A stretch of DNA of 64,000 nt, from assembly GCF_021800405.1 (NCBI RefSeq), contig NZ_CP084551.1:1-64000 (forward strand), written 5' to 3'. The DNA comes from Arthrobacter sp. FW306-07-I. Lineage in GTDB: Bacteria > Actinomycetota > Actinomycetes > Actinomycetales > Micrococcaceae. A program made the translations under genes and the position numbers. The notes under the pieces are model-generated. The model ran no database searches and was not told the origin of the DNA. It worked only from the letters and a program-made list of their open reading frames with translations. Positions 1-64,000 of the stretch are shown here, piece by piece; position 1 is the stretch's first letter, and the number at the start of each line of letters is the position of its first letter.

Positions 1-2
1 TC

Positions 3-758
3 GGAATCGGCGGACTCTCCGCAAACCACGAATGGCTGCAGTCCGGAGGCATCGAACTCTACGGTGCGGCCTGCCGTGCCCTGGCCGAGCGGGCCAAGGT
101 TCCGGTGGCCACTTTGTTCAACGAGGCCGACAGTTTCGCCGAAGCCGCAGGGGGGCTCGGGGCCGGCTTCAACTCGGTCATGATGCACACGCAGGGGTGG
201 GACCAGAACAAGCTGATCGCGGACACGGCAGCACTGGTCGCAGCAGCCCATGCCGTCAACGTCGCTGTCGAAGGTGAAATCGGCGCCCTGGCGGAAATCA
301 AGGGTGGCATACTGGACGCCGCCGGCGCCTCCTACACGACTCCGGAAGCCGCCGAACTCTTCGTCCGTGAAACCGGAGTGGACTGCCTCGCGGTTGCCGT
401 CGGGAACGTCCACTTCGTCACCGGCGGCCACGTGCCCACGGTTCAGGTGGACCTCATCAAGGAAATCGGCAACACCGTCGATGTGCCCCTCGTTCTGCAC
501 GGCGGATCCGGCACACCGGACGAGCAGACGCGGCAGGCTGTGGAAGCCGGCATCACCAAGGTCAACGTCGGGACCAAGCTCAAGCATGTGTTTGGCCAGG
601 CCCTCGTTGCCGAGCTGGGCCGCCCGGTCGAGGACCCGAACCTCGTCTTCGGTTCACGGTTCGAGGGCGATGCCAATTCCCGCGCAGGCGTGGCGCTGCG
701 TAAGGAGATCCAGCGGCTCATGGACGTCTTCGGCTCCACCGGTCAGGCCGGCCGCTAA
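3..758 (+). CDS. Class II ketose-bisphosphate aldolase (5' end outside the window)
   Basis: Zinc-dependent class II aldolase of the fructose/tagatose-bisphosphate family, which cleaves a phosphorylated ketose to dihydroxyacetone phosphate and an aldehyde. The reading frame is open from base 3, so the N-terminus lies outside the window. Visible family motifs are VEGEIG near the middle, HGGSGTPD (zinc and phosphate binding) and KVNVGT near the C-terminus. The stop TAA overlaps the ATG of the next gene by one base, so the two are translationally coupled. The substrate cannot be told from sequence; with two FGGY kinases and an SDR nearby, a ketose 1-phosphate or bisphosphate made from an imported polyol is likely. 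Confidence 0.9.
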   Translation, partial: GIGGLSANHEWLQSGGIELYGAACRALAERAKVPVATLFNEADSFAEAAGGLGAGFNSVMMHTQGWDQNKLIADTAALVAAAHAVNVAVEGEIGALAEIKGGILDAAGASYTTPEAAELFVRETGVDCLAVAVGNVHFVTGGHVPTVQVDLIKEIGNTVDVPLVLHGGSGTPDEQTRQAVEAGITKVNVGTKLKHVFGQALVAELGRPVEDPNLVFGSRFEGDANSRAGVALRKEIQRLMDVFGSTGQAGR

Positions 759-2842
759 TGTCACACCCAACCGAGACCCTGCAAAAAGAAGTTCTGAACG
801 CCGACGAGGCCCTTCACCTTCTGGAGGAAATGGTCCTCATCCGCCAGTTTGAACAGACCGCCTACCTGCGCTACCTGCAGGGAGAAATCCCGGGAACACT
901 GCACCAGTCCCAGGGGCAGGAAGCCGTCGCTGTCGGTGTCTGCTCGCTGCTGCGGACCGAGGACTGGATCACCTCCACGCACAGGCCGCACGGCCACGCC
1001 CTGGCCAAGGGCCTCGATCCCTCTGCTGGAATGGCGGAAATCTATGGCCGGGAAACCGGCTGCCTAGGCGGCCGCGGAGGATCCATGCACCTGGGCGATC
1101 CGGCCCTTGGCATCCTACCCTCGATCGCCATCGTCGGCGGCGGAGTCACGATCGCCCCGGGACTCGCACATGCCCTGAAATACAAGGAGACGGACAACGT
1201 CGTCGTCTGTTTCTTCGGTGACGGAGCAGTCAACGAAGGCGCCTTCCACGAAGGCGTCAACTATGCTGCCGCGTTCGATCTGCCCGTGATCTTTGTTTGT
1301 GAAAACAACATGTACGGCGCCTCAACCCCATTCCACGAGACCACCCGGAACATCAATGTCGCGTCCAGGGGTGCGTCCTACGGGATTCCTTCCGAACAGG
1401 CCGACGGCATGGACGTCAGGGCGGTCAGGGAGGCGACCCAGCGCGCATTGGAAACCGCCCGAAGCGGCAAGGGACCAGTCCTGCTCGAGTTCCTCACGTA
1501 CCGGTACGTGGGCCACAGCCGCGGCGACGCCAGGGGTTACCGCACCAAGGACGAAGAAGCCATCTGGGCGGCGAAGGACCCGATCAAAACGTTCGGTGCT
1601 GCACTCGTTGAAGAAGGCACCGCATCCGAGGAACAGGTGAAAGAAGCCACCGCACGGGCCAAGAAGCGGATCGCGGAAGCGCTCAAACACGCCCAACAGG
1701 CACCGTGGCCGGATCCGGTCACGGCCCTCGCACCGAACATCATCTTCGGCAACCCGCCCCAGGAAGTTGAAGGTGCCGGCCCGCTCGAAGAAGGCCCGGA
1801 GGACCGGTACCTGTCGATCGCGGACTCCATCAGGGAGACACTGCATAGCGAACTGGGCACGGACCAGTCCCTGGTCCTGTTGGGCGAGGATGTCGGTGTG
1901 CCCGGCGGATTCGGCGGCGCATTCGGGGTGTACCAGGGACTGGCCGAGGAGTACGGCCGGCACCGCGTGATTGACACCCCGATCAGTGAAAAGGCCATCA
2001 TCGGCGCGTCGATCGGTGCCGCCATCGGCGGGATGCGCACCGTGCCGGATCTGCAGTACGCGGACTTTGTTTTCGAAGCCATGGACGAACTCGTCAACGA
2101 AGCCGCGAAACAACGCTACATGTCCAACGGAAAACTGACTATTCCGATGGTTTTGCGGTGCCCGGTGGGTGCATCCCAGCGCGGTGCACAGCATGCCCAG
2201 TGCCCCGAAAGTTTCTTCATGCATGTACCGGGGATCAAGGTGCTCTGCATCTCGGACCCCTACACGGCCAAGGGCGCCCTCACATCCGCCATCCGGGATG
2301 ACGACCCGGTCCTGGTGTTCGAGCACAAGCTGCTCTACGGGGCGAAGAAGCGACAGGAAGCCGGTTCCATCAACACCCGGGCCTATGTTCCGGAAGAGAA
2401 CTTCGCTTTGCCTGTTGGTCAGGCACGTGTCCGCCGAAGAGGTAAGGACGCCACCATCGTCGCGACCTTCACCGAACTGTACAAAGCCCTGGAACTTGCC
2501 GAAAAACTTTCAGCAGAGGGCATCGAACTCGAGATCATTGACCCCGTATGGTTGTCTCCGTTCGACTGGACGACGGTGATGGAGAGCGTCAAGCGCACTG
2601 GCAGGTTGGTCCTTGCGCACGAAGCACATCTGACCGGGGGGTGGGGTGCTGAAGTGAGTGCCCGCGTCTCTGACGAGCTGTTCTCCGATCTCAAGGCGCC
2701 GGTGCGCCGCGTCGCCAGCCGGGACATCCCCATGCCCTTCTCACCGCCGCTGGAAGCCGCAGTTCTGCCGTTGGGGGAGCACATTGAAGCTGCGGTCCGG
2801 GACGTCCTGTCCCACAACCAAACGCGATCCGAAAAGGAGTAA
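758..2842 (+). CDS. Single-chain thiamine-diphosphate dehydrogenase E1 (alpha and beta fused)
   Basis: 694-residue E1 component of a 2-oxo acid or acetoin dehydrogenase type complex. Residues about 1-330 form the alpha part: STHRPHGHALAKG, the thiamine-diphosphate/Mg motif GDGAVNEGAFHEG near residue 153, and ENNMYGAS. Residues about 345-694 form the beta part: LLGEDVG, PISEKAI and QHAQCPESFF. Alpha and beta are separate genes in most Gram-positive complexes, so the fusion is worth noting. The next gene encodes only a lipoyl domain; no E2 acyltransferase or E3 is seen in the window. Substrate is unknown. Its place between a sugar aldolase and a sugar kinase points to a carbohydrate-derived oxo compound rather than pyruvate. 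Confidence 0.85.
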   Translation: MSHPTETLQKEVLNADEALHLLEEMVLIRQFEQTAYLRYLQGEIPGTLHQSQGQEAVAVGVCSLLRTEDWITSTHRPHGHALAKGLDPSAGMAEIYGRETGCLGGRGGSMHLGDPALGILPSIAIVGGGVTIAPGLAHALKYKETDNVVVCFFGDGAVNEGAFHEGVNYAAAFDLPVIFVCENNMYGASTPFHETTRNINVASRGASYGIPSEQADGMDVRAVREATQRALETARSGKGPVLLEFLTYRYVGHSRGDARGYRTKDEEAIWAAKDPIKTFGAALVEEGTASEEQVKEATARAKKRIAEALKHAQQAPWPDPVTALAPNIIFGNPPQEVEGAGPLEEGPEDRYLSIADSIRETLHSELGTDQSLVLLGEDVGVPGGFGGAFGVYQGLAEEYGRHRVIDTPISEKAIIGASIGAAIGGMRTVPDLQYADFVFEAMDELVNEAAKQRYMSNGKLTIPMVLRCPVGASQRGAQHAQCPESFFMHVPGIKVLCISDPYTAKGALTSAIRDDDPVLVFEHKLLYGAKKRQEAGSINTRAYVPEENFALPVGQARVRRRGKDATIVATFTELYKALELAEKLSAEGIELEIIDPVWLSPFDWTTVMESVKRTGRLVLAHEAHLTGGWGAEVSARVSDELFSDLKAPVRRVASRDIPMPFSPPLEAAVLPLGEHIEAAVRDVLSHNQTRSEKE

Positions 2843-2846
2843 AACC

Positions 2847-3104
2847 GTGGAAGCCATCGTAATGCCAGCCCTCGGGCAGACCAGTGAAGAAGCCTACATC
2901 CAGGAATGGCTGGTCCAGGAGGGCGACACCGTCGAAATGGGACAGCCCCTGCTGAGCGTGGAGACCGATAAGGCCCAGCTCGAGGTCGAATGCGTCGCCG
3001 ACGGCGTCCTGCTGAAGATTGTCTGTCCCGCGGACACCACCGTGAACGCGGGCACGGTCATCGCCTACATCGGCGAGCCCGGGGAAACCATCCCTTCCGA
3101 ATAG
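2847..3104 (+). CDS. Free-standing lipoyl (biotinyl-lipoyl) domain protein
   Basis: 85-residue protein made of one lipoyl domain and nothing else. The motif ETDKAQLEV carries the lysine that would be lipoylated, so it should shuttle the acyl group made by the upstream fused E1. A GTG start at 2847 is chosen because AAGGAGT lies 6 bases upstream and the gene begins 4 bases after the E1 stop. The usual E2 peripheral-subunit-binding and acyltransferase domains are absent. It must borrow an E2/E3 from elsewhere, or the complex works in another way, as GcvH does in glycine cleavage. Too short to hold a second domain. Confidence 0.8.
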   Translation: MEAIVMPALGQTSEEAYIQEWLVQEGDTVEMGQPLLSVETDKAQLEVECVADGVLLKIVCPADTTVNAGTVIAYIGEPGETIPSE

Positions 3105-3120
3105 CACCATACAAGTGTCC

Positions 3121-3157
3121 TGGTTCGCATCCCTGCTTGACGCAGGGATGCGAACCA
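3121..3157 (+). terminator. Perfect 15-bp stem-loop between lipoyl gene and kinase
   Basis: Arms TGGTTCGCATCCCTG and CAGGGATGCGAACCA are perfectly complementary around a 7-base loop. No run of T follows, so it may act as an RNA-stability or attenuation element rather than a simple intrinsic terminator. It separates the aldolase-E1-lipoyl group from the kinase that starts 25 bases downstream. Confidence 0.55.
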
Positions 3158-3181
3158 TCACTCATCCCAGGAGCGAGCACC

Positions 3182-4642
3182 GTGGGTCATGCCCAAGTTT
3201 TAGCCATTGACTGCGGAACACAGTCCGTCCGATGCCTCCTCTTTGACCCAATAACCGGGTCTCACACAGTAGGGGCATCGGAAAAACTCACGTTGAAAGT
3301 CAAGGGCCCGCAGCAAATAGAAATCGATCCCCTTGAACTCGTTGCCGCAACAGTCCGGGTGCTGCGTGCGACCATCGCAGGGTGCGACGAAACCCCGCTC
3401 TGCGTTGGCATCACCAACATGCGAGAGTCAGCCATCGCCTGGTCACGCGATACAGGGCTGCCCGTCCATGACGGCATAATGTGGATGTCACAGCAGAGCC
3501 AGAACATCGTCGCCCGCTGGGACAACGAAGGGCTGGCGCCCCTGATTAGGAAAAAAACGGGGCTCAGCAACCACACCTTCTTCTTCGGCTCCAAAATAGC
3601 CTGGCTGCTCGACGCGAGACCCGACCTCGCCGCCATGGCCCGCTCCGGCAAACTGGCCGTCGGAACCATCGATTCCTGGCTCCTGTACTCTCTAACCGGC
3701 GGCGCCGTCCACGCCACCGATGCATCAAACGCGTCGCGATATCAGCTCCTGAACCTGACTTCGCTGGACTGGGACGAACAGCTTCCCGAGGCCCTTGGCA
3801 TACCCCGGGCAACCCTGCCGGAAATCAGGGCCACCTCGTCACACTTCGGATTCACGGACCCTGAACGCACCGGCTACCGCATCCCAATCACCGGCATGAT
3901 CGGGGACCAGCAGGCTTCCCTGCTGGGCCACGGCTGCGACCTGCCCGGGGAAGCAAAGGCAACGTTCGGCACCTCCTGTGTCATCAGCTCCAATCTGGGC
4001 CATACGCCGTCAACAGCCGAAGGCCTCGTCACCTCGGTGGCCTGGTCCACACCCGGGGCCGGTGCGGTGTATGAGATGGAGGGATCGGCCTTTCACTGCG
4101 GGTACACAATGTCATGGCTCTCCCGCGTCCTCTCCCCGGCGGACCACCCCGACAGCGAACCCGGACGCAGTCAGCTGCCAGCGCGACGAAGAGTCTATCT
4201 GGTGCCGTCATTTACCGAGTTGGGCGCCCCCCGCTGGCCCAAGGGAACCGGGGCGATCATCAGCGGACTGCTCATGGACTCCGGCCCATCAGACATCGTA
4301 CGTGCAGGCCTCGAGAGCATGGCCTTCCAGGCCTTCGATCTCATAAACGCCCTCCCCGGTCCCCAACCTGCAAAACCACTATCCGTCGACGGAGGCGGAG
4401 CCGGCAGCAACTATCTGTGCCAACTTCTCGCGGACCTCACGTCCAAGACAATCATCCGGCCACCCAGCCGTGAACTCACGGCACTGGGCGCCGCCCGCAC
4501 GGCCCTCAAAACACTGGGAGACGACCTCAACGCAGCCTCAACGTCAACCCGCGTTCCGGACTACTTTGAGCCCTCAGACCAGTCCTACGCCATGGAAGGA
4601 TTCCGTCACTGGAAGGAACTCATTACCCGCAACCTCGATTGA
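3182..4642 (+). CDS. FGGY-family carbohydrate kinase, glycerol-kinase-like
   Basis: 486-residue FGGY kinase that phosphorylates a sugar or polyol with ATP. The N-terminal phosphate motif is AIDCGTQSVRCLLFD. GMIGDQQASLLG carries the expected catalytic aspartate in the GDQQ form typical of glycerol kinases. VDGGGAGSNYLCQLLAD matches the C-terminal adenosine-binding region. The GTG start at 3182 has AGGAG 8 bases upstream; a longer open frame reaching back to 2990 overlaps the lipoyl gene and has no support. It is followed after 66 bases by the SorC regulator. The xylulokinase-like gene at 10246 is a different FGGY subtype, so the two kinases probably do not share one substrate. Confidence 0.85.
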   Translation: MGHAQVLAIDCGTQSVRCLLFDPITGSHTVGASEKLTLKVKGPQQIEIDPLELVAATVRVLRATIAGCDETPLCVGITNMRESAIAWSRDTGLPVHDGIMWMSQQSQNIVARWDNEGLAPLIRKKTGLSNHTFFFGSKIAWLLDARPDLAAMARSGKLAVGTIDSWLLYSLTGGAVHATDASNASRYQLLNLTSLDWDEQLPEALGIPRATLPEIRATSSHFGFTDPERTGYRIPITGMIGDQQASLLGHGCDLPGEAKATFGTSCVISSNLGHTPSTAEGLVTSVAWSTPGAGAVYEMEGSAFHCGYTMSWLSRVLSPADHPDSEPGRSQLPARRRVYLVPSFTELGAPRWPKGTGAIISGLLMDSGPSDIVRAGLESMAFQAFDLINALPGPQPAKPLSVDGGGAGSNYLCQLLADLTSKTIIRPPSRELTALGAARTALKTLGDDLNAASTSTRVPDYFEPSDQSYAMEGFRHWKELITRNLD

Positions 4643-4708
4643 CCACGGCCGCGACCATGGTCCACCGGGCGGTCGTTATGATTAAAGGAATAATTCGAGG
4701 CACTCTAG

Positions 4709-5689
4709 GTGCCGGTAGGGAGCAGCATGGTAAGGCTAAGCGCTGAGAGACTCGCGCACGCTGCATTCCTGTACTACGTCCAAGGGCTTTCCCAAATGGA
4801 GGTAGCCACGCAGTTGGGTGTTACCCGCTCGAACGTCTCCCGCATGCTGACCGCCGCCAGAGAGCAATACATCGTAAGATTCGAGATCGCTTACCCTCTG
4901 GACCGGGACCCCGCCATGGAACAGCGCCTCCTGTCCAAATTCTCCCGTGACGGAATTTCTGAGGTCATCGTGGTGCCAGGCCGGGAGACCGGCGTAGGCG
5001 CGGCCAGCCACGGGTTGCTCGCCGTAGGCCAGGCCGGCTGCAGCTGGCTTGATAAAAACCTCCATGACGGCCAGACACTCGGGCTGTGCTGGGGCAGCAC
5101 CGTCGAAGCAATGGTCGACAGCGCCCACTTCAACCGCCGGATGGATGTCGAAGTCGTCCAGATCGCCGGCGAACTCAGCATCGACTCCCGATTCTCCGGG
5201 CACGACCTGGTCCGGAACCTCGCCGAGAAACTCGGCGGCCGATACCGGTACTTCAATGCCCCGGCAACAACACAGGACGAAGCCACAGCGGCAGCCCTGA
5301 TGAAGACCGAGCAGGTCGCCACCGCCCTCGCGCTTGCAAGAACCACCGACGTAGCGGTTCTCGGTGTCGGCCACTACGGCATGGACAGCTCAAACCTGTT
5401 TCTCCAGCGCGCTGGCGCATCGGATGAGGAAATCCGGGAGGCAGTCGATCTGGGGGCCGTCGGGCAGATCTCCGGACGCTTTTACGACAAAGAAGGCAAG
5501 CAGCTCGACCTCGCCATCAACCGGCGGATCATCTCCCTGGACCTTGACGACCTCAGGAAGATCGACACTGTCGTGGCCGTTGCCAGCGGCAGCAACAAAG
5601 CAGAAGCGGTGGCGGCAGCAATCCGGGGCGGGATCGTGAACGTACTCATCGCCGACAGCGCCCTTGGACACTCCCTGGAAGCCGTCTAG
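4709..5689 (+). CDS. SorC/DeoR-type sugar-responsive transcriptional regulator
   Basis: About 320-326 residues. An N-terminal helix-turn-helix (LSQMEVATQLGVTRSNVSRML) is followed by a long sugar-phosphate-binding domain of the SorC family. Such proteins repress or activate catabolic operons in response to a phosphorylated sugar. Two starts are possible: GTG 4709 with GAGG 8 bases upstream, or ATG 4727 with AGGGAG 4 bases upstream; ATG 4727 gives the more typical N-terminus. The likely targets are the paired TCAC-N4-GTGA sites at 6082-6111 in front of the transport genes, and perhaps its own promoter. Confidence 0.8.
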   Translation: MPVGSSMVRLSAERLAHAAFLYYVQGLSQMEVATQLGVTRSNVSRMLTAAREQYIVRFEIAYPLDRDPAMEQRLLSKFSRDGISEVIVVPGRETGVGAASHGLLAVGQAGCSWLDKNLHDGQTLGLCWGSTVEAMVDSAHFNRRMDVEVVQIAGELSIDSRFSGHDLVRNLAEKLGGRYRYFNAPATTQDEATAAALMKTEQVATALALARTTDVAVLGVGHYGMDSSNLFLQRAGASDEEIREAVDLGAVGQISGRFYDKEGKQLDLAINRRIISLDLDDLRKIDTVVAVASGSNKAEAVAAAIRGGIVNVLIADSALGHSLEAV

Positions 5690-6047
5690 GCCCGACATAG
5701 CGCTCTCACCGGTCCAGCCCGGGCCTTCCGCGGCCGGCAACCCCGAACCGTTCGCACGCATGTTCCACGTGCCTTCACCTCCATGCTTCCGAACGTGGTG
5801 GGAACGGTGACTTTGATTTGATGCCATCCACCTCATGGATGCCCGCAGTGGCGCCCATCCGTGCACTCGGCCCACGAGCCGTTGTGTCCTCATGTACGCC
5901 CAAAAGCTGCTTCGTCCTGGTTGTGACAGGTTTGGATGGCCCCGGTAGGACGGCCCCAAAAAGAGTTGACATAGTCATCCTCCCTTCAGCGTCATTGCCG
6001 CGAGTTCCGTTCCGCCGGGGATACTGACCTGCGTCTTCGTACTTTCA

Positions 6048-6076
6048 TTGACATCTGTGACTCATAACACTAACGT
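6048..6076 (+). promoter_or_regulatory. Sigma70-type promoter for the first transport operon
   Basis: TTGACA at 6048-6053 and TAACGT at 6071-6076 are separated by 17 bases. They sit about 110 bases upstream of the binding-protein gene. The preceding part of this 496-base gene-free stretch (5690-6047) shows no credible coding region or strong structure. Confidence 0.55.
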
Positions 6077-6081
6077 GGCTT

Positions 6082-6111
6082 TCACATACGTGACCTTCCT
6101 CACAAATGTGA
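6082..6111 (+). promoter_or_regulatory. Two tandem palindromic operator candidates
   Basis: TCACATACGTGA (6082-6093) and TCACAAATGTGA (6100-6111) are two palindromic 12-mers with centres 18 bases apart, just downstream of the -10 box at 6071. Such placement suits a repressor that blocks transcription start. The nearest candidate regulator is the SorC-type protein at 4709, but the sequence alone does not prove this. Confidence 0.5.
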
Positions 6112-6132
6112 TTTCATATTCGCCAAAATGGC

Positions 6133-6156
6133 ACGCCGCCCAAGGAAGGGCGGCGT
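6133..6156 (+). promoter_or_regulatory. Stem-loop in the 5' leader of the binding-protein gene
   Basis: ACGCCGCCC and GGGCGGCGT pair perfectly over 9 bp around the loop AAGGAA. It lies in the leader, 30 bases before the coding sequence. The loop is purine-rich and could mimic a ribosome-binding site; its role is unknown. Confidence 0.4.
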
Positions 6157-6185
6157 TTCAGGACGACGATCCCCCATAACTTCTT

Positions 6186-7586
6186 ATGAAACGTGAGTAT
6201 CCAATGATGAATCCACAGAACTTTGAAGACAGCCCCAAGGCGCGCCTGCTCGCCCGACTGAATGATGGCTCCGTTGACCGCCGGCAACTCCTTAAAGGCC
6301 TCGGGGTAGGCGCCCTGGCGCTGGGATTCGGCGGTGCCCTGGCCGGATGCAGTGAACCCCTTGGAGCAGCGTCGGGCGCGAGTGCCTCCGCAGGCGGGGG
6401 AGCAGGCGGGGGAGTGGCCCTCGCATCCGTTCCGAGCCTGACGAATGAATACTTCACGCTGTGGAATATCGGCGGTACGGAGGCGGCTAAGGCCCTGGGT
6501 CTGACCTTCCGGATGCAGAGCTACGAGGGTTCGGCTTCAGCCCAGATTGATCAGCTGCGTTCGGCCAAAGCGGCCGGCGCAAGCCAAGTGATCACCTTCC
6601 CGATCAACAATGATGCGGTCCGTCAGATGGGCAGTATCCTGGCCGACCAGAACATACCCATGGACACCTCATTCACCGCCACCCCGTGGATGGTCCCCTC
6701 AGAACCGGATTTCAAGGATCTGTACACTACGCTCTTCACCCCCCGGGAGGTCCTTGGACAAAAAACCCTCAGCGAAGCGGTGTTCAAAGCCATCGGCGGC
6801 AAAGGCAACGTCGTCTACATTCAGGGCTCGCCTACCGACCGGACGTCCATGGTGCGGGAGAAGGGATTTGACATGGCCGTGGCGGGCTTCCCGGGCATCA
6901 CCGTACTCGCCAAGCAGGACGGTAAGGAAAACGGTCAGGACACCCGCCCGGTCGTGCAGACTATGCTCTCGCGGTTCGACAACATCGACGCAATCATCTG
7001 CCACAACTCATCGTCAGCGCTCGGCGCTGTCTCCGTCCTGGAGGAAAAGGGCAACGACCACATCAAAGTCGGGGGTACCGATGAGCAAGCCGCGATCCTG
7101 GACAAGCTGATCCAGGGCCCGAACGTAGTGGCCGTCCAGTCTATTTTCGGAACCTGGCTGGGCGGCTACATGATCGTCCGCAATTACGACCTGGCCAACG
7201 GCGTCAAGATGGATCCAGTCGAACACATGATCTTCCAGGATGCCCTAGTCATCGACACGAAGGAGGCAGCTAAGGAATACAAGAAGATCGCGACGTCGCC
7301 GACAACGGGCTTTGACTGGAAAAAGATGTCCCGCCACCTGAACCCTGATGACTGGGACACGCAGGTAGCCCTTGCTCCGGTTGATCCGGTCAAGTTCTTC
7401 ACCGAGGACCTCAACACCCCTCAACCTGCAGGGTTCAAGTTCCCGGACGCACTGCAGACGTCGCTGGATGCCGGGGGAATAAAGAAGTTCACGGACCTGT
7501 ACGCGCAGCATGCGAAGAAGAACCCATACGCTAGTGCCATCGCGCTCACGACTACGGGAACGACAGTCTTCGGAATGAAGTTCTAG
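6186..7586 (+). CDS. Sugar ABC transporter substrate-binding lipoprotein (Tat-type signal)
   Basis: 466-residue periplasmic-binding-protein type 1 family member (RbsB/LacI fold) that would capture the substrate outside the membrane. The signal region contains a twin-arginine stretch DRRQLLKGLG, then a hydrophobic segment and the lipobox ALAGC, so a Tat-exported lipoprotein is predicted. It is longer than the usual ~330-residue binding proteins, with a C-terminal extension. ATG 6186 lacks a clear ribosome site; ATG 6204 (after a weak GTGAG) is an equally likely start and keeps the whole signal. It heads the importer operon with the ATPase 8 bases downstream and the permease after that. Confidence 0.85.
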   Translation: MKREYPMMNPQNFEDSPKARLLARLNDGSVDRRQLLKGLGVGALALGFGGALAGCSEPLGAASGASASAGGGAGGGVALASVPSLTNEYFTLWNIGGTEAAKALGLTFRMQSYEGSASAQIDQLRSAKAAGASQVITFPINNDAVRQMGSILADQNIPMDTSFTATPWMVPSEPDFKDLYTTLFTPREVLGQKTLSEAVFKAIGGKGNVVYIQGSPTDRTSMVREKGFDMAVAGFPGITVLAKQDGKENGQDTRPVVQTMLSRFDNIDAIICHNSSSALGAVSVLEEKGNDHIKVGGTDEQAAILDKLIQGPNVVAVQSIFGTWLGGYMIVRNYDLANGVKMDPVEHMIFQDALVIDTKEAAKEYKKIATSPTTGFDWKKMSRHLNPDDWDTQVALAPVDPVKFFTEDLNTPQPAGFKFPDALQTSLDAGGIKKFTDLYAQHAKKNPYASAIALTTTGTTVFGMKF

Positions 7587-7594
7587 TTGTGGTT

Positions 7595-9109
7595 ATGGAC
7601 AGTCTCTTGCTGGAAATCCGCGACCTCAGCAAAGCATTCAAAGGGGTCAAAGCTATTGACTCGGTTTCCTTTGACCTTCACCTCGGCGAAGTCGTTGGTC
7701 TCGCAGGGCATAACGGCGCAGGTAAATCCACGCTGTTGAACATTCTGTCGGGACTTTTCACGGCAGATTCCGGATCCATGTCACTAGCGGGAAAGAAATA
7801 CCGGCCGACGTCGTATTCGGGGGCAACCGAAGCCGGCGTCTTCCGTATCTACCAGGAGCTGTCGGTCATCGACAACCTGACCGTTGCCGAGAACCTGACT
7901 CTGGGAACGGAAAAATACATCCGCAAGTTCGGCCTGCTCACGCCCAAACGGACGACCGCGACTGCTGCTGATTTCCTGGACGACACCGGGCTCGGAGACC
8001 TCGACGCGAAGAAACGCGTCGATCAGCTCACGATGGCAGAACGGCAGCTCGTTGAAATCGCCAAAGCTCTCTATATGGCACGGCTGGCCAAGATCAAAAA
8101 GCCTGTCCTGCTTTTGGACGAACCTACCAGCGGCCTCACCCAGACGCAGGTCGACTTCCTCGAGGGGCACATCAACCAACTTCGCAGCCGGATGGGCATC
8201 ATTCTCACGACGCACCGGGGCAGCGAGCTTCTGGAATGGAGCGACCGGGTAGTGGTTTTGAGGGATGGACAGGTAGTGGGCGAACCTGACCCGCGCAGGA
8301 CAACAGCAGAGGAGCTTGGTCAGCTGATGGTAGGCGAAGCGCACGTCACCCGTCACGCCCGCAGAGATGCCCGCGCCGAACAGGGGAAACCCACGCTGGA
8401 ACTGCAGGAGCTCGTTCTGCCAAGTCTGGCCGAACCTGTCACCCTTCGCCTGCACGCGGGCGAAGTCGTGGCACTCATCGGAGAATCCGAGGAAAAGACG
8501 CAGATCGCCAGATGCATCTCCGGGCTGCTCAAACCGTCATCCGGAGAGGTCCGCGTCCACGGAAAGAAAGTCCCAGCCTCCGTCAAGGGCTCACTCAGGG
8601 CAGGGGTGAGGTTTGTGCCAGCTGACCGGGGAGGTGAAGGGCTTTCGCTACTTCACTCCGTTCAGGACAATTTGGCCCTGGGCGCCATGGCAGCCGAGCG
8701 CCGCCAGGATCTCGCACGTAAACCAAAGGCCGAAAAGGCGTTCGCCCAGGAACTTGTGTCCAAATACGGGATAAAGATTGCGAGACTTGAGCAGCCTGCC
8801 GGTGCCCTCTCAGGCGGTAACCAGCAGAAACTCCTGGTGGCCCGTGCAATGTCAGATGCCGCTCAGGTCATCGTCCTGGACAAGCCCACCCGAGGCATCG
8901 ACGTCCACGCCAAGGCCGAGATATTCCGGCTGATCCTGGAAGCCTCCGACCGGGGAGTTTCGGTCCTTGTCGCCAGCGACGAGCCGGAAGAACTCATGCC
9001 GATCTGCGACCGGCTTATCGCCTTCCGCAACGGAAGTATAAGCGCAGAATTCAACTGCCGGTCCGGGGCGGAACCCACGCTGACCGAACTCGCACAAGCA
9101 ACCTCATAG
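7595..9109 (+). CDS. Sugar ABC transporter ATPase, RbsA/MglA type, with degenerate second P-loop
   Basis: 504-residue double-domain ATPase that powers the permease encoded next. Domain 1 has Walker A GHNGAGKST, a divergent signature LTMAERQ and Walker B LLLDEPTSG. Domain 2 has a poor Walker A: the stretch ALIGESEEKTQIAR lacks the usual GxGKT spacing. It does keep the signature LSGGNQQK and a Walker B-like VLDKPTRG in which lysine replaces glutamate. Loss of one catalytic site is common in this family. ATG 7595 is chosen over GTG 7589 because it gives the usual N-terminus. Confidence 0.88.
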   Translation: MDSLLLEIRDLSKAFKGVKAIDSVSFDLHLGEVVGLAGHNGAGKSTLLNILSGLFTADSGSMSLAGKKYRPTSYSGATEAGVFRIYQELSVIDNLTVAENLTLGTEKYIRKFGLLTPKRTTATAADFLDDTGLGDLDAKKRVDQLTMAERQLVEIAKALYMARLAKIKKPVLLLDEPTSGLTQTQVDFLEGHINQLRSRMGIILTTHRGSELLEWSDRVVVLRDGQVVGEPDPRRTTAEELGQLMVGEAHVTRHARRDARAEQGKPTLELQELVLPSLAEPVTLRLHAGEVVALIGESEEKTQIARCISGLLKPSSGEVRVHGKKVPASVKGSLRAGVRFVPADRGGEGLSLLHSVQDNLALGAMAAERRQDLARKPKAEKAFAQELVSKYGIKIARLEQPAGALSGGNQQKLLVARAMSDAAQVIVLDKPTRGIDVHAKAEIFRLILEASDRGVSVLVASDEPEELMPICDRLIAFRNGSISAEFNCRSGAEPTLTELAQATS

Positions 9110-9127
9110 TTTCAAGGGAGAACCACC

Positions 9128-10168
9128 ATGAGTTCCGAACCACTGGCAGCCACAAAGCCGCCCACCAGCAAAGACACCCTGCCGAGAAAACCCGGATTTG
9201 CACCAATCCGCCCGATAAATAAGGCAGGATTTATGAACCGTGACCGCCTCCAGACACTGCTGCTATTCGCGGCCTTGGTGATCCTGCCCGTTATCTTCGT
9301 CTCGATGAACCCGCAATACCTATCACCGGGAAACCTCGACAGCATGATGCGCCAGAGTTCGGTCTTGCTTCTTGTGGTGGCTGCAGGAACTGCCCCGATC
9401 CTCCTCGGTTCCATCGACCTGTCCGTTGGGGCCATCGTGTCGCTGTGCGCGGTGTCGGCCGCGCTCCTAGCCCAATCCATGGGACAGTCCGCAGTCTTCT
9501 TCGTCTTGCCGCTCGGACTGCTCATCGGCCTATTTAACGGCGTCATCGTCTCCTATATTAAGCTCCCATCATTCCTCGTGACATTAGGTACGTCTTTCGC
9601 TTTTGGTGGTATCGCCCTCCTTCTGTCCGGGGGCTTTCCCGTTCAGCTGGTCAGCGGGCCGCTGAACGCAGCCTTCCAGCGTAGCCTTTTCGGCGTCTTC
9701 CCCCTTCCGCTGGTTTATGCCGTTATTCTTTGGCTTGTTCTGATCGTCTTCCTGCGGCGCACAGCGACCGGCCGGTTCATTTACGCGATCGGCGGGAACG
9801 AACGCGCGGCGAAGACATCCGGTGTCAACGTCAAGTGGGTGAAGGCCCTGGCCTTCGGCGCAAGCGGCCTGTGCTGCGCCCTGGCCGGAGTACTCGTGCT
9901 CTTCTCAACCACCGCTGCCACCCCCGACATCGGCAACTCCTTCCTACTACCCTCCATCGCCGCCATCGTCATGGGAGGCACTCCGCTTTCGGGCGGCCAG
10001 GGAGGTGCGGCACGAGGCCTGATCGGAACACTGATCCTGGTGGAGCTCACAAACGGAATGCTGATCATCGGCCTCCCACCGGCGGCCCAGCAGATCGTTC
10101 AAGGACTTGTGGTGATCCTCGCGGTTCTGCTGACGTTTGACCGTCGCGGCGTGGCAGTAGTGAAATAG
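9128..10168 (+). CDS. Sugar ABC transporter permease, RbsC type
   Basis: 346-residue integral membrane protein of the branched-chain/ribose permease family. About eight to ten hydrophobic segments are visible. It contains the family motifs GSIDLSVGAIVSL, the cytoplasmic coupling stretch GGNERAAKTSGVNV (EAA-like loop) and MGGTPLSGGQGGAARGLIGT. AAGGGAGAA lies directly before the ATG. It forms the pore of the importer with the ATPase and binding protein upstream. Confidence 0.88.
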   Translation: MSSEPLAATKPPTSKDTLPRKPGFAPIRPINKAGFMNRDRLQTLLLFAALVILPVIFVSMNPQYLSPGNLDSMMRQSSVLLLVVAAGTAPILLGSIDLSVGAIVSLCAVSAALLAQSMGQSAVFFVLPLGLLIGLFNGVIVSYIKLPSFLVTLGTSFAFGGIALLLSGGFPVQLVSGPLNAAFQRSLFGVFPLPLVYAVILWLVLIVFLRRTATGRFIYAIGGNERAAKTSGVNVKWVKALAFGASGLCCALAGVLVLFSTTAATPDIGNSFLLPSIAAIVMGGTPLSGGQGGAARGLIGTLILVELTNGMLIIGLPPAAQQIVQGLVVILAVLLTFDRRGVAVVK

Positions 10169-10245
10169 CGGGCCCCGCAGCCCCGATTACTACAGCGACG
10201 GGTTCAACCCACGCTCAGGCGCTATCGCAACTAGGAGAAAATGAG

Positions 10246-11808
10246 ATGGCCACTCGGCTACTTGGGATAGATTTCGGCACAGGCGGCGCCAAAGCCTGCA
10301 TCATCGACGATCAAGGCGAAGTCCTTGCCTATGCGTTCCGCGAATACCCCATCTTCCACCCGCGTCCGGGATGGTCAGAACATGACCCGGAAACCTACTG
10401 GCGGGTGACGTGCGAAATGATCCAGCAGGTGCTCCGCGACACCCAGTGCCTCCCACAGGAAATCGTGGGAATAGCCGTTTCCAGCGCCTTGCCCTCAATG
10501 GTGCTGGTCGACACCCAAGGCCGTCCCGTTGCCCCTGCCATGAATCTCATGGACCGCCGGGCACTGGAGGAAGTAACTGTCATCAGGAACCTGGTCGGGG
10601 AGTCCGTTATCGAGGACGTTACGGCCAACCGCATCGAGGACCACCCCAACCTGGTCAACCTTTTCTGGTACCGGCGGAATAAGCCTCAGATCTATGACCA
10701 GGTCTACAAGGCCCTGACCATCGACGGCTTCATCGTGTCCCGACTCACCGGCGAGTTCACACTCAACACCAGTTCCGCTGTTTTCTACGGGATAGCCTTC
10801 GACATCCGTAAAGGCGTTTTCCACAACGACATCCTGGAAAAACTCCAACTCGACCCGGAAATTCTCCCCCGCCTGTGCGACAGCACCGACGTCGTGGGAA
10901 GCATCACAGCCGAGGCAGCGGGCGCCACCGGCCTCCAGGCCGGAACCCGCGTCGTAGGGGGACAAGTCGACTGCAATGCCGGCTGGATAGCTGGCGGGGC
11001 GGTCGAGGCCGGTGACATGCAGCTGAACCTCGGGACAAGCGGCGTCCTCGGGGTCGTGCACCAGAACATGGATTACCTCAGCTCACCAGACGGTCTGCGG
11101 ATGGTGAACATCCCCTACACAACCTCCCCCCGGGACACCTTCTCCGCGGTGGCGGTCACCACCACCGGCGGCCAGGCGCTGCGCTATCTCCGGGACACCT
11201 TCGGCGAAGGCGAGGCCGACGTGGAACGTCTGCTGAAGGTCAGCTCCTACGACCTGATCACGCTCCAGGCCCGCGACGTTCCCCCTGGCAGCGAAGGACT
11301 CCTGGTACTGCCCTACCTCATGGGTGAACGCTCTCCCATCTGGGACACGTCTGCCCGCGCAGTCATGTTCGGGCTCTCACTGCATCATCACCGCGGCCAC
11401 GTTTTCCGGGCCTTCATGGAAGGCGTGGCCTATGCGCTCTTCGATTCCTTCTCCGTTCTCCAACGAACAGGACTGAATATCACCAACCCCCTCATCTTCA
11501 ACGAGGGCGGGGCGAAAAGCGAGGTCTGGCGACGGATCATCACGGACGTATTCGGCATCCCAACCGCAATGCTCAAGGGCCGCACCGGCGCCCCACTGGG
11601 GGACGCCATTCTGGCCGGCGTCGGTGTGGGCGTCTTCGACGACTTCACCGTCGCCAAAGAGTGGTGCACCTATCGGGAGCACCTTGAGCCTGACCAGCAG
11701 AACCACGACATGTACATGGAGTACTTCCAGCTCTACAAAGACGTGTACACAAACATCCAAGGCAACTTCCAGGACTTGCAGGCGATCGTCCGCCGCCACC
11801 AGAGCTGA
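10246..11808 (+). CDS. FGGY-family carbohydrate kinase, xylulokinase-like
   Basis: 520-residue kinase. GIDFGTGGAKACIIDD is the N-terminal phosphate loop, GGQVDCNAGWIAGG carries the catalytic aspartate, LNLGTSG follows, and FNEGGAKSEVWRRIITD is the C-terminal nucleotide region. It resembles xylulokinase and other pentulokinases more than glycerol kinase. AGGAGAAAATGAG precedes the start. With the SDR gene 106 bases downstream, the simplest reading is oxidation of an imported polyol to a ketose followed by phosphorylation. Substrate is not determined. Confidence 0.87.
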   Translation: MATRLLGIDFGTGGAKACIIDDQGEVLAYAFREYPIFHPRPGWSEHDPETYWRVTCEMIQQVLRDTQCLPQEIVGIAVSSALPSMVLVDTQGRPVAPAMNLMDRRALEEVTVIRNLVGESVIEDVTANRIEDHPNLVNLFWYRRNKPQIYDQVYKALTIDGFIVSRLTGEFTLNTSSAVFYGIAFDIRKGVFHNDILEKLQLDPEILPRLCDSTDVVGSITAEAAGATGLQAGTRVVGGQVDCNAGWIAGGAVEAGDMQLNLGTSGVLGVVHQNMDYLSSPDGLRMVNIPYTTSPRDTFSAVAVTTTGGQALRYLRDTFGEGEADVERLLKVSSYDLITLQARDVPPGSEGLLVLPYLMGERSPIWDTSARAVMFGLSLHHHRGHVFRAFMEGVAYALFDSFSVLQRTGLNITNPLIFNEGGAKSEVWRRIITDVFGIPTAMLKGRTGAPLGDAILAGVGVGVFDDFTVAKEWCTYREHLEPDQQNHDMYMEYFQLYKDVYTNIQGNFQDLQAIVRRHQS

Positions 11809-11914
11809 CCACCCCTCGCGCTCCCGCTCCGCACATAAGTCATGGAGCGGCCAATGGCGGTCGGCACCCCGTCGCATTGGGAACTAACAGACCCCTTCAC
11901 CTAGGAGAACTACC

Positions 11915-12682
11915 GTGAGTGCACCAAAATTCACTCTGGAAAACAAAACCGCCGTCGTGACTGGAGCAAGCAGCGGCATTGGCCGGGCCATCGCCGTTGC
12001 CATCGCTGAACTGGGGGCTGCTGTCGGCTGTGTCGACCTCGCTGGCACCGATCTGGAAGGCGTGACCGCCGAGATCAAGAATTGCGGCGGTCGAGCCGCC
12101 TACGTCGCAGCAGATGTGACCCAGTCCCAAGACATGATCGATGCCGTTGCCGCCATTGACAAAGAACTGGGCACCATCTCACTGGCGGTCAATGCCGCCG
12201 GCATCGCCAACGCCGCGCCAGCGGAAGATATGCCACTCGCCCAGTGGCAGAGGGTTCTGGACGTCGACCTGACCGGCGTCTTCCTGTCCTGTCAGGCCGA
12301 AGGCAACGCCATGCTTCGCAACGGGGGAGGATCCATCGTGAACATCGCATCCATGTCGGCCACCATAGCCAACAGAGGACTGGTCCAGGCCCACTACAAC
12401 ACCGCTAAGGCAGGAGTAGTCCACTTGGGCAAGAGTCTCGCCTGGGAATGGGCATCGCGGGGCATCAGAGTCAACAGCGTCAGCCCGGGATACACCAACA
12501 CACCCATGACCAAACGCCCCGAACAGGCCAGCGCCATGGCTGGCTATGCACAAGATACCCCCTTGGGCAGAAACGCCGAACCCGAAGATATTGCCGGGCC
12601 TGTGGCATTCCTCCTCAGCGACGCGGCATCCTTCGTCACAGGCGTCGATCTGCTGGTCGACGGCGGCTTCGTCATATGGTGA
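11915..12682 (+). CDS. Short-chain dehydrogenase/reductase, likely polyol dehydrogenase
   Basis: 255-residue classical SDR. It has the nucleotide motif TGASSGIGRA, NAAG, a catalytic serine region (IASMSA) and the active-site YNTAK. An acidic residue after beta-2 (CVDLAG) suggests NAD rather than NADP. The GTG start at 11915 has AGGAG 7 bases upstream. As last gene of the transport-kinase operon, it probably oxidises the imported polyol to a ketose for the xylulokinase-like enzyme. Confidence 0.87.
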   Translation: MSAPKFTLENKTAVVTGASSGIGRAIAVAIAELGAAVGCVDLAGTDLEGVTAEIKNCGGRAAYVAADVTQSQDMIDAVAAIDKELGTISLAVNAAGIANAAPAEDMPLAQWQRVLDVDLTGVFLSCQAEGNAMLRNGGGSIVNIASMSATIANRGLVQAHYNTAKAGVVHLGKSLAWEWASRGIRVNSVSPGYTNTPMTKRPEQASAMAGYAQDTPLGRNAEPEDIAGPVAFLLSDAASFVTGVDLLVDGGFVIW

Positions 12683-12705
12683 TAAACCTCTCCGCGATTC
12701 TAAGA

Positions 12706-12729
12706 GCCAATAGTTGATACTTCGTCAAC
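12706..12729 (+). repeat. 24-bp recombination-site-like repeat, copy A
   Basis: Begins GCCAATAG and ends GTCAAC, with a TTGA/TCAA inverted core around a 7-base spacer (TACTTCG). It agrees at 19 of 24 positions with copy B at 29620 and at 16 of 24 with copy C at 13524, all in the same orientation. Copies A and C flank the broken pRiA4b-like gene. It could also be a weak hairpin after the SDR gene. Confidence 0.5.
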
Positions 12730-12857
12730 CTATGGGCGCGCCGGGGGAGGTCACCCCGTCTAACCAGTAGGGCCATGAGGCCTGCAAAAATGCGCGGCAT
12801 GGACAAATTTGAAGCCGGCACCGACGTGGCGCAGGGGACTCGATCCTGGAGGGCCGC

Positions 12858-13441
12858 GTGGGGCTGGTCGACAGCCACCCTGAGATTTGGCGCCAGCTCG
12901 AGATCCGAAGCACCATGACTCTGGATCAAGTCCACCGGGTCCTGCAGGCGGCCTTTGGCTGGAAGGACATGCACCTGCACAGGTTCACAGCCTTGGAGCC
13001 TTTCGTGCGGCTGCAGCCGCCCAGCGGCGAGACCCGAAGACCTGCAGCGGCTCCCGAAGCAGGAGCGCTTCGATCCGGGGGACAAACCAGAGGAGCATCC
13101 CTCCCTGGAGCAGCTGTTCGCGCTGGCCCCCGGGGTGGCGTTTTACGAATACGACTTCGGTGAGAGCTGGCTGCACCGGCTTGAGCTGGTGTCCCGACGG
13201 CCCAATCGACAAAGGCGCGCCGCCAGCCCGTCTGATCGCCGGCGCCCGACGCGGACCGCTGGAGGACTCTGGAGGATTACCCGGGTACGAGGACATCACG
13301 GATGCCTTGGCTGATCCGTCTCATCCTGACCACGACGAGTACTCTGCCTGGGTGGCCGATATGACCGGCTCCTGTCAGCCTTTTGACCCGGCTTTTCTGG
13401 ACATCGCCGCCGTAAACCGGACACTGGCTACATTGTTCTGA
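12858..13441 (+). pseudogene. Frameshifted pRiA4b ORF-3-like (IS1096 passenger-type) gene
   Basis: Three consecutive pieces of one PF07929-type protein lie in three reading frames. About 12858-13030 encodes HPEIWRQLEIRSTMTLDQV and GWKDMHLHRF. About 13030-13195 encodes KQERFDPGDK and FYEYDFGESWLHRLE. About 13205-13441 encodes GGLPGYEDITDALADP, DEYSAW and FDPAFLDI. Two frameshifts, near 13030 and 13200, break it. The first piece begins inside the domain and no good start codon was found, so the 5' end is uncertain. The family is small, of unknown biochemical role, and often carried by mobile DNA. Confidence 0.75.
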
Positions 13442-13523
13442 CGCTGGGACCCGCGACCGAAACTCCACGAATAGCAGGCAGGAAAGAGCCTCATTTAGGG
13501 CTCTCCCCCACCTAATTTTAAAG

Positions 13524-13547
13524 GCCGATAATGAAGATTCCGTCAAG
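13524..13547 (+). repeat. 24-bp recombination-site-like repeat, copy C
   Basis: Begins GCCGATAATG and ends GTCAAG; 18 of 24 positions match copy B at 29620. It is the most diverged of the three copies, and its inverted core is imperfect. It lies just after a short hairpin (AGAGCC / GGCTCT, 13485-13504) that follows the pRiA4b-like pseudogene. Confidence 0.4.
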
Positions 13548-13589
13548 CTGCGTGTTTGAATTCCCACACCTCGGGCGCCCGTCGGGCAG

Positions 13590-14656
13590 CTAGCTCCAGA
13601 GCGGGAATGTGGACCAGTCGCGCGGGGCTCCAATATGTGAGATGGGAAGTAACTGAACATCAGGATATGAGCGCAAGACGGCCGGGAGGAGCTGGAGGCG
13701 ACCTACATTGAGTGCCTGCAGCATGTACTGGATGAGGGCGAGCTGCCCGAAGGTCCGGTTCATTTCTTGGCGGGCATGATCAAGTTCAGGCAGTCGGCCC
13801 ACGTTTGGAAGTTTGGGCTTTAGTGCGTGGACCTTATTAAAAAGAGTCTCCCGTGGTGGGCGCAGATGTTCCTCAGGACGTTAAGCGATTTCATCCAGGA
13901 TTCGAGCTGCGGGGCGGTGAGGCCAAACGTGTCCGCGATGTCGTCTTGGATCTGTCGAGGTGAGAAACCGTACAGGTAGGTGAGTGCTCCCCAGTCGAGA
14001 ATTTCAACGGCTGCCCAAACGGGAAGAGTTCCCCCATACTTGGCATGATGGTGCTTGACGAAGTCTTCCTTAGAATCGGCGAGGCTCTTCTTGTACCGTT
14101 GCATCCACGTCACATAGGAGGTGCCCTGGCCTGCCCTCGGCCCAAGAAGCGCTGGCTTGAGATGGGCGCATTCGTCGATCGTCCCTAACGCATGGCCGAG
14201 TAATGCTCGCAATGCCAGCTCGATCGGTGTGAGGGAGGCGAAGGTTGCTGTTCGCAGACTGGCATCGAAGCTGTAGAGCCTGACTACGTCAGCGAATGTT
14301 GTTCCAGTGTAGAAGCTGTCGTCCCGGCCTGCAGGTCCTTGGCGCCTGAATGAATACCAATACCCGCTCAAGCGGTAGTAGTTGATGTGCTGTAGCTGCT
14401 GGATGGCAGCTTCCCTATCGGCAATGCCCATCCCTCGGGAGGCTAGGAGGTCGACCTGCTCCGTGTAGGTCTTGTAGGCCTTAACGGGTGCGGTCAACTG
14501 AGCCTCCTGCTCAGGGAAAGTGAAGACCGGCCCTGGACCTACCGAAGTAGGCGGAACCGGTCGTAGTGCTTCGACTATATCGGTTTTCCGAATGTGGCTC
14601 CAGTCGAGGCAGCTGCTGCCAGCGTGCGCCAGCGTCAGAATAGCGTGAGATTCCAA
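13590..14656 (-). pseudogene. Abi_2-type (AbiD/AbiF-like) abortive-infection gene, frameshifted
   Basis: The minus-strand frame 14656-13820 gives most of an Abi_2 protein: KAYKTYTEQVDLLASRGM, INYYRLSGYWYSF, SLRTATFASLTPIELALR, then the RNA-binding-like end LNVLRNICAHHGRLF. It then runs out of frame at a run of five A (13839-13843 on the + strand). The remaining C-terminus continues in the next frame at 13802-13590 (MGRLPELDHARQEMNRTFG, LIQYMLQAL). One added or lost base in the run explains the break; a sequencing error there cannot be excluded. The family confers phage exclusion or acts as a toxin in some bacteria. The translation start is unsettled. Confidence 0.7.
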
Positions 14657-14786
14657 TTCAATGACAACGGAACATGACGTTCTTAGATCTCATACTGACA
14701 GCATCGGGGACGGTGAATCAGCCTGATGACGCTCGCGTGTCAGCGATGGTCGAAAAGTGAGCCATTTCGCGGGCTTGGCGTCTAGT

Positions 14787-16066
14787 GGTCGTTGCAACAC
14801 CTGAGCTTTTGGGAGTTGCAATTGGCAGATATGAAACGACCACGAAAGTCACGGGGTGCCCCTCCAAAGAACGCTGCACGGGCTCACTATGATCAGCTGA
14901 TGAAACAGGGAATGGGCAATTCCGAAGCGTGCCGAATCGTTGGAATCAGCCGTAGTTCCGGCACTCGATGGCGGCACGGTCATACGGTTGTTCTGAAGTC
15001 CGGCGACGTCAAAAAGATCGCCCCCATCTCCCGTCTAAGACCGGCCGCGATTTCTGCCCGATTTCTCTCCGAGTCCGAACGGATCACGATCGCGGACCTC
15101 CTGCATGCCGGGCGGAGCATTCGCGCTATCGCAATGGAACTCGGGCGCAGTCCATCCACCGTGAGTAGAGAGATTCGCCGGAACATTCACGAACCCTCTG
15201 GCAACTATCGTCCGCGGACAGCACAGCGCAGCGCCGAACGTAGACGGAGCCGCCAGCGGCCCGGCAAGATAGCAGCCAACCCCGAACTGCAGGAGTTCGT
15301 GCGTGAACATCTGAAGCAACGCTGGAGCCCCCGCCAGATCAGCAACCGTCTACGCGCTTATTTCCCGGGTCAACCCGAGATGCACGTCGTACCCGAGACT
15401 GTTTATCAAGCCCTATATGGGCGCGGAAGCCTGGATCTGGCCGTAGACCCTGCTGTATCGCTGCGCAGCGGACGGACTGGCCGCCGGCCGCGCCGCCGAA
15501 AGGAGCACCGGACCAGGCGCTTCCCGGACGTGGTGATGATCCGGGACAGGCCCGCGGAAGTGCTGAGCAGATTAGTACCGGGACATTGGGAGGGCGATCT
15601 AATAATTGGGAAGGGCGGTCGCTCCGCCATCGCCACACTGGTCGAACGAACCACTCGCTTCATCATCCTCGTGCACCTGGCAGGGAACCGTGGTGCTGAG
15701 AATCTGCGCGATCGGCTAGCTGAGTCGATGAGCCCGCTCCCGCCGCACCTGCGCCGTTCTTTGACCTGGGATCAGGGCACTGAAATGGCTTGCCATCAGG
15801 GTTTTACGCGGCAGACGCTGATTCCGGTGTATTTCTGTGATCCCGCGAGCCCCTGGCAGCGCGGCTCAAACGAGAACACTAATGGCCTGCTTCGGCAGTA
15901 CTTCCCGAAAGGAACAGACCTTGGCGTCCACACCCCCGAACACCTCACCAGGGTCGCCGCTGAACTCAATCGCAGACCACGCGAAATCCTGGGTTGGCAG
16001 AGTCCCATGGAGCACCTGGCTAAACTGACTTCACCAGCGCTAGAACCATAAACCGTTGCAACGACC
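14787..16066. mobile_element. IS30-family insertion sequence, complete
   Basis: Ends are marked by the 12-bp perfect inverted repeat GGTCGTTGCAAC (14787-14798) and GTTGCAACGACC (16055-16066) around one full-length transposase gene, about 1.28 kb in total. The bases flanking the two ends do not form an obvious target duplication. The ribokinase gene on its right side has no counterpart on its left, which suggests a deletion or rearrangement after insertion. Confidence 0.8.
14831..16051 (+). CDS. IS30-family DDE transposase
   Basis: 406-residue transposase. An N-terminal helix-turn-helix (SIRAIAMELGRSPSTVSREI) of the IS30 kind is followed by the catalytic core: PGHWEGDLIIG (first D), LTWDQGTEM (second D) and SPWQRGSNENTNGLLRQYFPKGTDL-type (catalytic E). 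ATG 14831 is taken as start; the open frame extends upstream only into the terminal repeat. It looks intact and may be active. Confidence 0.9.
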   Translation: MKRPRKSRGAPPKNAARAHYDQLMKQGMGNSEACRIVGISRSSGTRWRHGHTVVLKSGDVKKIAPISRLRPAAISARFLSESERITIADLLHAGRSIRAIAMELGRSPSTVSREIRRNIHEPSGNYRPRTAQRSAERRRSRQRPGKIAANPELQEFVREHLKQRWSPRQISNRLRAYFPGQPEMHVVPETVYQALYGRGSLDLAVDPAVSLRSGRTGRRPRRRKEHRTRRFPDVVMIRDRPAEVLSRLVPGHWEGDLIIGKGGRSAIATLVERTTRFIILVHLAGNRGAENLRDRLAESMSPLPPHLRRSLTWDQGTEMACHQGFTRQTLIPVYFCDPASPWQRGSNENTNGLLRQYFPKGTDLGVHTPEHLTRVAAELNRRPREILGWQSPMEHLAKLTSPALEP

Positions 16067-16368
16067 GCTGAACTCCGCCCGCCGGTCAGGTCCACGCTGG
16101 CGGCTCGGAGTCTTTCCAGGGCAACGTCAGCGTTGGTGTCCTGGCCCACCGATCCGATAAGCCTGGTTTTCGCACCCAGTCGGGCGGCCGCGAGAGCCTG
16201 GTTCGCTCCTTTACCTCCAGGCAGAAGGTGTATCTGCCTTCCCTGCACCGTCTCGCCGGGGCCGGGGTGTCGGGCGACGGTTGTCAGGATGTCCACGTTC
16301 ACCGATCCGACAACTACCACTTCCCTCTGGGCTTCGGACGGGTTCATTCCATTCACATGCTGATTCAT
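16067..16368 (-). pseudogene. Ribokinase (PfkB family), N-terminal fragment cut by IS30
   Basis: About 100 residues of a ribokinase-type sugar kinase remain: EVVVVGSVNVDI, PGPGETVQG, LLPGGKGANQALAAARLGA and IGSVGQDTNAD. These are the N-terminal substrate-binding motifs. Homology stops at the IS30 end, and the catalytic C-terminal half is not found on the other side. It is divergent to the tetritol operon and was probably once part of that locus. Confidence 0.8.
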
Positions 16369-16417
16369 TGCGTTCTTCCCGGCTGGGGGCTCGGATTAGC
16401 GGGGCTGAAGTAAGAGG

Positions 16418-16446
16418 TTGACAGTGAGATAACTCACAGCTACGTT
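16418..16446 (+). promoter_or_regulatory. Promoter of the tetritol operon with palindromic operator in the spacer
   Basis: TTGACA (16418-16423) and TACGTT (16441-16446) are 17 bases apart. The spacer contains the palindrome GTGAG-ATAA-CTCAC (16424-16437), exactly between -35 and -10, the classic position for a repressor. The DeoR protein at 25207 is the obvious candidate. Confidence 0.55.
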
Positions 16447-16458
16447 TATTTATAACAT

Positions 16459-16498
16459 GGTTCAGCAACAAGATAACAAAGATCTAACAAACTGAACC
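16459..16498 (+). promoter_or_regulatory. Inverted GGTTCAG/CTGAACC enclosing repeated TAACAAA
   Basis: GGTTCAG (16459-16465) and CTGAACC (16492-16498) flank an A-rich stretch holding TAACAAA twice, 11 bases apart (16474 and 16485). One helical turn between direct repeats fits a DNA-binding regulator. It lies just after the promoter at 16418. Function is inferred only from position. Confidence 0.35.
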
Positions 16499-16600
16499 TG
16501 CAATTCAATTTTTCTTCCAGGACCGGTCTTGGGGGAAAGAAGCGACAGCCCCGCCTCTCAGCCGAGTCGGAGCCCCTTCCGGATAGGAGCGTCAAAGCAG

Positions 16601-17617
16601 ATGCGTGCAATGGTTTTTGAAGGCCCAGGTCAGCTCTCACTCGTAGAGGTTCCCAACCCGACCCCTGGGCCGAAAGAAGTGGTCATCGAAGTGGCGGCAG
16701 TTGGGATATGCGGCACGGACACCCATGTTCTCGACGGCGAATTCGAAGGCACCGTTTTCCCGCTCATTCCGGGGCACGAAGCCTCCGGCACGGTCGTAGC
16801 AGTCGGCGAGGGCGTCACGAGTCTCGTTGCCGGGGATCATGTTGTCGTCAACCCCAGCACCACGTGCGGCGAATGCGAATACTGCCTGACCGGCAGGGGC
16901 AACCTCTGTCGCAACTGGAACGGCCTCGGTGTGGTCGCGAGTGACGGCGCAGCTGCCCAGTTCTTGAAAGCGCCTGTCAGTAATGTCTTCAAGCTCAAGC
17001 CCGAGACGGACCTGTATCAGGCGGCTCTTATTGAACCGCTGGCTTGTGCCATCCGCGGATACGACATCCTCCCTCGCAAAATGGGCGAGCACTACCTGGT
17101 CTACGGTGCGGGCACGATGGGTCTGCTGATGGCCCAGCTCGCCCCGCGGGCCGGTGCAGCCAGCGTGACCATCGTCGATCTGAACGAAAGCCGGCTGCAG
17201 GCCGCCAGAGAAGTCGGTATCGAAAACGTGTATTCGAGCGCAGACGAAGCCAGCCGTGACCAGTGGGACGTGGTAATCGACTGCACGGGAGTCATCCGTG
17301 CCATCGAGGACGGGCTGCCCCGCGTGAAGGCAGGCGGAACCTTCCAGCACTTCGGTGTTGCCCCAGCAGAGGCGAAGGCCGGATACTCCCCGTTCCGCGT
17401 TTACCGCGATGAACTGAACATCGTCGGCACCATGGCGGTGCTGAACACGTTTGGCCGTGCCGTGGAAATGTTCGAAGCAGGGGCCATTAAGAGTGTGCCG
17501 ATGATCAGCCACTCGTTCACGCTTGAGGACTACAGCGATGCTCTGGACATGTTCCGAAAGGGCACAGGCCGCAAGCTACAGATCCGGCCCAACGACGCGA
17601 CGTCCCGGGTGCTCTGA
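16601..17617 (+). CDS. Zinc-dependent polyol dehydrogenase (erythritol/L-threitol dehydrogenase candidate)
   Basis: 338-residue medium-chain dehydrogenase. Catalytic zinc site: ICGTDTHV and GHEASGTV. The structural zinc site has four cysteines (TTCGECEYCLTGRGNLC). The nucleotide site is VYGAGTMGLLMAQLA, followed by an acidic residue (VDLNESR) typical of NAD use. ATG 16601 is chosen as the usual family start, with TAGGAGC 10 bases upstream. As first gene of an operon with a DhaK-type kinase and RpiB- and TIM-like isomerases, it probably oxidises erythritol or a threitol to erythrulose, as the EltD-type enzyme of Mycobacterium smegmatis does. That substrate is an inference. Confidence 0.83.
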   Translation: MRAMVFEGPGQLSLVEVPNPTPGPKEVVIEVAAVGICGTDTHVLDGEFEGTVFPLIPGHEASGTVVAVGEGVTSLVAGDHVVVNPSTTCGECEYCLTGRGNLCRNWNGLGVVASDGAAAQFLKAPVSNVFKLKPETDLYQAALIEPLACAIRGYDILPRKMGEHYLVYGAGTMGLLMAQLAPRAGAASVTIVDLNESRLQAAREVGIENVYSSADEASRDQWDVVIDCTGVIRAIEDGLPRVKAGGTFQHFGVAPAEAKAGYSPFRVYRDELNIVGTMAVLNTFGRAVEMFEAGAIKSVPMISHSFTLEDYSDALDMFRKGTGRKLQIRPNDATSRVL

Positions 17618-17669
17618 TGTCCCAGCCGGCACACTCCATCCCGAATCCAACACAGCAAAGATTGAGCTC

Positions 17670-18320
17670 ATGAGCACTCGCACGTCAACGGCCCTCAGAC
17701 CGGGCCGTCTTATCGGCCTCGGCGCGATCCTGGTTCTCCTGGTCCTGATGTTCTTCAGCACGAAGATACTTACAGGATCCCAGGCCACGGAGACCGCGCC
17801 GGGCACCTTCAGCCCGCAGGCGTTTGCGGAGGAAAAATATGAGTCGGAAATTGCGCCCGACATCGAAAAGCGGGCGACCGACATCGTGACCGTCAGCCAG
17901 GCCATCCGCTCTGATCCGGCTGCGGCCGCCAAACAGTACGGCGTTGTCAGCGGAACGTCTCCGGCTGTCTATTCGGTGAAACTGACGGGAGTTGCCGGGG
18001 CGCCCGATGCTAATGGTCAGGTGTCCGTGAAGGTCGACGGCGTTCCGGGCGATATCAAGGTTCTCGTTCAAATGGGGCCGGCCGTCAACGGCACGGCCAT
18101 CCGCGATGCAACGGGAAAAGTTGATTATGCCCAGTTCAAAAACCAGATCGACTATCAGAATGTCGGCGCTGAACTGAATAACCAACTCAAGAAGCTGGTC
18201 CTGGCCAGCGTGGACAAGCAGACTCTGGAGGGTAAGACAGTTGCCGTGGTCGGGGCGTTCCAGTTGATCAACCCCGCTGCGTACATCATTACCCCGGTGA
18301 AGGTGGACGTGACGAAATGA
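17670..18320 (+). CDS. DUF2291-family membrane-anchored protein of the sugar importer
   Basis: 216 residues. One N-terminal hydrophobic anchor (LIGLGAILVLLVLMFF) is followed by an extracytoplasmic domain with TATDIVTVSQAI-like and YDAQFKNQIDYQNVGAELN-like stretches typical of DUF2291. The family is seen beside ribose-type ABC importers and has no proven biochemical role; an accessory part in binding or assembly is likely. ATG 17670 is chosen because it places the anchor at the N-terminus. Its last codons overlap the ATPase start by four bases (ATGA). Confidence 0.75.
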   Translation: MSTRTSTALRPGRLIGLGAILVLLVLMFFSTKILTGSQATETAPGTFSPQAFAEEKYESEIAPDIEKRATDIVTVSQAIRSDPAAAAKQYGVVSGTSPAVYSVKLTGVAGAPDANGQVSVKVDGVPGDIKVLVQMGPAVNGTAIRDATGKVDYAQFKNQIDYQNVGAELNNQLKKLVLASVDKQTLEGKTVAVVGAFQLINPAAYIITPVKVDVTK

Positions 18321-19858
18321 CCACGAACGTGATACTTCGGGCGCAGAACGTCACCAAGCGTTACGGCGGCACGCACGCCCTCAAGGGTGTCGACTTTGAT
18401 GTCGTCGAGGGCAAGGTGACTGTCCTGTTCGGGGAAAACGGTGCAGGCAAGTCCACCCTGATGAAGATTCTGGCGGGGATCGAAATGCCGACGTCCGGCA
18501 GTCTGGAACTGCGCGGCGAGAGGATCGAATTCGCATCCACCGTTGATGCGCGTGAGCAGGGAATCTCCATTATTCACCAGGAGTTAAGCCTCTGCCCGAA
18601 CTTGAGCGTGCGCGACAACATCTTCATGGGCCGGGAAATCACAGGCCGGACAGGCGCGGTTGACTTCCCGGCAGAACGCCGGGAAGTCAACGAACTGATG
18701 GAGCGGCTGGAAGAACCCATCGATCCCGACACCCTGGTGGCAGACCTGCGCCTAGGCCAACAGCAGATCGTCGAGATTGCACGAGCCCTGTCAGTAAATG
18801 CCCGGATCCTCATCATGGATGAACCAACATCAGCCCTGAGCGCATCCGAAGTCGGAGTGCTATTCAAGGTAATCCGGGATCTTACCGCCTCCGGCGTCTC
18901 CATCGTCTACATCTCACATCATCTCGAGGAAGCGCTGGAGATTTCCGACTACGCAGTAGTGCTGCGCGATGGCTCGATTGTCGCCGCAGAGGACACAGCG
19001 AACATCGACCTCGACTGGATCGTCGGGAACATGGTGGGCCGGAACTTCAGTCTCGGCCAGCCGCCGTCGACGGACTTCGGAGAAGTGTCCCTGGAAGTCG
19101 ACGACGTGAAAGTAGCCGACCCGTCAAATCCGGAACGCCTGTCGGTGAACGGCGTTTCCCTGAACGTACGGGCCGGGGAAATAGTCTGCATCTACGGGCT
19201 GATGGGTGCCGGCCGGACAGAAATGCTCGAAGCCCTGGCCGGACGCGTCCCTCTCGTCGGCGGCAGAGTCGTCGTTTCCGGCCGGGACCTGAACGGGCTG
19301 TCCATCGCCGAGCGCATCGGCTGGGGCCTTGGTCTGGTACCTGAGGACCGGCAGCGGGACGGGCTGGTGCAGACAATGTCTGTCGGACGAAATCTCTCAC
19401 TGGCCAGCCTCGGCTCATTCATCCGGGGACTGCTGCTGTCCGGATCGGCCGAGAACACGCTGGTTGCGCAGGGAATTAAGGACGTCAGAGTCAAGACGGC
19501 CGGCCCTTCGGCCGCGATAGGTTCCCTCAGCGGCGGCAACCAGCAGAAGGTCGTCATCGGCAAGATGCTCGCCACCAAACCCAACGTGATACTCCTCGAT
19601 GAGCCAAGTCGGGGAATCGACGTCGGAGCCAAGGCAGAGGTCTTTGGTCTGCTCAGCGAACTGGCTGGCAATGGACTAGCTGTCCTTTATTCGACTTCCG
19701 AGGTGGAAGAAAGTTTGAGCATCGCCCACAGGGTAATCGTCATGAGCAAGGGCCGCATTTCCGCCGAATTTGACGCGTCAACCACAACAAAAGAGCAAAT
19801 CATGGCGGCCTCGGGCGAGTCCACCACCACATCGAAGACGAATGGACACCAGAAATGA
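18317..19858 (+). CDS. Sugar ABC transporter ATPase, RbsA type
   Basis: 513-residue double ATPase. Domain 1: Walker A GENGAGKST, signature-like LRLGQQQIVEIARAL and Walker B LIMDEPTSAL. Domain 2: GLMGAGRTEM, the expected degenerate P-loop of this family, then LSGGNQQKVVIGK and LLDEPSRGIDVG. Four-base overlaps with both neighbours show tight translational coupling. It drives the second importer of the window. Confidence 0.9.
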   Translation: MTTNVILRAQNVTKRYGGTHALKGVDFDVVEGKVTVLFGENGAGKSTLMKILAGIEMPTSGSLELRGERIEFASTVDAREQGISIIHQELSLCPNLSVRDNIFMGREITGRTGAVDFPAERREVNELMERLEEPIDPDTLVADLRLGQQQIVEIARALSVNARILIMDEPTSALSASEVGVLFKVIRDLTASGVSIVYISHHLEEALEISDYAVVLRDGSIVAAEDTANIDLDWIVGNMVGRNFSLGQPPSTDFGEVSLEVDDVKVADPSNPERLSVNGVSLNVRAGEIVCIYGLMGAGRTEMLEALAGRVPLVGGRVVVSGRDLNGLSIAERIGWGLGLVPEDRQRDGLVQTMSVGRNLSLASLGSFIRGLLLSGSAENTLVAQGIKDVRVKTAGPSAAIGSLSGGNQQKVVIGKMLATKPNVILLDEPSRGIDVGAKAEVFGLLSELAGNGLAVLYSTSEVEESLSIAHRVIVMSKGRISAEFDASTTTKEQIMAASGESTTTSKTNGHQK

Positions 19859-20982
19859 CTTCAACACGGACACGGATCGGAGCATCCAGGCCAGGATGGC
19901 TGTCCGGCGGCCTTGATATCCCCCGGTTGCTGTTGGAAGGCAGGGCCTTCATCGCCCTCATCGTCATCACCGTAATCTTCTCCTTTCTATCACCGAACTA
20001 CTTCAGCGTTGAGAACCTTCTGACGATGTCGGCGCACGTTGCCGTGTTTGCCATCCTGGCGATAGGCATGCTGCTGGTGATCCTCAATGGCGGCATCGAT
20101 CTTTCGGTCGGCTCAACGGTCGGGCTTTCCGGCGTCGTGGCCGGGTTCCTCATGCAGGGAATCCAGATCCCGGCGCTGGGCATTGCCTTGTACCCCTCTG
20201 TATGGGTATGCGTTGTGATTGCGGTGGCGGTCGGTGGATTTGTCGGTTGGATTAATGGCGTGCTGGTCTCCCGGTTTGGTGTCGCGCCCTTCGTCGCAAC
20301 GCTGGGCACCCTCTATGTCGTCCGGGGAGCCGCACTGCTGATCACGGGCGGCCTGACCTACCCGAACCTGCGCGGTGACGACGCCTTGGGCAACACCGGA
20401 TTCGACTGGCTCGGCTTCAACCGGATTCTTGGCATTCCGACCGGCGTGGTTGTCATGGTTGTCATCGCACTCCTCGCCAGTGTGCTGCTGGCCAAGACTC
20501 CTTTCGGACGCTGGCTGTTCGCCTCAGGCGGCAACGAACGTGCAGCTGAGCTGTCTGGCATCCCGGTCAAAAAAGTCAAGGTCCGTATCTATGTCATATC
20601 AGGCGTCTGTGCGGCCATCGCGGGCGTCATCGTTGCATCCGAACTGACCTCGGCGAACCCTACAACGGGCAATTCGTTTGAATTGACTGCGATCGCCGCC
20701 GTGGTCATCGGCGGCGCGGCTCTCTCGGGAGGACGCGGAAACATCCGGGGCACGCTCCTTGGTGCGTTCGTGATCGGATTCCTCTCCGATGGCCTCGTCA
20801 TCATCGGAGTCTCCGAGTACTGGCAAATGGTCTTCAAGGGTGCCGTCATCGTTGTCGCCGTCATGCTGAACCGCGTCGAATACCGCTCCAAGAGGGTAAA
20901 ACCGTCCGCCGTCGGATCCGGGCCGGACCCGGCAACCACCTCCGGCGGTCCAGTCCCAAACCTGAGGGAACCGGTGAAGTAG
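19855..20982 (+). CDS. Sugar ABC transporter permease, RbsC type
   Basis: 375-residue membrane permease. GGIDLSVGSTVGLSG, FASGGNERAAELSGIPV (coupling loop) and IGGAALSGGRGNIRGTLLGA are family motifs. About nine hydrophobic segments are seen. The C-terminus carries a hydrophilic tail of about 30 residues rich in P, G and S. It overlaps the ATPase by four bases. Confidence 0.9.
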   Translation: MTSTRTRIGASRPGWLSGGLDIPRLLLEGRAFIALIVITVIFSFLSPNYFSVENLLTMSAHVAVFAILAIGMLLVILNGGIDLSVGSTVGLSGVVAGFLMQGIQIPALGIALYPSVWVCVVIAVAVGGFVGWINGVLVSRFGVAPFVATLGTLYVVRGAALLITGGLTYPNLRGDDALGNTGFDWLGFNRILGIPTGVVVMVVIALLASVLLAKTPFGRWLFASGGNERAAELSGIPVKKVKVRIYVISGVCAAIAGVIVASELTSANPTTGNSFELTAIAAVVIGGAALSGGRGNIRGTLLGAFVIGFLSDGLVIIGVSEYWQMVFKGAVIVVAVMLNRVEYRSKRVKPSAVGSGPDPATTSGGPVPNLREPVK

Positions 20983-21035
20983 CAGTGATGATCAAACTTT
21001 TTCCCAACCTGAATAAACCACTGAAAGGCAAGTCC

Positions 21036-22031
21036 ATGAATCGAAAAGCCGCTGCCATCTTTGCCGCCGGCGTCACGCTCCTCACCCTGGCCGGCTGCGG
21101 ATCCTCTGCCGGGTCAGGTTCCCCCTCGGCATCCGGCTCCGGCGAAGCAGGCGGAGGCGGCAAGGTCATTACGGTGATCGTCAACGACCCGGCCAACCCG
21201 TACTGGGCCACGGAGGGAGACGCAGCGAAGGCCGAAGGTGAAAAGCTCGGATACAAGGTCAACGTGAACGCCCACAAGGGGGACACGAAGGCTGAGAGCG
21301 ACCTTATCGACGCTGCCATCACGAATAAATCGGCGGCCATCCTGCTGGATCCTGCCAACGCAGACGGGTCCATCGGTGCCGTGCAGAAGGCAACCAGCGC
21401 CGGCATCCCCGTCATCCTCGTCAACGCAGAGATCAACAAGCAGGGTCTGGCTAAGGCACAGCTGGTCTCCAACAACGCCCAGGGCGCTGCATTGGGCGCC
21501 CAGGAATTTGTCAAAGCGATGGGAAGCAAAGGCACCTACGTCGAGCTCAAGGGAGCGCCTGCGGACAACAACGCAGCAACCCGGTCCAATGGGTTTGCCA
21601 CCGTATTGTCCCAGTACCCGGACCTGAAGCTCCTCGAAGCCCAGGTCGCCAACTGGGATCAGAAGCAGGGGCACGACAAGATGCAGTCAATGCTGCAGGC
21701 ACACCCTGACATCCAGGGCGTCCTTGCCGGCAACGACCAGATGGCTCTCGGTGCTATTGCCGCACTGAAGGAAGCCGGAAAGCTGGCCACGGTCAAGGTC
21801 GGCGGCTTCGATGGCGCCCCTGATGCCGTTGATGCCGTCAAGGCCGGTTCCCTGAGCTACACGGTCCTCCAGCCCGTTGCCGAGTTTTCCAAGAAGGCGG
21901 TCGACTACGCAGACCAGTTCATCAAGACGGGAAAAACGGGGGCCAGCGAGGAGAAGCAGGCTTTCGACTGCACCCTGATCAACAAGGACAACGCCCCCTC
22001 ATACACCTCCGCATTCACCCTCTCAAAGTAG
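21036..22031 (+). CDS. Sugar ABC transporter substrate-binding lipoprotein, RbsB type
   Basis: 331-residue binding protein. The signal peptide MNRKAAAIFAAGVTLL ends in the lipobox TLAGC, followed by a glycine/serine linker and the RbsB-like domain (VNDPANPYW, AILLDPANADGS, LVSNNAQGAALG, GVLAGNDQMALGAI, VGGFDGAPDAVDAV). ATG 21036 is preferred over upstream GTG/ATG codons at 20985-20988 because AAAGG sits 8 bases before it and the signal peptide then begins correctly. It should bind a tetritol or related small polyol. Confidence 0.88.
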   Translation: MNRKAAAIFAAGVTLLTLAGCGSSAGSGSPSASGSGEAGGGGKVITVIVNDPANPYWATEGDAAKAEGEKLGYKVNVNAHKGDTKAESDLIDAAITNKSAAILLDPANADGSIGAVQKATSAGIPVILVNAEINKQGLAKAQLVSNNAQGAALGAQEFVKAMGSKGTYVELKGAPADNNAATRSNGFATVLSQYPDLKLLEAQVANWDQKQGHDKMQSMLQAHPDIQGVLAGNDQMALGAIAALKEAGKLATVKVGGFDGAPDAVDAVKAGSLSYTVLQPVAEFSKKAVDYADQFIKTGKTGASEEKQAFDCTLINKDNAPSYTSAFTLSK

Positions 22032-22043
22032 GACTCGAATAGT

Positions 22044-22074
22044 CGGCCGGCCGCAGGGCAAACGCGGCCGGCCG
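22044..22074 (+). terminator. GC-rich stem-loop after the binding-protein gene
   Basis: CGGCCGGCCGC and GCGGCCGGCCG form an 11-bp perfect stem around a 9-base loop, with no T tract. Such hairpins between a binding-protein gene and downstream enzymes often protect the upstream mRNA or cut read-through, giving excess binding protein. Confidence 0.5.
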
Positions 22075-22122
22075 CCAACTACCGTACCTACCGGCTTCCT
22101 GAATCAAGGAAACAAGGAACTC

Positions 22123-23850
22123 ATGGCTTATCTCTTCAACAATCCGATCGACTTCGCCGACCAACTCACCGACGGATTCGCCGCGGCTTACCCCCAATGG
22201 ATTAGAAAAGTCCCCGGCGGCGTGGTCCGCAGCAATGGTGCTGCCCCGGGCAGCGTCGTGGTCATCACCGGCGGCGGCTCGGGCCACTACCCTGCCTTCG
22301 CGGGCCTCGTCGGCCCCGGCCTCGCCCACGGCGCAGCGATGGGAAACATCTTCGCGTCGCCCTCGGCGCAGCAGATCTATTCCGTAGCCAAGTCCGCCCA
22401 CGCCGGTGGGGGAGTCCTGTTGACGTATGGAAACTACGCCGGAGACGTTCTGAACTTCACGGTGGCGAAGGATCGACTAAACGCCGAGGGTATACGGACT
22501 CTGATGGTCGCCGTCACCGACGATATTTCCAGTGCTCCCACGGCTGAGATCGATAAAAGGCGTGGAATTGCCGGCGATCTGGCCGTGTTCAAGGCGGCCG
22601 GGGCGTGCGCGGACGCAGGAGGCAACCTGGACGAGGTCTTCCAGGTGGCAACCCGTGCCAATGAAAGAACCCGTTCCTTTGGGATCGCCTTTTCCGGATG
22701 CACCCTCCCTGGCGCCGCGGCGCCCCTCTTCCAGATCCCCGAGGGACGAATGGCAGTGGGCATGGGCATACACGGTGAGCCTGGCATCAGCGAACAGGCT
22801 CTTCCGACGGCGGACGCCGCCGCCGAGCTGATGGTCCGCTCACTGCTCGCTGAGGCACCGGAAAACCTGAACGGCCGCCGGGTCGGTGTCATACTTAACG
22901 GGCTCGGCGCCGTGAAATCCGAAGAACTCTTCGTCGTATACCGCAAGATCGCACAGATGCTGGACTTCGCCGGGATTGTTGTGGTGGATCCAGAAGTCGG
23001 TGAGCTCGTGACGAGCTTCGAGATGGCGGGCGTTTCCCTAACCCTGTTCTGGCTTGATGACGAACTTGAAAAATACTGGACGGCGCCCGCGAGCACCCCG
23101 GCCTTCCGAAAAGGTGTCGTCAGCGACGAGGGCCCCCGCTACGGGAAAACCCCGGAATACGCGGCAAAGAACGAGCTGCCAGATGCTTCAGAAGCCTCCC
23201 GCCAGGCTGCCGGCCAAGTGCAGAAGCTTCTGGAAACCGTGCAGGCCGAGATAGATGAAAACGCGGAAAATCTCGGATTCCTGGACTCCGTCGCCGGCGA
23301 CGGAGACCACGGGATCGGTATGCAGCGGGGTGCTGCCGCGGCGGCGGACGCGGGGCGGGCCGCCCTTGCCGCCGGCGCCGGCGCCGGCACCTTGTTGTCC
23401 TTGGCCGCGGATGCGTGGGCCGACCGGGCAGGCGGAACATCCGGCGTGCTGTGGGGCCTGATCATCAAATCCATAGGCCAGAGCGTTGGCGACAACGAAT
23501 CACCCAACACGGCGAGCATCTCACAGGGAATCACCGAGGCGGCCAAACAGGTCATGGCGTTCGGCAAGGCCGAACTCGGCGACAAGACTCTGGTCGACGT
23601 CCTGATTCCATTCAGCGTCGCCCTCAGCGAGGGGATCCGGTCCGGAAATGCCCCGGAGAACGCATGGCACGCAGCAGCCGAAGCGGCCGATGAGGCCGCG
23701 AAATCGACGGCCTCCCTTGTCCCCAAGATGGGGCGCGCCCGGCCTCACGCAGAAAAAAGTATAGGAACCCCGGACCCGGGTGCCGTTTCCATGGCAATGA
23801 TCATCAGGGCAGTCGAACGCGACCTCAGCCCAGAAAGAGAAGTCAAATGA
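22123..23850 (+). CDS. Fused DhaK-DhaL kinase (erythrulose kinase candidate)
   Basis: 575-residue ATP-dependent kinase of the dihydroxyacetone-kinase family. Residues about 1-330 are DhaK, the ketose-binding part ([36 protein letters not shown] with the histidine that binds the carbonyl). Residues about 365-575 are DhaL, the ATP part ([12 protein letters not shown] for Mg-[12 protein letters not shown]). AAGGAA precedes the ATG. In this operon the natural substrate is probably erythrulose, as in the LerK/DerK enzymes described for mycobacterial tetritol use; dihydroxyacetone itself remains possible. Confidence 0.85.
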
Positions 23851-24317
23851 CTGGCAAGTTCCGAATCGTCATCGGCAGCGACAACGCTGGCTACGAATAT
23901 AAAGAGGCGCTCAAGGCTGACCTCGAAAAAAGCGAACTCGTTGAGTCCGTTCATGACGTCGGCGTCGACGAAACCGGCCAGACCGCCTACCCCACGATTG
24001 CCATCGCCGCGGCAGAAATGATCGCCGGCGGAACAGCTGACCGGGCGCTCCTGGTCTGCGGTACAGGTCTGGGCGTTGCCATCGCGGCAAACAAAGTTGA
24101 AGGAGTCCGTGCCGTTACCGCCCACGACAGCTATTCCGTCGAGCGTTCCGTCCTGAGTAACAACGCGCAGGTACTGACGTTCGGGCAGCGCGTCGTGGGA
24201 CTGGAACTCGCCCGGCGGCTGGCCCGCGAATGGCTCACGTACCGGTTCGACGAAACGTCAGCTTCAGCCCAAAAAGTCCAGCTGATGAACGATTACGAGG
24301 CAGACCGGGATGCCTGA
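23847..24317 (+). CDS. RpiB/LacAB-type sugar-phosphate isomerase (erythrulose-4-phosphate isomerase candidate)
   Basis: 156-residue RpiB-fold isomerase. [13 protein letters not shown] is the phosphate-binding start, [14 protein letters not shown] holds the catalytic cysteine, and [23 protein letters not shown] is the conserved middle. It overlaps the kinase gene by four bases. In tetritol pathways the equivalent enzyme converts D-erythrulose 4-phosphate to D-erythrose 4-phosphate, which enters the pentose phosphate pathway. Ribose-5-phosphate isomerase activity is the alternative. Confidence 0.85.
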
Positions 24318-24356
24318 ACGACACCTGCCATCCGGCAGCCGGCCGGGGGCGGCGTG

Positions 24357-25154
24357 ATGGACCACCCAAAACCCGCGCTCCTCGGAGTCAGTCTCAAGAT
24401 GTACTTCGGGCATGAAGAAACACTGGAATGGTGTCGGCAGGTGGCTGTGATGGCCAAGGGACACCAGGCCCTGCAGGATGGCGAAGTGGAACTCTTTATA
24501 CTCCCCAGTTTCCAAGCCTTGGTCCCTGCCCGGCAAATTCTCGCTGACACCCCCGTGGCAATCGGCGCCCAGGACCTGCACTGGGAAGATCGGGGCGCTT
24601 TCACCGGCGAAGTCAGCGGACCGGCGCTGGCAGAAGCGGATTGCCGCTACGTCGAGGTCGGGCACGCAGAACGCCGCAGGCTTTTCGGCGAGGATGACGC
24701 GGTCGTGAGTGCCAAAACGGCCGCCGCCCTTAGGAATGGTCTCATTCCGGTGATTTGCGTCGGCGAGCCTGACGAAGGTCCGGCGGAGAACGCTGCCGAG
24801 GTCTGTCTCGCCCAGCTCAGCTCGGCGCTCCAGCCGGATCAGCGCAACGGACGGGGTTCTGCCGTCGTTGTTGCGTACGAACCCGCCTGGGCCATTGGAT
24901 CCACGAGCCCGGCATCTTCGAAGCACATCAGCGAGGTCTGTGCCCGCCTCAAGGAATGGCTGAGGACCCAAACCCGCTTTACCCAATGGTCCGTCATCTA
25001 TGGAGGAAGCGCGGGGCCGGGTCTGCTGACGCAGCTCGACTCCGACGTCGACGGACTGTTCCTGGGCCGCTTTGCGCACCGTGTCACGGCGCTATCGGAC
25101 ATCATTGACGAAGCGTCCCGCCTCCGTGACGGGTACGTCAGGCGAGACGGGTAG
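24357..25154 (+). CDS. Triosephosphate-isomerase-like enzyme (erythrulose-1-phosphate isomerase candidate)
   Basis: 265-residue TIM-barrel protein with the TIM catalytic residues: lysine in SLKMYF, histidine in VGHAERR, glutamate in AYEPAWAIG and the phosphate loop YGGSAGPG. The usual N-K-M-N start is changed to SLKMYF and GHSERR to GHAERR, which argues against housekeeping TIM. Enzymes of this kind interconvert L-erythrulose 1-phosphate and D-erythrulose 4-phosphate. ATG 24357 or GTG 24354 can start; no strong ribosome site is seen. Confidence 0.83.
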   Translation: MDHPKPALLGVSLKMYFGHEETLEWCRQVAVMAKGHQALQDGEVELFILPSFQALVPARQILADTPVAIGAQDLHWEDRGAFTGEVSGPALAEADCRYVEVGHAERRRLFGEDDAVVSAKTAAALRNGLIPVICVGEPDEGPAENAAEVCLAQLSSALQPDQRNGRGSAVVVAYEPAWAIGSTSPASSKHISEVCARLKEWLRTQTRFTQWSVIYGGSAGPGLLTQLDSDVDGLFLGRFAHRVTALSDIIDEASRLRDGYVRRDG

Positions 25155-25206
25155 GTACGGTGAGAAGCCCGGCAGGCCATGGGGACAAAAAGATTCAGGA
25201 GCACGA

Positions 25207-26079
25207 ATGAAATCTGATGCGGACAACCAGACACCGCGTCTTTCCCGTCAGGGCGAACGGCAGCGCGCGATCTCGGAGGCCGTAATGGCCGAAGGGGCGG
25301 TGCGTATCGATGAGCTGGCCGAGCGCTTCGGAACCAGCCAGATGACAGTCCACCGCGACCTTGACGAGCTGGAGGCTCGTGGCCTGCTCCGTAAGTCCAG
25401 AGGCGTGGCGACGGCATTGTCATCAAGCCTTGTTGAATCCAGCGATGTCTTCCGGACCGGTCAGCAGCAGGACGAAAAGCGGGAGATCGCCCGTACGGCC
25501 GTGGAGCTCATCGAGACAGGGCAGGCGATCTTCCTGGACGACTCCACCACTGTGCTCCAAATGGCACGGCTGATCCCTTCACGGACCCCATTGACCGTCA
25601 TCACCAATGTGCTCACCCTCATCAACGAGCTGAAGGGCACACGAGGAATCTCCCTCGTGGCTCTCGGCGGAAGCTACTACAACTGGTGCAGCTCGTTCAT
25701 GGGCGGCACCACAATCGAAGCGATCAATAAGCTCCGTGCTGATGTATTCATCATGTCTACAGCAGCGATCACGGACGACATCTGCTTCTTCCAAAGCCAA
25801 GCGACGGTAGACATCAAGCGCGCCATGTTCAACGCCGCCGCCAAAAGGATCCTGCTTGTAGATCACACAAAATTCCAGAAACGGGCGCTCTACGCACTGG
25901 CGCCCCTCTCGGACTTCGACGTCGTCGTGGTGGACTCCAAAACGAATCCCGAGGACATCAACCGGCTAAGGTCCCATAATGTCCACGTCATCGTCGCCGA
26001 CGGCCACGCCCGCCATGACGGCCTTCATGAAGATCCAGGCACGGGTAATTCCGCCGCACCCGACAACCGACCAAAATGA
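25207..26079 (+). CDS. DeoR-family transcriptional repressor
   Basis: 290 residues. The N-terminal winged helix (AVRIDELAERFGTSQMTVHRDLDELEARGLLRK) is followed by a sugar-phosphate-binding domain (FLDDSTTVLQMARLI, LGGSYYNWCSSFMGG, LLVDHTKFQKRALYALAPL). It probably represses this operon until a phosphorylated intermediate appears, with the palindrome at 16424-16437 as likely operator. ATG 25207 is preferred over an open frame back to 25072, which overlaps the TIM-like gene. Confidence 0.85.
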   Translation: MKSDADNQTPRLSRQGERQRAISEAVMAEGAVRIDELAERFGTSQMTVHRDLDELEARGLLRKSRGVATALSSSLVESSDVFRTGQQQDEKREIARTAVELIETGQAIFLDDSTTVLQMARLIPSRTPLTVITNVLTLINELKGTRGISLVALGGSYYNWCSSFMGGTTIEAINKLRADVFIMSTAAITDDICFFQSQATVDIKRAMFNAAAKRILLVDHTKFQKRALYALAPLSDFDVVVVDSKTNPEDINRLRSHNVHVIVADGHARHDGLHEDPGTGNSAAPDNRPK

Positions 26080-26251
26080 CACGGCCAATCAGACACCTGC
26101 GCCGGTCCACCAAACTCCCTGCGCAAGGATTCCCGCTTGAGCAACACGTCGACCAGCCCGACGACGAAGACGCGCAGATATCCCAGCCAGCCGGAGACCT
26201 TCCAGAAACGGCCGACAACGTCCCCAAAAGCACCACAAAGGATCGAATATC

Positions 26252-27292
26252 ATGACGACGCAGAGCACCACATCAACTCCCCGGACCATGCGTGCCAGCG
26301 TGCTCGTCACACCCGGAAACGTCGAAATGCAGGACGTGCCGGTCCCCGCCCTGACCTCCACCCAAGTCCTAGTCAAAATCTCCGCCGTCGGGGTCTGCGG
26401 CTCCGATACCCACTTCTTCCATGAAGGCCACATCGGAGACATGATCGTGAAGTCACCGCTGATCCTCGGCCACGAATCCGCAGGCAGCATTGTTGCCGTA
26501 GGGGTCAATGTCTCCACCTCGCGCATCGGTGAGCGCGTCTCTATCGAGCCCCAAAAACCCTGCCGAATCTGCGAATACTGCAAGGGCGGTCGATACAACC
26601 TCTGTCCGAACATTGAATTCTACGCAGCACCTCCCATCCACGGCGCTTTCGCCGAATTCGCAGCCATCGAATCCGACTTCGCCCATCCCGTTCCCGATCA
26701 CGTAAGCGACGAAGCTGCCGCACTGATGGAGCCGTTGTCGGTCGCAATCGCCACCTGCCGCAAAGCGGCCATAAAGCCCGGATCCCGTGCGCTCATCGCA
26801 GGAGCAGGGCCCATAGGAATTCTCGTGGCCCAAATTGCCGGGATCCACGGCGCCACGGACATCACCGTGTCGGATCCGGCCCCGCACCGGCGCGAATTTG
26901 CCCTCAGGACGGGTGCCACCCGGACCGTGGACCCCCGAATCGAAGATGTCACCTCCGGTCCACTGTTTGACGTCTTTGTGGACGCCTCCGGCGCCCCGCC
27001 AGCGATCCAATCCGGCATTGCAGCCGTCAAACCCGGTGGCAGAGTCGTGCTCGTCGGGATGGGTGCCGACAGCGTGGAACTGCCAGTATCACTTATCCAG
27101 AACCGGGAAATCGAGTTGACCGGCATATTCCGCTACACCAACACCTGGTCCTTGGCCATTGACCTGGTCGCTTCCGGCCGGGTGGACCTCGATGCACTGG
27201 TCACACACCGCTTCGGCCTTGAAGACGTCAAGACAGCCCTACTCACCGGCGGCGACGATCCCCGGGCCATCAAGTCTGTCATCGTCCCTTAG
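26252..27292 (+). CDS. Zinc-dependent polyol (sorbitol/xylitol-type) dehydrogenase
   Basis: 346-residue medium-chain dehydrogenase with catalytic zinc motifs VCGSDTHFF and GHESAGS, structural cysteines in KPCRICEYCKGGRYNLC, and nucleotide site AGAGPIGILVAQIAG. It belongs to the sorbitol/xylitol dehydrogenase branch and is distinct from the dehydrogenase at 16601. Two dehydrogenases in one operon suggest that more than one polyol stereoisomer is used. It starts 172 bases after the DeoR gene. Confidence 0.85.
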   Translation: MTTQSTTSTPRTMRASVLVTPGNVEMQDVPVPALTSTQVLVKISAVGVCGSDTHFFHEGHIGDMIVKSPLILGHESAGSIVAVGVNVSTSRIGERVSIEPQKPCRICEYCKGGRYNLCPNIEFYAAPPIHGAFAEFAAIESDFAHPVPDHVSDEAAALMEPLSVAIATCRKAAIKPGSRALIAGAGPIGILVAQIAGIHGATDITVSDPAPHRREFALRTGATRTVDPRIEDVTSGPLFDVFVDASGAPPAIQSGIAAVKPGGRVVLVGMGADSVELPVSLIQNREIELTGIFRYTNTWSLAIDLVASGRVDLDALVTHRFGLEDVKTALLTGGDDPRAIKSVIVP

Positions 27293-27537
27293 CGAGTGTT
27301 GCTAAAGCTGGCTTTTAACCAGACGAATGGCCCAGTGGGTTGTACGGCGGTGGGGGTATTTGCCTGCGGTTTTGTCCGATCTCATGGCGAGTCCCCGCCA
27401 GGACCGCGAAAGAACTGGTCACGCACTCCCCGGATGAATCGCGCAGTTAATCGCTTCGCGTCACCCACCTGTCCTGCACCTGTCCAAGGCCACTCAACGG
27501 CAGCCTGAAAACCAAGAATTACGAAAGAGAGACACGG

Positions 27538-28743
27538 ATGTCATCAGCTGCTGCACAACTGGCAAAGGCAATTGCCGAGCATGACGGGGTACTGCCGCTG
27601 GACGCGGCCTTAGTCGCCAGGGACTGGCTGCCTGCCGGGCGCAGGCTCGGCCTTCCGGAAGAGCAGTACGACGTGGGGGAGCGGGGCACTATCTGCGAAC
27701 GGTGGCTCGGATCCACCACTCACGCCGATAACGCCGTCGGGCCGGCCGATGAAGGCGTCAACTACATCCGGCCGTCCAACGGGGAACCGATCAACCTGGC
27801 GGACGCTGTCGCTGCAGACCCCGCAGCGATCATGGGTCTCGAATACGCCGCCAGTCATGATGGGCTCGGGCGCTTGGCTAAGATCTTCGATTACGGAGCG
27901 CGCATCCCGTTCCACGTCCATCCCCCGAAGGATCAGGCGGCCAAGGTGGGCCGCAATTCAAAGGACGAGGCCTATTACTTCCCATCCGATGTGGATATGG
28001 GCGCCCACCCCGAGACCTTCTTCGGCGTGCACCCCGGTATCGCCGAAGACCACCTCTCAAACCTGTTGCTGGATGAATTGATCTCCTGGGATTCTGATGA
28101 CATCCTCCAGCACGCCCGGGCGTACAAGCAGATGCCCGAGGACGGGTTCTTCCTGCCATCCGGGGTGCTGCACGCCCCGGGCACGGCGTTGACCGTCGAA
28201 CTCCAGGAAGACTCCGACACGCTGGCCATGTTTCAGGCCCTGAACGCCGGCACGATCATCAGCAAGGAGCTGCTCTTCAAAGATGTCAGCGAACAAGACC
28301 GGGCCGAGCGTGGTGAGGCCGCCCTCCTGGACTGGCTGGACTGGGAAGTCAACGGGGATCCCTACTTCTACGAGAACCGCCACATCGCGCCGGTGCTCTT
28401 CCACGAATCCGCGGCCGCGACCGAGGCGTGGATCTTCTACGGTTCCACCAAATTCAGCGGTAAACGCCTCATCGTTAAACCGGGCCAGACCTACAGCTGC
28501 CGTGAAAACGGTGTGTTCAACCTTCTCGTCTGGCGCGGCGAAGGAATTATCGGAGGCCATCACGTCACCGGCAACCAGCCGGGAGCCGACGAACTGCTCA
28601 TCGTCCACGACCGCGCCATCCAGCCCCTGGACTACACCAACACCGGCGCCACCGACATGACCATCATCAAATTCTTCGGCCCCGACCTCAACCCCGGAGC
28701 ACCCACCATCTCGCTGCGCCGTATAGAATCCCAGTCAAACTAG
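27538..28743 (+). CDS. Cupin-type sugar isomerase-like protein (mannose-6-phosphate isomerase-like)
   Basis: 401 residues with double cupin character. IPFHVHPPKDQ and the later FFLPSGVLHAPGTALTVELQE are the metal-binding cupin motifs of the type I mannose-6-phosphate isomerase fold; the EYHHIAPVLFHESAA-like C-terminal part holds a second, weaker barrel. AAAGAGAGACACGGATG precedes the start. A sugar epimerase or isomerase role fits the locus, but the substrate is unknown. It is separated from the dehydrogenase by 245 bases that hold no recognised gene and may have its own promoter. Confidence 0.7.
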   Translation: MSSAAAQLAKAIAEHDGVLPLDAALVARDWLPAGRRLGLPEEQYDVGERGTICERWLGSTTHADNAVGPADEGVNYIRPSNGEPINLADAVAADPAAIMGLEYAASHDGLGRLAKIFDYGARIPFHVHPPKDQAAKVGRNSKDEAYYFPSDVDMGAHPETFFGVHPGIAEDHLSNLLLDELISWDSDDILQHARAYKQMPEDGFFLPSGVLHAPGTALTVELQEDSDTLAMFQALNAGTIISKELLFKDVSEQDRAERGEAALLDWLDWEVNGDPYFYENRHIAPVLFHESAAATEAWIFYGSTKFSGKRLIVKPGQTYSCRENGVFNLLVWRGEGIIGGHHVTGNQPGADELLIVHDRAIQPLDYTNTGATDMTIIKFFGPDLNPGAPTISLRRIESQSN

Positions 28744-28845
28744 CGAAGAGCAGGCTACACGCTGCTGTCCGTACCGGCCGTGATGCTGCTTGGCATGCAG
28801 AATCTGGTTCTGCAGTTCCTTGGTCTGGCAGTACTGGGCTTCCTG

Positions 28846-29307
28846 CTAAGTGACGCGCACTCCCCGACGTCCGCTTTGCCCCAGCGAGAAGGGCGTCCCA
28901 GACACGTACAGGCCGATCGCTGAAGTACGCTCGGAGGTCCACTTTGCCGGTGGTAGATCATTCAGACGCTCGGCTGCGGCAGCGCCCACCACATTCGTGT
29001 CCAGCACACGGCGCAGGTCATCGGTCGTCGCCTCGGCCGGTGGCCGCCTGCCGCCGGCAATGCCCGCGTTGTTGATGAGTATGTCCAACGCCCCGGCCTC
29101 GGCGCGGACCCGTTCGGCCGCGGCGGTCACCGAGGCCTCGACGGTCACGTCAATCTCGATGGCCCTGGCTCCGAGCAGCCGGGCAGCTTCCGCCCCGCGG
29201 GTGACATCACGAGCGCCGAGATAGACGGTATGACCGGCGGCGGCAAGCAAACGGGCGGTTTCGTAGCCCAGTCCCCGGGTTGCCCCGGTAATCAATGTCG
29301 TTGTCAT
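28846..29307 (-). pseudogene. Short-chain dehydrogenase, 3'-truncated
   Basis: The minus-strand frame starts at ATG 29307 with TTLITGATRGLGYETARLL and keeps LGARDV, ILINNAGIAG and VLDTNVVG. The catalytic YxxxK half is missing: after about 115 residues the frame runs into unrelated sequence (RLNDLPPAKWTSERTSA) and stops. It is therefore a remnant of an NAD(P)-dependent SDR, left at the edge between the catabolic block and the mobile region. Confidence 0.65.
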
Positions 29308-29444
29308 GCCACTGATGCTCACTCGTTCCGGAACAGGCAACCAGCGGCCCGCTGGTCCTGGGAGCAGAAGTACCAGCCAATCGTCCGTCCGCTACCTGAT
29401 AGGCCGCCGAAATTCACCTTGTATTTGAAGGAGCTCACACGACT

Positions 29445-29618
29445 ATGTCCTTCCTCGGGGACGCCGTTCTGGCCTGCGATGCGACAACTGTAATGAAGCT
29501 CGCACCACAATGCGTCAGATTGGTTGGAGCTGCGCCAACTTATATTGAAATGGACATCGACCTCGCAGACCTACAAACAGATGAGCGATTCTCGCGCCTA
29601 ATGGCGGCCAAAACCTAA
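29445..29618 (+). CDS. Small hypothetical protein, 57 residues
   Basis: Open frame MSFLGDAVLACDATTVM... ending LMAAKT, with AAGGAG 11 bases before the ATG. No family recognised. It lies directly before repeat copy B and may be a remnant. The surrounding stretch 29308-29909 has no other gene and looks less GC-rich than its neighbours. Confidence 0.3.
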   Translation: MSFLGDAVLACDATTVMKLAPQCVRLVGAAPTYIEMDIDLADLQTDERFSRLMAAKT

Positions 29619-29619
29619 C

Positions 29620-29643
29620 GCCGATAATTGATATTATGTCAAC
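29620..29643 (+). repeat. 24-bp recombination-site-like repeat, copy B
   Basis: Begins GCCGATAATT and ends GTCAAC; core TTGA-TATTATG-TCAA, inverted arms around a 7-base spacer. It lies 266 bases before the tyrosine recombinase gene. Matches copy A (12706) at 19/24 and copy C (13524) at 18/24. Confidence 0.5.
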
Positions 29644-29909
29644 TAGTACTCTGCGTATTGCATCAGATGAATCAATCGCCCCGATCCCCCGGATCCGCAC
29701 CAAGTCCTTTCACTTCCCTAAGATTCCGCGGAATTTGCGGTCTGAACAGCGTTAACGCGCCGCTGGCCAGGCGCTGCCCGACGGGCGCAATATCGATCCT
29801 TGAAGCGGTTGCGACAAGCGTCTGACCTGCGGTTTTGTGCTGATGATGCATTTAATGAATCATTGATTCAAGATTTGAGCACAAACTTCGAGGGAACTGT
29901 GGGGCGAGA

Positions 29910-31016
29910 ATGGCGGTGGACGCGTCCGGGCGTGTGCTGCAGCTGAGTGCTGTTCAGCTGCTGCATCCCGAGGAACAGACTCTTGAGGACATGCTGACCG
30001 GGTGGCGCAACCAGCAGCTTTCCAGGAACCTCCAGTTCGACACGATCGACAAGGGCATCGCGAGTGTCCGCCGGTTCGTGAACCATGTGAACGAGTTTCC
30101 GTGGAACTGGGCACCGGAACACGTCGAGGAGTATTTCGGTGACCTCCGCTCAATCCACCAGCTGAAGCACTCCACGGTCCGCGGCTACCAGTCCACGCTC
30201 CGCCGGTTCACGTCCTACGTGTCAAACCCCGACTACGGCTGGGACCAGGTCTGCGAACAGCGCTTCGGCACGCACCCGTCCCAGGTCTTCTTTGACTGGA
30301 ACACCGCCTCCCACACACAGGAGTACGAAGGACGTCCCTCCAAGCGGCCCTTCACCAAGACGGAACTCCAGATGCTGTTCGATCACGCCGACGACCAGGT
30401 CGAACTCATCGCCGCCTCAGGCAAGAAAGGCTGGCAGGCCGCCTACCGGGACGCCGTCATGCTGAAAATCGCCTACTCGTACGGGCTCAGATTCAACGAG
30501 CTCCGGCACCTGCAATCCATCGACTTTGCGGCCAACCCGAAGGCGCGAAGGTTCGGCAAGGCAGGCGTCTGCAAGGTCCGGTTCGGCAAATCCCGCAAGG
30601 GCTCCCCGCACAAACCCCGCAGCGTCCTGACGGTCTTCGACTGGACCGCCGGCGTTCTCGAGGACTGGCTCGCCAACGGACGGGGCATGCTCGACACCCT
30701 GGACCTGTTCCCCAGCGAACGCGGCGGCCTGATCTGCGAATCCACCCTGCTGCGCCGGCTCCGGCGCTACCTCAACGAGCTGGGCCTGCCAATGGATGGC
30801 CTGGACCTGCATTCGCTCCGGCGCTCCTATGCAACGCACCTGTTGGAGGACGGATGGGATCCTAGATTCGTGCAACATCAGATGGGCCACGAACACGCCT
30901 CCACCACCGGGATTTACCAGTTCGTCAGCGACGACTTCCGCAACACGACCCTTCGGGCAGCGCTGGACCGCACCATGGATGAAGTCCTGGGCGTGCAGAT
31001 GCGAGGTGAATGGTGA
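29910..31016 (+). CDS. Tyrosine recombinase/integrase
   Basis: 368-residue site-specific recombinase. The N-terminal SAM-like DNA-binding domain spans about residues 20-110. Catalytic residues are visible: arginine in YSYGLRFNELRHL, H-x-x-R in LHSLRRSYATHLLE near residue 300, and MGHEHASTTGIYQ with the terminal histidine and tyrosine. The gene overlaps the XRE gene, making the first member of a three-gene operon. It looks intact. Confidence 0.88.
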   Translation: MAVDASGRVLQLSAVQLLHPEEQTLEDMLTGWRNQQLSRNLQFDTIDKGIASVRRFVNHVNEFPWNWAPEHVEEYFGDLRSIHQLKHSTVRGYQSTLRRFTSYVSNPDYGWDQVCEQRFGTHPSQVFFDWNTASHTQEYEGRPSKRPFTKTELQMLFDHADDQVELIAASGKKGWQAAYRDAVMLKIAYSYGLRFNELRHLQSIDFAANPKARRFGKAGVCKVRFGKSRKGSPHKPRSVLTVFDWTAGVLEDWLANGRGMLDTLDLFPSERGGLICESTLLRRLRRYLNELGLPMDGLDLHSLRRSYATHLLEDGWDPRFVQHQMGHEHASTTGIYQFVSDDFRNTTLRAALDRTMDEVLGVQMRGEW

Positions 31017-31348
31017 GACGCGACGTCGAATACAAGTGGCGGCTCTCGGAGCTCATGGCAGCACGGGGCCTGCACAACACCACCGACCTCATCCCCCTTC
31101 TGGCCGAGCGCGGCATCACCTTGTCCCGCCCACAGGTCTACCGTCTCGTCAACCAGAAACCCGAACGCGTCGCACTGCAGGTCATCGCCGCGATCTGCGA
31201 CATCTTCTCCTGCGGACCCGAGGACCTCATCACCGTCACAGCCGCCGACGTCCGCGCCCGCAAAACCGGAACCAGCGCCCCCAACGTCGTCGACCTGAAC
31301 CGCACCGTCAGACCACGGCGCGCACGCATCATCGACAATGATCACTGA
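31010..31348 (+). CDS. XRE-type helix-turn-helix protein of the recombinase trio
   Basis: 112 residues with a helix-turn-helix of the Cro/CI kind (TDLIPLLAERGITLSRPQVYRLVNQKPERVALQVIAAICDIF). It is sandwiched by overlaps between two recombinase-type genes, so it is likely a regulator or directionality factor of the module. ATG 31010 or GTG 31013 can start. Confidence 0.75.
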   Translation: MVRRDVEYKWRLSELMAARGLHNTTDLIPLLAERGITLSRPQVYRLVNQKPERVALQVIAAICDIFSCGPEDLITVTAADVRARKTGTSAPNVVDLNRTVRPRRARIIDNDH

Positions 31349-32855
31349 CAAACCCGCAGGCCTCAGCCCCCGCAGCACCAGCCGCGGCCGGCCCCGCACC
31401 ACGGGGACTGCCACCTGCGCACGCTGCGGCCGGGCCGCCGGTAAAACCCGCGCCACCTGGCCCGAAGGCCGAATCTGCGGCCCATGCTTCACCACCGCCA
31501 CCCGCACCCACGGGACCTGCCCGGAGTGCGGCCAGCACAGACTTCTACCCGGGCCACCGGACATCAGCGGAGGGCCACGCTGCGCGCCCTGCGCCGGCAT
31601 CCTCCACGACTTCCACTGCACCCGTTGCAATACGGAGGGCGAGTTCTACCGGCGCGGCATATGCGCCCGCTGCGCCCTCCGGGAGGACCTCAACGAACTA
31701 CTGCTCATGCACCCCGCCGACCCGGACACCGCCGGCAAAATCGTCCATGCGCTTTGCAAAGCGGACCGGCCCGAAAGCATCATCACGTGGAAACGCTCCC
31801 CCAAAGTCCAAGCACTCCTGGCCTCTCTGTCATGCGGGGAAACTCCCTTGACGCACGAAGGACTCGATGCCGCGGCCAAGTCAGCGAACCGCGAAGCCAA
31901 TCACCTGCGCGCCCTGTTCATTCATCATGGACTCCTCCCCTACCAAGACCCGTATCTGGCCCGGTTCGAAACCTGGATTGACGACAAGCTCCGCCACTTG
32001 CCCGAGGAGGTCGCCAAACCCGTCGCACAGTTTGCCACCTGGCATCACCTCCGGCGCATCCGGTCCATCACAACACCGGAGAAGAGCGCCCAAGCCCCGG
32101 TCCACTCGGCCAAGCAAGAGATCACCGAAACCGTCAAGTTTCTGGACTGGCTCTGGGAAACCCACCAGCGGACAGCGGCGAACTGCACCCAACAAGACAT
32201 CGAAACCTGGCTCGCAACCGGTTCCACGACCAGAAAAGCCATCCGCACCTTCATCGTCTTCATCAAGAACACCGGCACAAACCACAGGGTGGACATGGGC
32301 CACTACACAGCCAAAACCCGCCCCGCGATCACCCAGGACCAGCGCGTGGCCTGGCTCCGGGAACTGCTTACCGGCACCAGCGAGTCCCTGCCCTACCGAG
32401 TCGCCGGCATCCTGCTGCTTCTCTACGCCCAGCCGCTCGTTCGGGTCGCCAAACTCCGGACCGACGCTATCGAAACCAATGAAAGCACCGGCAACATGCG
32501 GATCACCTTCGGCCCGCACCCAGTGCCCATTCCCGAACCCTTCGCCGACTTGCTTCGAGAGCACCTTAAAGGCCGTCCGAATCTCAGAACAGGATCAGAC
32601 GCACAAAGCCCCTGGCTCTTCCCGGGGACCCGGGCCGGACAACCACTTCACCCAAACGGCATCATGGATAGGCTCCGAAGCCTGGGCATCGACCTGCGCG
32701 GCGCACGAAACACGGCCCTCGACGAACACCTTTTAGTCTCACCACCGCCACTGGTCGCCGACGCACTCGGATACAGCCACCAAGTAGCCTTCCTCCACGC
32801 CGACGCGGCAGGCGACGCCTGGTCCCGCTACGTCAACCTAAGAACCGGGCCTTGA
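31338..32855 (+). CDS. Zinc-ribbon tyrosine-recombinase-like protein
   Basis: 505 residues. The N-terminal ~120 residues hold paired cysteines of zinc ribbons (CARCGRAAGKT, CGPC, CPECGQHR, CAPC, CTRC, CARC). The C-terminal part resembles a divergent tyrosine recombinase: LLLLYAQPLVRVAKL for the first arginine box, then ARNTALDEHLL and LGYSHQVAFLHADAAGDAWSRYV. The second catalytic boxes are not canonical, so it may be a partner subunit rather than an independent recombinase. It overlaps the XRE gene by 11 bases. Confidence 0.7.
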   Translation: MITDKPAGLSPRSTSRGRPRTTGTATCARCGRAAGKTRATWPEGRICGPCFTTATRTHGTCPECGQHRLLPGPPDISGGPRCAPCAGILHDFHCTRCNTEGEFYRRGICARCALREDLNELLLMHPADPDTAGKIVHALCKADRPESIITWKRSPKVQALLASLSCGETPLTHEGLDAAAKSANREANHLRALFIHHGLLPYQDPYLARFETWIDDKLRHLPEEVAKPVAQFATWHHLRRIRSITTPEKSAQAPVHSAKQEITETVKFLDWLWETHQRTAANCTQQDIETWLATGSTTRKAIRTFIVFIKNTGTNHRVDMGHYTAKTRPAITQDQRVAWLRELLTGTSESLPYRVAGILLLLYAQPLVRVAKLRTDAIETNESTGNMRITFGPHPVPIPEPFADLLREHLKGRPNLRTGSDAQSPWLFPGTRAGQPLHPNGIMDRLRSLGIDLRGARNTALDEHLLVSPPPLVADALGYSHQVAFLHADAAGDAWSRYVNLRTGP

Positions 32856-32893
32856 AGCGTCCTTGCGAACACTTCGACAGTGACATCTAACTC

Positions 32894-33157
32894 TCACTCA
32901 TCAAGGTCTTCTCGCCTGTCTGAGCGCAGATCCTCAATCGGTCTCTTTCCAATGAGCTCCTGACGATAACCCTCAACTTCAGCAGACTTCTTTCGAGACC
33001 ATCGCCAACCAAAGTAGGACCCAAGAAGCCCAGCTAACGCGAAACCCACCGCCGTCACAGCCGGGGAGCCCGTTGCAACCTGGATCCAGACGGCAATGCC
33101 AACAACCAACATCGCTGTGACTACCAAAACGAAGGCTTTCTGCTTTCGACCCGTCAT
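32894..33157 (-). CDS. Small two-pass membrane protein
   Basis: 87 residues; two hydrophobic segments (FVLVVTAMLVVGIAVWIQV and VTAVGFALAGLLGSYFGWRW) and a charged C-terminus. GGGGAGGAG lies 4 bases before ATG 33157 on the minus strand, which fixes the start. No family recognised. Confidence 0.6.
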   Translation of the reverse strand: MTGRKQKAFVLVVTAMLVVGIAVWIQVATGSPAVTAVGFALAGLLGSYFGWRWSRKKSAEVEGYRQELIGKRPIEDLRSDRREDLDE

Positions 33158-33338
33158 CGCACTCCTCCCCGAGCAGTTGTGCAAATGCTGGCACGAACTA
33201 GACCAACAGGGAAAGCCTTGGCAGCAAAGGTAGACATTCCGTGTTCTAGCGGAGGACTTGCACGACGCAGGCTTTCGTGGCGAATACGCTCACATTTGAT
33301 CCGCAGGGATGCCAGTAGCGTTGCTATAGCGACCTTGC

Positions 33339-33368
33339 TTGTCAACGCTAGTTGTCAGCGCCCATACT
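33339..33368 (+). promoter_or_regulatory. Possible promoter before the HTH protein gene
   Basis: TTGTCA (33339) and CATACT (33363-33368) are 18 bases apart, and TTGTCA recurs at 33352, so a direct-repeat operator may overlap. Position 39 bases upstream of the start at 33407 fits. Weak match only. Confidence 0.3.
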
Positions 33369-33406
33369 GTCACTGTAGCAATTGCCTGCTGATGAAGGGA
33401 AGCACG

Positions 33407-34000
33407 ATGGGCTGGTTCACTGAGGGCAGCGAGCATGAAGGCTATGTCGTGTGCGTCTTCGCGGACGGTATGTACGGGTCCGGTGGCAGGTATATGGAGA
33501 TCAACCTGATGACGCCCGACGGCCGCCCGGTGGCGCTTGAGAATGAGCCAAGCAGCGACGCATGGCGTCCACCGTCCCAGGTGGTCGGATGGCGGGTCGC
33601 CTGCAGCTGTGTTCCGTTTCGGGAACACGTCATCCTGGATCCGCTGTGGACACGGGTCTGGGATCCGGCCGACGAGGACGCCGCCGCGGGGCGCATCTAC
33701 GCCGGACCGGCGGCCAGCGCCGACGCTGCTGACATCAGCGACCGGGAAGACCTGAAGCCGCTGTTCCTGGATGTGTGGCACCGGCATGTCGCCCCGGACC
33801 TGTCGCTGCACACCATCGGCACCCTGAGCCGCAGCCTGAAGGATCTTGAAGCCCAGCTCGACGACGCCGTCGCAGCCGCGAGGGCGGCAGGCGTCTCCTG
33901 GGACAAGATCGGCGGAGCGTTCGGGATCAGCCGCCAAGGGGCCCAGAAGCGCTGGCAAACAGGATCCGCCGCTGCGCCTGTCCGGACCGAAAACAACTGA
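33407..34000 (+). CDS. HTH-containing hypothetical protein
   Basis: 197 residues. The N-terminal domain (GWFTEGSEHEGYVVCVFADG...) is not recognised. The C-terminus holds a coiled stretch and a helix-turn-helix (DAVAAARAAGVSWDKIGGAFGISRQGAQKRW) of the kind found in many actinobacterial plasmid and prophage proteins. GAAGGGA lies 6 bases before ATG 33407; ATG 33392 is an in-frame alternative. Confidence 0.65.
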   Translation: MGWFTEGSEHEGYVVCVFADGMYGSGGRYMEINLMTPDGRPVALENEPSSDAWRPPSQVVGWRVACSCVPFREHVILDPLWTRVWDPADEDAAAGRIYAGPAASADAADISDREDLKPLFLDVWHRHVAPDLSLHTIGTLSRSLKDLEAQLDDAVAAARAAGVSWDKIGGAFGISRQGAQKRWQTGSAAAPVRTENN

Positions 34001-34083
34001 ACTCCGGCTGGTTGGGATTTCGCATGTGATCCCGCTTGTGTTTGAGGCATTGATATTTGGTGTTACAAACGTGAGAATGAAGT

Positions 34084-34476
34084 ATGACTGCAGTGACAGG
34101 AGCCCGAGGCGGGCTGAAAGCCCATCAGGACTCGATCCGGTTGCCTGAGCCGGAGCTGGTCCGCGATTTGCGGGATCTGCTGGGCGCGAAGCTCGTCGCC
34201 TACATCGGTTCCGTGAAGGAAACGCGCGCCGTGCGGCAGTGGGCGGACGGCGAACGGAAACCCTCCGCGGAGGTCATGCAGCGGCTCCGCACCGCCTACC
34301 ATGTGGCTGCCCTCCTCGCGGAGCGGGATTCACGGGCTGTCGTGCAGGCCTGGTTCCAAGGGATGAACCCGCAGCTGGATGATACCCCTCCGGCCCGGTT
34401 GCTCCGCGAAGGCCAACTCGAGGAAGCAGGCCCGCTGGTCCTCGCCGCCGCCCGGGCATTTGCCGCGGCGGGCTGA
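34084..34476 (+). CDS. Xre/MbcA/ParS-type antitoxin for the RES toxin
   Basis: 130 residues. The N-terminal helical DNA-binding part contains VRQWADGERKPSAEVMQRLR. The C-terminal toxin-binding part contains VVQAWFQGMNPQLDDTPPARLLREG, the signature of antitoxins paired with RES toxins. It ends five bases before the RES gene. By analogy it neutralises the toxin and represses the pair. Confidence 0.82.
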   Translation: MTAVTGARGGLKAHQDSIRLPEPELVRDLRDLLGAKLVAYIGSVKETRAVRQWADGERKPSAEVMQRLRTAYHVAALLAERDSRAVVQAWFQGMNPQLDDTPPARLLREGQLEEAGPLVLAAARAFAAAG

Positions 34477-34480
34477 TCGG

Positions 34481-35185
34481 GTGGTCGCTGGTGAATTGAC
34501 CGCGTTGGCAGCCGCGGGACGGGTTTGGCGTGTCGGGTTCCGACCGGAACCGTGGGCATGGAGCGGCTGGGAATGGGCCACCGACGGCCGGTTCCCGGGC
34601 CGCTGGGATGACCTGCACGGCAACTTCCGCACCGTCTATGCCGGCTCGAGCCTGCTGGCCTGCCTGCTGGAGGTTCTGGCGCATTTCCGCAAGGACGCCA
34701 GGCTCAGTCTGGAACTCGATGACATCGTCGAGGACGATGAGGACAAAGTCCTGCACCCCACCATCGCACCGGGCAGCGTTCCCAAGGAATGGCTTGATGA
34801 ACGTACGGCCGCTTCGGCGGAACTTTCAGGCCGCTATTGCGTGGTGACAGCCTCGAGCACTATCGCGGCGCTGCACCCGCGCTTCATTGGCCTGGCACTG
34901 AGCCTGGGGCTCGATGATTTTGACGCCGCGGCGCTGAAGGACGCACGGCCGCGGCGCCTGACGCAGTCGGTTGCCTCCTGGCTCTATGAGACGACGGACT
35001 TCGATGGTGTGACGTTCGCGTCCCGGCACGGGGATGATCTGCAGCTCTGGGCAGTCTTCGAACGCCCGGAAGACCCCGCTGTCACTCCCAACATTCGCGA
35101 CGTGGAGGTCGAGGAGCTGCAGCACGATACCCCGGCACTCCTCACCGCTTTCCGCTTCCTGGGTCTGCAGTGGGAGAACGACTGA
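34481..35185 (+). CDS. RES-domain toxin (NAD-degrading type)
   Basis: 234 residues of the RES family, named for its conserved Arg, Glu and Ser: RVWRVGF, LLACLLEVLAHF and QSVASWLYE are present. Characterised members (MbcT, ParT-like) degrade or modify NAD, and kill or arrest cells unless the antitoxin is made. The GTG start at 34481 follows the antitoxin stop closely, so translation is coupled. The pair would favour plasmid retention. Confidence 0.82.
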   Translation: MVAGELTALAAAGRVWRVGFRPEPWAWSGWEWATDGRFPGRWDDLHGNFRTVYAGSSLLACLLEVLAHFRKDARLSLELDDIVEDDEDKVLHPTIAPGSVPKEWLDERTAASAELSGRYCVVTASSTIAALHPRFIGLALSLGLDDFDAAALKDARPRRLTQSVASWLYETTDFDGVTFASRHGDDLQLWAVFERPEDPAVTPNIRDVEVEELQHDTPALLTAFRFLGLQWEND

Positions 35186-35361
35186 GGAAGAACTTACAGG
35201 CAGTGTCTGCACAAACACTTTTCCGTCCATGGCCCGCTGCCCCTCCCCGCGGGTCTTCTTGGTGGAGTTCTCTCCCTTGCATTTGTCGGCTGCCAGCCTG
35301 TGTTGGGCGATGTGTCCGTAGGCTACCGTGAAGGGAAGAACCGTTTTGTGGGGGTGTAACC

Positions 35362-36033
35362 GTGGCTCAGACGAAGGAAGCGGTGCCGCAGACGCGCCGC
35401 TCTGCTCCGTACTGGGAGTGGGTGCAGATGTACCGGCGGGGCATCGGGCCGGCGAAGATCGCCGCAGTGTGCGGTGCGGCAGTGACCACTGTCCGCTATC
35501 ACCTGCAGATCGCGGCGACGAGAGATCCTGGTCTTCGTGGAGAGCATGCCGCTGCCCTGCCGGTCAAGGTCCCGTCCGATACGGCTTTGCAAAGGATGGA
35601 CGAGCTCGTCGCGTTCTACCGCACGCAGGGGCGTCTGCCGGCAGCCCACGCGGCATCCTCCAGCGAACAGGCCCTGGCCAGCTGGCTGTACCGTCGACGC
35701 CGGGAATCAGCAGCCGGAACCCTCTCCCCCACACTCAGCGAAGGCTTGGGCGTCATCCCCGGCTGGGATCAGGCGTCGCCCCGGAAGGCCGAGGACGAGG
35801 CACGGTGGCAGCGGCGGCTGAGGGAAGTTGAAGCCTTCCGAAAGGCAGGCGGTGAATGGCCACGGCACCAGAAAACCGGCGACCCGGTCGAGCGCACCCT
35901 CGGGGTGTGGCTGCACGGCCAGCGCATCAACTACAACCACGGCAGGCTGGCACCGGAGAAGAAGTCGCGGCTGGATAAAGTCCTGCCGGGGTGGCGCGAG
36001 GGCCGACCACGCGGCCGCCGCCGCGATTCATAG
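35362..36033 (+). CDS. Helicase-associated-domain protein
   Basis: 223 residues. An N-terminal HTH-like segment (MYRRGIGPAKIAAVCGAAVTTVRYHLQ) is followed by two helicase-associated (PF03457-like) repeats: ELVAFYRTQGRLPAAHAASSSEQALASWLYRRR and VEAFRKAGGEWPRHQ...ERTLGVWLHGQRINY. Such proteins are frequent on actinobacterial plasmids; their role is unknown and no helicase motor is present. The GTG start follows GGGGGTG. Confidence 0.7.
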   Translation: MAQTKEAVPQTRRSAPYWEWVQMYRRGIGPAKIAAVCGAAVTTVRYHLQIAATRDPGLRGEHAAALPVKVPSDTALQRMDELVAFYRTQGRLPAAHAASSSEQALASWLYRRRRESAAGTLSPTLSEGLGVIPGWDQASPRKAEDEARWQRRLREVEAFRKAGGEWPRHQKTGDPVERTLGVWLHGQRINYNHGRLAPEKKSRLDKVLPGWREGRPRGRRRDS

Positions 36034-36161
36034 CCGACGGGCACCCGGCGACACCTGACTCCGGTCACTGGGACATGCTCTCTGGCCAGCGCCCAACCGG
36101 GGCCAGTTAGTCGGCCCCGGTCAGCGCTGTTTGATTTTCCCGGGCTGGACGGCCTCAAGGT

Positions 36162-37103
36162 CTACCGGCTCATGCCCTTTTGAAGGAGCTTTGTCTGTCC
36201 GTTCGCTCCGCGCGTTTTGCGGGCCTTTGCAGGCTTTGGCCCCTTAGCCACGGCTGCGTTGGGTGGTGTGCCCTGGTCCTGGTCGGCGCTGAGCCGCGCT
36301 TGGACAGCTTCGCGGTCGGCGACGCTTTCCAGGCTGGCAGCCAGTGTCTGGCGGCGTTCGGCTGAATCGTATTTGACTCCGGCTTCATGGTGCAGATGCT
36401 CGGCGCGGGGATTGTCGCGGGCGGCTGTCCAATCCCTGATCAGCTTCCTTTCCATGTCCTTTTCCTCGGCGACTCTGTCCGCAAAGTTGTGCAGCTGTTC
36501 CCAGTTATGTGCCTCGATGGGTTTTGCCTCATGGAGCCACGCCAGCGCCTCGTTAAGGTCTTCCTTGGAGGGTGCCTCAACGGCGGCCGCCCGTTCCCTG
36601 TCTTCTCGGTCGGCTTCGGCCAGCAGCTGTGCAGTCTGGGCATTCTCGTCCCGGCCGGCGGTGCGTTCCGATTGGGCTTGGTCGCGGTCCCGCTCGGCCT
36701 TCGCCATTGCGGCAGCCACGGATGCTTCGTCGGCGCCCGGGTTGTCCACGTCCAGGCCGTAGCGGCGTTGCACCTGGTCGCGGATTGCCTCGGCTGCGTC
36801 GCGCGCTGCCGGGTCGTGGTCCTTCCATGCGGTGGCGGTCTCGTGGACCCGTTCGATGTCTCGGCCGCTGGCTGTGTCCCACCATCGGTTGTCCATGACC
36901 GGGGCGAGCTGTGCGCGGGCAGCAGCACGCTCGGCGCCGTACCGGGCCTGCAGTTCCCGGGCTTGTTGTTCCTCGGCCGCCTGGGCGCGGCGCAGCTCTT
37001 GTTCGCGTGTCCTGGCCAGCTGCTCACCGAGCCGTCCGGCGACGGTCAGCCCGACGCGGGTCATTCCTTCGATGGCTTCCTCGATGCCGTCAGATTCACT
37101 CAT
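36162..37103 (-). CDS. Coiled-coil mobilization-associated hypothetical protein
   Basis: 313 residues, mostly charged helix rich in A, E, R and Q (EQELRRAQAAEEQQARELQ, AMAKAERDRDQAQSE), with a basic C-terminus (KGPKPAKARKTRGANGQTK). It lies 18 bases after the relaxase gene on the same strand, so it belongs to the mobilization operon. Likely an accessory to relaxosome or transfer; not recognised as a named family. Confidence 0.6.
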   Translation of the reverse strand: MSESDGIEEAIEGMTRVGLTVAGRLGEQLARTREQELRRAQAAEEQQARELQARYGAERAAARAQLAPVMDNRWWDTASGRDIERVHETATAWKDHDPAARDAAEAIRDQVQRRYGLDVDNPGADEASVAAAMAKAERDRDQAQSERTAGRDENAQTAQLLAEADREDRERAAAVEAPSKEDLNEALAWLHEAKPIEAHNWEQLHNFADRVAEEKDMERKLIRDWTAARDNPRAEHLHHEAGVKYDSAERRQTLAASLESVADREAVQARLSADQDQGTPPNAAVAKGPKPAKARKTRGANGQTKLLQKGMSR

Positions 37104-37121
37104 GGTTCCCCCTCCTGGTGG

Positions 37122-38681
37122 TCATCTTTCAAGGTCCGGGCGGGTGCTCCCGCCCCGGGTGGTCGTGTGGGTACGTGCCTGCTCGTATTTCGGTGGCAGC
37201 ACCGAACCGGCGGGGCGTCCTTGGGTCTGGCCGGCAGTGCTCGTGCCTACAGCTTCGGCCGCTTCACTATCTACAACCGGTGCCGGCGCGGGAGTGCTGG
37301 GCAGCGCGGCAGCGACCTGGCTCAATTGGTGCCTGACCATGTGGCTGATCTGCCGTGCCCGGCGAAGATCGTTTGAGGCCTTGTGCATGTCGTGGACGGC
37401 CTTGGCGACGTTGAGCAGCTGCCGCAGCATGATCGCCTGGGCAGCGGTTCCCGCCCCGCCCATCGTGGCCGCCATGAGCATCAGCGAGGCTCCCCGGGCC
37501 GATGGTCCGACGCTGCGGATAGGCCTGACTGGGTAGCGGCGGAGCTGCGCCGTCTTGGCCAGTTCATCGGCTGCCGCTGCCAGGGGTCCAGGCGTTGGTT
37601 CCGTGGCTGTCGACCAGGCAGCAAACGCCCCCGACGTTTCGCGGGCTACGTGCGCCCAGGTGGCGTGGTCATCCAGCGGAACGGAGCGCAGGTTTTCGCG
37701 CAGCCGTGCGACTTCGTCGCTGTACTGCTCCCACAGTTGCGGGTCCGGTTCGTAAGCTTCACGGCCGACAGTTACAGGGCGCCGTCCGCGGGCTGCTGCC
37801 TGCCATTCGGCGACGGCTTCAGCCGCCCCTTGCGGGGTGTCCTGCCACTCGGTGCGGAGCTTGGGCAGGGCAAGGTCTTTGGCGAGGTGACCGCCGCCGA
37901 ACCAGACCGGCCGGCCACCCTTTGGGGGACGTTCGGCCACGCTGTAGCCGACCACGACATCGTCGCGTCCGGACGCGTACCGTGGCCGGACCAAGGCACC
38001 GATACGGCGGAGACGGCGGACGAATTCTGCCTCATCCTGGGCTGCAGTCGCGCAGGCACGGACCTTGCGTTCCAATGACCGGCGTTCCGGTTCGGGTGCG
38101 CCGCGCCGTGCGGATGCTTCGCGCTCACCGGGACGCAGACCGCGGGTGGAATGCGTGGGTGAGAGTTCTTCCAGGCCGTACTTTTTCTCAAGCTCGCGGG
38201 CTACTTGTTGTGCGCGCGGGAAGTCCCGCCAGCTGCTCCACTTGGTGCCGTCCTCGCGGACCATGGACGCGGCAATATGGATGTGGTCGTTCCCGGCTTT
38301 GCTGTGGCCGTGACGGATCGCGACCCATTGTGCCGGTGCACGGCCGCTGGCTTCGGTGAACCCCATTTCGTCCATGAAGTCCTGGGCGATGGCCGCCCAT
38401 TTCTCGTCAGTGAGGTCGCCTTCTTCGGCACGCAGTGACAGGGAGCAGTGCCAGACATGTCCGCCGGGAATCTCGACACCCAGGACGCTACGGGCGCGGT
38501 CGAGTTCCTTGGCAATGGCCCCGGCGCCCTCAGCGTTCAATTCGTCGTCGTTGTGCCAGGCCATGATCGACGGTGAGCCTGCGACCAGGTGCGGGTCGGT
38601 GTGCTCGTTCGCCCTCCCGGGACCGGCAAGGTATGCGATCAACCCATGCATGCGGGTGCCCTTGGTGATGTTGGGAATCAT
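37122..38681 (-). CDS. Relaxase/mobilization nuclease (MobA/VirD2-like)
   Basis: 519 residues. The N-terminal ~200 residues are the relaxase domain with the metal-binding HIH (NDHIHIAAS, residues 133-135), an upstream HVWHCSLSL and candidate active tyrosine Y17. It would nick one strand at oriT and pilot it into a recipient. The C-terminal ~300 residues include a hydrophobic stretch (ASLMLMAATMGGAGTAAQAIML). It overlaps MobC (ATGA) on the same strand. No mating-pair formation genes are in the window, so the plasmid is at least mobilizable. Confidence 0.88.
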   Translation of the reverse strand: MIPNITKGTRMHGLIAYLAGPGRANEHTDPHLVAGSPSIMAWHNDDELNAEGAGAIAKELDRARSVLGVEIPGGHVWHCSLSLRAEEGDLTDEKWAAIAQDFMDEMGFTEASGRAPAQWVAIRHGHSKAGNDHIHIAASMVREDGTKWSSWRDFPRAQQVARELEKKYGLEELSPTHSTRGLRPGEREASARRGAPEPERRSLERKVRACATAAQDEAEFVRRLRRIGALVRPRYASGRDDVVVGYSVAERPPKGGRPVWFGGGHLAKDLALPKLRTEWQDTPQGAAEAVAEWQAAARGRRPVTVGREAYEPDPQLWEQYSDEVARLRENLRSVPLDDHATWAHVARETSGAFAAWSTATEPTPGPLAAAADELAKTAQLRRYPVRPIRSVGPSARGASLMLMAATMGGAGTAAQAIMLRQLLNVAKAVHDMHKASNDLRRARQISHMVRHQLSQVAAALPSTPAPAPVVDSEAAEAVGTSTAGQTQGRPAGSVLPPKYEQARTHTTTRGGSTRPDLER

Positions 38682-39073
38682 CAGCGCACCATCGAATCCA
38701 GCATCGAATTGAGCCGGTCGGCGACAGCCCGGACACGGGTCAACACGGTGCGGGCAGCTTCCGGGAACTCGTCCGTGGCGTTCGCGTGACGGGCCAGCTG
38801 GTTGACGTTGTTCGACAGGGCTGCAAGGTAGCGGCGTGCGGCGATGAATTCCACCGCCATCGCCCGGCGTTCAGCCAGCGACTCGGAGTTCTCCGCGTAC
38901 AGGGCAGCGCTGACAAGGATCTCCGACGGGCTGCGCCCCGTCCGCGCCTCCAGGACCTTCAACTGCGCGCGCTCAAATTCGGACATCGACACGCGCACGT
39001 ACTGGGTAGCGCCGTCAATGTTCGCCCGGCGCCGGCGGGTGAACCGGCGGGGAGACTTCGGCTCTTCGCTCAT
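38681..39073 (-). CDS. mobC: MobC-type plasmid mobilization relaxosome protein
   Basis: 130 residues. Ribbon-helix-helix-like start (QYVRVSMSEFERAQLKVLEARTGRSPSEILVSAAL) followed by the MobC motif LAALSNNVNQLARHAN. It binds oriT and helps the relaxase open the strand. ATG 39073 is set by GGGGAGGGG just upstream; the longer open frame reaching 39433 runs through the oriT-like palindromes and is rejected. Confidence 0.85.
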   Translation of the reverse strand: MSEEPKSPRRFTRRRRANIDGATQYVRVSMSEFERAQLKVLEARTGRSPSEILVSAALYAENSESLAERRAMAVEFIAARRYLAALSNNVNQLARHANATDEFPEAARTVLTRVRAVADRLNSMLDSMVR

Positions 39074-39099
39074 CCCGTGCCCCTCCCCCACATGCCCAG

Positions 39100-39230
39100 C
39101 GCAGCGCCCCGGAATTTCCGGGCCGACACCCTCAGTGTCGCCGATCAACGCGCGCAGGCCGTGGATCGACACGCGGGTTATGGCACATAACCGCCTAGCT
39201 TGCTCCGGAAAATCGCCTGCGCTCTTATTC
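39100..39230. other. Candidate oriT region with three palindromes
   Basis: Directly upstream of mobC are three perfect inverted repeats: CCCGGAA-T-TTCCGGG (39108-39122), CGACAC-CCTCA-GTGTCG (39124-39140) and GGTTATG-GCA-CATAACC (39176-39192). This clustering next to mobC is what relaxosome origins look like. The nick site would most likely follow the third repeat, but I cannot assign it. The rest of the stretch to 39495 shows no gene. Confidence 0.55.
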
Positions 39231-39495
39231 GGCGCTTTGGTGGTTGTCCGGTACTGCCCTGCAGGACGCTTCGCGTCTGACTTGTTCACAACGACTGCGT
39301 CGTTCCGTTTCGGCTGGGTGAGGCTACTGCCCGGTCCTTCCTTGGCAAGTCTCCGCAGCCGGCTTTCGCGGCATATCCTCGCTCCGCTCCGGTATTCCAC
39401 GGTCCGGCCACTCCGACTGGCCAATTCCTTCACCGGCCAAGTTTCGGCAAGCGTGCCGAAAGGAACGCGGCATAGGGATAGCGAAAGGTACAGTT

Positions 39496-39756
39496 TTGGC
39501 TCTCATCTCACCAACCACAGTGGCCAGGCAATACGGCGTCTCATCGACGCAACTGCGACAGTGGCGGCAGCAAGGTATCGGCCCCGAATACTTCCAGTTC
39601 ACCGCACGCACCGTCAGCTACGTTGACGACTATCTACGGGACTGGTTCAACGACCCCAACAACGCCGGCCTGCTGGCAGAAGGTCCTGCGGCCACCGGGC
39701 AAACCTCATGCCGGGATGGGCGCGTCCGGCGGACCCGGCGTCGGGACGATCGTTAG
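39496..39756 (+). CDS. Small helix-turn-helix protein (MerR/excisionase-like)
   Basis: 86 residues. The N-terminal HTH (LISPTTVARQYGVSSTQLRQWRQQGIGP) resembles excisionase/MerR recognition domains. The start is TTG, with AAAGG 7 bases upstream. It probably regulates the mobilization or partition genes on either side. Confidence 0.55.
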   Translation: MALISPTTVARQYGVSSTQLRQWRQQGIGPEYFQFTARTVSYVDDYLRDWFNDPNNAGLLAEGPAATGQTSCRDGRVRRTRRRDDR

Positions 39757-39766
39757 GCTGGATCCC

Positions 39767-40090
39767 ATGGCGAATCTCGACATTGAACAGACACGAAACC
39801 AGGCCCGCGCTCTCCTGGACTCACGGATAGAGTCAGTGACCAATCTGGTACGAACACGGCAGCGCATCACAGATCTCAAGGACCAGCTCGCATCAGCCGA
39901 GCGTGACGACAAGCGCGCGTACGTTCAGGCAACCCGTGACGGGTGGAGCCCCGAGGAACTCAAGAAACTCGGTCTCGAACCGGCCGCAGCAGGACGGCGC
40001 CGCAAGGCCCAGACTAAAGCCACCGACACCGCCACGCTTCAGGGTGAAGCCCGGCAGCCGGATGGGCATCATGCGGCTTCCCTGAACTGA
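39767..40090 (+). CDS. Hypothetical coiled-coil protein
   Basis: 107 residues; helical and charged (SRIESVTNLVRTRQRITDLKDQLASAERDDKRAYVQA), then a WSPEELKKLGL motif and a basic tail. Separated by 10 bases from the HTH gene, so co-transcribed. No function recognised. Confidence 0.55.
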   Translation: MANLDIEQTRNQARALLDSRIESVTNLVRTRQRITDLKDQLASAERDDKRAYVQATRDGWSPEELKKLGLEPAAAGRRRKAQTKATDTATLQGEARQPDGHHAASLN

Positions 40091-40150
40091 CCCCTGCATG
40101 CGCTCGTCCGGGCGGCATTCCCGCACTACACGTGGCACTTATTAGGACAC

Positions 40151-40180
40151 AAAAAGGGCCGGCTTTAGCCGGCCCTTTTT
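40151..40180. terminator. Bidirectional intrinsic terminator
   Basis: AAAAAGGGCCGGC and GCCGGCCCTTTTT form a perfect 13-bp stem around TTTA, with a T run on each strand. It can end the + strand gene at 39767 and the minus-strand ParB-like transcript. Confidence 0.85.
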
Positions 40181-40273
40181 GTTCTCCTCGGACAATGGAA
40201 ATCTGGTCACAACTCTACCAGCCTCTGCAGGTGCTGCGCGGCACGATGGTGCGGGTCGTAGTCTTGCGCAAAC

Positions 40274-40329
40274 GGCGGTCCGCCGCTGGTGAGTGGCTGT
40301 CATGGTGCGCACACGGGCGGCGGACCGCC
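40274..40329. terminator. Long-range inverted repeat after the parB-like gene
   Basis: GGCGGTCCGCCGC (40274-40286) and GCGGCGGACCGCC (40317-40329) are perfectly complementary across 30 bases. The same 13-mer arms recur at 46112-46169 after another minus-strand plasmid gene. Probably an RNA 3'-end structure. Confidence 0.5.
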
Positions 40330-40413
40330 CGACTTTTGGAAGGTTCCTGGCCCTCGGATGATGAGCGGGTGGGGCCTTGCCGGGCGGCGTTCGCGGCCGC
40401 CCGGCACGGGACT

Positions 40414-41763
40414 TTAGGCTTCTTCGTCCGCGGTTGGGGTACCGCTGTCGAGGATGATTTTTTCAACCTCACTTGCGGTGTATCCCCACGTCACCAGCTG
40501 GTTCAAGTAGTCCCTGTGGGCTTGGCTCGGGGACCGCCATGAGTCCTTCGCGATCGTCTTCTCATACCCGGCACAGACCAGCGCAATCAGGGAAAACTCT
40601 GGCCGTGCCGTGGACTTCGCCACGTGAGTGCGGAGCGGGTTCCACGCCCAGGTCTTCTCCTCGACCATCTTGGCCCCGACCATCCCTGCAGCCACCTCCC
40701 CGTCGTAGCCGCTGGCCGTCTCCGGGTGGTGAGTGATCGCGTGGACGGTGAAGTACTGCCATCCCTTCGGTGCCTGCTTCTTCGCCAACAGGCCGGTCAC
40801 AAAATCACGGCGGACCACCTGCGCGGACAACATCGCTTTATTGCGCTCGATCAGCGTTTTACGCTCGGCCTTCTGTTCCTCGCTCATGGGACCCTTCTGC
40901 TGTTGCTGGACACCGTCGTAGCGTTCGTACTTCGGGACGAAGCCCGTGTCCTTCCACGCCGCGATCACGGAATGCGTGCGGTGCTGGCCGCGGTAATCCG
41001 TGGTGATCAGGACGGCGTTGGCGTCCTCCTCAGTGGCAGGTTCCCCGTCCTCCCTTTTCGCGGCGGTGACGTAAAGGTTCTCGTCGTCGGCGTAATGCCC
41101 GGCGTCCTCCACGATGGTCTTGCCCTGGGCTTCAAGTTCCTCCTGCAGGGCGGCGAGAGCGGCGGCGCTCTCACGCTTATCGCGCAGGAGCTGGGCGACG
41201 TGCAGGAGCTGATCGGGTTCGTCCATCATGACCGACTCGAGCTCCTCAGACGCTGATACGTCACCTTCAAACTCGGCCATGATCAGGGCCTCCTCAATCG
41301 ACCATCCTTTGCCCAGGGCTGCCGCTCCCGCGTCGGAGGACTTGGCCTTCAGTGCGCTTTCAACGGTGGTCCGGGTGCGGCCTGTCTTCTTCGCGATCGC
41401 TGCCGCCGACACCCCGATCAGGGACAGCTGATGGTACGCCTCGGCCTCGTCCGCTTCGGTCAGTTCGGCGCGCTGGATGTTCTCCACCACCTGCGTCACG
41501 ATCCGCTCCGCTTCCTCGGGGGACTGGATGATCATTACTGGGATCACCGGCCGCCCTGCTTCGACGGCGGCGCGGGTGCGACGCTGACCCATCAGCACGT
41601 GCACGGTACCGTCGTCCTTGCGGTGGGCGATGACCGGTTCCATCACGCCGTGTTCTTTGATGCTGGCGACGAAATCCGCGGTGAGGGCGGCGTCCTTGCG
41701 GACGTTGACATCGACCGTCAGGCTGGCCGGGTCGAGCATCTCCAGTACAGGTGTTGCGCTCAT
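40414..41763 (-). CDS. ParB/Srx-fold plasmid protein (ParB-like)
   Basis: 449 residues. ParB N-terminal fold: VLMGQRRTRAAVEAGRPVIPV and VVENIQRAELTEADEAEAYHQL, then a helix-turn-helix (GVSAAAIAKKTGRTRTTVESALKA). The long C-terminal half (WQYFTVHAITHHPETASGYDGE) is not recognised. It has no ParA beside it; the ParA in the window is 20 kb away. A role in partition or in KorB-like regulation is likely. ATG 41763 is chosen because AAGGA of the shared leader lies just upstream; a longer frame to 41952 merely reads through the repeat. Confidence 0.8.
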   Translation of the reverse strand: MSATPVLEMLDPASLTVDVNVRKDAALTADFVASIKEHGVMEPVIAHRKDDGTVHVLMGQRRTRAAVEAGRPVIPVMIIQSPEEAERIVTQVVENIQRAELTEADEAEAYHQLSLIGVSAAAIAKKTGRTRTTVESALKAKSSDAGAAALGKGWSIEEALIMAEFEGDVSASEELESVMMDEPDQLLHVAQLLRDKRESAAALAALQEELEAQGKTIVEDAGHYADDENLYVTAAKREDGEPATEEDANAVLITTDYRGQHRTHSVIAAWKDTGFVPKYERYDGVQQQQKGPMSEEQKAERKTLIERNKAMLSAQVVRRDFVTGLLAKKQAPKGWQYFTVHAITHHPETASGYDGEVAAGMVGAKMVEEKTWAWNPLRTHVAKSTARPEFSLIALVCAGYEKTIAKDSWRSPSQAHRDYLNQLVTWGYTASEVEKIILDSGTPTADEEA

Positions 41764-41773
41764 AAAATATCTG

Positions 41774-41948
41774 TCCTTCTTGTCCGAGAAGTTGGGTGGG
41801 TGGGGCGGTTCGTGGTGACCGGCCAGCTCCCCTTCTCCCCGGCGTTGTTTTGGCTGCTGGCGGAGCTTGCGGAGCTGTGCCCGACGGAGCGCCTGTCCAC
41901 CCGTAAGGGCAAGGGGCGGAAATCTTCGTAAGGAAATCAGCGACGCAG
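41774..41948 (-). repeat. Leader repeat copy 1, gene-proximal part (interrupted by IS110)
   Basis: First 175 bases of the ~372-bp leader repeat, immediately upstream of the ParB-like gene. It carries the ribosome site (TTGTCCGAGAAG... on + strand, AAGGA on minus). The remainder of this copy is at 43840-44040, beyond the IS element. Confidence 0.85.
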
Positions 41949-41969
41949 ACATCTCACGTGTTTAGGAAG

Positions 41970-43199
41970 TCAAGCAGCGAGCTCTGCGGGTGGGGTGAAG
42001 GCTGTGGTTTCGTCGAATTGGGTGTTGGTGGTGAGGCAGTGGTGGAGTTGGCCGAGGAGGCGGTTGAAGAGGTTGCGTTGGGCTGCTGCGTGCCAGTCCC
42101 CGGCTGCGCGGCGGCGTTTGTAGTGGGCTTTGGCGCCTGGGGATCCGGTGAGGGCGGACAGTGCCCACATGTAGCCGACGGTGCTGAGGCGGTCGTTCTT
42201 GACGAATCTGCGGCCGACGAATTTCTTCTTGCCCGAGGCTCTGGTGATGGGTGCGGAGCCGGCGTAGGCCTTCAGGGCGCGGGCGTCTGCGAACCGTTGC
42301 CTGTCGTCTCCGATTTCGGCCAGGAGCCGGGCTCCGAGCTGGTTTCCGATCCCGGGGAAGCTGAGCAGGATCTGGGCGTCGGGGTGGGTGAGGAAGGCTT
42401 CCTCGACGGCGGCGCCGAGCTGGTCGACGGCCTGGCAGGCGGCGTCGAGGAGAAGCAGCAGGCCGGCGGCCTGCTGGCCCATGGCGTCTTCGACGGCCTG
42501 GGGCTGGCGGGCGTGATCGCCGCGGAAGATGGTTTTGATCCGCTGGGCCTGGGCAGTGATGCCGCGGGACCGTCCCGCGCGGCGCAGGGCGGTTTCGATC
42601 CGGGCGGTGCTGAGCCGTGCGCCCGTGCCCGGGGTGGGGGCGATGCGCAGCAGTTCCCTGATTTCAGGGCGGGTAAGGCCGTTCTGCCAGACCGCGCCGG
42701 CCTGTAGGAGGGCCGGGTAGAACTGGCGCAGCACGGAGCGGAGCTGGTTGGCGGTCTGCTGGCGTGCCCAGACCGCGTCCTGCTGGGCGCGGGCCAGGAC
42801 GGTGATCGCCCGCGCCTGCTCGGTGTCGGCCGGCAGGGGGCGGTGCGCATGGGCGTCGGTGCGCAGGATGTTCGCCAGCACCAGGGCATCGCCCGGGTCG
42901 GACTTCTTCTTCGAGACCCCGTGCCGGTCGCGGTAGCGGGCGGCGGAGAGCGGATTGACCGCATAGATTTTCCGGGCGCCGGCGCGCAGGGCCGCGACGA
43001 GCAGGCCCTGGCTGGTTTCGATCGCCACCGGGACGGGGTCCTGGGGTGTGTCCCCATGGTCGGCGAGCAATTCCATCAGGTCCCGGTAGCCGGCGGCGTC
43101 GTCGGTGATCCGGCGTTTGGCCAGCAGCTCGCCGGCGCTGTCGATAATAGCGATGTCATGGTGGCCTTCGGCCCAGTCGATCCCGCAGTAGAGGTCCAA
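41970..43199 (-). CDS. IS110-family transposase (DEDD + serine type)
   Basis: 409 residues. The RuvC-like N-terminal domain has D in CGIDWAEGHHDIA, E in VAIETSQGLL and the D pair in KKKSDPGDALVLANIL. The C-terminal Tnp20 domain has FPGIGNQLGARLLAEIG and the probable catalytic serine in KAYAGSAPIT, followed by the basic RRFVKNDRL region. Such recombinases use an RNA encoded in the element's noncoding end to recognise donor and target DNA. It looks intact. Confidence 0.9.
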   Translation of the reverse strand: MDLYCGIDWAEGHHDIAIIDSAGELLAKRRITDDAAGYRDLMELLADHGDTPQDPVPVAIETSQGLLVAALRAGARKIYAVNPLSAARYRDRHGVSKKKSDPGDALVLANILRTDAHAHRPLPADTEQARAITVLARAQQDAVWARQQTANQLRSVLRQFYPALLQAGAVWQNGLTRPEIRELLRIAPTPGTGARLSTARIETALRRAGRSRGITAQAQRIKTIFRGDHARQPQAVEDAMGQQAAGLLLLLDAACQAVDQLGAAVEEAFLTHPDAQILLSFPGIGNQLGARLLAEIGDDRQRFADARALKAYAGSAPITRASGKKKFVGRRFVKNDRLSTVGYMWALSALTGSPGAKAHYKRRRAAGDWHAAAQRNLFNRLLGQLHHCLTTNTQFDETTAFTPPAELAA

Positions 43200-43839
43200 T
43201 CTGTGCTCCTCGCAGTCAAGGGTGTGTTCTGTTCTCGGGGTGTGCCAGTTCGGATCACGCAGCGCCCTAATTCCAAGACTCGAAGGTCTGCCATCTCACC
43301 AGCCGTTCGTGAAACGAGTCCACTTCGGGCGCCCCGGTCTAACCAAGAGCTCCACGGCTCCCGGAGAAGGAAGGGGTCATCCCGCAGCCTGCACGCCACC
43401 ACGAGAACCAAGTACCACGCCATCAGTCGGGGGTTCCGCCGCCACGCGGGCGGCGGAACCTGGCCGGCAACAACACCGAAGCATTGGCCGGCCCGGTCCG
43501 GGGGGCCTGCGGCGTGAATCCGCCGTTACGCGCCGCTCTTCGTCGAGGGTTCAAGGACCGAAGAGCGCCGGAGGCGTCGCAGCAGCGCTGCCACCGCGGG
43601 AACCCCGATAACAGCTTCCGGCGGGGCCAGCTGACCTGGTCCCGCCGGAAGCGATTTGCGGTCACATCTGGGAGTCCCGCGGTGGGGCCGCCGGTGACCG
43701 CGCCGCTCTGCGTCGAGGATTCCAAGATCCAAGAGCGCCGAAGGCGTCACCACCGGTAACTCCCCCACAGAACCCCAACAAGACAGCCCCGGGAAGAGCC
43801 CCACCACCTGGTCACCTGGAAGCCGCTTAACTACGAATT
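43200..43839 (-). ncRNA. Structured noncoding end of the IS110 element (bridge-RNA candidate)
   Basis: The 640 bases upstream of the transposase have no convincing gene but strong structure. There is a 12-bp perfect stem (GGTTCCGCCGCC / GGCGGCGGAACC, 43432-43460). A 17-bp stem with one G-U pair (GCTTCCGGCGGGGCCAG / CTGGTCCCGCCGGAAGC, 43614-43652) closes a 5-base loop. Two 52-base direct repeats match at 44 of 52 positions (43529-43580 and 43699-43750), each with self-complementary CGCTCTT/AAGAGCG ends. In the IS110 group the bridge RNA is made from this end. Strand and limits are not determined. Confidence 0.45.
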
Positions 43840-44040
43840 AGGAGCGCCGTCGAAGAATTTCCACACCGCAGGCCCCTGGAGGAACGACAGGGGCTGGACG
43901 GGCCGGAGCGGGCACGTACAATCCGTCAGGACAGCAGCCAAAAAGCGTCGCAGACAAAAACGGGCCAGGGGGTCCGGAGCCCTGCGACGGCACCCCCTGA
44001 CCCCAACAGCCGGCCGCGGAGCCTGCGGAGCGGACGCCCG
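43840..44040 (-). repeat. Leader repeat copy 1, distal part
   Basis: 201 bases matching 45808-46001 and the end of copy 3: AGGAGCGCCGTCGAAG, then a CCCCTGG/CAGGGG hairpin region, GGGCACGTACAATCCGTC, and a CAGGGGGT/ACCCCC hairpin, ending GCGGACGCCC. Removed from its gene by the IS110 insertion. The next 160 bases (44041-44200) hold no recognised feature. Confidence 0.85.
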
Positions 44041-44199
44041 AACCTTGGAGGTGAAGGTTCCCGGGTTTTGGTGAGGGTGTTGCTAGGGTTGTCCCGTCCT
44101 CCTGCGCCGGTTGTTCTCTAAGGACGTCCGGCCGCGGCGGGCATCCTTCTGTCCTTCTGCCGGAGCTTGTCCCTTGCGGGTAGGGGTTGATGGAGGACG

Positions 44200-44233
44200 C
44201 AAAGAGCCGGCCACCATCGGGGCCGGCTCTTTG
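44200..44233. terminator. Intrinsic terminator-like hairpin
   Basis: CAAAGAGCCGGCC and GGCCGGCTCTTTG form a perfect 13-bp stem around an 8-base loop. It lies 50 bases downstream of the small minus-strand gene at 44284. Confidence 0.75.
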
Positions 44234-44283
44234 TGTTCCTCGGACAAAGGAAGATTCAGGGCAGCATCAGTGCTGCGAGATGC

Positions 44284-44433
44284 TTAGAAGTTGTGGTGTT
44301 CCTGGGCCCACGCAATATCCACCGGCACGCCGGATTCGTCGGCGGTAAGCAGGCTCAGTTCCATGATGTCTTCGGCCAGGCTGGCGTCGTCGCCGGGTAA
44401 GTCGTCCTCGGTGAGGATGTAGTCGGTTGCCAT
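44284..44433 (-). CDS. Small acidic hypothetical protein, 49 residues
   Basis: Minus-strand frame from ATG 44433: MATDYILTEDDLPGDDASL... ending AWAQEHHNF. It is strongly acidic, has AGGAAG about 10 bases upstream, and ends in front of a good terminator (44200-44233). These signals make it more credible than the overlapping basic frame. No family recognised; small acidic plasmid proteins are sometimes antitoxins or anti-restriction factors, but that is speculation. Confidence 0.5.
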   Translation of the reverse strand: MATDYILTEDDLPGDDASLAEDIMELSLLTADESGVPVDIAWAQEHHNF

Positions 44434-44582
44434 GCTCGCGCGCTTCCTGGTTCGGTGCAGTGTTCCAGGGTTTCACTGTAGCCGTGGTTTCTGCGCGTTC
44501 AAGGGATTTTGTGGCTGCGCCCGCGCCAGCGTGAACGGCGGCCGGGGGAGCGCAGCGGAGGAGGCCGCCCCGCCACCACAGG

Positions 44583-44621
44583 AAGGCCGGGCCGGGATCG
44601 TATAGTGATCCGGCCCGGCCC
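44583..44621 (-). terminator. GC-rich hairpin after the DUF4192 gene
   Basis: GGCCGGGCCGGGATC and GATCCGGCCCGGCC pair with one bulge around GTATAGT, 7 bases after the minus-strand stop at 44628. Confidence 0.55.
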
Positions 44622-44627
44622 GTTCCC

Positions 44628-45620
44628 CTACTGAATGATGCGGCGCTGGTAGGACTTTCCGGGGTCGCGGGCTACGTCAGCGACTCGGCCCTGGATAATC
44701 ACTTCCCGCAACAGCACGGCGAGGCGGAAACCTGCAGCGTCCTCGGTAGCGAGCTTCAGGTACCGGTCGGCTTGGGATCCGCGGCCCTTCAGCCACTGAA
44801 GCCAGCCCATCAGGGTCAGCATCGGGGCGCGCTGCCCGGCCGGTACAACCTTCATCAGCTCGAAGGCGAGGGCTTCCGCGCGGTCCACGCGGTCCCAGTC
44901 GGGACGGGCGGTGAACGTGCCCATCAACACGTCTTCAAAGCTGCCGTTGTGGGTGGTGATGATGTCCCGGAACAGGTAGTCGCGGATGTGCCGGTGCTGG
45001 AATGCCGCCGCCAACTGCCGGGCGGTGTCCGTGTCCAGCGCCGGTGCTCCATCCACGCGATCCAGCGCGGCCGCCCACATCCCGCGGGCGGTGTCCAGGT
45101 CTTCGTCGGTGCCTTCCGGGGCCTGGACCGGTGCCGCCCACGTGCCCAGGAACTCGGGGTTGTACACGTCAAGGTCCGGGGCGGACCCGAAGTAGGTCAG
45201 CGTAGCGTTGGCGTTGCTGTCCCGAACCTCGTCCAGCGCGTTCGTCTCGGCCGTCCCGTAGGGTGCCCAGTGGGTACCGGTGACCAGCAGAACGATGTGG
45301 ACGGGCATCCGGGCGGTGGCCAGCTCGTTCGTGAGGGCCGCGACGTGCGCGGCGTACGGGCAGCCGCTGCCGTGCTCTTCGTCGGTGTACACGATGACGA
45401 CGCTGCCTGTCGCCTTCTCATCGTAGGCCGCGTAGGTGGTCATCAGCTGCGCGTAATCCTCCGGGGCCGCCTCCGCCGGTGCATCCATGCGCAGGCTGGC
45501 GCCCAGGATGCCCGCACGGAGCGTGAACACGACGAAGGACTCCTTCGGCTCGGTGCCCAGCAGGTGCGGGACGGCGGCGAGCAGGTCAGCGGAACCGGAG
45601 ATCGTCAGTTTTTCAGTCAT
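44628..45620 (-). CDS. DUF4192-family protein
   Basis: 330 residues. MTEKLTISGSADLLAAVPHLLGTEPKESFVVFTL is the typical DUF4192 opening, followed by TGSVVIVYTDEE and a helical C-terminal half (GMWAAALDRVDG, MLTLMGWLQWLKGRGSQADRYLKLA). The family is common in actinobacterial chromosomes and plasmids and has no known function. ATG 45620 is chosen over an upstream frame because the conserved leader repeat with AAGGA ends just before it. Confidence 0.8.
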   Translation of the reverse strand: MTEKLTISGSADLLAAVPHLLGTEPKESFVVFTLRAGILGASLRMDAPAEAAPEDYAQLMTTYAAYDEKATGSVVIVYTDEEHGSGCPYAAHVAALTNELATARMPVHIVLLVTGTHWAPYGTAETNALDEVRDSNANATLTYFGSAPDLDVYNPEFLGTWAAPVQAPEGTDEDLDTARGMWAAALDRVDGAPALDTDTARQLAAAFQHRHIRDYLFRDIITTHNGSFEDVLMGTFTARPDWDRVDRAEALAFELMKVVPAGQRAPMLTLMGWLQWLKGRGSQADRYLKLATEDAAGFRLAVLLREVIIQGRVADVARDPGKSYQRRIIQ

Positions 45621-45629
45621 GGGTGTTGT

Positions 45630-46001
45630 TCCTTCTTGTCCGAGAAGTGGGGTGGGTGGGGCGGTTCGTGGTGACCCGGCCAGCTCCCCTTCCCCTCCCC
45701 CGCGTTGTTTTGGCTGCTGGCGGAGCTTGCGGAGCTGTGCCCGACGGAGACCCGTCCACCCGTAGGGCAAGGGGCGGAAATCTTCGTAAGGAAATCAGCG
45801 ACGCAGGAGCGCCGTCGAAGCATTTCCACACCGCAGGCCCCTGGAGGAACGACAGGGGCTGGACGGGCCGGAGCGGGCACGTACAATCCGTCAGGACAGC
45901 AGCCAAAAAGTCGCAGACAAGAAGGGCCAGGGGGTCCGGAGCCCTGCGACGGCACCCCCTGGTCCCCCAGCCGGCCGCGGAGCCTGCGGAGCGGACGCCC
46001 G
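45630..46001 (-). repeat. Leader repeat copy 2 (intact)
   Basis: 372 bp upstream of the DUF4192 gene, nearly identical to copy 3 (47073-47445) and to copy 1 after removal of the IS110. All copies end just before a start codon with the same ribosome-site sequence, so the repeat is a portable promoter-leader for minus-strand genes. Confidence 0.9.
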
Positions 46002-46111
46002 CTTCATGTGAGCCCTGGCGAACACACTCCCCCAGCCACCAGGCGCCCCACCAGGGTTGCGGCCCCGGCATGCCGCGGGCGGCAGGCACCCGCACCCGTC
46101 CCCTGCGCGAT

Positions 46112-46169
46112 GGGCGGTCCGCCGCCGGCAACCACCTCCTGAAGCCGGCCACGCAGCGGCGGACCGCCC
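46112..46169. terminator. Inverted repeat after the 116-residue hypothetical gene
   Basis: GGGCGGTCCGCCGC (46112-46125) and GCGGCGGACCGCCC (46156-46169), perfect 14-bp arms with 30 bases between, 40 bases after a minus-strand stop. Same arms as 40274-40329. Confidence 0.5.
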
Positions 46170-46208
46170 GCGGTGACCGGCCCCCGGGAAAGGCTGGTCA
46201 CCTCCTGG

Positions 46209-46559
46209 CTATTCGCGGCGGTCGTGGAGCGGGACCGCTCCGTAGCGTCCGGCGGCGCGGCGGAAGCGGGCGTCACTGCTGTAGATGAACGTGCCCCCGA
46301 ACATGTACCACGGTGCGGGTTCCCCTGCCTGGGTGACCGGCTCGGCGTGGACAACAGTCTCGGCGTTGAAGTGCTTGTTCTTCACGAGCCGGACGGCGGG
46401 CCGTTCCTCGGTGGCGGCGAACACCGGGTCGATGCCTTCCCCGATGACGGTCACTTCCATGGCTGTGGCGGAGATGCCCCGGTTGGAGAAGTCCGTGCCC
46501 AGGTCGTCGCGGTAGATCAGGGCTGTGATGCCTTTGGGTGCTGTGGTGTCGTTACTCAT
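46209..46559 (-). CDS. Hypothetical plasmid protein, 116 residues
   Basis: MSNDTTAPKGITALIYRDD..., then AMEVTVIGEGIDPVFAATEERPAVRLVKN and WYMFGGTFIYSSDARFR. GAAGGGA lies before ATG 46559. No family recognised. Lies in the minus-strand plasmid gene group between the DUF4192 gene and the 142-residue gene. Confidence 0.6.
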   Translation of the reverse strand: MSNDTTAPKGITALIYRDDLGTDFSNRGISATAMEVTVIGEGIDPVFAATEERPAVRLVKNKHFNAETVVHAEPVTQAGEPAPWYMFGGTFIYSSDARFRRAAGRYGAVPLHDRRE

Positions 46560-46635
46560 CTGCTGATATCCCTTCGGGTTTGTTGGGCTGTGCTGCCCGG
46601 CCCTGTGGCCGGGCAGCACAACGGTGTGGTGGTGG

Positions 46636-47064
46636 TTAGGCGACGTTGACGGTGCAGGGCATCCGGTAGCGGCTGGGGAGCTCGGCGGCGGCTTCGGGCA
46701 GATCGTCCGGGCCGTGTGCCTGGCCGTTCTTCCAGTGGAAGAACGCCTGTTCGGTGATCGCGTCCCACTGGCGGGCCTTGGTCCGGTAGTAGGTGCAGGT
46801 CACGTCGCCCTCGCAGTACGTGGCGACGCCAAACAGGTTTCCGATGCGGTCAGCGGTGCGGGTCGCGGCAACCATCACGTAGGGCCACTGGCCCAGATCC
46901 CAGCCCTCCGAGCCCCAGCAGGAGAGCACGGTCCAGCCGTGCTGTTCGATCAGATCCATCCAGTCGTAGCCGCCGTTCATGTGGTAATCGCCCAGGACGG
47001 TCATGTCCTCGATGGCTTCCCCGGTGTCGGCGAGGGTCACGGTCTTCCTGATTACTGCGTTCAT
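46636..47064 (-). CDS. Hypothetical plasmid protein, 142 residues
   Basis: MNAVIRKTVTLADTGEAIEDMTVLGDYH..., aromatic-rich (YDWMDLIEQHGWTVLSCWGSEGWDLGQWPY) with a C-terminal CTYYRTKARQWDAITEQAFFHW. Start ATG 47064 lies just after leader repeat copy 3. Not recognised; the pattern suggests a small soluble domain. Confidence 0.6.
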   Translation of the reverse strand: MNAVIRKTVTLADTGEAIEDMTVLGDYHMNGGYDWMDLIEQHGWTVLSCWGSEGWDLGQWPYVMVAATRTADRIGNLFGVATYCEGDVTCTYYRTKARQWDAITEQAFFHWKNGQAHGPDDLPEAAAELPSRYRMPCTVNVA

Positions 47065-47072
47065 GGTGTTGT

Positions 47073-47445
47073 TCCTTCTTGTCCGAGAAGTGGGGTGGGT
47101 GGGGCGGCCCTGTGGTGACCGGCCAGCTCCCCTTCCCCTCCCCCGCGTTGTTTTGGCTGCTGGCGGAGCTTGCGGAGCTGTGCCCGACGGAGACCCGTCC
47201 ACCCGTAGGGCAAGGGGCGGAAATCTTCGTAAGGAAATCAGCGACGCAGGAGCGCCGTCGAAGATTCCCGCACCGCAGGCCCCGACGAAGGAGGGGCTGG
47301 ACGGGCCGGAGCGGGCACGTACAATCCGTCAGGACAGCAGCCAAAAAAAGCGTCGCAGACAAGGACAGGGCCAGGGGGTCCGGAGCCCTGCGACGGCACC
47401 CCCAGGCACCAACAGCCGGCCGCGGAGCCTGCGGAGCGGACGCCC
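47073..47445 (-). repeat. Leader repeat copy 3 (intact)
   Basis: 373 bp upstream of the 142-residue gene. It differs from copy 2 mainly around 47262-47290, where the CCCCTGG hairpin region is altered, and by a longer A run at 47342. Same ribosome site and same spacing to the start codon. Confidence 0.9.
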
Positions 47446-47503
47446 ATCAATTGGTTGCTGCGCAGCGGCAACCGGTCCCTGCGGCGGTAAACTTGTACTG
47501 CCC

Positions 47504-47540
47504 CCGTCACCGGCCGCTCCCCCCAGTTGGCCGGTGACGG
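47504..47540. terminator. Stem-loop in the 47446-47766 intergenic stretch
   Basis: CCGTCACCGGCC and GGCCGGTGACGG, perfect 12-bp stem with a 13-base loop. The stretch separates the minus-strand group from the + strand gene at 47767; no gene was found in it. Confidence 0.5.
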
Positions 47541-47766
47541 CGAGGCTAAAAACTCCCCGGCCGCACCCTTTCTGTGGGATGCTCGAAGGCGTAAGCAGCA
47601 GGATGTTTACACCCAGGGCAGAGGGCCGCTTTTCCCACGCCTGCGGCCCTTTGCCTTCCCCTCATGGCTGCTTTGGGCTCTTGGTACGGTGGAGGTGTCT
47701 CGCCGGTGGTAGCGGGACCCGCAGGGGACTTACTCCTGGCGGGACGCTTGGTGGAGGGGAAAGCGT

Positions 47767-48069
47767 ATGGGTTTGCGGGACTGGTTCGGGCTGCGAAAGC
47801 CAGTGACGAACGCTGACGGATCCGTCCTGGCATTGGCGGCTGTGCCTGAGGAACAGGAGCCGTTGACACCTGAGCAAGTGGCTGAACTAAAGGATGCTTG
47901 GGCAGAGCTTGCCGAGGCGGCCAAAGAGTCAGCTGCCACGAGCTTCCATGCCTGTTCACGGGGCGCCCAGCCCTGGCAGGAAGACCCGGCAGCTGTGCGG
48001 AGCATGGCGGCCTTGCTTCGCAGCCTCCGCAAGGAGGAGGCTGCAACGCAAGGTTCGCCGATCCGATAA
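47767..48069 (+). CDS. Hypothetical protein, 100 residues
   Basis: MGLRDWFGLRKPVTNADGSVLALAAVPEEQEPLTPEQVAELKDAWAELAEAAKESAATSFHACSRG... GGAGGGG lies about 9 bases before the ATG. Acidic, helical; no family recognised. Stands alone before the broken ligase gene. Confidence 0.55.
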   Translation: MGLRDWFGLRKPVTNADGSVLALAAVPEEQEPLTPEQVAELKDAWAELAEAAKESAATSFHACSRGAQPWQEDPAAVRSMAALLRSLRKEEAATQGSPIR

Positions 48070-48116
48070 GTCGGAGCAGACGTCCCGTGCCGACGTTTCT
48101 CCTCTAGGCTGGGCGG

Positions 48117-49107
48117 ATGGCCGAGTCCCTGCCGCCGGCACTGCAACCACCGGTCGCGGTTACCCTGGCCAAACTCATCAAGGCCTTCCCTGGCCGCAAC
48201 GCGCTGCCCGGCGGCCTATGGGCAGAACCCAAATGGGATGGCTACCGGACGACACCCTTCATTGAGGCCGATCAGGTGACGCTGTGGTCCCGACAGGGCA
48301 AAGAACTTACCCGGATCCTGCCTGATCTGGCCGAAGCCCTCGCAAATCAGGTACCACATCTGGATGCGTTATCGACGGCGAAGCCGTGATCTGGAGCCAG
48401 GGCCGGCTGAACTTCACCGCCCTGCAGCAGCGCCTGGGCGCCGGACCAAAAACCCTCCCCGGACTGCTCGCCGCGGCACCTGCCACTTACGTGGCGTTCG
48501 ATGTGCTGGCCGTCGCCGGGCATGACGCCAGGGACCTGCCTCTGAGCCAGCGGCGGGCGCTCCTTGAAGAACTCGCCAACGGCTGGGAGCCGCCGCTGTC
48601 CCTCTCCCCCACCACCACGGACCGGGAGGTAGCAGCACAGTGGTTCGAGGACCTGCCACCGACAGGGATTGAAGGGCTGGTCATCAAGGATTTGAACCAG
48701 CCCTACACCCCGGGTGCCCGCTCATGGCTGAAGCTCAAACACCGAGAAACCGTAGACATCATCTGCGGCGCAGTGATCGGACCCATCAGCCAACCTTCTG
48801 AAGTTGTCGCCGGCCTCGTCCTGGGCGGCGAGCTGCGGATCGTAGGCCGCTCCACGCCACTGAAGACGAGGGAAAGCCGGGAACTGGCGCGATGGCTACA
48901 GCCCCCATTGCGTGAGCACCCCTGGACAGGTTCAACCGCGACAAGGAACCCGTGACGCTGACGCTCGTGGAGCCGCTGGTTGTTGAGGTCTCTGCAGACA
49001 CCGCATGGTCAGGAAGGTCCTTCCGGCACCCCTTGCGGATCCTCCGGGCTCGGCCGGAGCTATCCCCTGCCGATGTCGTCCTACCGGACCGGCTTCATGC
49101 GGGCTAG
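48117..49107 (+). pseudogene. ATP-dependent DNA ligase, frameshifted twice
   Basis: Piece 1 (48117 to about 48360) carries the adenylation motif EPKWDGYR, then LWSRQGKELTRILPDLAEAL. Piece 2, in another frame (about 48365-48925), gives DGEAVIW, YVAFDVLAVAGHD, GIEGLVIKD and WLKLKHRETVDII. Piece 3 (about 48925-49107) restores the OB-fold end, DKEPVTLTLVEPLVVEVSADTAWSGRSFRHPLRIL in part. All ligase motifs are present but split by shifts near 48360 and 48925. It resembles small plasmid/LigC-type or LigD ligase domains. Confidence 0.8.
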
Positions 49108-49298
49108 CGATCCGTGCGGATCAATATGAGGTTTTGGCGCTCTTCCAGAAGCGCGTACAGGTCTTCCCTGGCATCTTCGTACGTGTCGCCTTCGGCCTCG
49201 ATGTGGTTGCAGTTGACCAAGGGGCTGACGTCCGTACGAACGAGCGGGACCGGCATCTCTTCCCAATGTAATGTTGCTGATACAGCCGTAAGCGACAT
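49104..49298 (-). CDS. Small HicB-like protein
   Basis: 64 residues from ATG 49298: TLHWEEMPVPLVRTDVSPLV then EAEGDTYEDAREDLYALLEER. The E-G-D-T-x-x-E-A pattern is that of the HicB antitoxin fold. No HicA partner or DNA-binding tail is seen, so function is unclear. It is divergent to hsdM with 14 bases between starts. Confidence 0.5.
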   Translation of the reverse strand: MSLTAVSATLHWEEMPVPLVRTDVSPLVNCNHIEAEGDTYEDAREDLYALLEERQNLILIRTDR

Positions 49299-49312
49299 GA
49301 AACTGGGTAGGC

Positions 49313-51262
49313 ATGACAGTACCAACAGCGATTTCTGCAAGTTCTAGAACGACGGCGCGGATCGTCTGGGAAACTGCCGATAAATTTCTTCGCGATGTGG
49401 TCGAGGAAGAGGATTACGGTGACTACATTCTGCCGTTCACGGTCCTACGGCGCTTGGAGTGCATGCTGGCCGACTCCAAAAAAGACGTGGTGCATTTCGT
49501 CCAATCGCTCGGTGAGTTACCTCCCCACTTCATTGATATTGCAGTCAAGGACCGGTTCGGCCTGAGCTTTTTCAACACCTCTCCGCTGGATCTGGTGACC
49601 ATCGCATCTGTAGATGACAACGTTGATAAGTCCGTGTTGAGCTACGTCTCAGGGTTCTCCGACAACATCGCTGATATCTGGACCGCCTTCGAGTTCCCGA
49701 GGCGGGTTGCAACATTGGCCTCCGCGAACCGCTTGCACTCAGTCATAAAGCACTTTTCCACCCTCGACCTCAACCCGGGCCACTTCGCCGATACCGCAAT
49801 GGGCGACATCTTCGAGGACGTCATGTACCGGGCCTTCAACAAAAAGGGCAAGGCCGCCGGTAATTTCTATACTCCGCGCGACGCCATTCGACTCATGGTA
49901 GACATCTTGTTCGCAGCTGACGATGACTCCTTGGTCGGTGAGAGTACATTGCGTTCGATTTACGATCCGACGGCAGGATCCGGCGGCATGCTGCTCGTCG
50001 CCCAAAGTGCCCTGCGAGACCTTAACCCAGACGTAAAGGTCACGCTCTATGGCCAGGAACTTATGCCCTCTGCCTACGCGCTGGGTAAGGCGGATTTGCT
50101 CATCCAGGGAGGCCGTCCGGATGCCATTAAGCAGGGCAACACCCTCGTTGCCGACCTCTACGAAGGCCAGACTTTTGACTACGTGTTGTCGAACCCGCCG
50201 TTCGGCAAGGACTGGTCTGCTGAAGAGGACCAAAAAGCTGTCCGCAAACAGGCCAAAGTTCCAGGCTCCCGGTTCAGCCATGGTCTGCCTGGTACCAGCG
50301 ACGGGCAGATGCTGTTCCTTGCACACTGCGCCTCGAAGCTCAGCCCCGCTGGAAAGACAGGCCACGGCGGACGCGCTGCCGTAGTATCGAACGCCTCGCC
50401 GCTGTTTGCTAGTGATCCTGGGCCCAATGCCATACGAGAGTGGCTGTTGCGTGAGGACCTGATTGACGCCATCGTTGCTCTGCCTGTGAACATGTTTTAC
50501 GGCACAGGCATCGCCACCTATGTCTGGTTCCTGGACGCGGAAAAAGAACCGCACCGCAAGGGCAAGATCCAACTCATCGATGCCTCCGGGCATTGGGACC
50601 CGATAAAGCCCATGGGCGAGAAGCGCCGCGAGATGACCGAACCGAAACGCGAGGACATAGTGAAGGCGTACAAGGCCTTCACAGACTCCCCGATCTCGCG
50701 CATCCTCGCACCGGGGGACTTCATGTTTCGCGACGTCCCGGTCTACCGGCAAGCCCGCCTCGCCACACGTTACAGCGACCAAGCAGTGGACGCACTGCGC
50801 AGCCGACGCGACTTCACCGATGAGCATGTCCCAGTGCTCAAGTCACTGGATGGCACCAGCTGGAATGACCTTCCGGAGACCTTCCCTAAGGCGGCCAAGG
50901 CAGCGGGACTAAAGACTCCCATCGGTCTTTTGGACGCCGTAATGAAAGCTATGGCTGCGCCTGACGAGGCTGCCCCGCCTGCTACGGACCGTAAAGGGAA
51001 TCCGGTGCTCGATAACGGCTGGAAGATGACCGAGCGTGTCTCGATGAACGAAGACATAACCGAGCATATGGAACGTGAAGTACTCCCGTTTGCGCCCGAA
51101 GCGCAATGGGACGAGTCCAAGGCGAAGAAGGGCAACGAGATCCCGTTCACGCGCCTTTTCTACGTCCCAGAGGAACCCCGTCCCTTGGCTGAGATCGATG
51201 CCGAAGTGCAAGCACTCATGAATGAGCTGTCCGAGATGTTCGCAGCGGTGAGGGACGAATGA
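49313..51262 (+). CDS. hsdM: Type I restriction-modification system, DNA methyltransferase subunit
   Basis: 649 residues. The helical N-terminal HsdM domain (TADKFLRDVVEEEDYGDYILPFTVLRRLE) is followed by the N6-adenine methyltransferase domain with DPTAGSGGMLLVAQ near residue 218 (S-adenosylmethionine site) and the catalytic NPPFG near residue 294. It works with HsdS to methylate the recognition sequence, and with HsdS and HsdR to restrict unmodified DNA. A four-base overlap joins it to hsdS. Confidence 0.93.
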   Translation: MTVPTAISASSRTTARIVWETADKFLRDVVEEEDYGDYILPFTVLRRLECMLADSKKDVVHFVQSLGELPPHFIDIAVKDRFGLSFFNTSPLDLVTIASVDDNVDKSVLSYVSGFSDNIADIWTAFEFPRRVATLASANRLHSVIKHFSTLDLNPGHFADTAMGDIFEDVMYRAFNKKGKAAGNFYTPRDAIRLMVDILFAADDDSLVGESTLRSIYDPTAGSGGMLLVAQSALRDLNPDVKVTLYGQELMPSAYALGKADLLIQGGRPDAIKQGNTLVADLYEGQTFDYVLSNPPFGKDWSAEEDQKAVRKQAKVPGSRFSHGLPGTSDGQMLFLAHCASKLSPAGKTGHGGRAAVVSNASPLFASDPGPNAIREWLLREDLIDAIVALPVNMFYGTGIATYVWFLDAEKEPHRKGKIQLIDASGHWDPIKPMGEKRREMTEPKREDIVKAYKAFTDSPISRILAPGDFMFRDVPVYRQARLATRYSDQAVDALRSRRDFTDEHVPVLKSLDGTSWNDLPETFPKAAKAAGLKTPIGLLDAVMKAMAAPDEAAPPATDRKGNPVLDNGWKMTERVSMNEDITEHMEREVLPFAPEAQWDESKAKKGNEIPFTRLFYVPEEPRPLAEIDAEVQALMNELSEMFAAVRDE

Positions 51263-52377
51263 CCGAAAGCGCCGAGGTTGCCCTCCAGTACCTCGTACGG
51301 TTTCGAAGCGGGCAAGATTACAAGCACGTTGTTGATGACGAGGGAAGGGTCCCAGTAATCGGGTCAGGAGGACCCTTTGCGACTGCCTCCTCACACCTGT
51401 ACGACGGCGAATCCGTCCTGTTCGGCAGGAAGGGAACCGTTGACAAGCCGTTGCACGTCAAAGGGCGATTCTGGACCGTAGACACTATGTTCTATACGGA
51501 GCTAAGCGACGCTATCGACGGGAGATGGCTTTACTACTGGGCTACGACAATCCCCTATGGCCTGCATTCCACAGACACTGCAATCCCGAGCATGACGAGT
51601 TCGACGCTTGGACGACTGAAGGTGCCCCTCCTCCCGACCGCTACACAGCGACGCATGGCCGAATACTTGGACCGGGAGACCGCTAAAGTCGACGCAATGC
51701 TCCGCAAGCTTGGTGATTTAGCTGAGCGTCTCCGTTTGCGTCGGGCGACCGCCGGATCCAGGCTGTTTTCAATGGGCTTCGAGAACGTGAAGCTGAAGTG
51801 GCTCATGGACGAGGTGGACATTCGGGCAGGCGAGGCGAATAGTGAACTGCCGCTGCTCTCCGTCTCCATTCACCATGGTGTTCAGTTACGAGAAGAATCC
51901 ACGTCCAATCAGAGAGCGGGTGCAGACCTGACTAGTTACAAGGTCGCACGGGCTGGCGACATCGTGCTGAACCGTATGCGCGCGTTCCAAGGAGGCCTCG
52001 GACAGGTGCACGTAGATGGGTTGGTAAGCCCTGATTATTCAGTACTCAGACCTCATAGCCGCCTCAGTCCTGCTTGGGCAGAACATGCTATGCGTTCCCC
52101 AGAGTTTATTGGTTATATGTCCCAAAGACTGAGGGGGATCGGATCCGTGGATCAAGGCAATGTCCGCACCCCTCGCATTAATGTTCGTGACCTGCTGGAT
52201 CTCCCGATCCCATTTACGTCCCCCGAAGAGCAATACGGCGTGACGAGCCACCTTGACGAAGTCATCGCTGAGATTGACGCCATGCTCGCCAAAGTCCTAA
52301 GACTGAGAGAGCTTCTCACCGAACACAAGTCCGCGCTCATCACTGACGTGGTAACCGGCAAGAAGGAAATCGCATGA
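51259..52377 (+). CDS. hsdS: Type I restriction-modification system, specificity subunit
   Basis: 372 residues. Target-recognition domain 1 spans about residues 10-125, with the conserved helix after it (TATQRRMAEYLDRETAKVDAMLRKLGDLAERL). Domain 2 spans about 165-320, with the second helix SPEEQYGVTSHLDEVIAEIDAMLAKVLRLRELLTEHK. The two parallel helices set the gap in a bipartite recognition site. The site itself cannot be read from sequence. Overlaps hsdR by four bases. Confidence 0.9.
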   Translation: MTESAEVALQYLVRFRSGQDYKHVVDDEGRVPVIGSGGPFATASSHLYDGESVLFGRKGTVDKPLHVKGRFWTVDTMFYTELSDAIDGRWLYYWATTIPYGLHSTDTAIPSMTSSTLGRLKVPLLPTATQRRMAEYLDRETAKVDAMLRKLGDLAERLRLRRATAGSRLFSMGFENVKLKWLMDEVDIRAGEANSELPLLSVSIHHGVQLREESTSNQRAGADLTSYKVARAGDIVLNRMRAFQGGLGQVHVDGLVSPDYSVLRPHSRLSPAWAEHAMRSPEFIGYMSQRLRGIGSVDQGNVRTPRINVRDLLDLPIPFTSPEEQYGVTSHLDEVIAEIDAMLAKVLRLRELLTEHKSALITDVVTGKKEIA

Positions 52378-55300
52378 GCCATGCGCAGCTGATGGAGCTG
52401 GAGTTCGAGGAAAATCTTTGCGCCGAGCTCTCCGAACAAGGCTGGGTCTACGAGGACGACGGAAAACCGATTGATTGGGACGTCGCTCTGGCCTTGGTGC
52501 CCGGTGATGTGCTGCGCTGGCTGAACCTGCAGTACCCGGACGAGTATACAAAGGCTGTTCCCGATGACCTGGTGAACGGCGCGAAGGAAGCTGCCGAGCG
52601 TAAGCTCCTGGAGCACGTCACCAAGGAACTGGCCAAACCTACGAGGATGGATCCGACCACCGGCCACCCGATCGGTGGCCTACTCGGCGTGCTGAGGCGA
52701 GGCTTCAACTTCGCCCAAATAGGCCGGCCCACGGCCAAATTCGGCCCGATGATGGCATTCCCGCCTGCAAACCCAAACCTGACAGAGGTCCTCGAAGCGT
52801 CCGATGCTGTGCGCCTGCGTATCTTGCGACAGGTGCGCTTCGATACCGGGACAAATGAGTCCATCGACGTCGTGCTGTCGGCCAACGGCATCCCGGTAGT
52901 GACGATGGAAATTAAGACCGACAACACCCAGACGGTCATCCATGCCATCCGTCAGTACAAGCAGGACCGCAAGCCCGGGAAGGCCAGCGCACTACTGGCC
53001 CCCGGACGTGTCCTCGTTCACTTCGCGGTTTCCAACGACCTGGTTTACATGACTACGAAGCTCCAGGGGGAGGACACAGTCTTCCTGCCGTTCAACCAGG
53101 GCAATGAAGGGCACGAAGGCAACCCGCCCTCCGACGGGTCTTCCACGAACTACCTCTGGCGCGCCATCCTCGCCCGACCGACCTTTATGCGCATCCTCAA
53201 GGACTTCGCACTCTGGGAACCGAACAAGACTGGTAAAAAAGACGAGGGTCGGCTCGTGTTTCCGCGCTTCCATCAGCTACGCGCCGTCGAGCGCGTGGTC
53301 GGCGACATCGAGACCCATGGTCCTGGCGGGCGCTACCTGATCTGGCACTCCGCCGGCTCCGGCAAGACCAAGACCATTGCGTGGCTGAGCCACCGCCTAA
53401 TTCGCCACATGAGCTCCGACGCCAAGTCGACCTTCGACTCCGTCATCGTCGTCACCGACCGCACGGTTCTGGATGAGAACATCCGCCACGACATGAACCT
53501 GGTCCAGTCCAGCCGAGGACTGGTCTTCACGGTCGGTGAAAAGTCAGGGGCAAAATCACCGCAGCTGAAGAAGTCGCTGCTGGAGGGCGACCACATCATC
53601 ACCTGCACGTTGCAGACCTTCCCCGAGTTGATGAAGCTCATAGAGGACACAAGCGAACTCCGCGGTAGGCGTTGGGCGGTCGTTGCGGACGAGGCGCATT
53701 CGTCGCAGTCCGGCTCGGGGGCGCGCAATCTCAAGGAACTGCTGGCCGACGTGGACCTCGACGACGACGAGGACATCAGCGCTGACGACTTGTTGCAGGC
53801 CAAAGACTCGGCCATCGCCGCGTCCAGTAACATCACGTTCATCGCCCTGACGGCTACTCCGAAGGCAAAGACGCTGCGACTGTTCGGGACCGAGCGCGAC
53901 GGCCGGTGGGAAGCCTTCGATACCTACACGATGGCCCAAGCTATCGAAGAGGGCTTCATCCTCGACGTGCTGTCCAACTACTCGACGTACGACATGTTCC
54001 TCAGGGTCAAGAACGAGCTGGACGCCGAAACTGAGATCCAGGTCAACACCGGTGAAGCGGTGACCAATATCGTCCGCTACGCACGCCTGCACCCGACTGC
54101 GATCGCTCAAAAGGTCAGGGTTGTCGTGGAGCACTTCCGCCGCAACGTTGCGCATATGCTCTCAGGTACAGCAAAGGCCATGGTTGTCACCAGCTCGCGC
54201 ATCGAGGCTTATCACTGGTCCACGAAGATGAACGAGTACATCGCAAGCCAGGGCTATTCCGACATGCGCACCCTCGTCGCGTTCTCAGGCACCCTCACAC
54301 CCGACGGGACTGACGGCGTGACCGAAGCGGGATTAAACCAGCGCAGCGACACCGCCAAGTCATTCCGTGAAGAAGACGAGTACAGGGTTCTCATCGTTGC
54401 CAACAAGTTCCAGACGGGATTTGACGAGCCGCGTCTGATGGCGATGTACGTCGATAAGAAGCTTTCCGGGGTTGCCACTGTCCAAACGCTCTCGCGTCTC
54501 AACCGGACTTACCCCGGCAAGCCGGCGCCGATGGTGGTGGACTTCCGAAACTCCCCTCAGAACGTCCAGGCTGACTTCAAGGTGTACTACTCGGATGCAC
54601 ATGTAAATGGAGACGTTGATCCCAACGCTCTATACACCCTTGCCGACCGGCTGGACACCGCCGACATCTACACCTTGGACGAGATGAACGCGGTCGCGAA
54701 GGCTTACTTAGAAGACGAAGGCGGAGAAGCACTTCAGAAGTCACTCGGGCTGATCAAGAACCGCTGGAATGGGCAGTGGCAGCAAGCAAGAGTTAAAAAG
54801 GACAAACCCAAGCGTGAGTTACTTGAAAGCTTCCGGGCCGACGTGATCGGCTACCGGAATGCCTGGCAGTTCCTTAGCCAGATTGTCGACTACCAGGACC
54901 CGGACCTCCACCGTCGCGCCATCCTGACGACTCTTTTGGCTAGGAATCTGCACGTCGACGGCAGACAGCACGACGACAGCTACCTAGAGGGCGTGCAACT
55001 CTCCGGTGTGAAGTTCACTCCGTCGGCTATCAGCGAGGACCACTCGTTGACAGAGGGCGGCGACGGAGCGATAAGGCTGCCTGAGTTTGAGGGCGAACAC
55101 AAGTCGGGGGGAGCGCCAATCCGGGGGCCACTCGACGAAGCGATCAGCCGCGTCAACGAAATGTTCCAGTCCAAGGGCGTCGAGGTGAATTCAGCAAGCG
55201 TTGCTGGTTTCATCACCACCTACTGGGGGTTCCTGGACTCCAACACGGAGGCCGTAGCGATGGCTAAGAATAACAGCGCAGCTCAGCTCAAAGCTTCCGA

Positions 55301-55472
55301 GAGCTTCGGCGGCGCGGTCGGGTTAGCGATGCTCAAGGCATGCCAGGAGTCGCAGGAAATCCAGTCGTATTTGGCAGATCCAGAATTTTTGGCGGAAATC
55401 ACGAAAATCAGCGCCGATGCCTTACACGCGGAACACCACACCGCCCCCTCATCAGACAATTCCTTGGCATGA
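52374..55472 (+). CDS. hsdR: Type I restriction-modification system, restriction/translocase subunit
   Basis: 1,032 residues. The N-terminal nuclease domain has TMEIKTD near residue 180 (PD-ExK core); Walker A SAGSGKTKT is near residue 326 and the DEAH box ADEAHSSQSG near 439. The helicase part continues with FIALTATPKAKTL, VVTSSRIEAYHW, VANKFQTGFDEP and LSRLNRTYPGK. It translocates and cuts unmodified DNA. Full length and apparently intact. Confidence 0.93.
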   Translation: MSHAQLMELEFEENLCAELSEQGWVYEDDGKPIDWDVALALVPGDVLRWLNLQYPDEYTKAVPDDLVNGAKEAAERKLLEHVTKELAKPTRMDPTTGHPIGGLLGVLRRGFNFAQIGRPTAKFGPMMAFPPANPNLTEVLEASDAVRLRILRQVRFDTGTNESIDVVLSANGIPVVTMEIKTDNTQTVIHAIRQYKQDRKPGKASALLAPGRVLVHFAVSNDLVYMTTKLQGEDTVFLPFNQGNEGHEGNPPSDGSSTNYLWRAILARPTFMRILKDFALWEPNKTGKKDEGRLVFPRFHQLRAVERVVGDIETHGPGGRYLIWHSAGSGKTKTIAWLSHRLIRHMSSDAKSTFDSVIVVTDRTVLDENIRHDMNLVQSSRGLVFTVGEKSGAKSPQLKKSLLEGDHIITCTLQTFPELMKLIEDTSELRGRRWAVVADEAHSSQSGSGARNLKELLADVDLDDDEDISADDLLQAKDSAIAASSNITFIALTATPKAKTLRLFGTERDGRWEAFDTYTMAQAIEEGFILDVLSNYSTYDMFLRVKNELDAETEIQVNTGEAVTNIVRYARLHPTAIAQKVRVVVEHFRRNVAHMLSGTAKAMVVTSSRIEAYHWSTKMNEYIASQGYSDMRTLVAFSGTLTPDGTDGVTEAGLNQRSDTAKSFREEDEYRVLIVANKFQTGFDEPRLMAMYVDKKLSGVATVQTLSRLNRTYPGKPAPMVVDFRNSPQNVQADFKVYYSDAHVNGDVDPNALYTLADRLDTADIYTLDEMNAVAKAYLEDEGGEALQKSLGLIKNRWNGQWQQARVKKDKPKRELLESFRADVIGYRNAWQFLSQIVDYQDPDLHRRAILTTLLARNLHVDGRQHDDSYLEGVQLSGVKFTPSAISEDHSLTEGGDGAIRLPEFEGEHKSGGAPIRGPLDEAISRVNEMFQSKGVEVNSASVAGFITTYWGFLDSNTEAVAMAKNNSAAQLKASESFGGAVGLAMLKACQESQEIQSYLADPEFLAEITKISADALHAEHHTAPSSDNSLA

Positions 55473-55690
55473 AAGGGATGAAGGAGAAGTCGCATACGGC
55501 TGCAGGCCTCGCTGAAGCTATTCGAGAGGCTCGACATCAGCGAGGCTGGTCGCAGGAAACCCTCGCCGAACAGGCCGGGGTCTCGCGACCTACCATCGCT
55601 CGTGTAGAAGCGGGGAACGATATCTCAACCGCGACCCTTTCCAAGGTCGCAGAGGCACTTGGGCTCACCTTGAAGGTGGAATCTTTGTAG
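55469..55690 (+). CDS. XRE-family regulator at the end of the restriction operon
   Basis: 73 residues, almost entirely a helix-turn-helix: HQRGWSQETLAEQAGVSRPTIARVEAGN...TATLSKVAEALGLTLKVESL. Overlaps hsdR by four bases (ATGA), so it is made from the same transcript. It may control expression of the operon like a C-protein, or be the antitoxin half of a HipB-like unit; no toxin follows. Confidence 0.75.
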   Translation: MKGMKEKSHTAAGLAEAIREARHQRGWSQETLAEQAGVSRPTIARVEAGNDISTATLSKVAEALGLTLKVESL

Positions 55691-55729
55691 CAAGACAACC
55701 CTCTGTTGTGGCTTTGAGTGTGACTTTTG

Positions 55730-55767
55730 GCGATAAATGGCGGTCTTTTTGCGGCGCTATTTATCGC
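55730..55767. repeat. Inverted repeat at the end of the resolvase gene
   Basis: GCGATAAAT (55730-55738) and ATTTATCGC (55759-55767), perfect 9-bp arms with 20 bases between. It overlaps the 3' end of the serine recombinase pseudogene. Either a recombination (res-type) site or a terminator shared by the converging genes. Confidence 0.4.
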
Positions 55768-56362
55768 GTTCCTAGCAGTCGGCACCGCGTCCGTCTTCTG
55801 ATGGTGCGCCTTTGCAGCTCGCGGTACACCGTCGTCCGCGACACCCGGAACAGCTCGGCCAATTCAGCCTGCGTATGCTCGCCGGCGTCATGCAGGGACA
55901 GAAGATGCTTCCGCTGCGTCTTGGACAACTTGGGCTGCTTGCCTTTCAGCCGCCCCTTCGCCTTAGCGACCGCCATTCCCTCACGGGTGCGCATCCGGAT
56001 CAGATCCGCCTCAAACTCGGCCACCATTCCCAGGACGTTGAACAGCAGCCGGCCAACCGGATCGTTCGGATCGTGGGTGCTGCCGCCGAGACTAAGCACT
56101 ACCTCCTTGGCTGTCAGCTCGTCGGCTATATCTCTGGCATCGGAAAGGGAGCGCGCCAGCCGGTCGAGCTTGGTCACCACGAGCGTATCGCCGGTCCGGC
56201 ACGCCGCCATCGCTTCACGGAGCCCAGGGCGCACCCGATTCGCCCCGTAAGTCCGTGATCGACATAGATCTGGGCCTCCTCTACACCCAGGGCAAAGAGG
56301 GCATTACGTTGAGCGGTCAGGTCCTGATCAATCGTCGAGACCTGGGCATAACCGATCTTCAT
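55761..56362 (-). pseudogene. Serine recombinase (resolvase/invertase family), frameshifted
   Basis: N-terminal piece from ATG 56362: MKIGYAQVSTIDQDLTAQRNAL...YVDHGLTG, with the catalytic serine in VST. The rest continues in the next frame from about 56245: REAMAACRTGDTLVVTKLDRLARS, PVGRLLFNVLGMVAEFEADLI and a C-terminal HTH (HTQAELAELFRVSRTTVYREL). A single-base shift near 56245 breaks it. Confidence 0.8.
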
Positions 56363-56560
56363 TCCAGTCATAAGGAACACGGTTGCAGTAATCCCCCCCG
56401 TCACCGTGCATTTGATCGTGCAGGTCTTACGTACATGACCTAGGCCAGCAACCGCGCGGAACGTGACGGCGGACTTCCCCGATACGGTGATCGACCGGCT
56501 AACGGGCGGGGCGAAGGCATGCGACGCTGAACGGGCGCAGATGATCAGTAGCATTGCCAC

Positions 56561-57157
56561 ATGCGAGTGCAGATGGATGACCTGGGGATCTCGGTCTTCG
56601 GCATGAGTGTGGGGGATGTGGCGACCTGGGCTGGCGCGATTGCGACAAGTGCTGCAGTCTGGGTTGCAATCCTCGGTCTTCGCACTGAGAGAGCGCGACG
56701 AATCGCTGCTGAGGTAGAACGAGCAGCGCACGTGAAGAGAGCCCAAGCGGAGCGGGTCTTTGGATGGTTTGGTGGCCGCGTCGAGGGACAGGATATGGTC
56801 GACTCTTTGGTCGTAAGAAATGATTCCCAGTTGCCCATCTACAACGCGGTAGTCAGCCTCGTGCTGCTCCAAGGCGCGGGAGCCAGGACAGGTGAGGATC
56901 TTTCAAGTCTGGACTTGCGATGGACCTATCAGAAGACCGTACTCGTCGTTCCTCCGGGGACTTGGCGGGTCCGGGTCCAAAGCGGGTGGCAAGGGATGAG
57001 TCGCCGCGCCGGGGTAGAAGTGGCGTTCCGCGATGCCCAAGGCAGTGCCTGGATCCGGCGTGCAAACGGCATCCTAGAAGTTCTCGCGGAGGACCCCTTC
57101 GACCATCTCAATGTCTCTCGGCCAGTGACCGACGAGCCGCTCGAGCGCTTGGCGTAA
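56561..57157 (+). CDS. Hypothetical membrane-anchored protein
   Basis: 198 residues. One N-terminal hydrophobic segment (VATWAGAIATSAAVWVAIL), then a charged stretch (LRTERARRIAAEVERAAHVKRAQAERV) and a beta-rich domain (SLVVRNDSQLPIYNAVVSLVLL, WRVRVQSGW). This layout is common in phage-defence islands, but no named family is recognised. Start at 56561 or 56573. Confidence 0.55.
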   Translation: MRVQMDDLGISVFGMSVGDVATWAGAIATSAAVWVAILGLRTERARRIAAEVERAAHVKRAQAERVFGWFGGRVEGQDMVDSLVVRNDSQLPIYNAVVSLVLLQGAGARTGEDLSSLDLRWTYQKTVLVVPPGTWRVRVQSGWQGMSRRAGVEVAFRDAQGSAWIRRANGILEVLAEDPFDHLNVSRPVTDEPLERLA

Positions 57158-57257
57158 TGTAGGCCCAGCACTGCAGGCATCCAGCGAGCGATAGGCCCGA
57201 CGGCCTGCGCGGGCTTCCTGCTCTGCGGAAGATAGAGCCTTTGCCTTCTCGCAGCCT

Positions 57258-58232
57258 CTAGTGCCAGATGAAGTGGCCTTGGATCTTCGAGTCGAGACGG
57301 TTGGCGTCTTCATACAGAGTCCCCCGCATCTCAAGAAGGGCATTGTCGCTAAGCACCTTGTGGGCGGCCCAAAGGCGTGAGAAGCCGGACCCAGCCGGTT
57401 CGCTGTTGGACCTGCGGAAGTCGTTCGCGATGTCGCTCATGTCGGGATTCCGCCAAGACATGAAGCCATAGAGCGCTGAGAGGAAGAGCGCCAGAGGGGT
57501 CACATCGTCGTTCGATTTGATATGTGTGTGGGAGGTTGTAATGGTCTCGCCAAAAGCCGCCATCTCCGGGTTCCACCAGACCTTATCTGTATCTCCTTCG
57601 CCGGGGCTTCCGGGGTGTTCTAGGTAACAGGTCATCTTTGTCCACGTGCCCAAGTCCGCTACGCACACAAGGTCAATGCTCTCGGATGGGTGATGCGAAT
57701 GTTCGAGATCATTGTTGTAGAGGTGTTCCGCAACGTTTTTGACTGGTGTCGACCCATCGGCTTTCCAGCAGTGTGAGGCGGCGAGGAATCCGAAGACATA
57801 GGGCTTCCAAAGCTCGAGTCGCGCGTGCCCGCGTTCCGGGCCCACGACTTTCTGGAGTGCGGCGCTGTGTCGTGCCGCTTCGTCCAGGCCGTCGGGCCTG
57901 ACCGTGAGCTTGGTGGAGAATGCCGCAGCCACTCCTCCGGACATGACCTCGTTCATACCGCGCAGCATCTTTGGGTAACCGGGATTAAAGATCACTAAGT
58001 CGGTCTCGAATGGTGTGGCCTCCGAATCCCGTGGGCCGATAATGTACTTCCGAGTGTCGACCTCATACTGTGGAGGCAGCCAATTCTGGAGAAATCGCTG
58101 CCAGACCCGTTCGTTTCCATGGCCGACCTCCTGAGTTCGACCGGATTCGGCCGCCGTTCGGAACAGCTGGTCGTAGTCCTTCTGGATGTCCTGACTAGCG
58201 TCCTTCAGCCACTGATGATGTTTATGCCCCAT
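57258..58232 (-). CDS. DUF6602-like protein, possible nuclease fold
   Basis: 324 residues from ATG 58232 (MGHKHHQWLKDASQD). VWQRFLQNWLPPQYEVDTRKYIIG, then PFETDLVIFNP and AFSTKLTVRPDGLDEAARH, matches the pattern of DUF6602 proteins, which resemble PD-(D/E)xK nucleases. The open frame extends to 58388 (TTG), but a possible promoter (TTGACA-N17-GCATTA, minus strand 58388-58360) lies inside that extension, favouring the internal start. Next to restriction genes; function unknown. Confidence 0.55.
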   Translation of the reverse strand: MGHKHHQWLKDASQDIQKDYDQLFRTAAESGRTQEVGHGNERVWQRFLQNWLPPQYEVDTRKYIIGPRDSEATPFETDLVIFNPGYPKMLRGMNEVMSGGVAAAFSTKLTVRPDGLDEAARHSAALQKVVGPERGHARLELWKPYVFGFLAASHCWKADGSTPVKNVAEHLYNNDLEHSHHPSESIDLVCVADLGTWTKMTCYLEHPGSPGEGDTDKVWWNPEMAAFGETITTSHTHIKSNDDVTPLALFLSALYGFMSWRNPDMSDIANDFRRSNSEPAGSGFSRLWAAHKVLSDNALLEMRGTLYEDANRLDSKIQGHFIWH

Positions 58233-58369
58233 GCCAGTCAAGTTTCGCAGAGAAGAGGCGAGCGGCGTCTTACCGACGCGGTTAACTTCTCTGACCTGAA
58301 CGACCGCTTCTGGCGGCCCGTGCGTCCGGTAAAGGCTCCTCAATTGACCCTTGTGGATGTAATGCCCCA

Positions 58370-58400
58370 TTGATACATTTTGTGTCAATCGAGTGATACA
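58370..58400. promoter_or_regulatory. Operator/promoter region between divergent genes
   Basis: TTGATACA (58370) and TGTGTCAA (58381-58388) form an imperfect inverted repeat, and TGATACA recurs at 58394. The minus strand reads TTGACA there as a possible -35 box. YtrA-type GntR proteins bind inverted GTGTA/TACAC-like sites, so this may be the operator of the regulator at 59341. Confidence 0.4.
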
Positions 58401-58411
58401 TGGAGGTCGCC

Positions 58412-59344
58412 GTGCAGCAGTGGAGAATCACTTTTCTGGAGTTGTCGCCCTTGCTGCTGGGCGCGGTAGTGTCCGTTGGCATATGGCCTGTGATCTGGAA
58501 GGACCGGGCGGTGCTGAGGGGCCGGGCGGGTGTTCTCGCAGCCAGCGGCGGTCTGCTTCCGGTCGTAGTTAGCTGCCTGTACTCGGTGATGGCAATTACG
58601 CCGCAACTGCTCGCCTGGACGGGGCGGGACGTGAGTATTGGTAATCAGGAAGCCAGGTTTGTCATGCCGTTGGCTGGCGGGCTTATCGCCTTGGCCGTAC
58701 TCTTTGTTCCCGGCCCCCGGAGTCCTTCCGGATCGACGACCGCGGGCATTGCCCGAAGGACAGCGTGGACTTTCCTTTCGGCTGGCTGGCCGGTCGCACT
58801 GATCACTGTAGTTGGCGTTACGATCGCCCTCTCGGTTGCGGCAGGGTTGGCATCCGCTCCGGATGAAACAGGCCGTTACACCATGTTCAGTTTCAAAATC
58901 GGAACTACGAGCGTGGGCTCTACGATTTACGGCTGGTACTACTCAGTTCCGGCGATGTTTCTCCTTGTGGTTCTGATCAGCGCGGCGTGGGCGGCCCTGG
59001 CACTGATTGCCCGCCGTCCGCTGGGTGAGTCCAGAGAACAGGACGCTGCTGTCCGCCGAATCCAGAGCCGGAACATAGCCGCTACGGTCACCGGTGCTCT
59101 GCTCTTCCACCTGGCCGCGATCCTCGGCTCGCTGGCGGGAACATCAAGGGTGGGAGGTGCGCTCCCCACCGATACCGCCGGAGTAATCAACGTGGGGTCC
59201 TCCTTCGCCGCCCTGGGCACTTTTCTCAACGTCAGCAGTTTCGTGGCAACGTGCCTCGGCGCAGCGCTCTGCCTCAGCGTTGTACTCACTGCCGTTCCCT
59301 GGACCGCTGGGGCGCGGCAGTCCACCATCAAGTCCGCGCCATGA
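58412..59344 (+). CDS. Multi-pass membrane protein, co-transcribed with a GntR regulator
   Basis: 310 residues with about eight hydrophobic segments (LELSPLLLGAVVSVGIW, LAASGGLLPVVVSCLYSV, MPLAGGLIALAVLFV, VALITVVGVTIALSVAAGL, VPAMFLLVVLISAAWAAL, AATVTGALLFHLAAIL, VATCLGAALCLSVVL). GTG 58412 is favoured because GGAGG lies 5 bases before it; ATG 58400 overlaps that site. Overlaps the GntR gene by four bases. Likely a transport or stress-response membrane protein under YtrA-type control. Confidence 0.65.
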   Translation: MQQWRITFLELSPLLLGAVVSVGIWPVIWKDRAVLRGRAGVLAASGGLLPVVVSCLYSVMAITPQLLAWTGRDVSIGNQEARFVMPLAGGLIALAVLFVPGPRSPSGSTTAGIARRTAWTFLSAGWPVALITVVGVTIALSVAAGLASAPDETGRYTMFSFKIGTTSVGSTIYGWYYSVPAMFLLVVLISAAWAALALIARRPLGESREQDAAVRRIQSRNIAATVTGALLFHLAAILGSLAGTSRVGGALPTDTAGVINVGSSFAALGTFLNVSSFVATCLGAALCLSVVLTAVPWTAGARQSTIKSAP

Positions 59345-59688
59345 TCATCGCCCTTTCCACGACTGGCGGAACCCCCGCTGAGCAGGTACACGACCAGATC
59401 CGCGGTCTGATCACCACCGGGGCACTCGCTGCAAACGAACGGCTCCCGTCGGTCCGACAGCTCGCAGCTGATCTCCGAGTCGCCCCCGGCACTATCGCGA
59501 AGGTCTACAAGCAACTAGAAGAAGAACACTTCGTTGAGACTCGAGTCGGAGCCGGCACCCGAGTCAGTCCCCACGCCGCGGCCGTCTCCAAGGAAGTCGC
59601 TCGAGCTGCACGAAAGCTAACCGACGTATGCAAGCGGGACAACCTCGAACTCAACGAAGTCCTCCAGATCATCCGTGCAACTTGGTAG
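59341..59688 (+). CDS. GntR-family regulator, YtrA subfamily
   Basis: 115 residues. Winged helix: PAEQVHDQIRGLITTGALAANERLPSVRQLAADLRVAPGTIAKVYKQLEEEHFVETRVGAGTRV. The short C-terminal tail without a ligand domain marks the YtrA subfamily, which usually autoregulates an operon with membrane proteins. That fits the overlapping upstream gene. Confidence 0.82.
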   Translation: MIIALSTTGGTPAEQVHDQIRGLITTGALAANERLPSVRQLAADLRVAPGTIAKVYKQLEEEHFVETRVGAGTRVSPHAAAVSKEVARAARKLTDVCKRDNLELNEVLQIIRATW

Positions 59689-59742
59689 AGGACGGGGCCT
59701 GCACGTAGAAGGATCCTTGACAGCGCACCGCGGTATCGCACA

Positions 59743-60054
59743 TTAGTCGTCGTCCCGCTCGGGTTCCAGAGGACGACCAACAGCAATGCGCCGCTGGTCT
59801 TCTTTGTGGGATCTATGGACCAGCCTGAACCGGAGTAGTCCCTTCAGCATCAGGCCGCCGGCCACCAGCATGAGCATTGCCAACAGTCCGATGGCCCAGT
59901 ATGTATTCGGATCGCTGGCCTTGGGCTGGAAGATCACGTACACGATGAGGACAAGGAACAATGTGAAGTTAGCGATGGCGAACGGCCCGAACATAGAGTA
60001 CGCGGCTTGCCAAGTACGCCTACTAGTCGTGAGTTTCCTCGGTGCTCCGGTCAC
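59743..60054 (-). CDS. Small two-pass membrane protein
   Basis: 103 residues; hydrophobic segments FGPFAIANFTLFLVLIVYVIF and YWAIGLLAMLMLVAGGLMLKG, then a basic tail. No family recognised. Converges with the GntR gene. Confidence 0.5.
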   Translation of the reverse strand: MTGAPRKLTTSRRTWQAAYSMFGPFAIANFTLFLVLIVYVIFQPKASDPNTYWAIGLLAMLMLVAGGLMLKGLLRFRLVHRSHKEDQRRIAVGRPLEPERDDD

Positions 60055-60156
60055 ATCAACGATTCCCCCGATCCATCTCTAAACCCATCTGAAAAGGCCG
60101 GTCCCCTATCTGCCTGATTACGCTTCCAGGTTGATCGTTGCCAGTCATGGCTCAGG

Positions 60157-60420
60157 CTAACCCTGAACTTGCGTTATCGATAGGCATTTTCGACGGTCTG
60201 ATTCCATCAGGTATCCACGAACGAGGTGGTTAACCACAGTCGTCTGCTCCCTGCGAACAACAATGGGCTTCACCTCCAACGCGCCCATAAGCCGGTGGCG
60301 TGCCGGACGCCGCGGCGTCCGATTCGGGATCGCTAAACGCACAGATGGCCTACTGTTTGCTACGTTCGGGTAGATCCCCAATACTGAGTTCTCTAGGTCT
60401 ACGATCCCTGAAGTAGACAT
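60157..60420 (-). CDS. Hypothetical protein (weak)
   Basis: 87 residues from ATG 60420 (MSTSGIVDLENSVLGIYPNVANSRP...). No ribosome site and no recognised family; kept only because the frame is open across an otherwise empty 420-base stretch. Confidence 0.25.
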   Translation of the reverse strand: MSTSGIVDLENSVLGIYPNVANSRPSVRLAIPNRTPRRPARHRLMGALEVKPIVVRREQTTVVNHLVRGYLMESDRRKCLSITQVQG

Positions 60421-60474
60421 TGTTAGTCGATGCCAGTACAAGGGCAGCGGCTTATTCTCTAGAAAGCAGATCGT

Positions 60475-60903
60475 ATGCCGAAATCATCCATCCAATGGTT
60501 TTGGGAACCGCGTCCAGAGGTCATGCATGCGCGACTGGAGATGTGGGAAAGCCGTCTGGGTCGGGAGGCTGTTGAGTCACTTGAACGAGGCAAAAAGCTG
60601 TTCAATGAGGCTCACCTTGCAGTTGTCATCCTGACTGTGTTGTATGTGGCTTCAGTCTTCGCGCATCTGCCCGTTTCTGGGGCAGCCTACATGGGGCTTG
60701 TTTGTCTAGTCTGGTTTCCCGCAGCGGGGCTCTCCATGTACCTCATGAAGCGGATGGAAAACCTTGTGCGACAGAAGTACCGGATCACCGGGCGCTTTCG
60801 GCCACCTCTGAGTTTCCGCAGACTTCAAACGCCGGAAGCTTTCGATGCATGGCTTCTGTGCCAGCACAGGATTCCTACTCCAGGCACCGAAATTCCCCGC
60901 TAA
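60475..60903 (+). CDS. Hypothetical two-pass membrane protein
   Basis: 142 residues. A charged N-terminus (FWEPRPEVMHARLEMWESRLGREAVESLERG) is followed by AHLAVVILTVLYVASVF and AAYMGLVCLVWFPAAGLSMYL, and a basic C-terminus (YRITGRFRPPLSFRRLQ). No family recognised. Confidence 0.5.
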   Translation: MPKSSIQWFWEPRPEVMHARLEMWESRLGREAVESLERGKKLFNEAHLAVVILTVLYVASVFAHLPVSGAAYMGLVCLVWFPAAGLSMYLMKRMENLVRQKYRITGRFRPPLSFRRLQTPEAFDAWLLCQHRIPTPGTEIPR

Positions 60904-61076
60904 TAACAGCTTGGCGACCGACAAAGCCCACCGTAAGCCGGTGGATTAGAGGAATGATCTTGCGTCCGGTGAGGCATCCCCTTGCGGGCGCATAGTCGAT
61001 CGCTGAACGGCGAGTCCTGTCAGCGACGGGATGCCCGACTGACGTCGTAAGGTCACAAGGAATGCACCAGACCGGT

Positions 61077-61334
61077 CTACGCCAATTCGACCTTGAATCC
61101 GCGGAACTCTAGCGCGTCCAGGACGAATTGTCGGATCTGCTCTGAATCGCCGGTCTTCGCAGCCAAGCTCCGTTGAAAATAGATGACAATACTCATGGGC
61201 GGGTTCAGCATCTCCGAATCTATGTCATATTGCTGGCCGTGAAAACTCACGGAAAGACCTACCCGGGCAATGCGAAGCTCGCCTTCAGTAGAAGACACGA
61301 CATTCGGTCCTGTTGCTTGGAACCCCCTACTCAT
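61077..61334 (-). CDS. Hypothetical protein, 85 residues
   Basis: Beta-rich start (GELRIARVGLSVSFHGQQYDID) and helical end (AAKTGDSEQIRQFVLDALEFRGFKVELA). No family recognised. The following 61335-61704 stretch holds only the palindrome at 61564. Confidence 0.45.
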   Translation of the reverse strand: MSRGFQATGPNVVSSTEGELRIARVGLSVSFHGQQYDIDSEMLNPPMSIVIYFQRSLAAKTGDSEQIRQFVLDALEFRGFKVELA

Positions 61335-61563
61335 CTTGGGCCCAAACTATTGACGTAGGTGACGTCGGGGGTAGGTTCATGCAGCCAGACTAGTCAGCTT
61401 GCTCCCGCAGCTCGGGCGCAACGCCAAAGCGACGTCCATCGCGTGCAGGTGGAAAGCGCACTTTGACCGATCCCCTTGCGGGCTGAGCTCATGCGCCAGA
61501 TAGCGCCGCCAGAACGCCGCCACTTATCGCCGGAAGACACAGGTTTTCGGAGGCTCGCCGAGC

Positions 61564-61595
61564 CGCTGGTCAGAAACGACCGTTTCTGACCAGCG
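61564..61595. repeat. Perfect 32-bp palindrome
   Basis: CGCTGGTCAGAAACG and CGTTTCTGACCAGCG flank AC; 15-bp arms without mismatch. It lies about 110 bases after the partition genes. Candidate centromere, replication or resolution site, or a terminator for the par operon, although no T run follows. Confidence 0.55.
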
Positions 61596-61704
61596 CAAAC
61601 TTCGCCTTCCTGGCATTGTCCGGCAAATGGCCTATGAGCATTCCGGTGACCACAAATGCTATTGGCTTGCTATCAAACTGGTAGCAAAAAAAATAGTGTT
61701 CGTT

Positions 61705-62025
61705 TTACTCATAACTGTCGCGCACCTGCTCGAGGCCGATCCTGAGAGCACGCAATGCCATCGGATGCTTCTTGCGGCCCTCAAGCTTTGCCACAGCCGC
61801 GAGCAAATCCATGAGTTCGCGGTCCTCGTCGAAACGAAGCAACATCGTCCTGGCGCTCACTTTGTCCCTCGAATCACTTAGGGTTGGCGTGACGCTCGGC
61901 CTAACCGGAATCGCGCGTTCAACGCTAGCCGCCGGCGGACTCAGCAGCGGTTCGGCCGCGTTACCGAAGGCCTCGATAGCCTCGTCCCTAGCCTGTTCGG
62001 AGGCAGACCGTTTCTTGATTGCCAC
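61705..62025 (-). CDS. Small partition partner protein (ParB-like role)
   Basis: 106 residues. Basic N-terminus (MAIKKRSASEQARDEAIEAF) and a C-terminal segment reading ARTMLLRFDEDRELMDLLAAVAKLEGRKKHPMALRALRIGLEQ, which looks like a ribbon-helix-helix DNA-binding domain. The GTG start overlaps the ParA stop (TAGTG), as in ParA-ParG type loci. It should bind the centromere repeats and regulate the operon. Confidence 0.7.
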   Translation of the reverse strand: MAIKKRSASEQARDEAIEAFGNAAEPLLSPPAASVERAIPVRPSVTPTLSDSRDKVSARTMLLRFDEDRELMDLLAAVAKLEGRKKHPMALRALRIGLEQVRDSYE

Positions 62026-62657
62026 TACCCCATCAACTCCTCTACCAGGCCCCGGATTTCCCTTGCCGCCTTAGGGTTCTTCCACTCAACAACTCCAAGC
62101 CCCTCCCCCACTACGTCTCGATAAGCCTTGCGCTCATACAAGACGGTTCGCATTGGTTCGATACTCGGATAATCGGATAGGTAGTCTCGGGCGTCACCGC
62201 TTTCAGACTCGAACGCGTTAGTCGAGACACGTGTAAGAGCTCCCCTTACACGCAATGAGGGATTGAAGTCCCGGGCAGTTTCGATCAACCTATCCACTGT
62301 CGCCAGTGTGTCGAGATCGAATTGGCTCGATTGAGTCAGGATCAACAATTGGTGCGCGGCGGTCATGGCCGTGCGCATCTCCTTGCTGTCCTTCCCTGCC
62401 ACATCAACCAGGACTACGTCGTAACTCGTATCGAGTTCGCGCAATGTCTCGTGCAGACTCCCGAGTTTCTCTACGACAAATATGCGGGGTTCGTGCCCAG
62501 CCTCTTCTCGGTCCACCGCCCAGCGTGCAGTAGATCGCTGTCGGTCGCCATCCACCACTGCTATCCGCATCCCTCGCTTCGCCAGCTCGACAGCAAGGTT
62601 GGTTACAACCGTGGACTTGCCCACGCCGCCCTTTTCACTACCCACCACAATGATCAT
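62025..62657 (-). CDS. parA: ParA-family partition ATPase
   Basis: 210 residues. Deviant Walker A EKGGVGKSTVV at residues 8-18, Walker A' VVDGDRQRST, and Walker B-like VVLVDVAGKD. The short length without an N-terminal DNA-binding domain marks the type Ib (ParF-like) class, which pairs with a small RHH protein as seen here. ATG 62657 starts at the usual MIIVVGSEKGG; the frame remains open to GTG 62702, which would overlap a GCTAGC repeat. Confidence 0.87.
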   Translation of the reverse strand: MIIVVGSEKGGVGKSTVVTNLAVELAKRGMRIAVVDGDRQRSTARWAVDREEAGHEPRIFVVEKLGSLHETLRELDTSYDVVLVDVAGKDSKEMRTAMTAAHQLLILTQSSQFDLDTLATVDRLIETARDFNPSLRVRGALTRVSTNAFESESGDARDYLSDYPSIEPMRTVLYERKAYRDVVGEGLGVVEWKNPKAAREIRGLVEELMG

Positions 62658-62691
62658 GCCTTCAACGTACCGCCGCGGTTGATAGCAAACG

Positions 62692-63216
62692 GCTAGCGAC
62701 ACGCTATTTTGTTGCTAGCACTATCAAAGTAATGCCATTTTGATACTCTCCATCGCCGCACCGCTCATGGGATGGGCACAAAGTGGTAGCGATTTAAAAG
62801 CAGTATCAAACCAGCAGGGCGGCCAGCATCCCTAGCCGGTTTCGCTAGCGTATGTGTAGCATATGCATAGCAAATTGATATCGATATAGAAGTGCTATTT
62901 ATTCGCTATCTCGGAGCGGGTACGCGTCGAGGGAGCTCAGAGTTTGCTCGTTCATCCCGAGATGATCCGAAGTGGTTGCTCTCCCAGATCCACAGGAGTC
63001 TGCTAGCAATCCGATCTTTTCTTGCTAGCAACTCTAGGGTCGCGACTGCATCATGATGCCCGAGCTAAGGACTTATAGCGAAAGGCAAGGTGGTCTTTAG
63101 CAGTGTCATCGCAAGCGGAAGGCCCACCAAGCTAAAAGTCTCCATGAGATTGGGAGAGTAGTGCCACCCGTTCCAAAACGACGCCATTGCTAGCAAAATA
63201 CTACTAAAAAGCTAGC
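62692..63216. repeat. GCTAGC repeat cluster, candidate centromere/iterons
   Basis: GCTAGC occurs seven times: 62692, 62714, 62844, 63002, 63024, 63189 and 63211, usually as TTGCTAGCAA or close. Two pairs are 22 bases apart (62692/62714, 63002/63024, and 63189/63211 likewise). Several degenerate forms (GATAGCAAA, TAGCATATGCATAGC) lie between. The region 62703-63308 has no gene. Position upstream of parA and before a possible rep gene fits a partition site and/or origin. Confidence 0.65.
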
Positions 63217-63308
63217 ACTTAAGAACTCTCTCGATTGACTAATGACCGAATGGGCTCCAGGTCATCATCAGACCGCTGGAAAAGCGCACCCCCAATGACC
63301 CGACAGAC

Positions 63309-64000
63309 CTAGGCAGATTGTCGGCGCCACCATACGGCCGCATCATCCGGGGGAAGCCAGTAGTCATCCCTTTCGGAATCATGCATTTCGCCCTCAACGA
63401 TTGAATCCGGAGTCCTAAACCTGTCCAGGTACGCATGCCAAGCAGCGCGTTCAAACCGATGCCGGTGTATATGTTCTTGATAGTCCTCGAGCACCCCCAG
63501 CCGCGTCGCCAATGCTCTAAGACTGACATTGGTGACCCTCCAAGCACGTCCTTGCCGTTGGATCATGCCAAGAGTTTCCATCTCCACAAGGGCGGCTGAG
63601 CATGCATTACGGCTGACACCGGTAGTGCGTACGAGCTCTGCGGTGGTGGGGGAGTGGCGTCCTCGTTCGATTGCTTCGTATACCAGTGCAGTCGCGTCTC
63701 CGAGCGCACGGAAGACGGGCCGGACGGCGTGGATTTTTCCTTTTCGCCAGGTCAGTTCCCTGGCAAGTTGTTGGTAGTGCTCAGGGAGTTGGATGAGGTA
63801 GATGTCGGCGGTTTTGTGGCGTGCGTCGGCGATTTTGGTAAGGATCCCGTCTGAAGCACTGACGAGCACGGGCAGGAGCCGGGCGATGGTGACGTGGTGT
63901 TTGCCCATTGCGGCGGACAACGTGCGACAACCGACGTCAAGGATGTCGGTTTCTTTGGCTCGCATGTAGCCCAGTAGTCCGCGGATGAGGAGACGGAGGC
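63309..64000 (-). CDS. Winged-helix protein, possible plasmid replication protein (N-terminus outside the window)
   Basis: The last ~230 residues are visible; the frame is open to the window edge. It contains a charged central part (IYLIQLPEHYQQLARELTW), a winged-helix stretch (GRHSPTTAELVRTTGVSRNACSAALVEMETLGMIQRQGRAWRV) and a tryptophan-rich C-terminus (DDAAVWWRRQ). No family firmly recognised. Its place beside the iteron-like repeats and parA suggests a replication role, but that is inference. Confidence 0.5.
   Translation of the reverse strand, partial: LRLLIRGLLGYMRAKETDILDVGCRTLSAAMGKHHVTIARLLPVLVSASDGILTKIADARHKTADIYLIQLPEHYQQLARELTWRKGKIHAVRPVFRALGDATALVYEAIERGRHSPTTAELVRTTGVSRNACSAALVEMETLGMIQRQGRAWRVTNVSLRALATRLGVLEDYQEHIHRHRFERAAWHAYLDRFRTPDSIVEGEMHDSERDDYWLPPDDAAVWWRRQSA

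Follow-up and report, generated by a model that had tools for sequence, protein, structure and literature searches.

Why does an IS110-family element keep 640 bp of noncoding DNA ahead of its recombinase gene, and what do the repeated units within it encode? As described by Durrant et al. (2024, PMC11208160), an IS110 bridge RNA holds one target-binding loop (TBL) and one donor-binding loop (DBL) in about 150-250 nt. The locus considered here lies in the first 64,000 nucleotides of contig NZ_CP084551.1 of Arthrobacter sp. FW306-07-I, and this whole stretch is called the window; positions are window positions, and the element with all its features lies on the minus strand. Read from its sequence, the noncoding end very probably encodes a bridge RNA with a tandem array of two TBLs and one shared DBL, giving a single element two addresses.

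An IS110-family element with a long left end

The element spans 41947..43841 (1895 bp, with the CT core counted at both ends), bounds given by an identical chromosomal copy, L001, and by intact empty sites. Its recombinase (409 aa, TTG start, 41970..43199) matches the Pfam domains DEDD_Tnp_IS110 (1.5e-37) and Transposase_20 (2e-16), as well as the structure of the IS621 recombinase, PDB 8wt6 (E 6.6e-7). Upstream of the gene lies the left noncoding end (LE; 43200..43839, 640 bp), the predicted bridge-RNA locus. The right end (RE) is short, with 23 bp beyond the stop codon, core included, and its donor half, GTGAGATGT-CT (41947..41957), is placed by donor-guide pairing and by alignment of copies. 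With its recombinase domains, long LE, short RE and dinucleotide core, the element is a member of the IS110 group.

The insertion site reads, on the minus strand, GGCGCTC-CT on the left flank and CT-GCGTCG on the right. Two uninterrupted copies of this target, GGCGCTCCTGCGTCG, are present in the same window on the minus strand (45799..45813 and 47242..47256), against a mean of 0.04 in shuffled sequence, and it is their presence that fixes the ends of the element. Comparison with them places the insertion at a CT dinucleotide core, without target duplication beyond the core. The second copy, L001, in the chromosome of the same genome, shows no differences over 1895 bp and occupies the site GGCGCTC-CT-TCGTCG. 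The window target falls inside a repeated leader-like segment (41750-41950, 44630-45800, 46850-47260) upstream of several plasmid genes (ParB-like, DUF4192 and others). The same 102-kb contig carries relaxase and MobC genes (36162-39433, Pfam) and an ORF pair (49313-52377) that by eye resembles a type I restriction-modification methylase and specificity subunit.

Layout of the predicted bridge-RNA locus

A preliminary description of this DNA had reported two direct repeats 170 bp apart, identical at 44 of 52 positions, and had suggested that they could be duplicated guide modules. The repeats are recovered at 43529-43578 and 43699-43748 (50 nt, 86% identical, spacing 170), in agreement with that count, and on the minus strand each reads as a complete TBL, in which the 5' stem strand GACGCC and the closing strand AGCGGCGC enclose, in this order, the left-target guide GGCGCTCTT, a hairpin and a right-target guide whose last two bases are AG. 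Both repeats thus appear to carry left and right target guides, as a duplicated module in the predicted bridge RNA should. TBL1 (43694..43752) scores 51.0 bits and TBL2 (43524..43582) 48.5 bits with the TBL covariance model R1, both being among its 19 seeds, and both loops are kept in all four aligned copies. The left guide of TBL1 (43731..43739) fits the left flank GGCGCTC-CT, where the first core base is paired by a U:G wobble; that of TBL2 (43561..43569) is the same. The right guide of TBL1, CGACGCAG (43708..43715), is the complement of CTGCGTCG, the right flank of the window site, and the right guide of TBL2, CGACGAAG (43538..43545), is the complement of CTTCGTCG, the right flank of the L001 site; the two guides are one base apart.

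The single DBL (about 43266-43310) adjoins the recombinase gene and matches the RE/LE junction. Its left-donor guide (LDG), GTGAGATGGC (43290..43299), matches the RE end GTGAGATGTCT, and its right-donor guide (RDG), GAATTAG followed by the handshake base G (43266..43273), is the complement of the LE start CTAATTC. Between the guides sits a hairpin, AGACC..AGTCT (43276..43289), whose positions by eye co-vary in relatives (GGACC/GAGTCC, GGCCC/GAGGCC). The earlier proposal that one loop should pair with the target flanks and another with the element junction is borne out by sequence on both counts: TBL1 fits the window site at 13/13, the right guide of TBL2 is complementary to the right flank of L001, and the DBL matches the junction.

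The other structures in the LE are less constant. A 12-bp stem already noted is indeed perfect (43432..43460, arms 43432-43443 / 43449-43460); it lies between TBL2 and a scaffold arm, and in the other three aligned copies its pairing is imperfect. Also present, as noted, is the 17-bp stem closing a 5-base loop; it lies within 26-nt arms (81%; 43605-43630 / 43636-43661) in the spacer between the two TBLs (43583..43693). This spacer varies in length among copies, and the stem, missing from the close plasmid copy L124, was dropped as a functional unit because it is not conserved. Closer to the DBL is a conserved scaffold hairpin of TBL-like shape, GAGCC..GAGCTC (43347..43360), whose flanks self-pair by eye in several relatives. 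The unit to which it belongs, just upstream of the DBL (GAGCC..GAGCTC..AGACCG), was considered as a further TBL and rejected on this self-pairing and on finding no good target match. The hairpin arm at 43290-43373 has the outline of a TBL, the TBL model gives it 15-24 bits in relatives, and it may be a former loop now serving as scaffold.

The LE folds more stably than shuffled sequence (z -3.2, from only 20 shuffles), and the minimum-energy fold of the whole LE played no part in defining the loops. No Rfam family matched in the window at gathering score. A promoter-like TTGACT-N18-TCTAAT spanning the RE/LE junction is visible by eye in the window, but its -35 is not conserved and no weight was given to it. 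The 640 bp are best read as a bridge-RNA end with an added second TBL and a long spacer.

One to four predicted target-binding loops in relatives

Relatives were taken as the best 80 of 279 candidate loci from one scan of genome contigs; 79 of these (L073 comes without upstream sequence), together with the window element, L001 and L003, make 82 examined loci. The donor-loop pattern is present in 78 of the 82, the exceptions being L047, L080, L083 and L085, and across relatives both donor guides change together with the element ends, the RDG with the LE start (CTAATTCx, CTAATCCx, CTAATGCA, CTAATAGC, CTAATGGG) and the LDG with the RE end (TGAGATG, TGAGGTG, CGAGGTG, TGGGATG, TGGGAGG, TCGGATG).

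The model R1 was built from 19 units picked by target match. Up to E 10 it gives 177 matches in 78 sources. Of these, 164 by inspection fall on the strand of the recombinase gene and no more than about 760 bases upstream of it, some being the scaffold arm. The remaining 13 are 11 weak matches (E 0.39 or more) and two strong ones, both in L051 and 2.2-2.4 kb ahead of the recombinase gene. In L051 the two strong units stand at 110-260 and the recombinase at 2501, with the donor loop in the usual place, and the LE has probably been split by another insertion. Covariance folding with homologues had been proposed as a check on the structure, and the TBL stems pass it: they hold 83 double-change cells against 21.5 +/- 3.7 in shuffles, with none of 500 shuffles as high and a best slid control of 34. 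This count covers the TBL stems, in an alignment fitted to the model structure and so biased towards the model.

The loops stand in tandem, one to four per LE, and 60 of 66 spacings are 86-116 nt. Among 42 elements the length of the LE rises with the number of TBLs, from 339-459 bp with one through 415-488 bp in 16 of the 23 elements with two and 577-686 bp with three to 695 bp in the single element with four. The remaining seven two-TBL elements are the L037 group (four elements, 580 bp) and an Arthrobacter group (three elements, 640-658 bp, with a long spacer). The LE of the window element had been called unusually long, and so it is beside its one-TBL relatives (640 bp vs 339-459 bp in 10 elements). 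All TBL counts are lower bounds, as R1 undercounts L062 and the third unit of the L037 group, which at 12.4 bits is too low for it. In the 54 distinct insertions used below, 12 elements have one TBL, 31 two, 10 three and one four (42 of 54 have 2-4), and every one of the 54 has one DBL, a single place in the LE that fits its own donor guides.

Several loci fell outside these counts. No RE could be recognised in L003, L026, L032, L034, L040 and others, which were left out of the target tests, and L057 and L079 were dropped when their RE match was judged spurious. L026, L034, L040, L045, L046, L048-L050, L052 and others, from Streptomyces, keep the LE and an open recombinase gene with no recognisable right end, and are either decayed or have a different end. 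L084 and L089 have both ends and no TBL by R1. In L116, a relative at 57% identity, four weak TBL-like matches (17.5-18.4 bits), one of which may be the scaffold arm, hint that arrays extend past the close clade.

Target loops fit the sites of insertion

Do these loops fit the sites at which their elements are found? The insertions tested are those of elements with both ends and a TBL; nine were dropped for having the same 16+16 flanks as another, and a fifty-fifth, L164, which has both ends and would score 7.5, was excluded because its left flank resembles the end of another copy. An earlier target test by free search was weak (227 of 1782 swapped pairings passed), and pairings were scored instead in the register set by the covariance model. 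In that register the best TBL of the element itself reaches at least 10/13 in 45 of the 54 insertions, compared with 52 of 2416 pairings swapped with unlike targets, and at least 12/13 in 26 of 54, compared with 17 of 2416; the swapped pairings are not fully independent, since some elements share target families. Elements that gave no seed to the model reach 10 in 27 of 36 cases, several of them being near copies of seeds. At the threshold of 10, use is seen of slot 1 in arrays of one, two, three and four loops, of slot 2 in arrays of two and three, and of slot 3 in arrays of three; in the sole four-loop array none of slots 2-4 was seen in use at that threshold.

Nine insertions score under 10: L012, L013, L015, L024, L039, L062, L063, L115 and L193. 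In L062 free search finds a fitting loop that R1 missed. The site of L013 fits a loop of its relative L178, which L013 does not have. In L015 the left flank fits TBL2 and the right flank TBL1, as would be expected after recombination between copies. L015/L197, L013 and L178 have related arrays from which loops have been lost in different combinations, which looks like module loss together with inter-copy recombination. L043, L044 and L081 show a fit on the left side only and a poor one on the right.

The handshake pairing described for IS621 (PMC11208158) is found throughout: in all 54 insertions the base that follows the donor guide is the complement of the target base preceding the core (51 G-C, 2 A-T, 1 T-A), two of these rows (the window and L011) having been re-read by eye. 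One donor loop serves the whole array, and therefore the target base before the core should stay constant; in 97 of 108 units the left guide ends in C.

Identical copies whose sites fit different loops

Three sets of identical copies occupy different sites. In the first, the window element and L001, the site GCGTCG is matched by TBL1 at 6/6 and by TBL2 at 5/6, and the site TCGTCG by TBL2 at 6/6 and by TBL1 at 5/6. The second comprises L028, L029 and L030 in Streptomyces acidiscabies NRRL B-16521 (1832 bp, 0 differences), which lie in two unrelated target sequences. The L028 site, CAACGTC-CT-CTGGGC, fits TBL2 of three (12/13) and not TBL3, and the L029/L030 site, TYTCAGC-CT-TGGCGT, fits TBL3 of three (11.5 and 12) and not TBL2. 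Other genomes have uninterrupted forms of the L028 site (up to 94% over 122/122 bases) and of the L030 site (up to 97% over 115/122), and those looked at fall in an IS110-family transposase ORF (L203, for the L028 site) and a tnpB ORF (L207, for the L030 site). Two loops of this array are thus directed at conserved stretches of IS110-family transposase and tnpB genes, and the element therefore inserts into other mobile elements. On sequence grounds this second set appears to be the strongest case for one element using different TBLs at different sites. In the third set, L171 and L172 of one genome (1729 bp, 0 differences), the two unrelated sites are TCGCAGC-CT-GAGCGA, which fits TBL2 (12.5), and CTACAGC-CT-ACGGGG, which fits TBL1 (12.5). 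The loops of the first two sets are among the target-picked seeds, so that there the match itself, and not the model, serves as evidence; neither member of the third set is a seed.

The window clade and its history

The window element aligns with three other copies, L011, L121 and L124. Both TBLs and the donor loop are conserved among the four; the spacer between the TBLs, 17-bp stem included, is not. Among plasmid copies from Paenarthrobacter and Arthrobacter both sites are in use, L121/L122 being inserted at GCGTCG and L124 at TCGTCG; the site of L123, GTGTCG, has one mismatch to TBL1. Taken alone, the window clade would make a modest case for two addresses, as these differ by one base.

A tree of 67 recombinases requires TBL number to have changed at least 19 times. 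The window group, which has two TBLs and is represented there by L001, is sister to L003/L032, which have one (support 99/92), and the second loop therefore looks like a separate, later gain. L003 (G000:C1:3920776-3921951) is a 71% relative in the same genome that keeps its LE and donor loop and has one TBL; no right end was recognised, and it may be decayed. L032, in another Arthrobacter, resembles it. With stricter filters R1 is found in 79 of 392 genomes of one genus, presumably Streptomyces by the named matches, and in 3 of 296 genomes sampled from the class, counting the genome of the window itself.

Alternative explanations

How would such an array work? Each TBL would be a full module, with an outer stem, a left-target guide, a hairpin and a right-target guide. 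The array would be transcribed, as one RNA or as pieces; any TBL could load a recombinase dimer and meet, in trans, a DBL dimer from another RNA, as published for IS621, in whose synaptic complex TBL and DBL are thought to derive from two different bridge RNA molecules (Hiraizumi 2024, PMC11208158). With either TBL, together with a DBL, the recombinase could then insert the circular form of the element into a chromosome or a plasmid; the two addresses of the window element differ at the first base after the CT core. If TBLs and DBLs from different RNA molecules can combine, extra loops would for that reason add addresses without cost to donor recognition.

A possible variant, given somewhat less than an even chance, is that the LE yields two separate complete RNAs, each with its own TBL, through seekRNA-like processing, with the DBL as a third piece. 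The transposases of ISEc21 and ISEc11 co-purify with short RNAs derived from the noncoding region (PMC11187229), IS621 recombination proceeds in vitro with TBL and DBL supplied as separate RNAs (PMC11208158), and the regular spacing of TBLs (60/66 at 86-116 nt) would suit it as well. Against it, each LE has only one DBL, and no internal sigma-70-like promoter was found in the LE, a test of little power in actinobacteria. The reading is less an opposite of the shared array than a form of it, and the probabilities of the two overlap.

It is improbable that a single mismatch-tolerant loop does all the targeting and that the second TBL, a passive tandem duplicate, has no function. For the window clade by itself such tolerance could suffice, as the target is repeated and polymorphic, the loops are 86% identical, the sites are one base apart, and the duplication looks derived beside the one-TBL nearest relatives L003 and L032. 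Yet the base that distinguishes TBL1 from TBL2 is kept in 4/4 aligned copies, those on Paenarthrobacter and Arthrobacter plasmids included, and in relatives the loops of an array are unrelated and identical copies sit at sites matched by different loops. That the added sequence is foreign to the bridge RNA, whether as an unrelated insertion, a prospect raised in the preliminary description, or as a repeat family, scarcely deserves credence: it stands for the variable spacer only, whose 17-bp stem-loop is absent in L124, and is already contradicted for the two repeats, which fit the TBL model at 48-51 bits (both among the seeds), match used target sites and have similar extra units in many relatives.

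The shared array is preferred on features of the sequences themselves, namely the ends, the empty sites, the donor-guide pairing, two conserved predicted TBLs, identical copies matched by different TBLs and relatives with 1-4 TBLs. For the window element and its relatives together it can be held with good confidence that this is an IS110 lineage with true guide arrays, in which one to four interchangeable TBLs share one DBL, are gained and lost as modules, and home to several unrelated conserved targets (tnpB, IS110-type transposase genes) with protein and ends unchanged.

Relation to known systems and implications

The arrays share much with the bridge RNA of IS621 and the IS110 group as set out in PMC11208160 and PMC11208158: location in the LE, a CT core, a TBL before the DBL, the handshake base, a recombinase with DEDD and Transposase_20 domains, and a left guide that pairs with the bottom strand and a right guide with the top. 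They differ in that one TBL is described there, whereas here 1-4 tandem TBLs accompany one DBL in an LE of up to 695 bp. A single TBL per RNA is a trait of published bridge RNAs and not a strict definition; the window element has two, and with more than one TBL per LE the locus is therefore called a variant of bridge RNA.

The seekRNAs of ISEc21 (IS110) and ISEc11 (IS1111) are alike in coming from a noncoding region upstream of tnp (in the IS110 type) with target matches on both strands, and in natural retargeting between relatives; unlike the loci here, what Siddiquee et al. describe is one target-matching seekRNA per element, one target-matching unit in each and no arrays, and IS621 at 920 locations with no clear target consensus (PMC11187229, as far as its available text goes). 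TIGR arrays also consist of tandem dual-guide units, in one version as stem-loop repeats, and their authors link them to IS110 by structure. TIGR-Tas are, by contrast, nuclease or binding systems, and the same authors set tigRNA arrays against IS110 bridge RNAs as 'a single two-stem unit' (PMC12045711), a description that the arrays here do not fit. One plasmid match among the relatives is annotated 'IS110-like element IS117 family', which would point to the IS117 (mini-circle) group of Streptomyces, the same host group; the label rests on that one annotation. A 2026 review, in the portions available, still gives one TBL and one DBL (PMC13199778), and no report of bridge-RNA TBL arrays was found in the literature searched, which has bioRxiv preprints and most subscription journals outside its coverage.

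If these are natural arrays, bispecific bridge RNAs become multi-address guides, and the arrays would be natural evidence for free combination of TBL and DBL. They would explain identical copies at unrelated sites and suggest a route to new targets, in which a loop is added and then diverges and the old sites are kept. They parallel the tandem guide arrays of the TIGR systems that structure links to IS110, and may offer a natural design for multiplexed programmable recombination.
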